From Deltaproteobacteria bacterium (GTDB lineage Bacteria; Desulfobacterota; Binatia; UBA9968): a stretch of DNA of 44,677 bases. The number at the start of each line of letters is the position of its first letter. The first letter of the stretch is position 1. The notes under the pieces are model-generated. The model worked only from the letters and a program-made list of their open reading frames with translations. It made no database searches and was not told the DNA's origin. The DNA lies in NCBI GenBank assembly GCA_009692615.1, contig SHYW01000034.1:1-44677 (forward strand), read 5' to 3'. The position numbers and the translations under genes were made by a program. This document shows, piece after piece, positions 1 through 44,677 of the stretch.

Positions 1-151
1 CGACGCACACACTTGGCCTATATCGAACCAACTCCAACAAGGTGGGGTTCCGCTATGGCCAGGTTTCTAACTTACGACCTCAACCCAACGCACTACCCTG
101 ACATAATCGCGTTGCTGTTAACATGACATATTGACGTTGCCACGACAGACA
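1..151 (+). mobile_element. Right (3') end of an insertion sequence, cut by the window edge
   Basis: This stretch ends in a terminal repeat (96-151) that is the reverse complement, with mismatches, of the repeat at 44527-44585. The latter lies just before a plus-strand transposase start, so the left piece reads as the 3' end of a same-orientation copy of the same IS type. Upstream of the repeat, positions 1-95 could hold the transposase C-terminus. Three plus frames are open for a while (stops near 71, 99 and 126), but I could not recognise any of them, so no CDS is called. The outer tip is near 151, about 67 bases before rfaE2. Confidence rests on the paired repeats, not on a recognised protein. 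Confidence 0.6.
96..151 (-). repeat. IS terminal inverted repeat, left copy
   Basis: Read on the minus strand from 151 inward, TGTC sites begin at 151, 128 and 103, spaced 23 and 25 bases. The segments between them align with the right-hand copy, sharing GTTAAC, GCAACG and ATTATGTCAGGG. Iterated sites of this kind are usual where a transposase binds IS ends. Identity to the right copy is clearly imperfect, as is common between IRL and IRR. Confidence 0.65.
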
Positions 152-218
152 ATGAAATTTTCAAAGTTGGCGCGGAGTTTTAATTGAAAACAACGATCTA
201 TCATGGTACCCCAACAAG

Positions 219-698
219 GTGTCGGCAAAACTCAAAAGTCTTGAAGAACTGTCCACCATCGCGGCCCAAGCCCGTCGTGACGGTAAGTCGGTGGTCTTCA
301 CCAACGGCTGCTTCGATATTTTGCATCGCGGCCATGTGCACACGTTAAGGGAAGCGCGCGCGCTGGGCGATTTATTGATCGTCGCGCTCAATAGCGATCG
401 ATCGGTCAAAGCGATCAAAGGCCCGCGGCGCCCGATTTTATCGCAAATCGACCGCATTGAGTTGATCGGCGCAATGGAGATGGTAGACTACGTCGTTCTG
501 TTCGACGAACCCAATCCCTATAAGTTAATCGTTGCGATCAAGCCCAAGGTGTTGGCAAAAGGCGGGGACTGGAGCGCCGATAAAGTGATCGGCGCGGATG
601 TGATCGAGCAGGCCGGCGGACGAGTGGAACTCATCCCCTACTTAAAGGGATTTTCAACTAGCGGAATAATCGAAAGGATACTCAAGGAAAATGGCTAG
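219..698 (+). CDS. rfaE2: D-glycero-beta-D-manno-heptose 1-phosphate adenylyltransferase (RfaE2/HldE C-terminal type)
   Basis: A 159-residue nucleotidyltransferase that joins AMP from ATP to heptose-1-phosphate, giving ADP-D,D-heptose for the LPS inner core. The cytidylyltransferase fold is marked by [13 protein letters not shown] (about residues 28-40) with the HxGH-type nucleotide site, and by the C-terminal [11 protein letters not shown] signature typical of RfaE2. Length fits the stand-alone enzyme rather than fused HldE; the kinase half is a separate gene at 4642-5631. The GTG start at 219 is preceded only by a weak AAGG-like stretch; the ATG at 203 is out of frame. It overlaps rpmB by 8 bases and lies just downstream of an IS end, so its native promoter may have been displaced. 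Confidence 0.93.
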
Positions 699-882
699 AA
701 TTTGTCGGATCTGCGGTAAAGGACGTTCAACCGGACTCAAGGTTAGTCACGCCAACAATAAAACTAAACGCTCGTGGAAGCCGAATTTGCAGCGCGTGCA
801 CGGCAACTTCGACGGCCAGATCAAACGGCTCTTGGTCTGCACCGACTGCATTCATTCCGGCCGGGTAAAAAAAGTTGCGTAA
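691..882 (+). CDS. rpmB: 50S ribosomal protein L28
   Basis: A 63-residue basic protein of the large ribosomal subunit. It begins [11 protein letters not shown], the usual L28 start, and contains the conserved GxxVSHAxNKTKRxWxPNLQ region (about residues 15-35). Four cysteines (C5, C8, C50, C53) form two CxxC pairs, so this is the zinc-binding (C+) form. ATG at 691 is preceded by AAGGAAA inside the end of rfaE2, so the two genes overlap by 8 bases and are probably translationally coupled. It converges with relA/spoT 55 bases away; I see no clear hairpin plus T-run between them. Confidence 0.95.
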
Positions 883-937
883 CGCGCCGTGCTGAGTTGG
901 CGCTGAAGACCTTGCGGTCGCTCACCGGCGCGAAGTC

Positions 938-3151
938 TCAGTGCAGCTCCTCTTTGGGCGCCTGATCCGCTTCCACTTTGATCCCCGAGCGGCCACGGCC
1001 GCGCACCGCTTTGTAGACGCCCTTCACTTTGGAAATGTTCAGCAACACCTCTTTGAGGTGTTCAGAGTTCTTAATCATTACCTCGAAAGTATTGACCGCG
1101 CGATGGGCTGAGAAGGTGCGGATCTGCGCCCGCACGATGTTCGCCTCGGCGCTGGTGATCGCCGCGCTGATCGCCGCCAGCAATCCCGGTTTATCGATAC
1201 AGCTCACTTCGATCTTCACCGGCCTCGGTGCCTGAATATTTACTTCCCAATGCACTTCGATCTTGCGATGGGGATCGCTCTCCAGAACCGTCGGACAACC
1301 CACCGTGTGCACCGTCACGCCGCGGCCGCGGGTGATAAAGCCGACTATCTGTTCGCCGGGCAGCGGATGGCAGCACAGGGCTAAACGCACCAGCACGTCG
1401 TCAACTCCCTTAACGCGAATCCCTAGACCGCGCTGTTGCTTTGAAACTAAGCGAAACAACGATTGCAGCGAGCCATCGGCTTTCTTCGACACCGTGGCTT
1501 CGAGCTTATCGGCGGGCAACAGTATCGCCAAGACATTGCGCGTCGTCAGCCGGCCGTAACCCAGCGCCGCGAACAACGCCTCTTCATCCTTAACGCCAAG
1601 ATCTTTCAGTAAGCCATCGAATTTGCCATCAGCGCGCAGACTCGCGCAATCGAGTTGGTAATGATGCAAATCGCTTTCGAGCATTTCCCGGCCGAGGAGC
1701 ACGCTCCGTTCGCGCTGTTGGGCTTTGAGCCAGTTGCGGATTTTCGATTTGGCGCGCGGCGTCTTGACCCACTTGAGCCAATCCCGCGCCGGCGTTTGCT
1801 GCGCCGTGGTAATAATTTCCACCGTATCGCCGCTGCGCAGGATGTAACGCAGCGAAACCACCTGGCCATTGATGCGCGCGCCGGAACAGCGCTGGCCGAC
1901 CTCGCTGTGAATCCGATAGGCGAAATCGATCACCGTGGCGCCCTTGGAGAAATTCAGCAGATCGCCCTTGGGCGTGAAAACGTACATGGATGTCGAAAAC
2001 AGATCTTCCTTGAGGCTATGCAAAAACTCCTGCGGGTCGTTGAGATTCTCCTGCCATTCCAAAAGTTGGCGCAGCCAGGCGAAGCGGCTAAAGTCGCCGA
2101 TCTGAAAGTCTTCGCCGTCTTTGTAACGCCAATGGGCGGCGATGCCTTCCTCGGCGACCCGATGCATGTCGTGGCTGCGGATTTGAATCTCGATGCGCTC
2201 GCCGTAGGGTCCGATCACGCTGGTGTGCAGCGACTGATACATATTGGGTTTGGGCAGCGCGATGTAATCTTTAAACCGTCCCGGCACCGGGCGCCATTGT
2301 TCGTGCACCACGCCGAGGGTCTCGTAACATTCCCGCGCCGTGTCGACGAGAATGCGAAAACCGACCAGGTCGTAGATCTGATCGTAGAGCAGATCCTGGC
2401 TCTCCATCTTTTGATAAATGCTGTAGAAATGCTTCGGCCGGCCGCTCACCTCGGCTTCGATGCCCTCGCCTTCGAGCTTCTTGGTAATGATCGTGCTGAC
2501 CTCGTCGATATATTTTTTCCGGTCGATGTTTTTCTTGGCGACGTTGCGTTTGAGCTGATAGTAAATTTCCGGATGCAAATGTTTGAGGGCAAGATCCTCG
2601 AGCTCGGTCTTGATCCAGGCGATGCCAAGCCGGTGCGACAGCGGCGCGTAAATATCTAACGTCTCTTGCGCCGTGATGATTTGCTTATAGCGCGGCAGGT
2701 GGTCGAGGGTGCGCATGTTGTGCACTCGGTCGGCCAACTTGATGAGAATCACCCGCACATCCTTGCCCATGGCGAGAAGCATTTTACGGAAATTCTCCGC
2801 CTGCTTTTCTTCGTGGCTGGTAAAACTCGGACGGCCCAACTTGGTCACGCCGTCGACCAGAGCGGCGACTTCCTTGCCGAACAAGCTTTTGATCTCGTCC
2901 AGCGTCGCCAGCGTGTCTTCCACCGTGTCGTGCAGCAAAGCACCTACCACACTGGGGACGTCGAGCTTCAACTCGGCGATGATGCCCGCCACCGCCATGG
3001 GATGGTTTAAATAGGGTTCGCCGGAAAGGCGCATCTGGCCCTGATGCACCTTGGCACTGAACTCGTAGGCCGAATGAATCAGCTGGACATCCGCACCCGG
3101 ATAGTAGGCTTGGACCTTATCAACCAGATCGGTGATTTTACTGTCCTTCAT
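938..3151 (-). CDS. spoT: Bifunctional (p)ppGpp synthetase/hydrolase, RelA/SpoT family
   Basis: A 737-residue Rel protein that makes (p)ppGpp from ATP and GTP/GDP and hydrolyses it, controlling the stringent response. The N-terminal HD hydrolase domain is intact: H50, the HD pair H74-D75 within HDTVED, and RVHNMRTL. The synthetase domain follows, with GRPKHFYSIYQKM, YDLVGFRILVD and the RFKD motif of bifunctional enzymes. A TGS domain lies near residues 380-450, a conserved CCHPLPG segment near 600, and a C-terminal ACT domain. The longest frame reaches 3235, but ATG at 3151 is preferred: it has an AAGAGA ribosome site, matches family N-termini and avoids a 77-base overlap with gmk. rpoZ, often found between gmk and this gene, is missing here. 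Confidence 0.95.
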   Translation of the reverse strand: MKDSKITDLVDKVQAYYPGADVQLIHSAYEFSAKVHQGQMRLSGEPYLNHPMAVAGIIAELKLDVPSVVGALLHDTVEDTLATLDEIKSLFGKEVAALVDGVTKLGRPSFTSHEEKQAENFRKMLLAMGKDVRVILIKLADRVHNMRTLDHLPRYKQIITAQETLDIYAPLSHRLGIAWIKTELEDLALKHLHPEIYYQLKRNVAKKNIDRKKYIDEVSTIITKKLEGEGIEAEVSGRPKHFYSIYQKMESQDLLYDQIYDLVGFRILVDTARECYETLGVVHEQWRPVPGRFKDYIALPKPNMYQSLHTSVIGPYGERIEIQIRSHDMHRVAEEGIAAHWRYKDGEDFQIGDFSRFAWLRQLLEWQENLNDPQEFLHSLKEDLFSTSMYVFTPKGDLLNFSKGATVIDFAYRIHSEVGQRCSGARINGQVVSLRYILRSGDTVEIITTAQQTPARDWLKWVKTPRAKSKIRNWLKAQQRERSVLLGREMLESDLHHYQLDCASLRADGKFDGLLKDLGVKDEEALFAALGYGRLTTRNVLAILLPADKLEATVSKKADGSLQSLFRLVSKQQRGLGIRVKGVDDVLVRLALCCHPLPGEQIVGFITRGRGVTVHTVGCPTVLESDPHRKIEVHWEVNIQAPRPVKIEVSCIDKPGLLAAISAAITSAEANIVRAQIRTFSAHRAVNTFEVMIKNSEHLKEVLLNISKVKGVYKAVRGRGRSGIKVEADQAPKEELH

Positions 3152-3158
3152 GGTTCTC

Positions 3159-3806
3159 TTATCCAGCTTCAGGACTGCCGCGTAGCGGCGCAAGCCGCCA
3201 GTTTCGCGACCGCGAGGTACGCGCCCGCTCGGCAACGACGATGGCGCTCAAGGTCTTGACCGCCTCGCCGACTTGTCGATTGACGACGTAATAATCATAC
3301 TTGATCAGCTCGCCGATTTCACCCCGGGCGTTGGCGAGGCGGCGCTGAATGATTTTCTTGTCATCGGTGCCGCGCGCCGACAGGCGCCGCTTTAACTCGG
3401 CCATGGATGGCGGCAAGACGAATACCGCCACGGCGTCGGGATAGCGCCGCTTGATCTCTCGTGCGCCTTGGACGTCGATGTCGAGTAAAATATCCCGCCC
3501 CGCCTTGACCGCTTGATCCAAAGGCTTTTTCGGCGTGCCGTAAAAATAGTCATGCACCTGCGCCGATTCCGCGAATTCGCCGCGCCTTTTAAGCCCGTCG
3601 AATTGACGCTCGCTAATGAAGCGATAATCCCGGCCGCGAATCTCACCGCGGCGCGGCGCCCGCGTGGTGCATGAAACCGACAGGCTGATTTCCGGATAGA
3701 TCTGACGCAGACCGTTATAAAGCGTAGTTTTGCCGGCGCCGGACGGCGCCGAGAGAATAAAAATAATCCCTTGCCGGTGGGCAAGCGGACGAGCAGGCGC
3801 TTTCAT
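3159..3806 (-). CDS. gmk: Guanylate kinase
   Basis: A 215-residue cytosolic kinase converting GMP (or dGMP) and ATP to GDP and ADP. The P-loop is SAPSGAGKTT near residues 19-28; the GMP-binding SVSCTTRAPRRGE and the GxDYxF stretch follow, then the lid and YDYYVVN near the end. Length is usual apart from a slightly basic C-terminal tail. The ATG at 3806 overlaps the yicC stop by four bases, so the two are likely co-translated. The yicC-gmk-spoT order is a widely conserved bacterial arrangement, which supports all three calls. Confidence 0.95.
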   Translation of the reverse strand: MKAPARPLAHRQGIIFILSAPSGAGKTTLYNGLRQIYPEISLSVSCTTRAPRRGEIRGRDYRFISERQFDGLKRRGEFAESAQVHDYFYGTPKKPLDQAVKAGRDILLDIDVQGAREIKRRYPDAVAVFVLPPSMAELKRRLSARGTDDKKIIQRRLANARGEIGELIKYDYYVVNRQVGEAVKTLSAIVVAERARTSRSRNWRLAPLRGSPEAG

Positions 3807-4645
3807 TCGACGTTCTGAGTTTGCTCGCGGACTTTTTCGACCCGCTCTTTGCCCTTGAGCACCAGTTGCGTCACCGGCATGTAAGCGACTTTCGAACTAA
3901 TGGTGTTGAGCTCGCGGTTCACTTCCTGAAGCATGAAGTCAATGCGCTTGCCGACCGGTTCGCGCTCGCGCACGACTTTAGCCAGCGCGACCACGTGGGT
4001 CTTCAATCGGACGATCTCTTCGTTGATATCCCCTTTGAACATCACGCCGGAATTTTCCGCTAGACTACGATCGTCATGCGCGTCGGCGTTTTTTTGCGGC
4101 CGAATCCCGTTCTCCGCCGCCCGCGCTTCGATCTGCACGGCGACTTTACGCAACTCGTCGATCTGCGATTCCATATCGGCGCGCAGATGGGCGCCCTCCC
4201 GCTCACGGGATTGTTCGAGTTTTTTTAGTGCGCCGCCAAGCGCCTTGAGCACCGCCAAACGTTCCTCGGCAACGTTGACCTCGACTTCGCGCAGCTGAAA
4301 TAATTCTGGAATCGTCGAAAGCAGCGACACCCCGATTTCGCCAGCGAGTTTGAACTTTTTCTTGAGCTGGCTCACTCCGGCGATGTACTGGCCGACCAGA
4401 GCTTCGTCCATTTCCAACTTGCGGCTCTGGCCCTTGGCGGCGTAACGATTGACGAACAGATCGATGCGGCCGCGGGAAATCTTTTCGCGCACCACCTTGC
4501 GGATTTCTTCTTCAACGGACAACAGTTCCCGCGGCGCGCGCACCTGCAAATCGAGATGTCGATGGTTGACGCTGCGAATCTGCACCGTCACCTTGGCGCC
4601 TTTGATGTTCTGCGAAGCCTCGCCATAACCGGTCATGCTTTTCAT
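3803..4645 (-). CDS. yicC: YicC/YloC family endoribonuclease
   Basis: A 280-residue member of the YicC family, recently described as endoribonucleases involved in RNA turnover. It begins with the invariant MKSMTGYG and carries the N-terminal SVNHRHLDLQ region and the C-terminal DUF1732 stretch (KRIDFMLQEVNRELNTISSK), both diagnostic. The middle is charged and probably coiled coil (about residues 140-190). It overlaps gmk downstream and rfaE1 upstream by four bases each. The family call is firm; the exact RNA substrate here is unknown. Confidence 0.92.
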   Translation of the reverse strand: MKSMTGYGEASQNIKGAKVTVQIRSVNHRHLDLQVRAPRELLSVEEEIRKVVREKISRGRIDLFVNRYAAKGQSRKLEMDEALVGQYIAGVSQLKKKFKLAGEIGVSLLSTIPELFQLREVEVNVAEERLAVLKALGGALKKLEQSREREGAHLRADMESQIDELRKVAVQIEARAAENGIRPQKNADAHDDRSLAENSGVMFKGDINEEIVRLKTHVVALAKVVREREPVGKRIDFMLQEVNRELNTISSKVAYMPVTQLVLKGKERVEKVREQTQNVE

Positions 4646-5631
4646 AGTCGTTCCTTGATGATACTCCGTTTAAGATTTTCCGCCGGGACCGCCACCGTAC
4701 CCACTTCATCGCCGACAAAGCCCGCCGCCAGATTGGCCAACACTGCCGCTTGTTCGTAGCTAGCGCCCGAGGCCAACGCCAGCGCGCACACCGCCACCAC
4801 CGTGTCCCCCGCTCCGGTGACTTCAAACACATCGCGCGGCGCGGTGGGAAAATGTTTGACCTTCACCCGCGGCCGAAACAAACTCATGCCATCGGCACCG
4901 CGGGTGATCAGCACCGCCTGGGCTTGCCACTTGCGCACCAGTTTGGCGCCGGCCGTTAGTAAAGAAGCTTGGTCGTCGATGGCGATTGCCGACGCTTCGC
5001 TGGCTTCGCTCTTGTTCGGCGTCACCAACGTCGCGAACCGATAGTGTTGGTAATTTTCTTTTTTCGGATCGATCACGCAAATTATTTTCTTCGCCTTCGC
5101 CCGCACCGCGATGGCATCGAGCAACTCGTTATGAATCACGCCCTTGCCATAATCGGAAAGCACCACGGCATCGAAATCGTCGAGCCGCGCGACGATCCGC
5201 TCGCGCAGCTTGCGCAGCGTCGCCGGCGCCACCGCCTGGCGGCTTTCGCGGTCGAGGCGGACGATTTGCTGCTGGTGCGGACTGGCGATGACCCGGGTCT
5301 TTTGAATCGTATGATAATTGGCATCGACGACCACGCCCGATGTGGACGCGTTGACATCGTGCAACGCGGCAACGATGCGCTTGCCCGCGTTGTCCCGGCC
5401 GACGATGCCGCATGCGGCAACCCGCCCGCCCAAAGAGCGCACGTTATGAATCACGTTGGCCGCGCCGCCGAGCCGAGAATCTTCCGAAGCCACGCGCAGC
5501 ACCGGTACCGGCGCTTCCGGCGAGATGCGCTCGACTTCACCGCGGATGAAACGATCGAGCATGAGGTCGCCGATCACCAGTAAATGGGTGCGGGAAAACT
5601 TTTCGACGATAGATAAAAGAGATTCACTCAT
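4642..5631 (-). CDS. rfaE1: D-glycero-beta-D-manno-heptose-7-phosphate kinase (RfaE1/HldE N-terminal type)
   Basis: A 329-residue PfkB/ribokinase-fold kinase that phosphorylates heptose-7-phosphate at C1 for ADP-heptose synthesis. Visible features are LVIGDLMLDRFIRGEVERISPEAPVPV at the N-terminus (a hallmark of RfaE1, in two short blocks), LGGAANV, LSDYGKGV, DPKK and the catalytic VTGAGDTVVA near residue 268. Unlike enterobacterial HldE there is no fused adenylyltransferase; that domain is encoded at 219-698. It shares ATGA overlaps with yicC downstream and with the GT4 gene upstream, placing it at the end of the LPS core cluster. Confidence 0.93.
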   Translation of the reverse strand: MSESLLSIVEKFSRTHLLVIGDLMLDRFIRGEVERISPEAPVPVLRVASEDSRLGGAANVIHNVRSLGGRVAACGIVGRDNAGKRIVAALHDVNASTSGVVVDANYHTIQKTRVIASPHQQQIVRLDRESRQAVAPATLRKLRERIVARLDDFDAVVLSDYGKGVIHNELLDAIAVRAKAKKIICVIDPKKENYQHYRFATLVTPNKSEASEASAIAIDDQASLLTAGAKLVRKWQAQAVLITRGADGMSLFRPRVKVKHFPTAPRDVFEVTGAGDTVVAVCALALASGASYEQAAVLANLAAGFVGDEVGTVAVPAENLKRSIIKERL

Positions 5632-6749
5632 CGCGTTTCAGTTTGATCGGAACCGGAGCCATCCAGCAGCTCATAATAGTAAGCTTCATTGCGTCGGGCC
5701 ATTTGTTCTAGAGTGTAATGCTGCCGTGCGCGCTCCGCGCCTTTACATCCCAATGTCAGCGCTAACTCGGGATCGCCGACTATTCTCTCGATGGCGTCGG
5801 CCAATCTACTGGCATCTTTGGGCTCGACTAAAAGACCCGTGACACCATCCAACACCGACTCCACCAAACCGCCGACACGGGTCGCGATGACCGGCTTGCC
5901 CGCCGCCATCGCTTCCAAAACCGCCACACCCAAACCTTCGAACAGCGACGGCATGACAAACAGGTCGATGGCCGCGAAAAACGCCGCGGTGTCGGTAACA
6001 AACCCAGCGAATCGAACCTGATCGGCGATGCCGAGTTCCGCCGCCAGCCGTTCCAAGCTCTGCCGCTCGGCGCCATCTCCGGCAATCCGATATTGCAAAT
6101 TCATCCCGCGAGTTTTCAATTGCGCCGCCGCTTCGAGCAAGAAACGATGACCTTTGCGCTCCTCCAAAACTCCCATGCTGCCAACGACTATTTCATCGGC
6201 AGTTCGTTGAATAGTCCTTCGACCAAGGGCAAACTTGTCGACGTCAATACCACTGGTGATAGTCCTAATTTTCTGCGGGTTGACGCCGGCCGCGATCAAC
6301 AACTCGGCAATATTCTGGGAAATCGCTACGACGCCGTCGACCCGTTTGTTGTAAAGACAATGGGTATACCAATTGCGCGCCTCGGGATAGTCCATGCGCC
6401 GCGTGACAACGTAGCGCGGCCCGCGCGGTAACCAAAGTGCCAGGGCATGGGCACGCTTGGTATGAAAGTGGACGATGTCGAAGCCGCCCAGTCGAATCAG
6501 CCTGCGCAGTTTGGGAATACATCTGAGATCGAGATCGTTACGAATCACCGCGCCGTGGCGCGAAACATCGAGGGTTTCGCAGGCAGCGAACAACTTGCCA
6601 TTGGGATGGCCGACCAGTTCGTTGCGATGACCACCCTGGGCGGCGAGATACTTGAGTAAACCCAAAACTTGCGCTTCGCCGCCGCCCCAATTGCGCTCAG
6701 GATCGATGTGCAGGATCTTGAGCGCGCGCTTATGGCCGCTCGCGCTCAA
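5628..6749 (-). CDS. GT4 family glycosyltransferase
   Basis: A 373-residue retaining glycosyltransferase of the GT-B fold, probably adding a core sugar on the cytoplasmic face of the inner membrane. The N-terminal domain has a glycine-rich NWGGGEAQ acceptor loop (about residues 20-27) and DIVHFHTKRAHAL; the C-terminal domain has the nucleotide-sugar site PSLFEGLGVAVLEAMAAG with the E-x7-E motif near residues 270-290. The start is a TTG at 6749; an AGGAG about ten bases upstream supports it and there is no early ATG. It overlaps the upstream GT2 gene by 20 bases. The sugar and acceptor cannot be told from sequence. Confidence 0.85.
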   Translation of the reverse strand: MSASGHKRALKILHIDPERNWGGGEAQVLGLLKYLAAQGGHRNELVGHPNGKLFAACETLDVSRHGAVIRNDLDLRCIPKLRRLIRLGGFDIVHFHTKRAHALALWLPRGPRYVVTRRMDYPEARNWYTHCLYNKRVDGVVAISQNIAELLIAAGVNPQKIRTITSGIDVDKFALGRRTIQRTADEIVVGSMGVLEERKGHRFLLEAAAQLKTRGMNLQYRIAGDGAERQSLERLAAELGIADQVRFAGFVTDTAAFFAAIDLFVMPSLFEGLGVAVLEAMAAGKPVIATRVGGLVESVLDGVTGLLVEPKDASRLADAIERIVGDPELALTLGCKGAERARQHYTLEQMARRNEAYYYELLDGSGSDQTETR

Positions 6750-7533
6750 TTTTCTTTTTCTCCTCTAATTCTAATTCCCACAACTTAGCATACTTGAGAA
6801 AAACGTAAACCGCCGCGGTGAGCGCCACGTAAAATCCGCCGAAACCTTCTAGGAAACCACGCTTAAGAATGTAAGAGCGAAAAAATCGCACCGCCGGCCT
6901 GAGCAAGGCATCGCTCAAGCGCCAACGGGCGCCCTCTTTCCGTAGTTCGCCGGACGATATCGACGTGAAGCGATTGATGCGCTGCACATGATCGTCGATG
7001 CTGCGATAGGAAAAATGCTGCAAATGATTTCGCAAACGACGGGTCTTGCCGTCGACGATAATTTTTTCATGGGGATCGCTGCCGCCCCAGGTCGCCCGCT
7101 CGCGGCGAAACAAACGGATATCGTAATCGGGATACCAACCGCCGCGCCACCACCAGCGGCCGAGATAATAAACCAAGCGCGGCACGGCATAAGCGGCATA
7201 CTGAGCATCGTCCCGCGCCACCGCGTCGATCAGCTCCCGTCGCAGCTCGGGCGTGACGCGCTCGTCGGCATCCACCAACAAGACCCAATCGCCGGTGGCG
7301 AGAGAATGAGCGTAAGCCTTTTGTTCGCGATAGCCGGCCCATGGGCGTTGAAAAAAGCGTTCGGTATAACGCCGGCAAATCTCCGGCGTGCTGTCCGTGC
7401 TGAAGGAATCCACCACGACGATCTCATCGCACCAGCGCAAGCTTTCCAGACAATCGGCGATACGATCCTGCTCGTTGAAGCAGACCACGATCGCCGACAC
7501 TTTCGGCCGAGGGTTGAGTTTTTCACTCACCAT
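6730..7533 (-). CDS. GT2 glycosyltransferase, WaaE/KdtX-like
   Basis: A 267-residue GT-A enzyme resembling the WaaE/KdtX group, whose characterised members add beta-1,4-glucose to LPS inner-core heptose. It begins with a nucleotide-binding strand VSAIVVCFNEQDRIADCLESL, then CDEIVVVDSFSTD, RPWAGYREQKAYA and the DADE metal motif (LLVDADERV). The C-terminus has a hydrophobic segment (GGFYVALTAAVYVFLKYAK) and a charged tail, suggesting peripheral membrane contact. ATG at 7533 starts 20 bases after the preceding GT2 gene. The glucosyl assignment is by family only. Confidence 0.82.
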   Translation of the reverse strand: MVSEKLNPRPKVSAIVVCFNEQDRIADCLESLRWCDEIVVVDSFSTDSTPEICRRYTERFFQRPWAGYREQKAYAHSLATGDWVLLVDADERVTPELRRELIDAVARDDAQYAAYAVPRLVYYLGRWWWRGGWYPDYDIRLFRRERATWGGSDPHEKIIVDGKTRRLRNHLQHFSYRSIDDHVQRINRFTSISSGELRKEGARWRLSDALLRPAVRFFRSYILKRGFLEGFGGFYVALTAAVYVFLKYAKLWELELEEKKKIERERP

Positions 7534-7553
7534 GGAATTCGCGGGAGGCCCGA

Positions 7554-8456
7554 TTAAGATTGGGTCGATGGCTTAAACTTTTCCAGCAGCATCGCCCGGT
7601 AATGAAAGACCCGCCCTTTGGCGCGATATTGTTTCCGCTCATGCCCCTTGAGCGAATACCAACCGAACGATATCGCCGACCGCAGCAGGTTCGGCAGAAT
7701 CGAAGCGAGAGATTGTCGCTTGTACAACAGACGGCTGCGCCCCTGCTGCTCATGGCGCAGGCGAAAATAAGCTTCGCTCAACCGGCTCCAATCGACTTCG
7801 TGATAAACCCCGGCGTCGTGCCGGTAGCCGATTTTTCCGCCCGCGGCAAGTATGCGTTGAGCGAACTCGACGTCCTCGGACATACCCGACTGGCCGGGAC
7901 CGAGACGTTCGTCGAATAAACCGACGCGGTCAAAGACTTCGCGTCGAATCGCCATATTGGCGCCGGTCAGAGATTTTATCTCTTTCGTGGTTGACGGATA
8001 ATTTACGAAATGAATGGTGCGAAAACGTTTCTGCGCGCGGCGGAAGGCGTCGTTGTTCTGCATTTCCAGCGGCACCCAAATCGGTCCTTGCATCGCGTCG
8101 AATGAATCGGTGCGAAAAAACTCGACAGCCGCTTTCAACCACTCCGGCGTCACTTCGACATCGTCGTCGAAAAATACGACCACCTGCCCACGCGCTTGCT
8201 TCACCGCGGCATTAGCGGCCTTACACTTTCCCGGCGCCGCCACGCGGATCACCCGCAAACGCCCATCGCTTTGAAAGCCGACGACGATCTCGTCAACGCC
8301 GCGCGCAGCCTTATCGTCCGGCGCATTGTTCGCCACCAGCACTTCATATTCGACGCCGCTCTGATGAAAATGGGTCGCGATGCTGGCCAATAATCGGCGC
8401 AGCGAATCGCAGCGTCCCACCGTCGGAATGATGATGCTAAAGTCCATTGGGCACAT
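7554..8456 (-). CDS. GT2 family glycosyltransferase (first of a tandem pair)
   Basis: A 300-residue GT-A glycosyltransferase. It has the SIIIPTVGRCDSL opening, APGKCKAANAAV, the metal-binding FFDDDVEV (DxD type) and FDERLGPG..GMSEDVEFAQRI near residues 190-210. The ATG at 8456 has a GGAG site at good spacing and is preferred to the ATG three codons on. The same block order and the FDERLGPG/SED pair occur in the next gene upstream (8481-9389), so the two look like diverged tandem paralogs. It is predicted to be cytoplasmic or membrane-associated and to use an NDP-sugar; specificity is unknown. Confidence 0.83.
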   Translation of the reverse strand: MCPMDFSIIIPTVGRCDSLRRLLASIATHFHQSGVEYEVLVANNAPDDKAARGVDEIVVGFQSDGRLRVIRVAAPGKCKAANAAVKQARGQVVVFFDDDVEVTPEWLKAAVEFFRTDSFDAMQGPIWVPLEMQNNDAFRRAQKRFRTIHFVNYPSTTKEIKSLTGANMAIRREVFDRVGLFDERLGPGQSGMSEDVEFAQRILAAGGKIGYRHDAGVYHEVDWSRLSEAYFRLRHEQQGRSRLLYKRQSLASILPNLLRSAISFGWYSLKGHERKQYRAKGRVFHYRAMLLEKFKPSTQS

Positions 8457-8480
8457 TTAATCTCCAGATGTCGGCAAAAT

Positions 8481-9389
8481 TCACTGCGCCGCCCCCGCGC
8501 GCCGATTGGCGCGCGCCCGATACTTCCCGACTAAATAGCCGGCACACTTAAGCACGCGGCCCTCAGTTTTATAAGCCTTCTGCGTCAAGCCCAGGGCTCG
8601 ATAGCACAACCAACGCAAACAGTTGGCAAACAAATTCGGCAAAACGCTAAATGCGATAGAATCGCGCCGATACAGACTTCGACTCAGTCCCTTGCGAAAC
8701 TCCATGTCGCGGTTGTAAGCGCGGCCGTAACGATTGGGATTGAGCTCGTGGTATCCGATGGCGTCTGGAATGTAGCCAATCTTGAAACCCGCCTGCCGCA
8801 TGCGGATAGAAAATTCCGTGTCCTCGCTAAAACCCGCGGCACCGGGCCCCAAGCGCTCGTCGAAGCCGCCGATGGTTTCGAGCACGCCGCGCTTAAAGGA
8901 CATGTTGGTGCCGATCACGCCGCGGATCGCCTTGCGGTCGTGGCCATGGTCGATGATCGGAATGTTGTACTCGCGCAGCCGCTGCGGATCGGCGCTACGG
9001 CCATCGGGATCTTTACCCGGCAACACCCGGCCTTGGATCGCCGCGAAATCGGTTTGCTCGTGTGCTTCGATATGCTTGGCGATACAATTCGGATCGACGA
9101 TCACGTCATCATCGATAATCATCAGCAAATCACCGCGCGCTTCGGTCAGCGCACGATTGAGCGCCCGGGATTTGCCGGGCGCCGCCTCCTCGAACACGCG
9201 AAGTGAAGTTTGCGAGCTTTTTGCCGCGCGCGCCTTCAACATCTCGGCCGTATTGTCCGTGGACGCATTGTTGATGACGATGAATTCGACGGCGATCCCG
9301 GGCGCAAGTTTGATGCCGTTCAAACTTTCCAGCAGTGCAGCCAGACTCTGCGAGCGGTTTCGCGTCGGAATGATCACGCTAATCAACAT
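8481..9389 (-). CDS. GT2 family glycosyltransferase (second of a tandem pair)
   Basis: A 302-residue GT-A enzyme, paralogous to the gene at 7554-8456. Landmarks are SVIIPTRNRSQSL, VINNASTDNT, APGKSRALNRAL, the DDD metal site in MIIDDDVIVD and FDERLGPGAAGFSEDTEFS. The C-terminal third is basic and ends in an RRAG-rich tail. Spacing to both neighbours is short (6 and 24 bases), so it belongs to the same transcription unit. A core or O-antigen-like sugar transferase is the most likely role; donor and acceptor are not identifiable from sequence. Confidence 0.83.
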   Translation of the reverse strand: MLISVIIPTRNRSQSLAALLESLNGIKLAPGIAVEFIVINNASTDNTAEMLKARAAKSSQTSLRVFEEAAPGKSRALNRALTEARGDLLMIIDDDVIVDPNCIAKHIEAHEQTDFAAIQGRVLPGKDPDGRSADPQRLREYNIPIIDHGHDRKAIRGVIGTNMSFKRGVLETIGGFDERLGPGAAGFSEDTEFSIRMRQAGFKIGYIPDAIGYHELNPNRYGRAYNRDMEFRKGLSRSLYRRDSIAFSVLPNLFANCLRWLCYRALGLTQKAYKTEGRVLKCAGYLVGKYRARANRRAGAAQ

Positions 9390-9395
9390 GATTCT

Positions 9396-10316
9396 TTACT
9401 TCGAGCGCGGCATAAAAGAATAAAACCAGTAAAATAAAGTCGGAATACGCGGCTGTAACTGAAAGCTCCGGGATAACCAAGCTCGGCTCTGCGCTGGCGC
9501 GCCTCGCTGAATCAAGGTGCGGCCCCTCCGCGCCATCGATTTCGCCAAGCGCGTTTTGCCTTTACGCGCCGACCAGCCGTTGTCAATAAACGCCGCAGCT
9601 TCCCCTGGCCTCGAACTGCCGCCATCGTCCGCGATCGGCTGAGCCGAAAAAATAAATTGGTAAGTCGTCGCCTCGGCATCGCGCATCAAGCGACGCAGCA
9701 GTCCGGCGGAAATTTTTTCTATCGACAGCTTCACCTCGGTGTTGAATACACCCGCCCGAGTGCGTCGCAACTCGACGATGCTAAATCCAGCCGAACGAAG
9801 CAACGCATTCAGGCTATCGATTGTAAAAAATTTTAAATGGGTGCGATCCAATAGCCCTTCCTCATTGTAATTGAACTCGCCATTGAACAACGCCAAACGC
9901 ACGCTGGCATGGGCGACATTGGGTACCGAAGCCACCAAGTATCCTGTCGCTGTTAAATGGTCCCGTAATTTGCCTAGAACCGCGGCGGGATCTCTTAAAT
10001 GTTCCAACACGTCGCCAAACAAAATCACGTCGAACTTCTCGCCGGGGAACCCTTCTTCCTGACACAGCAGCTCGATATCGCCGACGATCATCTGATGGCA
10101 AAAAGCGCCGGCCATAGAGTTCAAATCACGGCTCACTTCAACGCAGGTGACCACGCAGTTCTGCCGCACCAACGCTTCGGTCATGTGGCCGCTGCCGGGG
10201 CCTATTTCAAGAACCTTCTTATCCGCCCCGATCAGCGCCAACTCCGCGGTCAGCGTCGTATTACGTTCCACCGGCGCCCAATAACGCGAGCGAAGATCAG
10301 GGACCGACTCACTCAT
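9396..10316 (-). CDS. Class I SAM-dependent methyltransferase
   Basis: About 306 residues. The Rossmann-type SAM site is KVLEIGPGSGHMTEAL, followed by an acidic strand end (VTCVEVS), GDIELL and DVILFGDVLEHLRDP, the Methyltransf_23/11 pattern. The frame extends to a TTG at 10364, but that would overlap the preceding gene; ATG at 10316 (MSESVPDLRSRYW) gives a sensible N-terminus 26 bases after it. The last ~80 residues are Arg/Ser-rich and not recognised. Sitting among glycosyltransferases, it may methylate a core sugar or a biosynthetic intermediate; that is inference. Confidence 0.8.
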   Translation of the reverse strand: MSESVPDLRSRYWAPVERNTTLTAELALIGADKKVLEIGPGSGHMTEALVRQNCVVTCVEVSRDLNSMAGAFCHQMIVGDIELLCQEEGFPGEKFDVILFGDVLEHLRDPAAVLGKLRDHLTATGYLVASVPNVAHASVRLALFNGEFNYNEEGLLDRTHLKFFTIDSLNALLRSAGFSIVELRRTRAGVFNTEVKLSIEKISAGLLRRLMRDAEATTYQFIFSAQPIADDGGSSRPGEAAAFIDNGWSARKGKTRLAKSMARRGRTLIQRGAPAQSRAWLSRSFQLQPRIPTLFYWFYSFMPRSK

Positions 10317-10342
10317 AGCCAGCGGGCTTGGTGCGCTCACGA

Positions 10343-11224
10343 TTAACCTAACAACCCGTGCCAAAAATAACGCAGGTTCAAAAAGTTGGTCCGGAAAGCT
10401 TTGCCAAACATCTGTTTGGAAAGCGCGCGGTCGCCGCTATCTTTATAATAGCGGCCGAGCTTAAAGTACTTCCTGGCAAGGCGCAGGCGAAAACTCGACG
10501 CGCCGATGGCGCGGACAACTTCCGGATGATTGCGCCAAAGCTCCTCCAGATAACCGACGTTGGTTTCCTTGATGTTGATCAACTGCGAAAGGTTTTGACC
10601 GGTCAGGCGTTTTTTGCAGCCAAGATAATCAACGAATCGCACTTCATGATGCGCCGCCAGGCGGAGATAAAAATGTAAGTCGTCGAGGGCGCCAACATCT
10701 TCACTGAGACCGCCGAGCCGATCGAAAATATCCTTGCGCACCATCGTGACCGACATGGATGCGATGGGATAGTCCCACAGCAGCGTCTTGGCACTCACCG
10801 GCTTATCACGCAAACCCGCGCAGACACCGTTCGCCAAGTGTAGCTTATGCGGATCGACCCCGACACCGAAATATTCGCCATTGTCGAAGACCAATGCAGC
10901 GTTTGGATAAGTTGAGAATTCGCCGACGAGCGTTTGCACATGCTCAGGATGCCACAAGTCATCATGATCGCAGAAAGCGATGAATTCTCCTTGGGATAAT
11001 TTGACGCCGGCATTGCGCGCCGAGGCTGGACCGCCATTGGCCTGGCGGACAAATTTCAAATGAGGATAGTCCCGTTGGACTATCGCCGCGGTGTCGTCCG
11101 TCGAACCATCGTCGACGACAATCAACTCGAAGTCCCTAAAACTCTGGCGGACCACGCTATCGAGGGTCTCGCCTAACAGCGCGGCATTGTTATAGGCCGG
11201 AATGATGACGGAAACGCGCGGCAT
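10343..11224 (-). CDS. GT2 family glycosyltransferase
   Basis: A 293-residue GT-A glycosyltransferase with a textbook N-terminus: SVIIPAYNNAALLGETLDS, ELIVVDDGSTDDT, NGGPASARNAG and AFCDHDDLWHP (the DxD-like metal site, about residues 90-100). The C-terminal region (LARKYFKLGRYYKDSGDRALSKQMF) resembles the short helical TPR-like tail seen in many GT2 proteins. ATG at 11224 lies four bases after the msbA stop, so the two genes are closely linked. The sugar added is unknown. Confidence 0.85.
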   Translation of the reverse strand: MPRVSVIIPAYNNAALLGETLDSVVRQSFRDFELIVVDDGSTDDTAAIVQRDYPHLKFVRQANGGPASARNAGVKLSQGEFIAFCDHDDLWHPEHVQTLVGEFSTYPNAALVFDNGEYFGVGVDPHKLHLANGVCAGLRDKPVSAKTLLWDYPIASMSVTMVRKDIFDRLGGLSEDVGALDDLHFYLRLAAHHEVRFVDYLGCKKRLTGQNLSQLINIKETNVGYLEELWRNHPEVVRAIGASSFRLRLARKYFKLGRYYKDSGDRALSKQMFGKAFRTNFLNLRYFWHGLLG

Positions 11225-11228
11225 CTCG

Positions 11229-12986
11229 CTATTGCAGCACCTTCTCTTGTTCCAATTCGTCGCTCTGGTCGGTGAACTGAAGGGTGTAGAGCTTGTTGTA
11301 TTCGGCTTTCTGCGCCAGCAACTCGTCGTGGGTTCCCTGTTCGACGATCATGCCGTCGACCAGAACCACGATCCGATCGGCTTTGCGGATAGTCGACAGC
11401 CGATGCGCGATCACCAAACTGGTGCGCCCAACCATCAGCCGTTCAAGAGCATCTTGCACCAACTTCTCCGATTCCGAATCCAACGCCGAGGTCGCTTCAT
11501 CGAGAATCAAGATCGGCGGATCTTTGAGCAATGCCCGGGCGATCGACAATCTCTGCCGCTCGCCGCCCGACAGTTTGAGTCCGAGTTCGCCGATCACCGT
11601 GTCGTATCCTTGGGGGAGCGCGGTGATAAAATCATGGGCATGGGCGGCATGGGCGGCGGCGATGATATGGTCCATGTCTTTCGAACGGTCGCCGTAAGCA
11701 ATGTTGTTCTTCACCGAATCGTTGAACAGAAAAGTATTCTGCGTCACCACGCCGATCTGCGCGCGCAAGGACTCCAACGTCAAGTCCCGGATATCGACGC
11801 CGTCAAGGGTAATCTTTCCGGACAAGACATCGTAGAAGCGCGGGATCAGGTCGGCGAGAGTGCTTTTGCCGACGCCGCTCATGCCGACCAACGCGATCAT
11901 GTTGCCGGCATTGATCGTGAGATCGATATTTTTCAAAACCATTTTGTGGCCGTAACCGAAGCTGGCGTCGTGAAATTCAACCTGCTTAGAAAACGGTACC
12001 GCGCTGCGCGCGTCCAACTTTTCCCGCACGTCGGTGTCGGTGTCGAGAATCTCGAAGACCCGCTCGCCGGCGGCGATGCCGGTGAGAATCGTGCCGTTGG
12101 TGTTGGCGAGTTTTTTGAACGGCTGATACATCATGAACATGGCGGTGAGAAACGCCATGAACTGTCCCTGAGTGCGGGTGCCGGCGATGACGCTGGCGCC
12201 GCCGTACCAAACCACTCCACCGATAGCGAAGGCCGAGAACAACTCCATTATCGGTCCCACCACCGAGCGAATGCGAGTGGTACGGATGCCGATCTTGAAC
12301 AAGCGCTCGCTTTCCTTGACGAAGCGGTCTTGCTCGTAACTTTCCATACCGAAGGCTTTGACGATACGATTGCCTTGAATCGTTTCTTGTAAAAGACTGA
12401 GCAGCAGTCCGACCTTCTCCTGACTGCGGCGGGTATACTTACGGATTTTTTTACCCAAGCGCAGCACCGGCAACACCGACGCGGGAAAGACCAAGAAAGA
12501 GATCAACGCCAAACGGGTGTCCATGTAGAACGCCGCGCTCACCAGAGCGATCAATTGGGTCGACTCGCGAATCACCGATACCACCGCGTCGGTCATGGAA
12601 CCGGCGGCGACGCCGACATCGCCGGTCATGCGCGACATCAAGGCGCCGGTCTGGTGGCGCTGAAAAAACGACAGAGAGAGCGACAATGTATGGGCGGAAA
12701 GTTTGTTGCGAATGTCGGTCACCACCCGCCCGCTGATGTAGGCCATCAAGTTATCTTGGCCCAAGGAAACCAAACCGCGAAAAAGAAAGATACCGACGAT
12801 CACGAAGGGCAAATAGCCAAGCACGTTTGCGTCTTTACTGGCGAAGACATCGTCAAAGATTCCCTTGGTCAGAAACGGCAACGCGCCGCTGCTGGCACTG
12901 TAGCCCAACATGCAGAGCGCCGCTAAAATCAAATAAGGCCAAATATAAGGCTGGAGGAATTTTAATAATCGAAGATAGATTTTCAT
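11229..12986 (-). CDS. msbA: Lipid A export ABC transporter, permease and ATPase (MsbA)
   Basis: A 585-residue half-transporter that flips core-lipid A across the inner membrane as a homodimer. The N-terminal ~310 residues contain the six-helix ABC exporter domain (first helices YLILAALCMLGYSAS and LPFVIVGIFLFRGLVSL). The ATPase domain has Walker A GMSGVGKST near 373-381, a Q-loop VVTQNTFLFNDSV, the signature LSGGERQRLSIARALL and Walker B ILILDEATSALD with the switch histidine in IAHRLST. Its place inside the LPS core cluster supports MsbA over other exporters of the same fold. Confidence 0.92.
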   Translation of the reverse strand: MKIYLRLLKFLQPYIWPYLILAALCMLGYSASSGALPFLTKGIFDDVFASKDANVLGYLPFVIVGIFLFRGLVSLGQDNLMAYISGRVVTDIRNKLSAHTLSLSLSFFQRHQTGALMSRMTGDVGVAAGSMTDAVVSVIRESTQLIALVSAAFYMDTRLALISFLVFPASVLPVLRLGKKIRKYTRRSQEKVGLLLSLLQETIQGNRIVKAFGMESYEQDRFVKESERLFKIGIRTTRIRSVVGPIMELFSAFAIGGVVWYGGASVIAGTRTQGQFMAFLTAMFMMYQPFKKLANTNGTILTGIAAGERVFEILDTDTDVREKLDARSAVPFSKQVEFHDASFGYGHKMVLKNIDLTINAGNMIALVGMSGVGKSTLADLIPRFYDVLSGKITLDGVDIRDLTLESLRAQIGVVTQNTFLFNDSVKNNIAYGDRSKDMDHIIAAAHAAHAHDFITALPQGYDTVIGELGLKLSGGERQRLSIARALLKDPPILILDEATSALDSESEKLVQDALERLMVGRTSLVIAHRLSTIRKADRIVVLVDGMIVEQGTHDELLAQKAEYNKLYTLQFTDQSDELEQEKVLQ

Positions 12987-13028
12987 GGCAAGAACTCTTT
13001 CATTGAGCCGGACCTTGCGATCGCCGCT

Positions 13029-14564
13029 TTAGGTCACCTTGAATAACAACATCCGGTCCTTGCGGCTACCGGTGAAAGTTTTCTCCAACACTAGGCCGAA
13101 CTTTCCCGGCTGCTTCGCCAGTTCAGGAAAAGCCTTGGTCAAAGATTTCGCTTCGACGGCGAGATAATCGGATTTTTGCTCGCGTAGATAAGCGCCGACG
13201 TTGGCGGCTTCGACATCGGTCAATCTCACGGTTTGGCTTCCGGCGTAAAACGTCACCCGTTCATCGAGCACCGCAACGCGCAGGCCGCCGATTCGGTCCA
13301 ATGATTTGAGATACCAACCGGTTTCACGGACAAAGGCTTTTTCCCGCGATACCGCCTGCAGCGTCTTGGGCAAAGTCCCCGCAACAAAAACCGCCAACAG
13401 AGCGACGCCGATCATGCGCGCGCGCGGCGCCGATAAACGCGCATGCAATTCATTCCATACCCAAACCCCGCCAATGGCAACCCAAGCTAGGGAAATCGGC
13501 ACCGCCTGCAAAGCATAGCGCCGCTTGACCAAGATCAGCGCGAAGCCAAAGACATGGGCAGCCGCAAACGCTAAAAGCAGCAAGTCACGCCGGTCGAGAA
13601 ATTTTTCGCGCCCAACGAGGTATAGCCCCACCAATAAAAATGGCACATAAGAATAATGCAAAGCTGCGAAGAACACTCCGATGGCGGGAAAAACATCCGA
13701 GGCAACTTTTTTCGCGTAGCGCCAGGGATGCTGGCGGATGTAGTCGGAAAATATCACCGATTCCGCCGAGCCGAACTGAGCTAGATCGGCGTCGTCCAAA
13801 ATACCAGCTTTCTGTAGGTTGAGACCCAGGGTCACACCGGCTTTGCGGCTGACCGCGCCGAACCGTCCGGTATCGATGCTCAGATAAACGATATACGGCA
13901 GCGCGAAAAGCAAAAAGCCGGCGAACAATAAGGCACTAGACCGGCTGAGCCATGAAAGTCCACTCTCCCGTTGACGGAACCACTGAAGCAATCCCACCGC
14001 AGGAACGATCACCAAGAATCCTAGCGCTTCGGGGCGATACAAAAAAGCGTAACCGGCGGCCATGCCGCCACAAAAAAACCTTGTCCGCGATCGCCATTGG
14101 CTGCCGGTCAAAAACAGATAGAGCGCCAGCGCGGCGAGAAACAGATAGGCAACTTCGCTCCGCACGTGAACCGAGTAGAGCGCCAAGAACGGGCTGACGG
14201 CGGCTAAATAGCACACGGCCAAGGAAATCCTGGCATCATCGAAGGCGCCACGGAACAAGCCGTACAGCGGTAACAAGATCGCTATCCCAAGAATTAACGA
14301 AATCAACTGCCCCGCCAATTCCCAGTTGCCAATCACCGGATAAACCAAGGCTATCAGTACGGGATAACCGGGCGGATAGACCGACTTTAACCCCGCGGCA
14401 ACGTCGCCGCGAAAAAAATCCTGCGCCGCGCGAATGTAAAGCACACCGTCAAGGCTGATACAGTAATATTGCCAGAGCAAATAACCGCGCACCGCGGCGG
14501 CCAGCGACACCGCGCCAAGAAGCCAACGGCGCGCTTGCCTAGACGTGAGGATCTCGTCGGTCAT
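13029..14564 (-). CDS. Multi-pass GT-C glycosyltransferase, ArnT/GT39-like
   Basis: A 511-residue membrane protein with roughly ten or more hydrophobic segments in the first 390 residues and a soluble C-terminal part. The first periplasmic loop carries SLDGVLYIRAAQDFF, consistent with the acidic catalytic loop of GT-C enzymes, and the Pro-rich VYPPGYPVLIAL that follows is common in PMT_2 proteins. Such enzymes use polyprenyl-phosphate sugars in the periplasm and modify LPS or proteins. It overlaps the kinase gene upstream by four bases and lies 42 bases from msbA. ArnT activity itself is not established. Confidence 0.78.
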   Translation of the reverse strand: MTDEILTSRQARRWLLGAVSLAAAVRGYLLWQYYCISLDGVLYIRAAQDFFRGDVAAGLKSVYPPGYPVLIALVYPVIGNWELAGQLISLILGIAILLPLYGLFRGAFDDARISLAVCYLAAVSPFLALYSVHVRSEVAYLFLAALALYLFLTGSQWRSRTRFFCGGMAAGYAFLYRPEALGFLVIVPAVGLLQWFRQRESGLSWLSRSSALLFAGFLLFALPYIVYLSIDTGRFGAVSRKAGVTLGLNLQKAGILDDADLAQFGSAESVIFSDYIRQHPWRYAKKVASDVFPAIGVFFAALHYSYVPFLLVGLYLVGREKFLDRRDLLLLAFAAAHVFGFALILVKRRYALQAVPISLAWVAIGGVWVWNELHARLSAPRARMIGVALLAVFVAGTLPKTLQAVSREKAFVRETGWYLKSLDRIGGLRVAVLDERVTFYAGSQTVRLTDVEAANVGAYLREQKSDYLAVEAKSLTKAFPELAKQPGKFGLVLEKTFTGSRKDRMLLFKVT

Positions 14565-15454
14565 GACAATGGCATCACGCCGCGGCGTGCTTTCACTTCA
14601 TCGAGTCGTTGCGTTGCCGTGACGATACTGTGAATCCATTGGCGCCGCGATTGCCGGATATTAAAATCATTACCTAGATAAATTTTCAAAAATGACAGCT
14701 TTGCCGACGGGCGTAAATAACGCCCCAACGTGCGATTGAGTTGAACAAGATTCTTGACTTTGCGTTGCAAGCTCAAGCAGCGATAACGCCGGACCCCTTC
14801 GAGATCGAGAAGAAACAGCTGCAAGTCACTCACCTTCGCTGCACCCACCACCAAAATATTAGCGTCCTTAAGATCGTTGTGGTAAATCTGCTGGCCGTGC
14901 AGCGAAGCAAAGAGCGCGGCCAATCTCGCTAGAAAACGCCGACGCGAATTAAACCCCGCGGCACCAGACAAACCTGCCAGCTCAGCGCACCAATACGCAT
15001 CGGCGGTTTTGCCGCCGTGAATCTCTGCGCTAAGATAAAAACTCTTGGATAAAGTACCCGCGCTGCGATGCTCCACCGCGGCCACCGGGGTTGCCGTTGA
15101 GATTTGTCCGGCACGCAAGATCGCCGCGCCTTGAAGCGCGCGAAACGCACCCGATTGAGTGAAACGAGACAGCAATTTGTAGCGCAAGGAAAAGGCATTA
15201 TAGCGTTTGACGTAAATCGATCGCGGCCGCCCCGCGAGGGTCACATTGACCCGTCCAACTTTTATTTTGCGTTGGTCCTTGACGATCACACAACTGGCGT
15301 CGGTGAACAACTTATCGGCATCCGCTAAGCGATCGAGAAATGCCGGTTCCATGCGACTGGAATCCACCCACAACGCGCCATCGCCGCGCTCGATCAAGAC
15401 AAATTCAGGATACACGCGCCGGCGCCCGCCCGCTAACTTGCTGAAGTAACTCAT
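14561..15454 (-). CDS. LPS core kinase-like protein, WaaP/Kdo-kinase superfamily (first of three)
   Basis: About 297 residues with a protein-kinase-like fold. The catalytic loop is YHNDLKDANILV (HxDxKxxN) and the metal-binding strand FLLDLEGV; an ATP-lysine candidate is in SIYVKRYN. WaaP/InaA-type proteins phosphorylate heptose or Kdo in the LPS inner core. The frame runs up to 15595 but the first ~47 residues are low-quality sequence overlapping the GT4 gene; ATG at 15454 is my choice, GTG at 15415 is an alternative. Even so it overlaps the GT4 gene by about 50 bases, so coupling is likely. Substrate position is unknown. Confidence 0.78.
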   Translation of the reverse strand: MSYFSKLAGGRRRVYPEFVLIERGDGALWVDSSRMEPAFLDRLADADKLFTDASCVIVKDQRKIKVGRVNVTLAGRPRSIYVKRYNAFSLRYKLLSRFTQSGAFRALQGAAILRAGQISTATPVAAVEHRSAGTLSKSFYLSAEIHGGKTADAYWCAELAGLSGAAGFNSRRRFLARLAALFASLHGQQIYHNDLKDANILVVGAAKVSDLQLFLLDLEGVRRYRCLSLQRKVKNLVQLNRTLGRYLRPSAKLSFLKIYLGNDFNIRQSRRQWIHSIVTATQRLDEVKARRGVMPLS

Positions 15455-16556
15455 CGAGCCGGTCGAAATGGCGCTGCCAGGAATAGTCTTCGGCAATTTT
15501 TCGCGCCGCATGGCCGAGCGCCGGGTCGCCCACTCGGTGCAGAAGGGCCAAGAGTTTGCCCGAGAATTCCACCGAATCGTCCAAGTCATCGACAACGCTG
15601 CCGGACAAAGTTCTAGTCAGAACTTCGGCGGCGCCGACGTCGCGACTTACCAACACCGGCAAACCGGACGCCAAAGCCTCAAGCACGACATTGCCAAAAG
15701 CTTCCTGCAACGCCGGCAACGCAACCACATCGGCGGCGGCGAAATATTTTTCAATATCATCCTGACGTCCGGCAAAGATAATTCTTCTCGGCGCAATACC
15801 CTCGGCACGGGCTTGATAGCTAGCGAGCCGCGCATCGCTACCGACGACCAACAAGTAAATTTTACCAAACTCAGGCAATGACCATAGGGCCAGCAGGCGA
15901 TCCAAACCTTTACGACGAAAACCACTGCCGACGAACAAAACCAGCGGCGCGTCGGCGGGAATCTGCCAGCGCGCGCGCACCTCGGCGCCGTATTGCCGAC
16001 GCTTGGCCGGATGAAAGCGCTCTAGATCGACGCCGTTGTAAAGCACCGCGATTCTTTCGTCGGCCACTGGATAATTTTCCAAGATGTCGCACTTCACTTC
16101 GGTCGACACCGCGATGATCGCTTGCAATCGCGGCGCGGCATACTGACGCCGTTCCAAGGCCAAGAGCGTTCGATGATAGAGACTCACTTTCTGCCACAAC
16201 CGACGCGCGGCGCTACCTTCCGAGCCAAGCCGCGCGAGAAAACCGCGATGGGTTCCACCGCCGCAGCGCAAAATATCTTGCTCGATCAAGCGGCCGAAGC
16301 CGATCACGACATCGCAGCCGCTCTGTTCGATGAGCCTGGGCGCGCGCCGGGCAAAACTCCAGAGCCGCGCCGTGCGCCCGATGCCGAGCACCGATACCCG
16401 ATGGGCGGTGACGCCCGCGGGCGGAGCGACGCCGTATTCGGCGCAAAACAAATGGACATCATGGCCATGATCGCGCAACCCTTCGGCAGTCTTGAAGAGA
16501 TCTCGCTCGGTGCCGCCCTTGAGATCGAGCCGTTTATGCGCCAGGGCGATCTTCAC
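15405..16556 (-). CDS. GT4 family glycosyltransferase, WaaG-like
   Basis: A 383-residue GT-B glycosyltransferase. The opening IALAHKRLDLKGGTERDLF has the GGxE acceptor loop of WaaG (the LPS core heptose glucosyltransferase I), and the C-terminal domain carries LFVGSGFRRKGLDRLL and ALPALQEAFGNVVLEALASG with the E-x7-E nucleotide-sugar motif. The start is GTG at 16556, inside the end of the methyltransferase gene (23-base overlap). The neighbouring WaaP-like kinase and heptosyltransferases support a core-glucosyltransferase role; without a closer match I leave out a gene symbol. Confidence 0.85.
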   Translation of the reverse strand: MKIALAHKRLDLKGGTERDLFKTAEGLRDHGHDVHLFCAEYGVAPPAGVTAHRVSVLGIGRTARLWSFARRAPRLIEQSGCDVVIGFGRLIEQDILRCGGGTHRGFLARLGSEGSAARRLWQKVSLYHRTLLALERRQYAAPRLQAIIAVSTEVKCDILENYPVADERIAVLYNGVDLERFHPAKRRQYGAEVRARWQIPADAPLVLFVGSGFRRKGLDRLLALWSLPEFGKIYLLVVGSDARLASYQARAEGIAPRRIIFAGRQDDIEKYFAAADVVALPALQEAFGNVVLEALASGLPVLVSRDVGAAEVLTRTLSGSVVDDLDDSVEFSGKLLALLHRVGDPALGHAARKIAEDYSWQRHFDRLDELLQQVSGRAPARVS

Positions 16557-17280
16557 CGGCGCTCATACGTTTGGCTTTGACAATGATATTATCGGACAGC
16601 AACAGCGCCGGATCGAAGAGATAGCCGAGGATCTGCCAATTGTAAGCGCGCTGGCGCGGATCTTTCTCGGCGCGGATCACCGCCACCCAGCTAAACAGCC
16701 ACATGAAGGGCCAAAACAAAATTGTAAAGAAACGCGCCGCGAACTTGACCCGGGTGCGGCGCAGTTCGGTCACTTCGAAACCGTAGTGGAACAGTAAATA
16801 GTAAAGCTCGTAGAAATGTAGCAAATAAATATTCGGCGCCTGGCCCGGCTTGCTCGTGTAATGAGCCGGACGCACCCGGCCGCGGAGAAACCCGGTGAAC
16901 AGAAAACGCACCCGCGACATGACATTGAGCACGTTGGGTGTGCTGATCAACACGACGCCGCTCGGTTTGAGCACCCGGGCGATTTCGCGGATCAGCTGCG
17001 GCTGATTTTCGATATGCTCGATGACTTCAACTAAATTGACCGCATCGAAGGTCGCCGAGCGAAACGGTAGAAAAGAATTGAGATCGACGCCCGCCACCCG
17101 GTCGACTCCCGTCATGATCGGCGGCGGTCCATAGTCTGTTGCGGTGACCCGATAACCGAGCTGCGCCAGCATGCGCGAGGTATCTCCGCCGCCGGAGCTC
17201 AAGTCTAAAACTCGTTTGGCCGCCGCCGGCTCCGCCGACCAGGCCGCCGACACCGAATCGAAAATCGTCGTGTTGGGCAT
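16534..17280 (-). CDS. Class I SAM-dependent methyltransferase
   Basis: About 248 residues. The SAM-binding motif is RVLDLSSGGGDTSRML, then TATDYGPP, and post-motifs DAVNLVEVIEHIENQ and LKPSGVVLISTPN (Methyltransf_11/23 type). The C-terminal half holds a hydrophobic stretch (FFTILFWPFMWLFSWVAVI), so the protein may sit at the membrane. The open frame continues to 17406, but ATG at 17280 (MPNTTIFDSV) starts 8 bases after the upstream kinase gene and is preferred. Clustered with core-LPS enzymes, it may act on a lipid-linked or sugar substrate; not determined. Confidence 0.8.
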   Translation of the reverse strand: MPNTTIFDSVSAAWSAEPAAAKRVLDLSSGGGDTSRMLAQLGYRVTATDYGPPPIMTGVDRVAGVDLNSFLPFRSATFDAVNLVEVIEHIENQPQLIREIARVLKPSGVVLISTPNVLNVMSRVRFLFTGFLRGRVRPAHYTSKPGQAPNIYLLHFYELYYLLFHYGFEVTELRRTRVKFAARFFTILFWPFMWLFSWVAVIRAEKDPRQRAYNWQILGYLFDPALLLSDNIIVKAKRMSAGEDRPGA

Positions 17281-17288
17281 CGCCGCTG

Positions 17289-18143
17289 CTAACGCTCTCT
17301 CGCACCGTCGATGGCTGGAGACCAACGCATCAATTGGCGAAAACTTATCGACGGATCGGCGCCGTCGCATTCCTTGCGCCGCTGGCGCGTGCGCCCTTCG
17401 AGCCAACGGGCGAAGCGCTTATTCGGCGCCGACAAGCGCGTCACGTTGAGATAAGCACGCAGGAAGCGTAAACGGTCTTGCAGAGTAATGCCCGGCAGCG
17501 GCTGACGGTTGAGTTGAATCAAATTACGCTTCCAAAGCGTTTGCCAGGACCAGGTGCGATATTGGCGCGTGCGGTCGTTGTCCATGAAATAGAACTCGCC
17601 GTGAGAAATAAAAATATTTCCGGCCAACAGATCGCCATGGACAAAACCGGCGGCGTGAAAACGGCGAATCAACCTGGCCAAGCGTTGAATATGCTCCCGC
17701 TTGGACCGCAACCCTTCAGCGCGGCAAAACTCGCCGCGTATATACTCGGGCAGCGCGACACCGCTAATTTTCTCGCTGACGACGAACTCGCGCCGGGCAA
17801 CGCGCCAGCCGGCTTGCGCTCCCAAGGCGACCGCCAGCGGCGCCTTGAACCCCGCCCCAGCTAAAAGCAACCCTTGGTGCCAACTATTGAACGCCTGACT
17901 GCGCCGCATTTGATCTTTGAAAGCTTTGAGCGCGCCGCTGCGATGAAAAATTTTGACGAAGAACTCTTTTTCGTGCACGCCATCGGTAAAGCGAAGCTCA
18001 ACGGTCTGCGGATGGTGCGCCGGACTTTGCGCTTTAACGATGTCGAGCACCTGGCGTTGCACGTCGTCGTTCCATTGGGCGCTCAACGCCAGCAAACGCC
18101 ATTCCTCAACGGCGATGCTGCGATACTCAAACAACGTAGCCAT
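17289..18143 (-). CDS. LPS core kinase-like protein, WaaP/Kdo-kinase superfamily (second of three)
   Basis: A 284-residue kinase-fold protein. Its catalytic loop is FVHGDLLAGNIFI (HxDxxxxN) and the second metal site FYFMDNDRTR; the ATP-lysine candidate lies in KEFFVKIFHR (about residues 60-70). Length and motif spacing match lipopolysaccharide kinases (InaA/KdkA/WaaP). ATG at 18143 is preferred to the GTG three codons upstream. It overlaps the heptosyltransferase gene by 17 bases. Because another kinase of the same fold follows two genes downstream, and a third precedes it, each may phosphorylate a different position. Confidence 0.8.
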   Translation of the reverse strand: MATLFEYRSIAVEEWRLLALSAQWNDDVQRQVLDIVKAQSPAHHPQTVELRFTDGVHEKEFFVKIFHRSGALKAFKDQMRRSQAFNSWHQGLLLAGAGFKAPLAVALGAQAGWRVARREFVVSEKISGVALPEYIRGEFCRAEGLRSKREHIQRLARLIRRFHAAGFVHGDLLAGNIFISHGEFYFMDNDRTRQYRTWSWQTLWKRNLIQLNRQPLPGITLQDRLRFLRAYLNVTRLSAPNKRFARWLEGRTRQRRKECDGADPSISFRQLMRWSPAIDGARER

Positions 18144-19188
18144 GACTAACACGAGAGGCGCTTTGCGGGCCGAGCACGATGGCGAGTTTTTTAGCGATCA
18201 TCGCCGTCGAAATCGATTGCATACAGACCCGGCCGATGGGACAAGTTTTTCGATAACAGGGTGAGCAAGGCGCTTCACCGCGAATCGCCAGATCGCCAAA
18301 GCCGTAGGGCCCGGTGCGGCGCGGTTCGGTGGCGCCCCACAGAGAAATCACCGGCGTTCCCAGCGCCGCGGCGATATGCATCAATCCGGTGTCAGGGCCG
18401 ACGGCAACTTTAGCGCCTTCGATGATCGCGATCGCTTCGCGCAAACTAGTGCGACCGACGAGGTCGATTATCCGTCCTTCGCCGGCCATCGTCCGGCGCG
18501 CCAGTTCGCGATCTTCCGACCCACCGAGTAAGACGACATTCAGAGCAAAATCCCGTTGCAAACTTTTCGCGCAATCGGCGATTTGTTTGGGAAACCATTG
18601 CTTGCTCTGCCAGCGGCTGCCGACGAACAAACCGGCGTAACCGCCTTTCACGCGGTCTAAATACTTAGCAGCGCCGGCCCGTTCCGCCGCAGATAAATTA
18701 AACGACCATCCGAGGGGCGCCGCGGAGATGCCAAGATATTCGACGAATTTCAGATAGTGGTCTAATTTAGGTATTTCGTCGCCGTACGCTTCGATGTAAC
18801 GATTATTGAAAAACCAATTACCCTCTTTGCTATCGGCCCGATGAAAACCGAGGCGCACCGGCGCGCCGCTCGCCCAGCTGATGATGCCGCTTTTTAGATG
18901 ACGCTGAAGATCGAGTATGAGGTCGAATTTATTCGCGTGTATCGTTGCCAAAAACGGCGCGAAAGTTTTCCACCAATGACGGTGATCGAAGACAATGATC
19001 TCATTGATGAATGGATTGCCCTCAAGCAGCGGCGCCGCCGCCGGTTCCACCGACCAGGCCAAGGTTGCGTGGGGAAATCCTCGCCGTAGCAGTCCGGCCA
19101 ACGGCAATGCCCGCGTGACATCGCCGATGGAGCCGTGCAGCACCAGGAGAATCTTTTTCGGCGCAAAGTTAGCCGGCATCGCGGTCAT
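18127..19188 (-). CDS. GT9 heptosyltransferase-like glycosyltransferase
   Basis: A 353-residue ADP-heptose:LPS heptosyltransferase family member (GT-B fold, GT9), expected to transfer L,D-heptose onto Kdo or heptose at the cytoplasmic face. It begins KKILLVLHGSIGDVTRALPLAGLLRR, the acceptor-site signature, and has GSRWQSKQWFP, VLLGGSEDRELA and the donor-site GPDTGLMHIAAALGTPVISLWG. Near the end is a cysteine cluster, CSPCYRKTCPIGRVC, also seen in other GT9 proteins. Start ATG 19188 or the ATG three codons on are both possible. Whether it acts as heptosyltransferase I or III is open. Confidence 0.88.
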   Translation of the reverse strand: MTAMPANFAPKKILLVLHGSIGDVTRALPLAGLLRRGFPHATLAWSVEPAAAPLLEGNPFINEIIVFDHRHWWKTFAPFLATIHANKFDLILDLQRHLKSGIISWASGAPVRLGFHRADSKEGNWFFNNRYIEAYGDEIPKLDHYLKFVEYLGISAAPLGWSFNLSAAERAGAAKYLDRVKGGYAGLFVGSRWQSKQWFPKQIADCAKSLQRDFALNVVLLGGSEDRELARRTMAGEGRIIDLVGRTSLREAIAIIEGAKVAVGPDTGLMHIAAALGTPVISLWGATEPRRTGPYGFGDLAIRGEAPCSPCYRKTCPIGRVCMQSISTAMIAKKLAIVLGPQSASRVSHGYVV

Positions 19189-19942
19189 AATAGTAGCTTA
19201 CGAACTCTTCCCACGCGGCTGCAGACAAATAGTTTCCGGTAGGATCGAGTTTGCGCGTCGAGCGCAGCAGCCGGTCGAGATTTCTGGCCGCCAACTCGGT
19301 GGGCAGCTGGCCGAGAGATAATTTAGCCTTGTCGAAGTCGATGAGATAACTCGCCACGCGGTTTTTTTCCGGCCGCAGCAAAATATTTTTGAGATTGAGA
19401 TCGCTGTGAAATACGCCTTCGCGATGCATGGCGCGGACGCTCGCCGCCACCGCTCGCAGTGTCGTCTCCAAGCCAAGCCGCGCCACCAGGCCGCTTTGCA
19501 GCGCCGACCATAAGTCTTCGCTGTCCACCAATTCACGGGTCACCAAACAGCCGCGATAGAATGGACCGGCACTGCGAATGACACAAGCGGCAAGCACCTC
19601 CACGGTGGGCACGCCGCGGCGGCGCAGTTCTTCGGTGACCACCAATTCGCGAAAGGGCCGCGGCGGCCAAGTGAAATACCATTGCCCGGTCAAACCGCGA
19701 AGCAGGCCGCCGTGCTGGCATCGGCGCACCAGCGCGTTGGCCCGGTCTGGCAAATGAATTCGGCGTAGATGGCTACGTCCTTGATATTCTGACGGCTCGC
19801 TTCGACCATCCTCGGCAAAGCAACTATCGATCTTGATCTGCCGCTCGCGCCCACGGCGCACAATCATGCGCCCGCCTTTGCCATCGCTCCATCGGACAAA
19901 ACCCTCTGGCACCGCGCCCCAAGTCAACTGGTCCGACAACAT
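19169..19942 (-). CDS. 3-deoxy-D-manno-octulosonic acid kinase-like protein (third of three)
   Basis: About 257 residues. The kinase-fold catalytic loop is VFHSDLNLKNILL and the metal strand YLIDFDKAKL, close to the HxDLNxxN...IDFD pattern of KdkA/WaaP. The middle RGLTGQWYFTWPPRPFRELVVTEEL, given here in part, resembles the Kdo-kinase segment that precedes the ATP site. It would phosphorylate Kdo O4 if a true KdkA, by analogy with Haemophilus and Vibrio enzymes. The frame extends to an ATG at 20020 inside waaF; ATG at 19942 gives the usual family N-terminus and 28-base spacing. It overlaps the GT9 gene downstream by 20 bases. Confidence 0.82.
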   Translation of the reverse strand: MLSDQLTWGAVPEGFVRWSDGKGGRMIVRRGRERQIKIDSCFAEDGRSEPSEYQGRSHLRRIHLPDRANALVRRCQHGGLLRGLTGQWYFTWPPRPFRELVVTEELRRRGVPTVEVLAACVIRSAGPFYRGCLVTRELVDSEDLWSALQSGLVARLGLETTLRAVAASVRAMHREGVFHSDLNLKNILLRPEKNRVASYLIDFDKAKLSLGQLPTELAARNLDRLLRSTRKLDPTGNYLSAAAWEEFVSYYYDRDAG

Positions 19943-19970
19943 TTGATACGAGTTAGGAATTGGCAGCGGA

Positions 19971-21071
19971 CTAAACGGAGATGAATTCCGGTTGAAACGA
20001 AGTGAGCGGCGCCGGGCCATAGGAAAAATCAGCGTGAATAAATTTCTCCACCCCGCTCAAAACACTTGCGGGTTGAATGAGTTCACTACACGCTTGGTGT
20101 CCCAACGGACAGCGGCTGCCGCCGTGGGTCGTGCACGGACGGCAATTTAAATCTTTCTGCAACACCGTTGCCATGCCGCTATACGGATAGAAACCCAACG
20201 CCGGTGTCGTAGCGCAAAACAGCGCCACCGTCGCCACGCGCTCGGCCACCGCGATATGCATCGGGCCGCTGTCATTGGTAACGAACACCCGACAGCGAGC
20301 GATCGCTGCCGGCAATTCGCGCAAGCTGATCTGTCCGGCGAGATTGACGGCACCTTGGCCGCAGCGATTCAGCACATCGCCGACAACAGCCGCATCCTCG
20401 GCGCCGCCGAAGAGCGCCACCTGGCAGTCAGCATTGCGACGCAGATCGGAAATCAATTGAGCAAAGCCGGCAGCCGACCAGCGCTTGGTCGGCCACACCG
20501 AACCGGGATGGATACCGACAATCGGATGGTTGAGATCTAAACCAAGAGCGGCGAGTTTTTCATCCACCGTCGCTTGCAGCGCGGCACTCACTGGCAAAGA
20601 AATTTCTCGCTGGCATTCTTCGGGCGCAATATCGAAAGCTTCAAGCAGCGACAGATTGCGCTCGACATCGTGCCGCGTGGGGTCGCGATTGACGGTGCGA
20701 TGAAACAGCCACGACCCACGGCTTTGTTGAAAGCCGATGCGGAGAGGAATTCTCGCCAAGCTAAGCATCAACGCACTACGCCAAGATTTGTGCGGTGTCA
20801 GGGCAATTGTGAATTGATGCCCGGCAAGTGCCGCGGCTTGGCGGCGTAAACCGACAAAGCCGCGATGGAGCTTTTTTTTATCGTCGACGATGATCGCATC
20901 GATGGCCGGATGATCCTGCAACAGTTCGCGGCTCGCCGGCTGGCAGAGTAGTGTCAGCTTCCCCACTGCGAAGCGGCGCCGCAGTTCGCCGATCAACGGC
21001 AAAGTCAAAACCGTGTCACCGAGAAAACTGGTCTGCAAAACCAAAACGTTTTCCCAGTTCGCCGCAGGCAA
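19971..21071 (-). CDS. waaF: Lipopolysaccharide heptosyltransferase II-like (GT9)
   Basis: About 366 residues, GT9 family. The N-terminal acceptor signature is VLVLQTSFLGDTVLTLPLIGEL, followed by GIHPGSVWPTKRWSAAGF and the donor site VTNDSGPMHIAVA, all typical of WaaF, which adds the second core heptose. A late cysteine cluster (CRPCTTHGGSRCPLGHQAC) is shared with the other GT9 gene here. The open frame extends to a GTG at 21155 inside the Trm112 gene; a TTG at 21071, five bases after that gene's stop, is the more likely start, though it lacks a strong ribosome site. The I/II assignment is tentative. Confidence 0.85.
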   Translation of the reverse strand: MPAANWENVLVLQTSFLGDTVLTLPLIGELRRRFAVGKLTLLCQPASRELLQDHPAIDAIIVDDKKKLHRGFVGLRRQAAALAGHQFTIALTPHKSWRSALMLSLARIPLRIGFQQSRGSWLFHRTVNRDPTRHDVERNLSLLEAFDIAPEECQREISLPVSAALQATVDEKLAALGLDLNHPIVGIHPGSVWPTKRWSAAGFAQLISDLRRNADCQVALFGGAEDAAVVGDVLNRCGQGAVNLAGQISLRELPAAIARCRVFVTNDSGPMHIAVAERVATVALFCATTPALGFYPYSGMATVLQKDLNCRPCTTHGGSRCPLGHQACSELIQPASVLSGVEKFIHADFSYGPAPLTSFQPEFISV

Positions 21072-21076
21072 TGAAG

Positions 21077-21244
21077 CTATAAACGCACCGCCTCGTCGAT
21101 CAGCATGACTGGAATATCGTCTTTGATTGGATAGCTGAGCCGGCAAGCGTCGCACACCAACCCGTCGCTATTTTGATTGAGATGGATATCGCCCTTGCAT
21201 TTCGGACAGGCGAGGATATCCAAAAGTTCCTTGCTGATAGCCAT
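21077..21244 (-). CDS. Small Trm112/YcaR family zinc-ribbon protein
   Basis: A 55-residue protein, MAISKELLDILACPKCKGD at the N-terminus. Two CxxC pairs (C13/C16 and C31/C34) make a zinc ribbon, and the L-D-I-L-A-C-P-x-C opening followed by ...YPIKDDIPVML is the bacterial Trm112-like (YcaR, UPF0434) pattern. ATG at 21244 has a strong GAGGAG site. In Escherichia coli the family member ycaR lies between lpxK and kdsB, so association with LPS genes is known. Its function in bacteria is poorly defined; eukaryotic and archaeal Trm112 activates methyltransferases, and two methyltransferases are encoded in this cluster. Confidence 0.9.
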   Translation of the reverse strand: MAISKELLDILACPKCKGDIHLNQNSDGLVCDACRLSYPIKDDIPVMLIDEAVRL

Positions 21245-21270
21245 AGTTTAATCTCCTCGTAGAAATTCGC

Positions 21271-22131
21271 TTAGCGCTGATACGGCGTCAAAGCATCCCA
21301 GCCGCGCCGGTAGTCGCGCTGGGACTGCGCCGCGTCGCGATTGACGAAAGGCCGATGATACATCGGATGGCGCAGGCTGCGCACTTCGTGTTCCAACACA
21401 AATGCCGGACGGTCGTTTTGCGGATCGACGATATTTTTGAAACGAAACTGATGATTGCGCGCCTCTTCGGATATCAGCCCACGGCTTTTGAGATAATTGT
21501 ACGGTCCGGAAAAATTCGCCACATAGACCGCCACATGATGTCCGTCATAGGGCGCCAAGTTTTTCTTCGTGTCGCGAAACAGCAGCGACTGATGACGGCC
21601 GATCTTGACCCGGCCAAATTCCCCTTGGCTATCGGTCTCCATCGCCACCGGCGCGCCGAAGGCGTTTTGATAAAATCTGAGGATCGCCGCCGCGGTGCCG
21701 CTCGGAACCAGAAACTCGACGTAGGGCACGCCGATCGTCATATCACCGAAACCGGGCTGGCTAGCGTGGCAGCGATAGCGATTACCCCAAGGGCAGGTCA
21801 CCAGCAATTGCTCACCCTCGCGCGCCAAGGCGAACTGGGTGGCCGCCAATGACGCGGCGACGCTCTCCAAGCGTTTTTCCAGGGCGCCGAGATCTGGCAC
21901 GACCAGACCGATGTAGCCGTCGATCACCTGCGGTGTGCGAGTCGGGAGATGAAACTGCTGCTCGCCAAGGTTCACCCACATGTTGTTCAAGCCGACGTTG
22001 AGATAGGGATCCCGCGTACCGCCGAGGCCGACGACGTAGAACAACGTCGCCAACGCTTGATCGGCGATCTGCACGTTGACATGTTCGAGGGAAATAATAT
22101 TGCCGACATCTTCTTCGCTATATTCGACCAT
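21271..22131 (-). CDS. Two-domain VOC (glyoxalase/dioxygenase fold) family protein
   Basis: About 286 residues. Two vicinal-oxygen-chelate repeats are visible: residues ~13-100 (LEHVNVQIADQALATLFYVV ... IDGYIGLVVPDL) and ~135-250 (VPYVEFLVPSGTAAAILRFYQNAFG ... GHHVAVYVANF ... FVLEHEVRS). Possible metal ligands are the histidines and glutamates at the usual strand positions (LEHVN, VEFLV, GHHVAVY, LEHEV). The ATG at 22131 has an AGGTGG site and is chosen over an upstream GTG/ATG run. I cannot assign a reaction; VOC proteins include glyoxalases, dioxygenases, epimerases and antibiotic-resistance proteins. It lies inside the LPS operon between an epimerase and the Trm112-like gene. Confidence 0.8.
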   Translation of the reverse strand: MVEYSEEDVGNIISLEHVNVQIADQALATLFYVVGLGGTRDPYLNVGLNNMWVNLGEQQFHLPTRTPQVIDGYIGLVVPDLGALEKRLESVAASLAATQFALAREGEQLLVTCPWGNRYRCHASQPGFGDMTIGVPYVEFLVPSGTAAAILRFYQNAFGAPVAMETDSQGEFGRVKIGRHQSLLFRDTKKNLAPYDGHHVAVYVANFSGPYNYLKSRGLISEEARNHQFRFKNIVDPQNDRPAFVLEHEVRSLRHPMYHRPFVNRDAAQSQRDYRRGWDALTPYQR

Positions 22132-22157
22132 GATCCACCTCGTCTGTAAATGCGCGA

Positions 22158-23099
22158 TTAATCCTTGAGCGAACAGATCCATTGCCATTCGGCGGCCAAT
22201 CCCGCCTCAAGTCCAATCTTGGGAGCGTAGCCAAGTTTGCTGCGCGCCAAATCGAGGCGCGCAGCGGTGTGGCGCACGTCGCCCTTTTGGCCGTCGAAGC
22301 GTTTGAGCTTGGCCTTGCGCCCGGAAACTTTCTCGGCCAAAGCGATGGCGTGGAGCAACGACACTTGCGAGCCGCCACCGAGATTGAAAACTTCCCCCTG
22401 CCCACCGTAGGCCGCCGCGCCAAGCAAACCGTCGACGATATCCGTGCAAAAAGTAAAATCGCGGGTCTGTTCGCCGTCGTCGTAAAGCGGCACTTCCTCA
22501 TCGCGCAAAAGCGCGCGCATGAAGATGTGAAAAAACATGTCCGGCCGTTGGCGCGGCCCGTAGACGGTAAAAAAGCGCAGCGCCACCGTCGGCACGCCGA
22601 AGGCTATGCAATAGAGATGGCAAAGATGTTCGGCGGCCAGCTTGGTCGCGCCGTAGGGCGACACCGGCCGGGTACCGCCGTCTTCACGCATGGGCAAGTC
22701 ATCGGTGTCGCCGTAAACCGACGACGTCGACGCGTAGACGAACTTGTGCGGTTTAGTCTCCTTGGCGGCTTCGAGCAAAAGCTGAGTCGCCATGATGTTG
22801 TTCTCGGTGTAACGGTTGAACTCTTTACCCCAGCTCGAGCGCACGCCGGGCTGTCCGGCTAAGTGAAAAACCTGATCGACACCGTCTAGAAGCGCTTTCA
22901 AATCCAAGTGCAGCAAGTCGCCTGAAACAAACCTAAAGTTTTTCTCGCCGGCGTATAACGCCAAGTTGCTGTCCTTGAACCGACGCGGATAGTTATCGAG
23001 AAAATTATCGACACCGACCACTTGATGCCCACCGGCCAACAGTTTTTGCACCAGATGGGAAGCGATAAATCCGGCGGCGCCGGTGACCAAGGTTTTCAC
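22158..23099 (-). CDS. NAD-dependent nucleotide-sugar epimerase/dehydratase (UDP-glucuronate 4-epimerase-like)
   Basis: A 313-residue extended short-chain dehydrogenase. The NAD site is TGAAGFIASHLV, followed by VVGVDNFLDNY, FHLAGQPGVRSSW, the catalytic STSSVYG and YGATK (YxxxK), and FTVYGPRQRPDM. The VDNF and AGQPGVR blocks are closest to UDP-glucuronate 4-epimerases (CapI type), which supply UDP-galacturonate; other UDP-hexose epimerases remain possible. It is not a good match to HldD, so it probably does not close the ADP-heptose pathway. GTG start at 23099 overlaps the gmhB stop by four bases. Confidence 0.85.
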   Translation of the reverse strand: MKTLVTGAAGFIASHLVQKLLAGGHQVVGVDNFLDNYPRRFKDSNLALYAGEKNFRFVSGDLLHLDLKALLDGVDQVFHLAGQPGVRSSWGKEFNRYTENNIMATQLLLEAAKETKPHKFVYASTSSVYGDTDDLPMREDGGTRPVSPYGATKLAAEHLCHLYCIAFGVPTVALRFFTVYGPRQRPDMFFHIFMRALLRDEEVPLYDDGEQTRDFTFCTDIVDGLLGAAAYGGQGEVFNLGGGSQVSLLHAIALAEKVSGRKAKLKRFDGQKGDVRHTAARLDLARSKLGYAPKIGLEAGLAAEWQWICSLKD

Positions 23100-23677
23100 G
23101 ATAATCCCGCTCCTGATTGAGAATTTTCCGCGTGGGCGATAATCCAGTGCGCCGCTTGCAACAAATCGTCGACGACGGGAATGTTTAAGGCTCGTGCCGT
23201 GGCCACCGCATCATCGTCGCGGCCGATCAAAATCGCCACCGCGCCAACCCGCTGCGCCAGTTCCACATCGGTCATTTGATCGCCGACGACATAGGAGCGT
23301 GCGACATCGAGTTGCAAATCCTTGGCGGCGCGTTCGATCAGGCCACGATTGGGTTTGCGGCAGTCGCACGCGATCCGATATTCCCCGATGCCTTCGGTTG
23401 GATGATGCGGACAGTAATAAATGCCATCCAACGTCGCGCCCTCGGCGCCCAGCTTCGCCGTCAATACGGCGTGAATTTCCTGCAAACCCGCTTCGCTCAA
23501 ACCGCCGCGGGCAATGACCGATTGATTGGTTACCATGACCCGTTTAAAACCACCCTCGCGCAAAAGGCTGAGGCCGAGGCAGACGCCGGGAAGAATTTCG
23601 ATTTGCTCGACGGTACATAAATAATTGACCTCGCGGATCAGAGTGCCGTCGCGATCGAGAAAGACCGCCGCGTTCAT
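23096..23677 (-). CDS. gmhB: D-glycero-D-manno-heptose 1,7-bisphosphate 7-phosphatase
   Basis: A 193-residue HAD phosphatase removing the 7-phosphate before adenylylation in ADP-heptose synthesis. HAD motif I is FLDRDGTLIREV (nucleophile Asp in DRDGT), motif II MVTNQS, and motif IV VVGDQMTDVELA. The zinc loop CPHHP...CDCRKPNRG (about residues 89-109) is the signature that separates GmhB from other HAD enzymes. It is linked by four-base overlaps to lpxK and to the epimerase. With rfaE1 and rfaE2 it gives three of the five ADP-heptose steps in this window. Confidence 0.93.
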   Translation of the reverse strand: MNAAVFLDRDGTLIREVNYLCTVEQIEILPGVCLGLSLLREGGFKRVMVTNQSVIARGGLSEAGLQEIHAVLTAKLGAEGATLDGIYYCPHHPTEGIGEYRIACDCRKPNRGLIERAAKDLQLDVARSYVVGDQMTDVELAQRVGAVAILIGRDDDAVATARALNIPVVDDLLQAAHWIIAHAENSQSGAGLS

Positions 23678-24750
23678 CGCTCGGACACCCGCGCGGCATT
23701 TATTTTCTCGACAATACCGTCGACCAGAGCGTCGCCGTTTTCCACTTCCAGCGCCACCCGCAACGCCAACAATTTGTCTCTCGCGAACGGGAACGGCGTT
23801 AATTTAAGAATATCCTTCTCGGTGGTAATGATCAAATCGACCAAGCGCCCCATGCGGCTGATCTGCTGCCAATCACGCGCCGTATAGGAATGATGATCGG
23901 GAAATTCCAAAGTCTCGACGATCTCCCCTTCCCATTCGTGGATCTGGCTATAGAGGCCGCGCGGATCGGCAATGCCGGTGACCGTGAGAATTTTACTGCG
24001 ATAGAGCAGCGTCAAGGGAAACTGCCGCGAACCCTCGCGGCTAAAACCGATCAACGACACGCCGCGCAGCGACGCCTTGAATGCGGCGCCAGCCAATTCT
24101 TTAGGAATTGCCGAATTCCAAGAGCCGTTGCCGCCGGTGGCGAGCAGAAAATCGGCACGGCGCAAATTGCTCTTGGGCTCGCGAAACGGTCCCGCCGGCA
24201 ACAGCGAACCGCTGGCGTCTTGTCCGAGCAGCAACAAGTCGACATCCCGACGCACCCGGCGGTGTTGAAAGCCGTCGTCCAGAACAAATACGTCAATGTC
24301 GTCATGGCCGCGCAGCATTTCCGTGGCGCTTTCTATCCGATCCGCGCCGACGCCCACGGTTTGCCCGTAAATACGCGCCATCATAAACGGCTCGTCGCCG
24401 GCTTGCTCCAAGCTGGCGACATTGTTGTCGTCGACGCGCATAATCAGCGGCTTTTTCTCGCCGCGCCGATAACCGCGGCTGAGAATGCCGACCGTCAATC
24501 CCCGCCGGTTCAATTCATGGGACAACCATAAACAGGTCGGCGTCTTTCCCGTCCCACCGACCGTAAGATTGCCGACGCTAACCACCGGCCGCGGTAAGCG
24601 CACCGAACCCAGCAAGCGATGGGCAAAACAAAAATTACGTAACTGAACGCCGACACGGTAGAGCAATGACGCCGGAACTAACAAAAGCCACAGCAACTTA
24701 CCTTTGACGCCTTTGCGCTCCCAGGCGGCGCGAATGGTCAGCTCATTCAT
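23674..24750 (-). CDS. lpxK: Tetraacyldisaccharide 4'-kinase
   Basis: A 358-residue inner-membrane-associated kinase that phosphorylates the 4' position of the lipid A disaccharide. It shows the P-loop VSVGNLTVGGTGKTP (about residues 60-74), ILSRGYRRG, GDEPFMMAR and the catalytic DDGFQHRRVRRDVDLLL. An N-terminal hydrophobic helix (LLWLLLVPASLLYRVGV) fits membrane anchoring. The ATG overlaps the waaA stop by four bases; waaA-lpxK pairing is common. All diagnostic motifs are intact. Confidence 0.95.
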   Translation of the reverse strand: MNELTIRAAWERKGVKGKLLWLLLVPASLLYRVGVQLRNFCFAHRLLGSVRLPRPVVSVGNLTVGGTGKTPTCLWLSHELNRRGLTVGILSRGYRRGEKKPLIMRVDDNNVASLEQAGDEPFMMARIYGQTVGVGADRIESATEMLRGHDDIDVFVLDDGFQHRRVRRDVDLLLLGQDASGSLLPAGPFREPKSNLRRADFLLATGGNGSWNSAIPKELAGAAFKASLRGVSLIGFSREGSRQFPLTLLYRSKILTVTGIADPRGLYSQIHEWEGEIVETLEFPDHHSYTARDWQQISRMGRLVDLIITTEKDILKLTPFPFARDKLLALRVALEVENGDALVDGIVEKINAARVSER

Positions 24751-26012
24751 AGATAACTTTGCGCCAACCGCAGATTCGCGGCCAATGGCTGGTTATCCGC
24801 CGCGGCGATGGTCGCGGCGCGCCGGCCCATGGCTTGGCGCTTGTGCGCATCGGTCAGCAGATCGCTCACCGCGACGGCAAGCGCTTGAGCATCGTGGACT
24901 TCGAGCGCCGCCTCTTGACGGATCATCTCTTGGGCCAGACCGAGTGAGTTTTCCATATGCGGCCCGAACAAGATCGGTTTGCCAAAGCGCGCCGGTTCCA
25001 AAATATTGTGGCCGCCCGCCGCAACCAAACTGCCGCCGACGAAAGCGACATCCGCCGCGGCAAAGAATTCGACCAATTCGCCGACACTATCGAGCAACAG
25101 AACATCTTTGGCGAACCAGTGCGGCGCTTGCACTTGGCTCCTTCTCTGAAAATCGACAGAACTATTCTTGAGCAACTTCTCGACTTCGTTAAAACGCTCA
25201 GGGTGGCGCGGCGCCAACACCAGCGACAGGGTCGGGAACTTCGCGCGGATTAACCGTAGCGCTTCAAGTAGTATTTCCTCTTCGCCGGCATGGGTGCTAC
25301 CGGCGACCCAGAGCTGTCTGCCGTTGAGCGCGGCGGCGAGATTTTCCATCGTAGCTGAAGGTCGCGGCGCGCCGTATTTCAAACTGCCCACCACGGAAAC
25401 TTTATTTTTTGCCGCACCGAGGTCGATAATCCGCCCGCCATCTTCGCTGGTCTGCATGCCGAAAGCGCTAAAGCAGTCGAGCACGCGGTGAAAAAACTTT
25501 GGGCAGAGCCGGTAACGGGATGCCGCCTTGACTGACAAGCGGCCGCTGAGCAACACCGTCGGCACACCGCGCCGATAGGTTTGGCGCAAAAAATTGGGCC
25601 AGATTTCAGTTTCGACGATCAGCAGCAGTGACGGGTTGAATTTAGCGATCGCTCGACGCGCCAGCCATAATAGATCGATGGGGAAAAATATCACCGCGTC
25701 CACGCCAGCCATTTGCCGAGCCAAACGATTGCCGGTGGCGGTAAACGTCGAAACCAGAACCGGCCGCGCCGCCGCGCTGGACTTGAGCGCGTCAATCAAC
25801 GCTTCGGCGGAGCGTACTTCGCCCACCGAAGCGGCGTGAATCCAGATTGGCCGCTGGCCGTGTAATCTAGACAAAACATTTTCTGGATAAAATCCCAGCC
25901 GCTGCCCCAAGCCGTCGCGATAACGCGGTCCCCAGCAGAATAGAATTGGCAAAACCGGCAACGCGAGCATAAAGCCCAGGGTGAACAAAACATTGTAGAT
26001 AAAATACCACAC
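24747..26012 (-). CDS. waaA: 3-deoxy-D-manno-octulosonic acid transferase
   Basis: A 421-residue GT30 enzyme adding Kdo from CMP-Kdo to lipid IVA. An N-terminal membrane helix (FTLGFMLALPVLPILF) precedes IWIHAASVGEVRSAEAL, which holds the catalytic glutamate; the C-terminal domain has LVLAPRHPERF, FVGGSLVAAGGHNILEPA and GPHMENS, all typical. Start is GTG at 26012 with an AAGGGA site. It is 11 bases after lpxB and overlaps lpxK. The number of Kdo residues added cannot be told from sequence. Confidence 0.95.
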   Translation of the reverse strand: MWYFIYNVLFTLGFMLALPVLPILFCWGPRYRDGLGQRLGFYPENVLSRLHGQRPIWIHAASVGEVRSAEALIDALKSSAAARPVLVSTFTATGNRLARQMAGVDAVIFFPIDLLWLARRAIAKFNPSLLLIVETEIWPNFLRQTYRRGVPTVLLSGRLSVKAASRYRLCPKFFHRVLDCFSAFGMQTSEDGGRIIDLGAAKNKVSVVGSLKYGAPRPSATMENLAAALNGRQLWVAGSTHAGEEEILLEALRLIRAKFPTLSLVLAPRHPERFNEVEKLLKNSSVDFQRRSQVQAPHWFAKDVLLLDSVGELVEFFAAADVAFVGGSLVAAGGHNILEPARFGKPILFGPHMENSLGLAQEMIRQEAALEVHDAQALAVAVSDLLTDAHKRQAMGRRAATIAAADNQPLAANLRLAQSYL

Positions 26013-26023
26013 CCGTAGTTCCC

Positions 26024-27157
26024 TTAGGCCGTCATCATTGAGAGCGCGATATCGGCGACGCGATCGGCCGCGCCGGGCGTGCCCAAACGTTCGCGCAGCT
26101 TGGATAACTTTTCGCTAATATCGAGCCGCAGTTTGTGATCGTCGAGCAGCTTTATGGTTTCGCTGACGAGGCGCGCGGGATTGACCTCATCCTGAAGCAG
26201 CTCGGGCACCAATCTTTCGCCCGCCAACAAGTTCGCCATCGCCACATGTTCGACCTGGACGAGCCGCCGGCCGAGCCAGTAGGTCAACGGCGACATACGA
26301 TAGACGACAATCATCGGCCGACCGAGCAGGGCGACCTCCAGCGTCGCCGTGCCCGACGCGGTCCAAATCAAATCTGCGGCGTTTATCGCTTCGTAGCGTT
26401 CTTGATCGACGATGGGAATCTTTAGCGTACTGTTTTGCAGCAGCGCTTCAATAGCTGAGGCCTCGATGGTGTTGGCCCGCACGCAGAAAAACTGCACGCC
26501 GCGCTGTTGGCGTAACAACAGCGCGGCGTCGCGCATGATCGACAAATGCTTGCTCACCTCGCCGTGGCGGCTGCCGGGCAACAGGCCGATCGTTAGCTTG
26601 GCCGGATCTAAACCGAGGCGGCGCAAAACCGTGCCGCGATCCTGGCGCGCTCGGACAGTTTCTAACAACGGATGGCCGACGAAGCTCACCTTAACTTGAT
26701 GGCGCGCGTAAAAATCGACCTCGAAGGGAAACACCACGGCCATGTGATCGACCCATTTCGCGATCTGCTTGACCCGACCTTGGCGCCAGGCCCAGATTTG
26801 CGGACTGATGTAGTAAAGCACGGGAATGCGCAACGACTTTGCCAAGCGCGCTAGGCGGAGATTGAATTCGGGAAAGTCGATCAAGACTAATAAGTTCGGC
26901 CGCCGTTTTTTCAACGCCTGCTTGAGCAAACGATAGGCGCGCAAAATATTGCCAAGATTACCGGCGAGTTCGACGAGTCCCATGCCGGTGAGCCGGGCGA
27001 CGCTGAACAGCGCTTCGAACCGAGTGGCTTGCAGCTGCTCACCGGCGACGCCGAACACTTTGATCGTGCCATCGCGGCGATGCAGCGCTTCGACCAAGCG
27101 CGCGCCATGGGCGTCGCCCGAAGCCTCGCCCACCACCAGCATGATTTCACGGGCCAA
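26024..27157 (-). CDS. lpxB: Lipid-A-disaccharide synthase
   Basis: A 377-residue GT19 enzyme that condenses UDP-2,3-diacylglucosamine with lipid X. The N-terminus has MLVVGEASGDAHGARLV, then GMGLVELAG, LIDFPEFNLRLA, YYISPQIWAWRQGRVK and later LLPGSRHGEVSKHL and SGTATLEVAL, the standard LpxB series. The first start is TTG at 27157; ATG at 27142 (five codons later) is equally possible and matches family N-termini better. It follows the Gfo/Idh/MocA gene by 27 bases. Confidence 0.95.
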   Translation of the reverse strand: MAREIMLVVGEASGDAHGARLVEALHRRDGTIKVFGVAGEQLQATRFEALFSVARLTGMGLVELAGNLGNILRAYRLLKQALKKRRPNLLVLIDFPEFNLRLARLAKSLRIPVLYYISPQIWAWRQGRVKQIAKWVDHMAVVFPFEVDFYARHQVKVSFVGHPLLETVRARQDRGTVLRRLGLDPAKLTIGLLPGSRHGEVSKHLSIMRDAALLLRQQRGVQFFCVRANTIEASAIEALLQNSTLKIPIVDQERYEAINAADLIWTASGTATLEVALLGRPMIVVYRMSPLTYWLGRRLVQVEHVAMANLLAGERLVPELLQDEVNPARLVSETIKLLDDHKLRLDISEKLSKLRERLGTPGAADRVADIALSMMTA

Positions 27158-27184
27158 ATTTACAACTCGTAGGGATCGAAAGCA

Positions 27185-28111
27185 TTACAGTTGGCGGCTG
27201 ATCATCGAAGCGATTTCGAGCGCGGTGAGCGCTTCGAAGCCGCCAACCAAAGGCACTGTGCGCGCGCCGACGCAATCGAGAAACGAATCGATCTCGTCGG
27301 CCAAGGCGTCGCCATCTTTGATTTCAATATTCTCGGCGCGAATATCGAGCCAACCGGCGCCGGGCGGCGGCTTGTGATAAATCTGCACCCGGCGTTGATC
27401 GTAATCGATGGAGATGTAGGCGTCGGACTGAAAGAAGCGCACTTTGCGTTCGCGCTTGAGCGACACTCGGCTGGCGGTGACGTTGGCGATGCAGCCGTTG
27501 GCGAAGTTGATGCGCGCATTGGCGATGTCGGGCTTGTCGGTGAGCACCGGCACGCCCACCGCCTCCACCCGCACCACCGGCGAACGGACCAAACTGGCGA
27601 TGACATCGATGTCGTGGATCATTAAATCGAGAACGACGTTGACATCGGTGCCGCGCTCGATGAACGGCGCCAGGCGATGGCATTCGACAAACTTCGGATC
27701 TTTGACCACGCCTTCGAGCTGGCGAATCGCCGGATTGAACCGTTCGAGGTGGCCGACTTGCAGGATCAAGTTTTTCCGCTGCGCCGCGTCAACCAACTCG
27801 CGCGCCTCGTCGATGTCGGCGGTCAACGGTTTCTCGACCAGTAAGTCGATGCCGGCGTCGATGCAATCGCGCGCCACTTGATAATGAAAGCATGTCGGCA
27901 CGGCGATGCTGACGCATTGGACGCGGCCGAACAGCGCGCGATAATCGCTTAAAGCTTCGACGCCCACCGCGGCGCCGATCTCGTGGGCTCGATCTTTGTC
28001 GCTGTCGACCACGGCGACCAGCTGCGCTTTGGCCGATGCGGCGTATTTTTCGGCGTGGAACTTGCCCAAGTAACCGACGCCGATGACGCCGACGCGAATC
28101 TTTTCAGCCAT
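27185..28111 (-). CDS. Gfo/Idh/MocA family oxidoreductase (GnnA-like)
   Basis: A 308-residue NAD(P)-dependent oxidoreductase. The Rossmann motif is VGVIGVGYLGKFHAE, with VVDSDKDRA, the EKP catalytic motif in LLVEKPLTAD and GHLERFNP. Position between lpxI and lpxB matches many deltaproteobacterial lpx clusters. In Acidithiobacillus and Leptospira the related GnnA oxidises UDP-GlcNAc at C3 before transamination by GnnB, giving 2,3-diamino lipid A. No GnnB-like aminotransferase is in this window, so the role is inferred from family and context only. Confidence 0.82.
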   Translation of the reverse strand: MAEKIRVGVIGVGYLGKFHAEKYAASAKAQLVAVVDSDKDRAHEIGAAVGVEALSDYRALFGRVQCVSIAVPTCFHYQVARDCIDAGIDLLVEKPLTADIDEARELVDAAQRKNLILQVGHLERFNPAIRQLEGVVKDPKFVECHRLAPFIERGTDVNVVLDLMIHDIDVIASLVRSPVVRVEAVGVPVLTDKPDIANARINFANGCIANVTASRVSLKRERKVRFFQSDAYISIDYDQRRVQIYHKPPPGAGWLDIRAENIEIKDGDALADEIDSFLDCVGARTVPLVGGFEALTALEIASMISRQL

Positions 28112-28123
28112 AGGTAAAATCGC

Positions 28124-28930
28124 TTAACTGCTAACGCCGACGATGGCGATGCCTAACTGATCCGCCTGGCGCAGCAGGCTTTCTTTTTCCAATAAAATAG
28201 TTTTGCCGGCTTCCAGGGCCATCGCCGTGGCGCCGGCGGCGTGCAAGCGCGCCACCGTATCGACACCCACCGCCGGCACGTCGAAGCGCAGATCCTGGCC
28301 CGGCTTACTGACCTTGACCACGACGCAACCTTTTTTTGCCAAAGCGCCGCCGCGCTCAATCGCAGCATCGGTACCTTCCACCGCTTCAACCGCCACCACC
28401 ACGCGGTTCTTCACCACCACCGTCTGGCCGATGCCCAGCCTGCCGATCTCCTTGGCGCTGCTGAAGCCGATTTTAATATCGTCCCATTCCTTGGTGCTCG
28501 GTTCGCGTTGCGTCAACGTGCCCGCAGCGCATAAAATTTCCGGCAAACAAAGGGTCGATGGAAGAATTTCAATGCCATCCGCCGCTAATTCGTCGGCAAT
28601 ACCGCGCAATAATTTATCGTCGTCCCGGCTGCGCAGCTTGGCGAGAAAGCGCGCACCGCGCAGGTCCGGTCGAAAATTGCCAAGCAGTTTAACTTTGCGA
28701 ATACCGCCGGCCATTACGGCTTGAGTCACCCCGGCGCGCTGAAATACCCGGATGATTTTTCCCAACTCGCCGACATAGATCCAAGTAATCTCATCGACAA
28801 GCGTAGCGATCGCCTCGTCGCATTCGCCGCGATGGGCCGCGGCGATCACGGTATATCCGGCACGCTTCGCTTCGGCGGCAAAGAGCAGCGGAAACTTGCC
28901 GTTACCGGCGATGAGGCCGAGCTTTTTCAC
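28124..28930 (-). CDS. lpxI: UDP-2,3-diacylglucosamine pyrophosphatase (LpxI type)
   Basis: A 268-residue DUF1009 protein. LpxI hydrolyses UDP-2,3-diacylglucosamine to lipid X and UMP and replaces LpxH in Alphaproteobacteria and several other groups. Seen here are LGLIAGNGKFPLLFA at the N-terminus, MAGGIRKVKLLGNFRPD, and the C-terminal GQDLRFDVPAVGVDTV with the conserved aspartate. Start is GTG at 28930. It sits between lpxA and the oxidoreductase gene. Confidence 0.93.
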   Translation of the reverse strand: MKKLGLIAGNGKFPLLFAAEAKRAGYTVIAAAHRGECDEAIATLVDEITWIYVGELGKIIRVFQRAGVTQAVMAGGIRKVKLLGNFRPDLRGARFLAKLRSRDDDKLLRGIADELAADGIEILPSTLCLPEILCAAGTLTQREPSTKEWDDIKIGFSSAKEIGRLGIGQTVVVKNRVVVAVEAVEGTDAAIERGGALAKKGCVVVKVSKPGQDLRFDVPAVGVDTVARLHAAGATAMALEAGKTILLEKESLLRQADQLGIAIVGVSS

Positions 28931-28972
28931 ACGCGATGAATTTCAGAAATCGACTGGTATGCGGCAAACAAA

Positions 28973-29749
28973 TTAACGGCAGATGCCGCGCTGGGAATTG
29001 GCAATGAATGAAATAAATTTTTCGATCTCGGCGCTGCTGGGAACTTCCCGACGAATCCGCGCCAACGCTACATCGGTCTTGAGCTTGGATTGAAAGGCGA
29101 TGCGATAGGCTTTACGGATCGCCGCGATGATGGATTTATCGAAACCGCGCCGCTTGAGCCCTTCGGTGTTGAGACCATGGAGTCGGGCGCGGTCGCCGGT
29201 GGCGTTGCAATAGGGCGGCACGTCTTTGGAGACCATGGAGCCAGCGCCCAAGATCGCGCTATTACCAATGCGCACGAACTGATGAATGCCAACCAGACCC
29301 CCAACGATTACGAAGTCCTCCACCACCACATGGCCGCCGAGAGTCGCGCCGTTGGCGATCACGTTACGATCGCCGACGATGCAATCGTGGGCAATGTGGC
29401 AGTGCATCATCAGTAAATTTTGATCGCCGACCCGGGTGATCATACCGCCGCCGGTGGTACCGGGATTGAGCGAAACATACTCGCGAATGGTGTTGCGCTT
29501 ACCGACGATCAATTCGCTCGGTTCGCCTCTGAATTTCAAATCCTGCGGCGCCGAGCCGACGCTGGCGAAAGGATAAACGACGGTGCCTTCGCCTAAGCTC
29601 GTCCGTCCCTGGATCACGGCATGCGCATGAATCTTACAGCCCTTATCGATCTTCACGCCGGCGCCGATCACAGCATAGGGACCGACCTCGACCCCGCCGG
29701 CTAACTCAGCAGCCGCGTCGATTATCGCAGTGTGATGAATGGTATTCAT
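28973..29749 (-). CDS. lpxA: UDP-N-acetylglucosamine acyltransferase
   Basis: A 258-residue left-handed beta-helix acyltransferase, first enzyme of lipid A synthesis, moving an acyl chain from ACP to the 3-position of UDP-GlcNAc. Hexapeptide repeats fill the N-terminal ~190 residues; the catalytic histidine is in MHCHIAHDCIVGD near residue 125, and GIHQFVRIG and the helical C-terminus are typical. It follows fabZ by 12 bases. If the nearby oxidoreductase is a true GnnA, the substrate could be the diamino analogue, but no GnnB is seen. Confidence 0.95.
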   Translation of the reverse strand: MNTIHHTAIIDAAAELAGGVEVGPYAVIGAGVKIDKGCKIHAHAVIQGRTSLGEGTVVYPFASVGSAPQDLKFRGEPSELIVGKRNTIREYVSLNPGTTGGGMITRVGDQNLLMMHCHIAHDCIVGDRNVIANGATLGGHVVVEDFVIVGGLVGIHQFVRIGNSAILGAGSMVSKDVPPYCNATGDRARLHGLNTEGLKRRGFDKSIIAAIRKAYRIAFQSKLKTDVALARIRREVPSSAEIEKFISFIANSQRGICR

Positions 29750-29761
29750 GAATACGAGCGC

Positions 29762-30199
29762 TCAAGACATTTCGATTTCCATGGCGGAGATTTGCGCTTG
29801 GGCCGCTACTTTGCCGTCCACCGACGCGACCCCAGCCATCTTCCAATACGGCCCGCGCCGTTTGACGCAGGTCAACTCGATGCGCAGCTGATCGCCGGGC
29901 TCCACGGGCCGTTTGAACTTCACCCGGTCGAGACCCGTGAGCACGAAAACTTTATTATCCGCCATGCCGCCCTGGGCGTTATGCGCGAAGATCGCGCCGA
30001 CCTGGGCCATCGCTTCGCAAATCAGCACACCGGGCATCACCGGTTTGTTGGGAAAGTGGCCTTGGAAAAAATTCTCGTTGAAAGAAACGTTTTTGATACC
30101 GACGATCTTGTTGTCGCCTTCGATCTCGATAATCCTGTCGACCAACAGGAACGGATAACGGTGCGGTAAGAACTTGAGTATCTCTCTAGCGTCCATCAT
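29762..30199 (-). CDS. fabZ: 3-hydroxyacyl-ACP dehydratase FabZ
   Basis: A 145-residue hot-dog-fold dehydratase of fatty acid elongation, acting on 3-hydroxyacyl-ACP, the same pool LpxA and LpxD draw from. The catalytic histidine is in LPHRYPFLLVD and the acid in GHFPNKPVMPGVLICEAMAQ. Length is normal. Two adjacent ATG codons (30199 and 30196) are possible starts. The lpxD-fabZ-lpxA order is the conserved arrangement. Confidence 0.96.
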   Translation of the reverse strand: MMDAREILKFLPHRYPFLLVDRIIEIEGDNKIVGIKNVSFNENFFQGHFPNKPVMPGVLICEAMAQVGAIFAHNAQGGMADNKVFVLTGLDRVKFKRPVEPGDQLRIELTCVKRRGPYWKMAGVASVDGKVAAQAQISAMEIEMS

Positions 30200-30227
30200 G
30201 GGCTTCTCGCGGGCTTAACGCGCCTCC

Positions 30228-31277
30228 TTATTTCGTGCCATTGACCAAGCGCGCCACCTGTTTTTCCAAGGCGCGCACTTGGCTCCACAGTTTGGGTAGC
30301 TGCGGCAGCAGAACCATCACTTTCAACCAGACTTGATGCGGCGCGGCGCTCAGGCCGCTGGAAAGCACGACATTGGGCGCTACCGATTGACCGACGCCGG
30401 ACTGCGGGCCGATGGTCGCGCCGTCACCGATCTGAATGTGATTGACGACGCCGACTTGTCCCGCCAGCGTGACGTTTTTGCCGAGCCGCGAGCTGCCGGA
30501 GATGCCGGCCTGCGCCGCGATCACCGAGTGTTCGCCAATCACGACGTTGTGGGCGATCTGCACCAGGTTATCGATCTTGGTGCCCTTGCCGATCACGGTC
30601 TGACCGAGCACCGCGCGGTCCACTGTGGAGTTGGCGCCAATCTCGACATCGTCTTCAACCACGACGATGCCCACTTGGGGAATCTTCACTCGCGCCGCGC
30701 CGCTGCCGGCGTAACCGAATCCATCGCTGCCGATCACGGTTCCAGCGTGCAACACAACCCGATCGCCCAAACGGCACTGCTCCCGCACGACAACATTTGG
30801 CTGAAGCACACAATCGGCGCCGATCTGCGCCTCGGCGCCGACAAAAACTCCCGGCATCAGCACCGATCGCGCGCCGATGCGCGCCTTCGGTCCGACAAAC
30901 GCGAAGGCAAAAATCGTCGCCGATGACGCTACCTCTGCGGATGGATCGATAGCGGCTTGCTTGCTGATCGCCGCGGTGAACTGCGGCGCCGGCGACAGCA
31001 GCTGGAGAATTTTCGCGAAACCGACATAGGGATCGCGGCATTCGATGAAATTATTCGCGCCCTGACCGCCGGCGCTAGCGACGCCGAGTCCGACGATCAC
31101 TGCGCTGGCACGGCACTGGGACAAATGTTTTTGATAGCGCGGATTGGTAAGAAAACTGATTTCACCGGGGCCAGCCTGATCCAAGGCGGCGACCTTGTGA
31201 ACCCGCACAGAGCCGTCGCCGACGACCTTGCCATCCACAAGGGCGGCGAGCTCGGCCAACGATTTATCAGAGGCCAC
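30228..31277 (-). CDS. lpxD: UDP-3-O-(3-hydroxyacyl)glucosamine N-acyltransferase
   Basis: A 349-residue acyltransferase adding the N-linked hydroxyacyl chain to UDP-3-O-acylglucosamine. An N-terminal uridine-binding domain (to about residue 105; [13 protein letters not shown]) precedes a long hexapeptide left-handed helix with the catalytic histidine in [13 protein letters not shown]-terminal helices include [18 protein letters not shown]. Its start directly abuts the ompH stop, as in many Gram-negative genomes. Confidence 0.95.
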
Positions 31278-31781
31278 TTATTTTTTTACCCGATTGTAGC
31301 TTTCGATGACTTTGGCGGTAACGTCGGTGCCCTGATCGCTGTAGAGAATCTGCGAACGTTCCAAGATCACGGTAAATTTTTCCGACTTGCCATATTCGGC
31401 CACGACGCCTTCCAACTCCTTTATCAGCTCCGCCATCATGGTGCCTTCTTTTTGGCGCAGCTCTTCCTGATAGTCGCCCATGGAGCGTTGCAAATTGACC
31501 GAACGTTTTTGAAAATCGGCCTCAAGATTGCGCCGCTCTCCTTCCTTGAGCAGCGGGGCCTTCTTCTCGATATCGGCCTTGAGCCGTTCGAGATCTTGCC
31601 GTTCCTTGAGCAAGTCGGCTTCAATTTTTTTGATCTGCACTTGAAAACGTTCCTTAGCGCGCTTGCCGGCGTTGGACTCCGCGATCACCCGCTGAACATC
31701 GATGAAACCGATTCTCACCGTTTGCGCCTGCCCAAACGAAGGCGGCAGGGCCAGCATGATAATGACGAGCCAAACTTTCAT
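31278..31781 (-). CDS. ompH: OmpH/Skp family periplasmic chaperone
   Basis: A 167-residue protein with a Sec signal peptide (VWLVIIMLALPPSFGQAQ), then RIGFIDVQRVIAES and a long charged coiled coil (about residues 45-120), the Skp design of tentacled trimer that holds unfolded outer-membrane proteins. ATG at 31781 has a strong GGAGG site. Located between bamA and lpxD, the canonical position of skp. Confidence 0.92.
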   Translation of the reverse strand: MKVWLVIIMLALPPSFGQAQTVRIGFIDVQRVIAESNAGKRAKERFQVQIKKIEADLLKERQDLERLKADIEKKAPLLKEGERRNLEADFQKRSVNLQRSMGDYQEELRQKEGTMMAELIKELEGVVAEYGKSEKFTVILERSQILYSDQGTDVTAKVIESYNRVKK

Positions 31782-31831
31782 GTAAACCTCCAGGTATCGG
31801 ATATATTGAAATGCAATGACTGTGGGTCGAA

Positions 31832-34237
31832 TTATTGCGCGCCGATGGTAAACCCGAGCACCGAAGTGTCGTCGCCATGCTGCTTGTTCAAGGGGAAGCC
31901 AAGCTCTACGCGCAAGGGACCGAACGGCGACATCCAGCGCACGCCTGTGCCAACCGAGCGGCGAAAATCGCCGAACTTAATGCCCTCGCTGCCAAAGGCA
32001 TTGCCCATGTCGAAAAATGCCAGACCGCGCACGCCATACTGCTCCATGATCGGAAACAGCACTTCGGCATTGGCCACCGCGGCGCGATCGCCGCCGATGA
32101 CGTTGGTGCCGGTACAGGCGCCGGTGGTTGGGTCGCAACCGGATGGTACCCGCGGCCCCAAACTGCGCTCGGTAAATCCGCGCACGGAATTGATGCCGCC
32201 GAGAAAGTAACGTTCGAACAGCGGCAAGTCCTTCTTGCCATTTTGGCGTTCCGCGAAACCGATACCATAGCCCAAGGTGCCGCCCAGTGCTAAGACATAA
32301 TTACCGCCCCAATTGGGATCTTTGAGCAAGGGATAATGCCAACGGCCACTCAGGTCGGTTTTCAAGAAGCGCGCATCGCCGCCTAAGCCCGCGGTCTTCA
32401 CTGAGAGCGCCGATTTGGTACCTTCCGTGGGACTAAAAAAATGATCCCGGCTGTCATAGGTAAGCCCAGGAGTCACGCTGCTGGTCAGCGACTTGCCCTT
32501 TTCCGCGCGGATCGAATCCGGCGCGGTTTCTTTGACGCCGCCGATATTTTCATGGGTCAAATCGTAGCCCACGCCGCCGCGCATGAAATCCCACGCCGTC
32601 GGCGTGCCGTCATCGACTTCATCCGAGCCCAACTGTTTTTTTACCCGGCCGAAATACGGCAGATCCAATTCCTTGAGCGGGTAACTATTATTTACGCCAA
32701 ACCCGATCTTGCGTTCGCTGAAATCGTTGAACGAGCGACGGGTGTTGAAAGCCTCCAGACTCACGGCATTTTTGCTATCTAAAAAATAAGGGTCGTTGAC
32801 GCTCAAAATGAAATCCTGCCGACGCGAACCGATGCTAAAATTGCCGCTCACTCCCTGGCCGCGGCCAGCGATGTTTTTCTCGGTGATGTTGACCTTGGCG
32901 AGGAATCCGTCGCCGCTGCTGTAACCGCCGCCGATTTGAAAGGTTCCGGTGGGCCCTTCCTTGACGTCGACCAATAAATCCAACGTATCGGCTTGATCGG
33001 TTTTTTGGGTGGTGATCTGGGCGTCTTCAAAATAGCCGGTACGCTGCAAAGCGTTGCGGCTCTGGGTAACCTTGTTGCCAGAATACAGTTCCTGCTCGTT
33101 GGCCAGCAGTTCGCGCCGCACCACCGTGTCGCGGGTCTTAGTATTTCCCGTCACCAGCACGCGGTTGAAATAAACGGGGGGGCCCTTTGAGATAACCAAG
33201 GCCACATCAACATTTTTGCTAACTTGATCGATTTTCGTCACCGGATCCACCTGGACGAAGGCAAAGCCCTTATTTAAATACATATCGCTCAAGGTGGTGA
33301 TATCGTCGCGCAAACGGCTGCCGCGAAAGATTTGTCCGGTGGTGAGCTTGACCGATTTTAGCATCTGCTGGTCGTCTTGAATCAGCTCGCCGCCGATCTC
33401 GACTTTGCCGACCCGATACTGCGGCCCTTCGAATATGCGAAAGATCACTTCCAAACCGTCGCGGCCGCGCACAATCACGGGATCGTCGACTTTATGCTCG
33501 ACATAGCCGTTGTCGTTGTAATGACTGGAAAGAATCGCCACATCGTTGGTCAGCATGTCGCGATCAAGCACGCCGCGGTTGGTGATGAAAGAAAAAATCC
33601 ATTCTTCCTTAGTCGCCAAGAGCCCCTTCAAGTCGCCATCGCCAAAAGCCTTGTTGCCTTCGAAGGCGATTTTTTTGATCAACAGTCGATTGCCTTCGAT
33701 GATATCGAAGGTGACCACCGCCTGGTTGGACGATTCGACGGCGACCGAATGATCGATGGCGGCATTGACGTAGCCCTGTTCGGTGTAGAGTTTTCTAACC
33801 TTCTCGACGCCTTCGGCGACTTTGGTCCGGTCTAAAATCGTCCGCGCGCCGACGCCCAGCGCGGTTTCGATTTTGTCTTTACTAACTTGCGCAGAGCCTT
33901 GGATTTTTACCTCGCGAATGTAGGGTTTCTCTTTGATCGCGTAGGTGAGTATCCCGTCCGGCGAAAGCTCGGCGTTGACGTCGTCGAAAAACCCCATGCG
34001 AAAAATCGCCTTGACGTCTTGTTCGACGATCAGCGGATCGAAACTCTCGCCGGCCCGGCTTTTTAAATGCAGCCGAATGCCGTCGTCTTCGACCCGAAGG
34101 TTGCCGGTGATTTTGACTTCCTTGAGGCGAACTTTTTCTTGGCTCTGGAGCGGTCGCGGAGCACCGATACACAGGGTCAGAATTAGCATCAAGCTAATAG
34201 TTTTGGGCAGCGAGCGAATAATTGAAATGATTGCCAT
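31832..34237 (-). CDS. bamA: Outer membrane protein assembly factor BamA
   Basis: About 801 residues. A signal sequence (ISLMLILTLCIGAPRPLQSQ) is followed by five POTRA repeats (about residues 35-410) and a 16-strand Omp85 barrel. The barrel holds the lid-loop motif GGINSVRGFTE and ends in a family-typical strand, LGFTIGAQ. It is the catalytic core of the BAM complex in the outer membrane. The longest frame starts at a TTG (34270); ATG 34237 is chosen since it opens the signal peptide. The barrel loop contains CDPTTGACTG, a likely disulphide. The 81 bases to lolD hold no gene that I can see. Confidence 0.95.
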   Translation of the reverse strand: MAIISIIRSLPKTISLMLILTLCIGAPRPLQSQEKVRLKEVKITGNLRVEDDGIRLHLKSRAGESFDPLIVEQDVKAIFRMGFFDDVNAELSPDGILTYAIKEKPYIREVKIQGSAQVSKDKIETALGVGARTILDRTKVAEGVEKVRKLYTEQGYVNAAIDHSVAVESSNQAVVTFDIIEGNRLLIKKIAFEGNKAFGDGDLKGLLATKEEWIFSFITNRGVLDRDMLTNDVAILSSHYNDNGYVEHKVDDPVIVRGRDGLEVIFRIFEGPQYRVGKVEIGGELIQDDQQMLKSVKLTTGQIFRGSRLRDDITTLSDMYLNKGFAFVQVDPVTKIDQVSKNVDVALVISKGPPVYFNRVLVTGNTKTRDTVVRRELLANEQELYSGNKVTQSRNALQRTGYFEDAQITTQKTDQADTLDLLVDVKEGPTGTFQIGGGYSSGDGFLAKVNITEKNIAGRGQGVSGNFSIGSRRQDFILSVNDPYFLDSKNAVSLEAFNTRRSFNDFSERKIGFGVNNSYPLKELDLPYFGRVKKQLGSDEVDDGTPTAWDFMRGGVGYDLTHENIGGVKETAPDSIRAEKGKSLTSSVTPGLTYDSRDHFFSPTEGTKSALSVKTAGLGGDARFLKTDLSGRWHYPLLKDPNWGGNYVLALGGTLGYGIGFAERQNGKKDLPLFERYFLGGINSVRGFTERSLGPRVPSGCDPTTGACTGTNVIGGDRAAVANAEVLFPIMEQYGVRGLAFFDMGNAFGSEGIKFGDFRRSVGTGVRWMSPFGPLRVELGFPLNKQHGDDTSVLGFTIGAQ

Positions 34238-34318
34238 CGGCGCTTGGAATTTACCGGTCACGTGGCTCAACTTTGTAAAAATCTAACAAGATGGCAAACT
34301 TTTGTAAAGGTATCACAA

Positions 34319-34996
34319 CTAGCCAAAAATTTCACCGGCGCGCAGCTCGGCGCGCCGGCCAATCTTATCGGCGAACTCGCGGTTGTGTGTAGCCACCACC
34401 AAAGCGATTTTATGCTCTTCGTTGAGACGAAAAAGTAAATCTTGCACTTCCTGGCCGATGCGCATGTCCAAGGAACCGGTGGGCTCGTCGGCGAGCACCA
34501 CTTTAGGTTTCAAGATTACCGCCCGGGCGACCGCGACGCGCTGTTGCTCGCCACCGGAAAGTTTACCGGGCCGATGACTCATGCGCTCCTTGAGTCCGAC
34601 CAATTCTAATAAGCGCTCCGCTTCGCCCTTGGCTTGGGTCACGCCCATGCCCTGAATCAGCGCTGGGAACATGACATTGTCGAGGGCGGTAAAATCCGGC
34701 AAGAGATAATGAAACTGAAAGATGAAACCGATCTGGCGATTGCGAAACTGGCAAAGCGCGGCTTCGTCAGCCATCGGCAGCTCTTGGTCTTGAAACAGAA
34801 TCGTTCCGCTGGTCGGCCGGTCGAGGGTGCCGAGGATATGCAGCAGCGTGCTTTTGCCGACCCCGGAAGCGCCGACGATGGCCAAGCGCTCGCCTTCGGC
34901 CAGTTCTAAATTAACGCCGCGCAGCACGTGAATCTCGCTGCCGCCCTCGTGGAACGATTTGCGCAGATCGCGCACCGACAGCAGGCTGTTACTCAT
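34319..34996 (-). CDS. lolD: Lipoprotein-releasing ABC transporter ATPase LolD
   Basis: A 225-residue ATPase powering release of lipoproteins from the inner membrane to the LolA carrier. Walker A is GASGVGKSTLLH (about residues 38-49), the signature LSGGEQQRVAVARAV, Walker B VVLADEPTGSLD and the switch histidine in VVATHNREFA. It overlaps the permease gene by eight bases, which supports LolD over other MacB-type ATPases. Confidence 0.93.
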   Translation of the reverse strand: MSNSLLSVRDLRKSFHEGGSEIHVLRGVNLELAEGERLAIVGASGVGKSTLLHILGTLDRPTSGTILFQDQELPMADEAALCQFRNRQIGFIFQFHYLLPDFTALDNVMFPALIQGMGVTQAKGEAERLLELVGLKERMSHRPGKLSGGEQQRVAVARAVILKPKVVLADEPTGSLDMRIGQEVQDLLFRLNEEHKIALVVATHNREFADKIGRRAELRAGEIFG

Positions 34997-36236
34997 AGCG
35001 CAACACTTCCACCGGATCGAGCTTGGCCGCCTGGCGCGCCGGATAGATGCTGGCGAGCAAACAGACGAAAAACGACGCCGAGGTCACAAGAGCAAAATTG
35101 CTTAGATAAATACGCACCGGCACCGTGGAGATGAGAAAGACGCCGTCGGGAAGCTTGAACTGGTATTGGGAAATCAAAGCGCACACCAACAAACCGAGCA
35201 CGACCCCGAATACCGTGCCGACGACGCCGATCATGCAGCCCATGAGCAAGAATATTTTGTGAATGCTTTGCTGGGACGCGCCCATGGAGCGCAGGATGGC
35301 GATGTCTTTTTTCTTTTCCATGACCACCATGACAAGCGTCGACACGATATTGAAGGCGCCGATCAAAACCATCAGCAGCAAGACCAAGAAATAAACCGTC
35401 TTTTCCAGTTGCAGCGCCGAGAAAAGATTGGGCCAGAGCCGGGTCCAGTCCTCGGCGAAATAGGGAAAGCCGAGACGGCGCTGAATACGCTCGGCGATGG
35501 CGCGCGAATGGTCGACGTCGTTGACGCGCATTTCGATGTTGCTTACCGCGCCGGCCATTTCGAAAAAGCTTTGCGCGTCGCTGAGCGCCATGAACACCAG
35601 CGTCGAATCGATTTCGCTCATGCCGCTCTTAAGTATGCCGACGACGATGAAACGGCGCACTTTGGGGATCACACCGATCGCGGTGGGACTGCCCAAGGGC
35701 GACACCACTTGAATCGGCGAACCGGTAAACGCGCCTAACTGATTGGCCAAGCGTTCGCCTAAGATAATTCCCGGCAGCGTCACCCGGCGATCTTCAACCT
35801 GGAGAGCATGCGGAGTTTTGAGCGCGGCCAGGCTCCCCTCTTTCAAAAAACTTTGCAGGTTGACCACGCCGTTGACCCGATCGGGATCGACGCCGCGCAC
35901 CACCACGCCGGACACTCGCGAGCCGGAGGTGACCATCACCTGGCCGTAAATAGTCGGCGAAGCCGCCACCACCCCCGGCTCCTTGACCAGTTCGGCGAGC
36001 AGCCGTTCATGATCGCGCATCGGTTCACCGGAGCGCACCAATGCGATATGGGCGTTGATACCGAGCAAGCGGTCGCGCAACGTTTCTTCGAAACCGCTCA
36101 TCACCGACATGACCACATTCAAGGTCATCACCGCGAGCATGACGCCGAGCACTGAGATCACGGTGATCAACGATATAAATGTCTCGCGCCGGCGCGCCCG
36201 CAGATAGCGCAACGCGATAAACAGTTCGTATTTCAT
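34989..36236 (-). CDS. lolC: Lipoprotein-releasing ABC transporter permease LolC/LolE
   Basis: A 415-residue four-helix permease of the MacB/LolE class: one helix near residues 20-45 after the conserved FIALRYLRARRRETFIS, a large periplasmic domain (about 50-270), and three C-terminal helices (FLVLLLMVLIGAFNIVSTL, GVVGTVFGVVLGLLVCAL, VTSASFFVCLLASIYPA). SMGASQQSIHKIF is the coupling segment. Only one permease gene is present, so the transporter may be a LolF-like homodimer with LolD, unless another copy lies elsewhere. Confidence 0.92.
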   Translation of the reverse strand: MKYELFIALRYLRARRRETFISLITVISVLGVMLAVMTLNVVMSVMSGFEETLRDRLLGINAHIALVRSGEPMRDHERLLAELVKEPGVVAASPTIYGQVMVTSGSRVSGVVVRGVDPDRVNGVVNLQSFLKEGSLAALKTPHALQVEDRRVTLPGIILGERLANQLGAFTGSPIQVVSPLGSPTAIGVIPKVRRFIVVGILKSGMSEIDSTLVFMALSDAQSFFEMAGAVSNIEMRVNDVDHSRAIAERIQRRLGFPYFAEDWTRLWPNLFSALQLEKTVYFLVLLLMVLIGAFNIVSTLVMVVMEKKKDIAILRSMGASQQSIHKIFLLMGCMIGVVGTVFGVVLGLLVCALISQYQFKLPDGVFLISTVPVRIYLSNFALVTSASFFVCLLASIYPARQAAKLDPVEVLRYE

Positions 36237-36252
36237 TGAGAGCGAGAAACTA

Positions 36253-37758
36253 CTAACGCTGGGGGCGCATCAGCGGAAAGAAAATCACGTCGCGAATCGA
36301 CGGCGAGTTGGTCAAAAACATTACCAGTCGATCGATGCCGATGCCTTGGCCGGCGGCCGGCGGCATGCCGTACTCGAGGGCGCGCACGTAATCGTCGTCG
36401 ATGGGATTGGCCTCTTCGTCGCCGGCGGCGCGAGCGGCCATTTGTTCGAGAAAACGTTGGCGCTGATCGGCGGGATCGTTGAGCTCGGAAAAAGCGTTGG
36501 CCAACTCGCGGCCGCCGATAAATAGTTCGAAGCGATCCACCAACGCCGGATTCTCGTCGTTCTTACGCGCTAAAGGTGAAACTTCGATGGGATAACCGGT
36601 CATGAAGGTCGGCTGAATCAGCTTCGCTTCGGCGGTTTCTTCAAAAACTTCCACCAACAATTTTCCATAGGGCGCGTCCAGGTCGACTTTCAAATGATGG
36701 TTTTTGGCGAATGCCTGCAAACCCTCAATGCTTTCGACATCCGTTTGGGACGCGCCGCCGTGCCGCACGATCGCTTCACCGATGGTCAAGCGCTGCCAGG
36801 GCGGCGTGAGATCGATCACATGGTCGCCGTAGGGCAATTGCAATGAGCCGGCAACTTCCTTGGCCAAACTCACGAACAGCTCTTCGGTGAGGTGAATTAA
36901 ATCCTCGAAGGTCGCATAGGCTTGGTAGAACTCGACCATGGTAAATTCCGGATTGTGGCGCACCGAGATGCCTTCGTTACGAAAGCTACGGTTGAGCTCG
37001 AAAACTCGCTCGAAGCCGCCGACCAGCAAACGCTTGAGGAACAGTTCCGGCGCGACGCGCAGATACAGTTCCATGTCGAGAGTATTGTGATGCGTGACGA
37101 AGGGCTTGGCCGCGGCGCCGCCGGGAATCGGCTGCATCATCGGCGTTTCGACTTCGAGAAAATCGCGGTCTTCGAAAAATCGCCGCAGCAGTTTGACGAT
37201 GCGCGAACGCTTTTCGAAGACTTCGCGCACTTCGGGATTGACCATCAAGTCGACATAGCGTTGGCGGTAGCGCGCTTCGACGTCGGCGAGGCCATGCCAT
37301 TTTTCCGGCAGCGGCCGCAGACACTTGGTCAGCAAACGCAGCTCGCTGGCTTCGACGGTCAATTCCTTGGTCTTGGTGCGAAATAAATGGCCGTTGACGC
37401 CGACGATGTCGCCCAGGTCCAAGGTCTGGAACAGCGCGAAGGCTTCGTCGCTCAAGCGGTCTTTACGGACATAAACTTGCAATTTCGCGCGGCGGTCCTG
37501 GAGCTGAAAAAACGCCGCTTTGCCCATGCGCCGGAGCGCCATGATCCGTCCCGCGACCAAGACATTACGCGGCGTCGCGTGAAGATCCTCGTCGCTGACC
37601 TCCGCGCCCAGGGCGATCGCCTCGGTGAGCGAACGATCGGGCTTGAAGTCGTTGGGATAAACCTTGGCGCCGCCGTCGCGCAGCTTGGCCAATTTTTCCC
37701 GCCGCACTTCCACCTGCTCGCTGCTGTCGTCGAGTAAATTTTGCTCGTTGTCCGCCAT
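36253..37758 (-). CDS. lysS: Lysyl-tRNA synthetase, class II
   Basis: A 501-residue cytosolic enzyme charging tRNA-Lys. An N-terminal OB-fold anticodon-binding domain (about residues 60-170, VAGRIMALRRMGKAAFFQLQD) is followed by the class II core: motif 1 region VETPMMQPIPGGAAAKPF, motif 2 FRNEGISVRHNPEFTMVEFY and motif 3 GIGIDRLVMFL. ATG at 37758 has a GGA-containing site. It lies 16 bases from lolC; a lysS-lolC link is common in related genomes. Confidence 0.96.
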   Translation of the reverse strand: MADNEQNLLDDSSEQVEVRREKLAKLRDGGAKVYPNDFKPDRSLTEAIALGAEVSDEDLHATPRNVLVAGRIMALRRMGKAAFFQLQDRRAKLQVYVRKDRLSDEAFALFQTLDLGDIVGVNGHLFRTKTKELTVEASELRLLTKCLRPLPEKWHGLADVEARYRQRYVDLMVNPEVREVFEKRSRIVKLLRRFFEDRDFLEVETPMMQPIPGGAAAKPFVTHHNTLDMELYLRVAPELFLKRLLVGGFERVFELNRSFRNEGISVRHNPEFTMVEFYQAYATFEDLIHLTEELFVSLAKEVAGSLQLPYGDHVIDLTPPWQRLTIGEAIVRHGGASQTDVESIEGLQAFAKNHHLKVDLDAPYGKLLVEVFEETAEAKLIQPTFMTGYPIEVSPLARKNDENPALVDRFELFIGGRELANAFSELNDPADQRQRFLEQMAARAAGDEEANPIDDDYVRALEYGMPPAAGQGIGIDRLVMFLTNSPSIRDVIFFPLMRPQR

Positions 37759-37825
37759 GATTTCCGTATCCGAGCCACCGATGGCGCGCTCGCTATCTAG
37801 CGCCGAAATTAATAAACGAAATGAA

Positions 37826-38689
37826 TTAGAGTCCGAGATTCTTACAGATCGCCTGCACCGAATAGGCTTTGTTGAGAGAGTAGAAATGCAAACCGCGGAC
37901 GCCGTAACGGATCAAAGCCTCACACTGGCGGGCCGCATACTCGATGCCCACTTCGATGGCCGCGTCATCGTCAGCCTCCACCGTCGACAAGCGCTGTTCC
38001 AGCGCCGGAGGAATTTTCGAACCGCAAAGCGAAGTGAAACGGCGCACTTGCGTCGCCGAAAGAATCGGCAAGATGCCCGGCACGATCGGCACGGTGACGC
38101 CGAGCTTACGCAAGTCGTCAGCGAAGCGAAAAAAATCGTCATTGTCGAAAAATAGTTGAGTAATGATCGCCGCCGCGCCGGCAGCGACTTTTTCTTTGAG
38201 AAAGCGCAAATCCGCTTCCCGGCTAACTGCCCGAGGATGCACCTCGGGAAAACCGGCCACCGCCACCGAAAAACCGCCCATCGCCAGCGCCTCCCGGACT
38301 AATTCAATCGCGTAGTGAAATCCGTTCGGATGGGGCCGCCAATCGGCCACGCCCGCGGGCGGATCGCCGCCGAGAGCGAGAATATTTTCGATGCCCTTCG
38401 CTTTGAGATTTCTCAGAACCCCGCGGGCTTCGTCCTTGGACTGACCTATCACGGTCAAGTGGCACATGACCTCAAGGCCGCCGCCATTATGGATCGTGTC
38501 GACCAGGTCGAGCGTCTTGTCGCGCGTGCTTCCGCCCGCCCCGTACGTAACAGAACAAAAACCGGGATTGAGCCTCTTGAGAATTTCGATCTCGCTAAAG
38601 AGGTTCTCCTCGCCTTTGTCTGTCTTTGGAGGAAAGAACTCGACCGAAAGAGTCAACTCTGGCCGGGCATAGAGGTCGACTAATTTCAC
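37826..38689 (-). CDS. metF: 5,10-methylenetetrahydrofolate reductase
   Basis: A 287-residue flavoprotein (TIM barrel, FAD) reducing methylene-THF to methyl-THF for methionine synthesis. SVEFFPPKTDKGEENL carries the catalytic glutamate; VTYGAGGSTRD, LALGGDPP, GVAGFPEVHP and ITQLFFDNDDFFRF are all family blocks. The start is GTG at 38689, with AGGA at good spacing. It has a 90-base leader and so may have its own promoter. Confidence 0.95.
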   Translation of the reverse strand: MKLVDLYARPELTLSVEFFPPKTDKGEENLFSEIEILKRLNPGFCSVTYGAGGSTRDKTLDLVDTIHNGGGLEVMCHLTVIGQSKDEARGVLRNLKAKGIENILALGGDPPAGVADWRPHPNGFHYAIELVREALAMGGFSVAVAGFPEVHPRAVSREADLRFLKEKVAAGAAAIITQLFFDNDDFFRFADDLRKLGVTVPIVPGILPILSATQVRRFTSLCGSKIPPALEQRLSTVEADDDAAIEVGIEYAARQCEALIRYGVRGLHFYSLNKAYSVQAICKNLGL

Positions 38690-38724
38690 ACTAATCCTAG
38701 ATGACTACCGTCGGCGTAGCACTA

Positions 38725-38753
38725 TTAGTAGCACATGGTTTCGCCATGAACAA
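38725..38753 (-). promoter_or_regulatory. Possible metF promoter with a small palindrome in its spacer
   Basis: On the minus strand a TTGTTC box (38748-38753) and a TACTAA box (38725-38730) are 17 bases apart. The spacer largely overlaps a 5-bp inverted repeat, CATGG/CCATG (38734-38748). Next to it on the plus strand is a direct repeat GTAGCAC-N5-GTAGCAC (38716-38734). The boxes are only moderate matches to sigma-70, so this is a weak call. Confidence 0.3.
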
Positions 38754-38779
38754 TTCGTATCCGCTAAATAATCGCAGTT

Positions 38780-39214
38780 TTACTGAGACTTTTCCTGCCC
38801 GCGTAGGACTCGTTGGCGGGCGGCCAGCGGATCGCAGCCCGAACCACTTTCCGGGGTGATTTGATTTCTAAGCACGTCGGTGTGATTGAGCAACGCCGAC
38901 TTGATCTCGTCGGCGACACCGAAGCGCTCCAACGTCTCTTTAAAAATTTGTTTGCGCCGGGCGAAGTGGCCGCCCATGATCGGATGGCTCGCATGGGCCT
39001 CGCCCAGCGGCCTGCCGGTGTATTTAACCTCGGCGCCGAGAAATTCCGCCGCAAGCTGATATTCTAATTCTTTGATGCGGGCGGGATCGGCGTGGCGAAA
39101 AAAGAACCCGATCATGCGGTCGGCGAAGACCTGATCGATAAATGCGCCGATGATTTCCCTGAGCTTGGCTTCGCCGCCCAGGCGCGCGAAAAGTGTCGGC
39201 TCGACCGTCGACAT
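38780..39214 (-). CDS. Truncated hemoglobin, group I-like
   Basis: About 144 residues with a two-over-two globin fold. It opens with LFARLGGEAKLREIIGAF and contains KYTGRPLGEAHASHPIMGGHF, matching the YxGRxMxxAH...HF pattern of group I; His83 is the expected proximal haem ligand. By alignment to mycobacterial HbN, the distal B10 tyrosine position appears to be Ile26, which would alter oxygen or NO chemistry; this is inference. ATG at 39214 is preferred to an upstream extension overlapping the DUF59 gene. It is the last gene of the suf operon, 14 bases downstream, so expression is probably tied to Fe-S status. Confidence 0.85.
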   Translation of the reverse strand: MSTVEPTLFARLGGEAKLREIIGAFIDQVFADRMIGFFFRHADPARIKELEYQLAAEFLGAEVKYTGRPLGEAHASHPIMGGHFARRKQIFKETLERFGVADEIKSALLNHTDVLRNQITPESGSGCDPLAARQRVLRGQEKSQ

Positions 39215-39228
39215 AACCATCACTCGAT

Positions 39229-39549
39229 TTAGAGCATGCCCAACTGCAAGCGCGCCGCTTCGGACATCTTGGTCTGATCCCAAGGCGGTTCCCAGACCAG
39301 GTCGATTTGCACATCGGTGACACCGTCAACGGCGCGAATCTTTTGTTCGACTTCCGCCGGAATCGACTGCGCCGCTGGACAGCTCGGCGAAGTCAGCGTG
39401 AGCTGAATCGTCACCGCACCCGCTTCGTTGACCTTGACCTCATAGATCAAACCCATCTCGTAAATGTTCACCGGAATCTCCGGATCGAACACCGTGCGTA
39501 GCGCCTCGATCGCTTGGGCTTCGATGATCGTTTGGTTGATGCTGTCCAT
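39229..39549 (-). CDS. MIP18/DUF59 family Fe-S assembly protein
   Basis: A 106-residue protein of the DUF59 (MIP18, PaaD, SufT-like) family, which helps Fe-S cluster maturation or delivery. Seen are the VFDPEIPVNIYEMGLIY block and LTSPSCPAAQSIP with the conserved cysteine, then VDLVWEPPW-like ending (IDLVWEPPWDQTKMS). It is four bases after the longer SufT gene and repeats the same domain, so the pair are tandem paralogs of unequal length. Confidence 0.9.
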   Translation of the reverse strand: MDSINQTIIEAQAIEALRTVFDPEIPVNIYEMGLIYEVKVNEAGAVTIQLTLTSPSCPAAQSIPAEVEQKIRAVDGVTDVQIDLVWEPPWDQTKMSEAARLQLGML

Positions 39550-39553
39550 AATT

Positions 39554-40105
39554 TTACTCGATCCCCAACTGCTGCTTGGCGCTCGACGCGATCATGCTTT
39601 GATTCCACGCCGGCTCCCAGACCAATTCAACTTCCGCCTCGCGAATCTCCGCCAGCGCGAGTAATTTCTTGCGAATGTCTGCTTTGATAAACTGCCCCAT
39701 GCCGCAGCCCTGAGCGGTTAAAGTGAAATGGACCTGCGCTTTATGACCGCCGCCTGGCAGCGCTTCGACATGGCAATCGTAAACCAAACCGAGCTCGACG
39801 ATATTGACGGGAATCTCGGGATCGAAGCACGAGCGCAGCTGCTGCCAAACCTGATCCTCAATTGAGCCCTGCGCGCCTTGGGAACTAGAAGGCTTGGCAT
39901 CCTCAATGTTGGCCAACCCGAGAGCATCACCGTCGCGCCCATCAATGCGCACACTATAGCCGTGATCGGTCATGACCGTGTAGCCGCTACCGACGGTTTG
40001 TGTCAGCCACACCGAGCTTCCGGCCAAAAGCGACACGGTTTCGCCGCTAGGAATCATGATCGCGCTACAATCGCGCCGCAATGTAATCGGTTTTTCAGTG
40101 GTCAT
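39554..40105 (-). CDS. sufT: SufT-type Fe-S cluster assembly protein
   Basis: A 183-residue long-form SufT. The N-terminal ~80 residues (RRDCSAIMIPSGETVSLLAGS) are specific to this form, and the C-terminal DUF59 domain has CFDPEIPVNIVELGLVYD and LTAQGCGMGQFIKAD. SufT supports cluster transfer or maturation and is usually last in suf operons. AGGAG stands nine bases before the ATG at 40105. Confidence 0.92.
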   Translation of the reverse strand: MTTEKPITLRRDCSAIMIPSGETVSLLAGSSVWLTQTVGSGYTVMTDHGYSVRIDGRDGDALGLANIEDAKPSSSQGAQGSIEDQVWQQLRSCFDPEIPVNIVELGLVYDCHVEALPGGGHKAQVHFTLTAQGCGMGQFIKADIRKKLLALAEIREAEVELVWEPAWNQSMIASSAKQQLGIE

Positions 40106-40138
40106 GACACCCTGCTCCTTTCACGCCTAACGATGCCA

Positions 40139-40591
40139 TCACTCAGTGCTTGCCGGCTGCGCTTCTCCCTTAAGCGCGGCGATCACCGTATGCCAAGCCA
40201 GACTAGCGCATTTTACCCGAGCTGGGAATTTGCAGACACCGGAAAGAATTTGCAGCTTGCCGACCTTGTCGGCGGCGTGGCCCTCGCTCTCGTCGCCGGT
40301 GAGCATCTTGTGCACGTTGTTGAACAAAGCTTGCGCCGCTGCTTCGTTCTTGCCCTTTAGTTCCGCCGTCATCATCGACGCCGACGCCTTGGAGATCGCG
40401 CAGCCCGAGCCCTGAAAGCTGATGTCTTGAATTACGTCGTTTTCCAAGCGCACGAACACCGTGACATGATCGCCGCACAGCGGATTGTAGCCCTCGGCTT
40501 TATGATTGGCGTTGGCCATATCACGAAAGTTGCGCGGGCTTTTGTTGTGGTCGAGAATGACCTCTTGATATAGATCGTCTAGGTCTGACAT
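40139..40591 (-). CDS. sufU: SufU-type Fe-S scaffold / sulfur-transfer protein
   Basis: A 150-residue IscU-fold protein. C39, D41 (NPLCGD), C64 (SGCAIS) and C128 (VKCASL) correspond to the zinc ligands of Bacillus SufU, and the extra stretch before the last cysteine distinguishes it from IscU. SufU accepts sulfur from SufS. Its start overlaps the sufS stop by one base (TAATG), so translation is coupled. Confidence 0.94.
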   Translation of the reverse strand: MSDLDDLYQEVILDHNKSPRNFRDMANANHKAEGYNPLCGDHVTVFVRLENDVIQDISFQGSGCAISKASASMMTAELKGKNEAAAQALFNNVHKMLTGDESEGHAADKVGKLQILSGVCKFPARVKCASLAWHTVIAALKGEAQPASTE

Positions 40592-41868
40592 TAGCCGAAC
40601 ACTTTCATGACGCGATGAATCGCCCGCACCATCACGTCGATTTCTTCCATCGTATTGTAAAATGCAAAGGAGGCACGAGTGGTCGCCGGCACGCCGAAGC
40701 GCTGCATCACCGGCATGGCGCAGTGATGACCGGCGCGCACCGCGACGCCTTCTTGGTCGAGAATCGTTCCGACATCGTGGGCATGGACGTGACCCAAGAC
40801 AAACGACAACACGCCGGCTTTTTCTTTCGCCGTGCCGATTATTCTAAGACTTTCGATATTTGAAACCGCCTCGGTGGCGTAGGCCAGCAAGCGCTGCTCA
40901 TGGGCGGCGACCGCATCCCAATCGAGTGCGGCCATATAATCGATGGCGGCGCCCAAGCCGATGCCGCCGGCGATATGCGGCGTTCCGGCTTCGAACTTAT
41001 AGGGCAAAACATTGTAATGAGTCTTTTCGAAGGTCACCAAACTGATCATATCACCGCCGCCCTGATAAGGCGGCATTTTTTCCAGCAGCTCGGCGCGCCC
41101 GTACAAAACCCCGACGCCGGTGGGACCGAACATCTTGTGGCCGGAGAAGGCGTAGAAGTCGCAGTCAAGCTCCTGCACGTCGACTTTCAAATGCGGCACC
41201 GCCTGCGCTCCATCGAGCAGCACCGGCACGCCGCGCTCGTGGGCTAGTGCGACCATCTCTTTGACCGGCACGACCGTGCCCAGCGCGTTCGATACATGGG
41301 TGATCGAGACGAATTTGGTTTTTTCGTTTAGCAGCCGGCGATACTCGTCCATAACGATCTCACCGTCATGGTTGATCGGAATCACTCGCAGCTTGGCGCC
41401 GACTTGCTCGCAGAGCATTTGCCACGGCACAATGTTGGAATGATGCTCCATCGCCGAGACGATGATTTCATCGCCGGTTTTCAAGAAGCTGCGGCCGTAA
41501 CTTTGGGCGACTAAGTTGATCGCTTCGGTGGTGCCGCGCACAAAGATGATTTCTTTATCGGTCCGGGCGTTGAGAAAGTTGTGAACCTTGCCACGCGCCC
41601 CTTCATAGGCCGCGGTCGCCTGTTCGCTCAAAGAGTGCACGCCGCGATGGATGTTGGAATTCTCCGCGCTGTAGTAACGCGCCAGCGCATCGATCACCGC
41701 TTGCGGCTTCTGGCTGGTCGCGCCGTTGTCGAAATAGACCAACGGCTTGCCATGGACCTTCTGGCTAAGAATTGGAAAGTCGGCGCGAATGCGCGCGACA
41801 TCGAAGTCGTTGACCGGCATGATTGAATCGTTTTTCTGGGAAACCGCTTTCATCGACAGCTCTACCAT
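40591..41868 (-). CDS. sufS: Cysteine desulfurase SufS
   Basis: A 425-residue PLP enzyme taking sulfur from cysteine for cluster synthesis. FPILSQ and YFDNGATSQKP open the core; the PLP lysine is in FSGHKMFGPTG and the active cysteine in RAGHHCAMPVM near the C-terminus, a group II pattern that pairs with SufU. The ATG at 41868 overlaps sufD by seven bases; ATG at 41853 and at 41820 (MPVNDFDVARIRADF, 409 residues) are alternatives, the last matching usual SufS length best. Confidence 0.94.
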   Translation of the reverse strand: MVELSMKAVSQKNDSIMPVNDFDVARIRADFPILSQKVHGKPLVYFDNGATSQKPQAVIDALARYYSAENSNIHRGVHSLSEQATAAYEGARGKVHNFLNARTDKEIIFVRGTTEAINLVAQSYGRSFLKTGDEIIVSAMEHHSNIVPWQMLCEQVGAKLRVIPINHDGEIVMDEYRRLLNEKTKFVSITHVSNALGTVVPVKEMVALAHERGVPVLLDGAQAVPHLKVDVQELDCDFYAFSGHKMFGPTGVGVLYGRAELLEKMPPYQGGGDMISLVTFEKTHYNVLPYKFEAGTPHIAGGIGLGAAIDYMAALDWDAVAAHEQRLLAYATEAVSNIESLRIIGTAKEKAGVLSFVLGHVHAHDVGTILDQEGVAVRAGHHCAMPVMQRFGVPATTRASFAFYNTMEEIDVMVRAIHRVMKVFG

Positions 41869-43175
41869 CTCCCGAATCGGCCCACCAGATATTCGTCCAA
41901 GGACTTACGCAAGGAGGGAATTTTTATCCGTCCCACCAAGTCACTGGCAAAGGCGAAACTGAGCAAACTCTTGGCCTCGTCGAGGCCTAAACCGCGGGCG
42001 CGCAGATAAAATAGCGCGTCGCCGTCGAGCTGGCCGATGGTTGAGCCATGGCTGCATTTCACATCGTCGGCGTAAATTTCCAACTGCGGCTTGGTGTTGA
42101 CCACCGCATCTGGCGATAGAAGCAAGTTCTTATTGGTCTGGCGCGCGTCGGACTTCTGCGCGTCTTTGTGAACGATGATCTTGCCGTTGAAAACCCCGTG
42201 GGCGCTGCCGCCGAGGATACCTTTGTAAAGTTCCAGACTCCGCGCCCGCGGCTCGACGTGCTCGATCTCGGTAAAGTTATCGATATGTTGCTTGCCGTCG
42301 GCTAGATACAAACCGTTGAGCACGCACTCGGCGCCCTCGCCGTTGAGCACGACGTGAACGTGGTTACGTACCAGCGCCCCGCTCAAACTCACAGCATGAG
42401 CCGTGAGCTGGCAGCCGCGCGCTAAATTTGCTTCCAATGAACCGACGTGAAAGCCAGTATCGGTCTCTTGCTGAATTCGATAATGCTCAATCACCGCGTC
42501 GGCATCACCGACCAATTCGCTCACCGCGTTACAAAAATAATTGCCACTACCCAATCCGACATAGCTCTCGACAATCCGCGCTTCGCTACCGGCGCCAATC
42601 ATAATCAGTGCGCGAGGGTGGGACACCACCGGCGTGCTTTTCGCCGTCGATACGAACACGAGATAGATCGGCTGCTCGATGCGGCAACCGGGCTCCACAG
42701 AAATCACCGCACCATCTGTGAAAAAAGCCGTATTCAAAGCGACAAAAGCCTGGCGCTGGGCATCGGTATTGCGGCCGAGCTGCGATAGTATTGTTGGCTC
42801 ATTCTGTCCGATAACTTCGCTAAGCCTTTTGATCGTGAGCCCGTGCGGCAATTCCGACGTTTGAGAAAACTCGGGAGAGAAAATTCCATTGACGAAAACT
42901 AAGCGCGAAGCCTGCGCCTCGGCCATGGAGCGCGTGACGATCTCAACGCCACTCAAGCTCGTCGCTTCGCCGTTGGCGCGCACGAATGTTTGCGACGCGA
43001 TGGGATCGACGTTGGTGTATTTCCAATCTTCGTGGCGTGTCGTCGGAAAACCCAAGGCGTCGAAGCTAGCGATGCCGGCTTCACGCAGTTGGCGCAGCCA
43101 CGCCGGCGCCGCAGTTTGCCCCGGCCACTGCTTGAAGGCAGCGAGATAACGCTCTTTGTTGTCGGTCGCTAACAT
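41862..43175 (-). CDS. sufD: Fe-S cluster assembly protein SufD
   Basis: A 437-residue beta-helical SUF scaffold subunit. The N-terminus FPTTRHEDWKYTNVDP is diagnostic of SufD, the middle holds VSVEPGC-like ISVEPGCRIEQPIYLVF, and the C-terminus has the C-x-H stretch KCSHGSTIGQLD and FYLRARGLGLDEAKSLLSFAFA. SufD normally pairs with SufB and SufC. It lies 24 bases after sufC. No sufB gene occurs in the operon. Confidence 0.94.
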   Translation of the reverse strand: MLATDNKERYLAAFKQWPGQTAAPAWLRQLREAGIASFDALGFPTTRHEDWKYTNVDPIASQTFVRANGEATSLSGVEIVTRSMAEAQASRLVFVNGIFSPEFSQTSELPHGLTIKRLSEVIGQNEPTILSQLGRNTDAQRQAFVALNTAFFTDGAVISVEPGCRIEQPIYLVFVSTAKSTPVVSHPRALIMIGAGSEARIVESYVGLGSGNYFCNAVSELVGDADAVIEHYRIQQETDTGFHVGSLEANLARGCQLTAHAVSLSGALVRNHVHVVLNGEGAECVLNGLYLADGKQHIDNFTEIEHVEPRARSLELYKGILGGSAHGVFNGKIIVHKDAQKSDARQTNKNLLLSPDAVVNTKPQLEIYADDVKCSHGSTIGQLDGDALFYLRARGLGLDEAKSLLSFAFASDLVGRIKIPSLRKSLDEYLVGRFGRW

Positions 43176-43199
43176 GATCCGTGAGTTTTTGAGAAATCG

Positions 43200-43958
43200 T
43201 TAATGAGCGGCGACGCCGTCGCCTTTGAGCCAATCGTAGCCCCTGCTCTCAAGCTCGAGGGCCAGCTCTTTGGTTCCCGATTTGACGATGCGCCCATCGG
43301 AAAGCACGTGGACGAAGTCTGGCACAATATAGTCCAACAAGCGCTGATAGTGGGTGATGACGATCATGGCGCGGTCCTTACCGCGCAGCGCATTGACGCC
43401 GTTGGCAACCACGCGCAATGCGTCGATGTCCAGTCCCGAATCGGTCTCGTCTAACACTGCCAAGATTGGATCGAGCACCGCCATCTGCAAAATTTCGTTA
43501 CGCTTCTTCTCGCCGCCGGAAAAGCCCTCATTGAGCGGCCGGTTGGTTAGCGTCTGATCCATTTCTACTAGTTTCATTTTGTCTTTAATCAGCACAAGAA
43601 ACTCCATGGCGTCGAGTTCTTCCAGACCGCGATGTTTGCGCACGGCGTTGAGCGCCGCTTTGAGAAAATAGGTCGTGCTGACGCCGGGAATTTCCACCGG
43701 ATATTGAAACGCCAAAAACACGCCCTCGCGGGCGCGCACTTCCGGCGCCATAGCGAGTAGATCTTTACCCAAATAGGTTACCGAACCGCCGGTGACTTCA
43801 TAGTTCTCGCGGCCCGACAGCACATGCGCCAGCGTGCTCTTACCCGAACCGTTGGGACCCATGATCGCGTGCACCTCGCCGGCGCCGATCTTGAGATCGA
43901 TGCCGCGAAGAATTTCTTTAGTGCCAACTTTCGCGCGCAGGCCGCTAATTTCCAACAT
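43200..43958 (-). CDS. sufC: Fe-S cluster assembly ATPase SufC
   Basis: A 252-residue ABC-type ATPase of the SufBCD scaffold. Walker A is GPNGSGKST, the signature FSGGEKKRNEI, and Walker B LAVLDETDSGLDIDAL, with HYQRLL after it; all typical of SufC. A TTG at 43964 also opens the frame, but ATG 43958 follows AAAGGA at seven bases. The gene starts 17 bases after the Rrf2-type regulator, where sufB would usually lie. Confidence 0.95.
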   Translation of the reverse strand: MLEISGLRAKVGTKEILRGIDLKIGAGEVHAIMGPNGSGKSTLAHVLSGRENYEVTGGSVTYLGKDLLAMAPEVRAREGVFLAFQYPVEIPGVSTTYFLKAALNAVRKHRGLEELDAMEFLVLIKDKMKLVEMDQTLTNRPLNEGFSGGEKKRNEILQMAVLDPILAVLDETDSGLDIDALRVVANGVNALRGKDRAMIVITHYQRLLDYIVPDFVHVLSDGRIVKSGTKELALELESRGYDWLKGDGVAAH

Positions 43959-43975
43959 CGACAAATCCTTTCAAA

Positions 43976-44428
43976 CTATCCCACACGCTGCATCGGCAGC
44001 TTTACTAAACGTTCCTTGAGTCCCTGGCGATCGGCGATGTTGGCGATGGTCACGCCGGCGAGAAAATTTCCCAGCACGACTTGCGCCTCTTCCCAAATCG
44101 ACTTCTGCGAACAAACCGCACAGAAAGAACAGTAATCCGCGCCGGTATCCAAACACTCCATCAAGACCAAAGGCCGCTCGACGGTTTCGTAAACATCTTT
44201 GATCGAGATTGCGCTTGCCGGCTTGGCCAAGGTAAATCCGCCCTTGGAACCGATGTGCGATTGCACCAAGCCGCCGCCGACCAGATCTTTCATGATCTTG
44301 GAGAGATAAAATGAAGGAATGTCTTGGCTCCACTCGATATCGGTTCGGCTGACCACCCGCCCGGGCGCCTGGCCGGCAAGATAAGACAAGGCCCGCACCG
44401 CGTAATCGACGCGCCGGCCGACATTCAT
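43976..44428 (-). CDS. Rrf2/IscR-type transcriptional regulator of the suf operon
   Basis: About 150 residues. The winged helix is VDYAVRALSYLAGQ ... SFYLSKIMKDLVGGGLV and GSKGGFTLAKP, the Rrf2 pattern. C92, C100, C103 and C106 (ECLDTGADYCSFCAVC) are likely Fe-S ligands, though the spacing (7-2-2) differs from IscR (5-5, then His). Two starts are possible: ATG 44476 (166 residues) or ATG 44428. The promoter at 44486-44515 would start transcription near 44479, making 44476 almost leaderless, so 44428, which gives the usual family N-terminus, is chosen. It probably senses cluster demand and controls the downstream suf genes and itself. Confidence 0.9.
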   Translation of the reverse strand: MNVGRRVDYAVRALSYLAGQAPGRVVSRTDIEWSQDIPSFYLSKIMKDLVGGGLVQSHIGSKGGFTLAKPASAISIKDVYETVERPLVLMECLDTGADYCSFCAVCSQKSIWEEAQVVLGNFLAGVTIANIADRQGLKERLVKLPMQRVG

Positions 44429-44485
44429 CAACGAGCTGCGCTCGCTTTTTGCCTTTCCCCGTTTGATATTCGCCATAGCCAAAGA

Positions 44486-44515
44486 AATATAGACTCGTTA
44501 GGTCTATAATGTCAA
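44486..44515 (-). promoter_or_regulatory. Sigma-70-like promoter of the Rrf2-suf operon
   Basis: Minus strand: a perfect TTGACA (44510-44515), an 18-base spacer and TATATT (44486-44491). This is the strongest promoter match noticed in the window and directly precedes the regulator. Expected transcription start is near 44479. Confidence 0.7.
44488..44508. promoter_or_regulatory. Palindromic operator candidate for the Rrf2-type regulator
   Basis: A perfect 7-bp inverted repeat TATAGAC-N7-GTCTATA fills most of the promoter spacer and part of the -10 box. It resembles the ATA...GACT...AGTC...TAT design of IscR type 1 sites in outline. Binding there would block the promoter, giving autorepression; this is inferred from position and symmetry. 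Confidence 0.62.
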
Positions 44516-44526
44516 CAAACTGACGC

Positions 44527-44585
44527 TGTCATGTTGTAGCAAAGTGATTATGTCAGGGGTTAACGGCAACGTAATTATGTCAGGG
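44527..44585 (+). repeat. IS terminal inverted repeat, right copy, with iterated TGTC sites
   Basis: TGTCA sites start at 44527, 44551 and 44578 (periods 24 and 27); the last two read TGTCAGGG. Between them are GTTAAC and GGCAACG segments that match the left copy. The layout suggests several transposase-binding sites. Confidence 0.65.
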
Positions 44586-44592
44586 TGGAAGG

Positions 44593-44677
44593 ATGACAAC
44601 CCTGACAATGAAAGACGAGAAACGACTAGACGTAATTCAACGAGTATATCGCAGCGAGATCACCGTGGTTGAGGCCG
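44593..44677 (+). CDS. Transposase, N-terminal fragment (continues past the window)
   Basis: Twenty-eight codons from ATG at 44593 are open to the edge. The peptide contains KRLDVIQRVYRSEITVVEA, which reads as the start of a helix-turn-helix region as in ISNCY/IS1202-like transposases. A second ATG at 44608 is possible. GGAAGG touches the first ATG directly, so spacing favours neither clearly. An 8-bp inverted repeat (44578-44585 and 44600-44607) spans the ribosome site and start. Confidence 0.55.
   Translation, partial: MTTLTMKDEKRLDVIQRVYRSEITVVEA

What the first reader, a model, noticed from the sequence alone, without database searches (positions are those of the whole stretch)
43959..43975. 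sufB is absent from an otherwise complete suf operon
The usual order is regulator-sufB-sufC-sufD-sufS-sufU-sufT. Here only 17 bases separate the regulator from sufC and no sufB remnant is visible. SufB is the main scaffold, so either it is elsewhere, or SufCD work with another scaffold, or an assembly collapse removed it.
Basis: partly seen in the sequence, partly recalled or inferred. Interest (0 to 1): 0.55.

Follow-up and report, generated by a model that had tools for sequence, protein, structure and literature searches.

The report
Key scaffold gene moved between operons
The gene for the main iron-sulfur scaffold protein SufB is not missing: throughout this bacterial family it has left its usual operon and sits in a second iron-sulfur operon elsewhere in the genome, so one protein complex seems to be encoded at two places with different regulators.

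Summary
Observation confirmed: at 43959-43975 only 17 bp separate an Rrf2 regulator from sufC, and the operon has no sufB. But the genome has one full SufB (642 bits) on another contig, in uvrA-iscS-iscA-sufB-iscS2-rrf2. Assembly collapse is excluded: of 25 family genomes, 21 have sufB (two of them in pieces or cut) in that isc-type operon, 22 of 22 with a recovered sufC have rrf2 directly before it, and 0 have sufB beside sufC. Of 33 class genomes outside the family found with SufB, 32 have it beside sufC; one is cut by a contig end. Sister families show iscA and iscS2 17-128 bp apart without sufB. So sufB was relocated, most simply once. Active-site residues are kept, so an ordinary SufBC2D assembled in trans is likeliest. 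The two operons carry different Rrf2 regulators and operator-like dyads; one genome lacking the isc regulator has a suf-type operator at its isc promoter. Regulation and in-trans assembly are inferred. New variant of a known system.

The parts
43976..44482 (-). rrf2suf: Rrf2-family regulator with a conserved C-x7-C-x2-C-x2-C cluster; called start is TTG, true start uncertain
   Evidence: the four Cys are conserved in 20 of 20 family rows of at least 120 residues
44486..44515 (-). promoter-like element: TTGACA (44515-44510), 18-bp spacer, TATATT (44491-44486)
   Evidence: read directly; in the 20 family promoters TTGAC stands at this place in 17 and TATATT in 18
44490..44506 (-). operator-like dyad TAGACCTAACGAGTCTA lying within the promoter
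43959..43975 (-). 17-bp junction between rrf2 and sufC, where sufB stands in related families
   Evidence: rrf2-sufC gap (matched ends, stop codon included) 14-181 bp in 22 family genomes and 1531-1589 bp, holding sufB, in 6 f3 loci
43200..43964 (-). sufC ATPase (ATG start 43958)
   Evidence: TIGR01978, 351 bits
41862..43175 (-). sufD; keeps the counterparts of E. coli SufD C358 and H360 (C374, H376)
   Evidence: TIGR01981, 265 bits
40591..41868 (-). sufS cysteine desulfurase
   Evidence: TIGR01979, 619 bits
40139..40591 (-). sufU, sulfur transfer protein; the only NifU_N-type protein found in the genome
   Evidence: TIGR01994, 156 bits
39554..40105 (-). long SufT
   Evidence: TIGR03406, 197.2 bits, just under the cut-off of 202.6
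39229..39549 (-). short SufT (SUF_assoc)
   Evidence: TIGR02945, 148.6 bits

Best explanation
In an ancestor of this bacterial family sufB came to leave its place between the rrf2 regulator and sufC and to stand alone in a separate isc-type operon, between iscA and a second cysteine desulfurase gene (shown by comparative layout; most simply one event). That operon lacks iscU. SufB made there meets SufC and SufD made from the operon in this window and forms an ordinary SufBC2D scaffold, fed with sulfur by SufS and SufU (inferred from intact residues and a unique gene set). Because the two operons carry different Rrf2 regulators and different operator-like dyads, the amount of SufB is probably set separately from that of SufC, SufD and SufS (inferred). 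The window is therefore not a damaged operon but half of a split one.
For: The own genome has exactly one SufB: C52:18334-19722, 642 bits, open frame, no stops, in uvrA-iscS1-iscA-sufB-iscS2-rrf2, 14 bp after iscA and 28 bp before iscS2. In the family 21 of 25 genomes have sufB in the isc operon, 22 of 22 with sufC have rrf2 directly before it, and 0 of 25 have sufB beside sufC. Outside it, of 33 class genomes found with SufB, 32 have it beside sufC and one is cut by its contig end. All 8 f2/f3 isc loci fetched that hold both genes have iscA and iscS2 17-128 bp apart without sufB. SufC+SufD+SufS of the family form one group (SH-aLRT 96), and one clade of the 20 isc-borne SufBs is not rejected (AU p 0.64). 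SufB C242, C394, E423 and SufD H376, by my count the counterparts of E. coli C254, C405, E434 and H360 (PMC5571166, passages), are kept: C394 and E423 in 21 of 21 SufB rows and H376 in 22 of 22 SufD rows; C242 was read in the own protein only. In the 8 family genomes tested for NifU_N the single match lies on the suf contig.
Against: No expression, complex or binding data exist. In all 18 family genomes with both genes recovered they lie on different contigs, so the distance is unknown. The SufB tree is weakly resolved: the free wide tree does not recover the family's SufBs as one group, because three second copies group with f6 and G013 and f2 stand apart, and f3 SufB is separate from f2 SufB although their SufC+SufD+SufS group together. 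Three family genomes with sufB lack a recovered sufC (G005, G017, G021), and G012, rated 99% complete but 9% contaminated, lacks a full SufB and iscS2. In-trans assembly is the default inference from SUF biochemistry.
Confidence: 0.83

Rival explanations
1. Assembly or binning artefact: sufB was collapsed out of the operon, and the second locus is a stray contig.
For: The window is a whole contig that ends 195 bp upstream of the regulator; the assembly has 186 contigs.
Against: The same rrf2-sufC junction occurs in 22 of 22 family genomes with sufC, and the isc-sufB operon in 21 of 25; iscS1, iscA and iscS2 around sufB keep their order in the sister families, which lack sufB there.
Confidence: 0.02
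2. Same end state by another route: a sufB copy, the genome's own or one from a near relative, was first inserted into the isc operon and the original was lost later. This differs from the best explanation only in how the gene got there.
For: Three family genomes (G003, G014, G015) carry a second sufB; in G014 it lies between a ferredoxin and a sufT gene; the three group with SufB of f6 (SH-aLRT 93). sufB copies can thus occur alone.
Against: The isc-borne SufBs sit nearest to those of f2, f6 and two f76 genomes, close to the neighbourhood of the family's SufC+SufD+SufS, so no distant donor is indicated. The data do not separate a direct move from a copy followed by loss.
Confidence: 0.3
3. 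SufB in this family works chiefly with IscS1 and IscA as a separate scaffold and needs SufC and SufD less than usual.
For: The isc operon has two cysteine desulfurases and an A-type carrier but no IscU; sufB stands directly after iscA.
Against: sufC was recovered in 22 of 25 family genomes; SufD keeps the histidine that is essential in E. coli in 22 of 22 rows; the C-terminal part of SufB, where SufC binds in E. coli, aligns closely; the SufB branch to the family is short, 0.02 changes per site.
Confidence: 0.08

Closest known systems
SUF operon of Myxococcus xanthus (risR-sufB-sufC-sufD-sufS-sufU-sufT; PMC9973013, passages read)
   Same: Rrf2 regulator first, then the same suf genes in the same order as here
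   Different: sufB is in place there; the isc operon there has iscU, hscBA and fdx
Alphaproteobacterial isc-suf operon (Rhodobacter sphaeroides; PMC6956336, passages read)
   Same: sufB in one operon with iscS under an IscR (Rrf2-type) regulator; two cysteine desulfurases
   Different: there sufC, sufD and sufS are in the same operon; here they are at another locus with another regulator
Apicoplast SUF of Plasmodium falciparum (PMC3784473, passages read)
   Same: sufB is encoded apart from partner genes: sufB in the organelle genome, sufS in the nucleus
   Different: there the split is between organelle and nucleus; here it is between two operons of one bacterial genome
E. coli SufBC2D (PDB 5awf)
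   Same: SufB matches over 472 residues (722 bits) and SufD over 386 (185 bits), with the active-site residues kept
   Different: E. coli has one sufABCDSE operon (PMC6006206, abstract in the listing)

Membership tests
SUF system (SufBC2D scaffold) | SufB, SufC and SufD all encoded | tested here: met
   SufB 642 bits on C52; SufC 351 and SufD 265 bits in the window, all over their cut-offs
SUF system (SufBC2D scaffold) | cluster-site residues (E. coli SufB C405, E434; SufD H360) and sulfur-entry C254 | tested here: met
   own C394, E423, H376 and C242; C394 and E423 in 21 of 21 SufB rows and H376 in 22 of 22 SufD rows; C242 read in the own protein only
SUF system (SufBC2D scaffold) | cysteine desulfurase SufS with SufE or SufU | tested here: met
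   SufS 619 bits, SufU 156 bits
SUF system (SufBC2D scaffold) | SufB, SufC and SufD form one complex (1:2:1, PMC8593673, passages) | not testable with these tools
   needs purification; in-trans assembly is inferred
Classical rrf2-sufBCDSUT operon | sufB next to sufC in one operon | tested here: not met
   0 of 25 family genomes, against 32 of 33 other class genomes found with SufB
ISC system | scaffold IscU | tested here: not met
   the only NifU_N match in the own genome is SufU
ISC system | IscS and A-type carrier | tested here: met
   IscS1 628 bits (NF010611, over cut-off; the IscS model TIGR02006 gives 610, under its cut-off of 643) and an A-type protein (TIGR00049, over cut-off) around sufB
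ISC system | HscB co-chaperone | tested here: inconclusive
   own genome: only a 22-bit J-domain match in a 391-residue frame, cut-off 46.75; but the cut-off is strict, reached in 1 of 14 control genomes and missed (44 bits) even beside iscU-iscA in G036 and G037
Alphaproteobacterial isc-suf operon | iscS, sufB, sufC and sufD in one operon | tested here: not met
   sufC and sufD are on another contig

The most novel reading that the evidence does not exclude
The split is adaptive: SufB dosage has been uncoupled from SufC, SufD and SufS so that the scaffold follows the demand sensed by the isc-type Rrf2, letting one SufB serve two sulfur donors (SufS-SufU and IscS1) under different conditions, that is, a merged ISC-SUF machine in which SufB stands in for the lost IscU. 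The genome that lacks the isc regulator and has a suf-type operator at the isc promoter would be a natural reversal that puts the complex back under one regulator.
Probability: 0.2. Interest if true: 0.7.

Novelty: new variant of a known kind. Interest (0 to 1): 0.42.

Why it matters
Subunits of one bacterial complex are commonly encoded together (recalled), and sufB stands beside sufC in all 32 other class genomes with SufB where the neighbour could be seen. Here the central subunit is in another operon in 21 genomes of 12 genera. That gives a natural experiment on whether operon co-regulation is needed for complex assembly, and on how Rrf2 regulators share out iron-sulfur assembly in a lineage without a detected IscU. 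It also warns against calling a SUF system incomplete from one locus or one contig.

Tried and rejected
Assembly collapse: rejected. Loss of SufB with IscU or NifU as replacement scaffold: rejected, none found besides SufU. sufB at the far end of this operon, as in sufCDSUB: rejected, the SufB profile finds only SufD on this contig. Foreign origin of the isc-borne SufB from a distant donor: not indicated, but only relatives of one class and one outgroup were in the tree, and a near donor cannot be excluded. A long row (G030b, a second divergent SufB) distorted the first SufB tree and was left out of the later ones. A phylum-wide sample gave little: 4 of 148 genomes have a SufB over the cut-off and 4 of 148 a SufC; the three besides the own genome have sufB beside sufC. 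The isc dyad is less uniform than the suf one: my loose pattern, written after seeing the sequences, missed 2 of 19 family promoters (G001, G005), and by my count only 11 of 19 end in (A/G)GTCTG. No matrix of the isc dyad was made. Literature: five searches listed nothing on a sufB moved into an isc operon; none of the ten papers listed held the word Binatota. The library lacks most subscription journals, and only passages of five papers were read. Not tried: structure prediction, which would not decide between assembly in trans and independence.

Rows dropped before counts: G030b from the later trees; SufB rows under 340 residues from the trees; SufB rows under 440 and SufD rows under 380 residues from the residue counts, in which second SufB copies are included; G019 from the suf operator matrix. 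In one search the shuffles keep single-base content only, and the G019 comparison was made after I had seen the site by eye.

Full report
1. The observation. On the minus strand of the window an Rrf2 regulator (44482-43976) is followed after 17 bp (43975-43959, counting from sufC's ATG at 43958) by sufC, sufD, sufS, sufU, a long sufT and a short sufT. The SufB profile finds no sufB in this contig, only the related SufD. The window is the entire contig C34 and ends 195 bp upstream of the called regulator start.

2. Where SufB is. The genome (5.05 Mb, 186 contigs, 98.7% complete) has one SufB, C52:18334-19722, 642 bits against a cut-off of 346, with an open frame. It lies in the run surA-pdxA-pmm-uvrA-iscS1-iscA-sufB-iscS2-rrf2-orf178-lpxL, 14 bp after iscA and 28 bp before iscS2. 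The flanking genes are an IscS (NF010611, 628 bits), an A-type carrier (TIGR00049), a NifS-type desulfurase (TIGR03402, 577 bits) and a second Rrf2 regulator. The names surA, pdxA, pmm and lpxL are my reading of the translations and serve as labels; of the upstream genes Pfam was run on uvrA and pmm only. orf178 has no Pfam or NCBIfam match.

3. Relatives. I searched the 35 genomes of the order that the tool returned (120 asked for) and took neighbourhoods. In family f1 (25 genomes) sufB stands in the isc operon in 21. Among these, G010 has only the start of sufB before its contig ends, G015 reads sufB in two frames, and in G003 iscA was not recovered. The four others are G012, G022, G039 and G040, where no full sufB was recovered; in G022 the contig begins inside iscS2. 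rrf2 stands directly before sufC in 22 (in G003 and G039 rrf2 is partial or broken); the three others (G005, G017, G021) have no recovered sufC. sufB stands beside sufC in none. The gap from rrf2 to sufC, measured between matched ends, is 14-181 bp in these 22 genomes; in 6 f3 loci it is 1531-1589 bp and holds sufB. In all 18 f1 genomes with both genes they lie on different contigs. In the single-contig f3 genome G026 the suf and isc loci are about 1.24 Mb apart.

4. Wider comparison. Of 118 class genomes drawn, 43 have SufB at E 1e-60: 14 are f1, 6 are f3 and 23 belong to other families. Adding f2 and three further f3 genomes from the order gives 33 genomes outside f1; 32 have sufB directly before sufC and G033 is cut at its contig end. 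One genome of another class, G126, also has them adjacent. The classical order is therefore most simply ancestral for the class, and the f1 layout derived.

5. The empty target site. In f2 (G023) and in seven f3 genomes the run uvrA-iscS1-iscA-iscS2 is present with 17-128 bp between iscA and iscS2 and no sufB. In the 19 f1 loci where it could be measured the same space is 1442-1638 bp and holds sufB. f1 thus differs from its sisters by one gene missing at one site and present at another. For f2 the contig ends just beyond sufB, so the regulator before sufB is not visible there.

6. Trees. With the wide sample, SufC+SufD+SufS place f1 as one group (SH-aLRT 96), in a larger group with f2+f3, one f6 and two f76 genomes. 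The SufB tree is shallow: in the order-level tree f1 is one group (84/87), while in the wide quick tree three extra SufB copies of f1 genomes join the f6 SufBs, G013 and f2 stand unresolved beside them, and f3 falls outside that cluster. Holding the 20 isc-borne SufBs together gives a tree 5.4 log units better than the free search had found (AU p 0.64), so one relocation is compatible with the data; it is not proved. A copy into the isc operon followed by loss of the original cannot be told from a direct move.

7. Function. SufB aligns with E. coli SufB of PDB 5awf over nearly its whole length (722 bits) and SufD with E. coli SufD (185 bits). The E. coli residues SufB C254, C405 and E434 and SufD H360, reported as essential or functional (PMC5571166, passages), correspond by my count along the printed alignments to C242, C394, E423 and H376 here. 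C394, H422 and E423 are conserved in 21 of 21 SufB rows, and C374 and H376 in 22 of 22 SufD rows; C242 was checked in the own protein only. The 21 SufB rows include second copies. No IscU was found: the single NifU_N match of the own genome is SufU, and the 7 other family genomes tested also have one match, on the suf contig. HscB was inconclusive. The likeliest mechanism is therefore an ordinary SufBC2D made from two loci.

8. Regulation (inferred). Upstream of rrf2suf lie TTGACA, an 18-bp spacer and TATATT in the window, with a dyad of the form AGACCTAA..GTCTA inside; across 20 family promoters my pattern, written after seeing them, found such a dyad in 20, with TTGAC at that place in 17 and TATATT in 18. 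Upstream of iscS1 many family genomes have a related dyad of the form CAGACT....AGTCTG: a loose pattern found 17 of 19, and 11 of 19 end in (A/G)GTCTG. The two regulators share 55 of 142 aligned residues, and both keep a cysteine cluster, C-x7-C-x2-C-x2-C in rrf2suf (20 of 20 rows) and C-x6-C-x5-C in rrf2isc (19 of 19 rows), as expected of iron-sulfur sensing Rrf2 proteins (recalled).

G019 is informative: it has no close rrf2isc (its two matches are its rrf2suf at 42% and a distant one at 31% identity), and its iscS1 promoter carries AAGACCTACAAGGTCTA, which scores 22.2 with the suf operator matrix built without G019. Of the 32 iscS1 promoters scored the next are G037, outside the family, with 13.5, and G021 with 12.4. 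Against this: G037, G021, G018 and G038 likewise had 0 of 200 shuffles as high, so the shuffles alone do not single out G019, and G019's own suf promoter scored only 17.1. Six f3 genomes tested have no close rrf2isc, the seven f3 isc loci lack it, their promoters score below zero with the suf matrix, and I saw no isc-type dyad in them by eye. This suggests that sufB moved from one Rrf2 regulon to another and, in G019, back under the first. It is one case, noticed by eye first.

9. Taxon. The titles of such family records say 'Deltaproteobacteria bacterium', 'Candidatus Binatia bacterium' (once), 'Syntrophobacter sp.' (once) or 'Proteobacteria bacterium' (once), so a Binatia-like lineage (taxonomy) is possible but the labels conflict.

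10. Known or new. Unlinked partner genes of SUF are known from apicoplasts and a mixed isc-suf operon from Alphaproteobacteria, and the unsplit form of this operon has been studied in Myxococcus. I found no report of sufB alone moved into an isc-type operon, in a library that lacks most subscription journals. I file it as a new variant of a known kind.

Mended were the spacing around sufB (14 and 28 bp), the promoter counts, the G019 controls, the HscB verdict (now inconclusive) and the partial loci behind the 21 and 22.

Noticed in passing
L076 (G014) 3362-4819, also L078 (G015) and L066 (G003): Second sufB copies in three family genomes (that of G003 in two frames); in G014 the copy sits after a ferredoxin and before a long sufT, near Hsp20-, FKBP- and CBS-like genes (my reading), in what looks like a stress island. 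They group with SufB of family f6.
   Followed up: partly
L003 11461-11997 (orf178): A protein without a Pfam or NCBIfam match that follows rrf2isc; relatives also occur at other places, some in the same assemblies.
   Followed up: partly
window 44474-44482: The called TTG start of rrf2suf lies only a few bases after the -10 element, so the real start is probably an ATG further in.
   Followed up: no
window 38780-39283: A truncated-haemoglobin-like protein (Bac_globin, 29.5 bits) overlaps the end of the short sufT; a match to it lies beside the suf operon in 10 of the 19 other family suf loci, some of which are cut by contig ends.
   Followed up: no
L105 (G012 C28) and L115 (G030 C134): Divergent extra SufC-SufB-like pairs: a weak pair in G012 and a sufC-sufB-sufD-sufS set in G030, whose sufB and sufC occur with the same scores on a second contig.
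   Followed up: no
G036, G037 and others of the class: 75 of 118 class genomes drawn have no SufB at E 1e-60 (some are incomplete); G036 and G037 have iscS, an IscU-type NifU_N protein and iscA instead, so the class mixes ISC and SUF lineages.
   Followed up: partly
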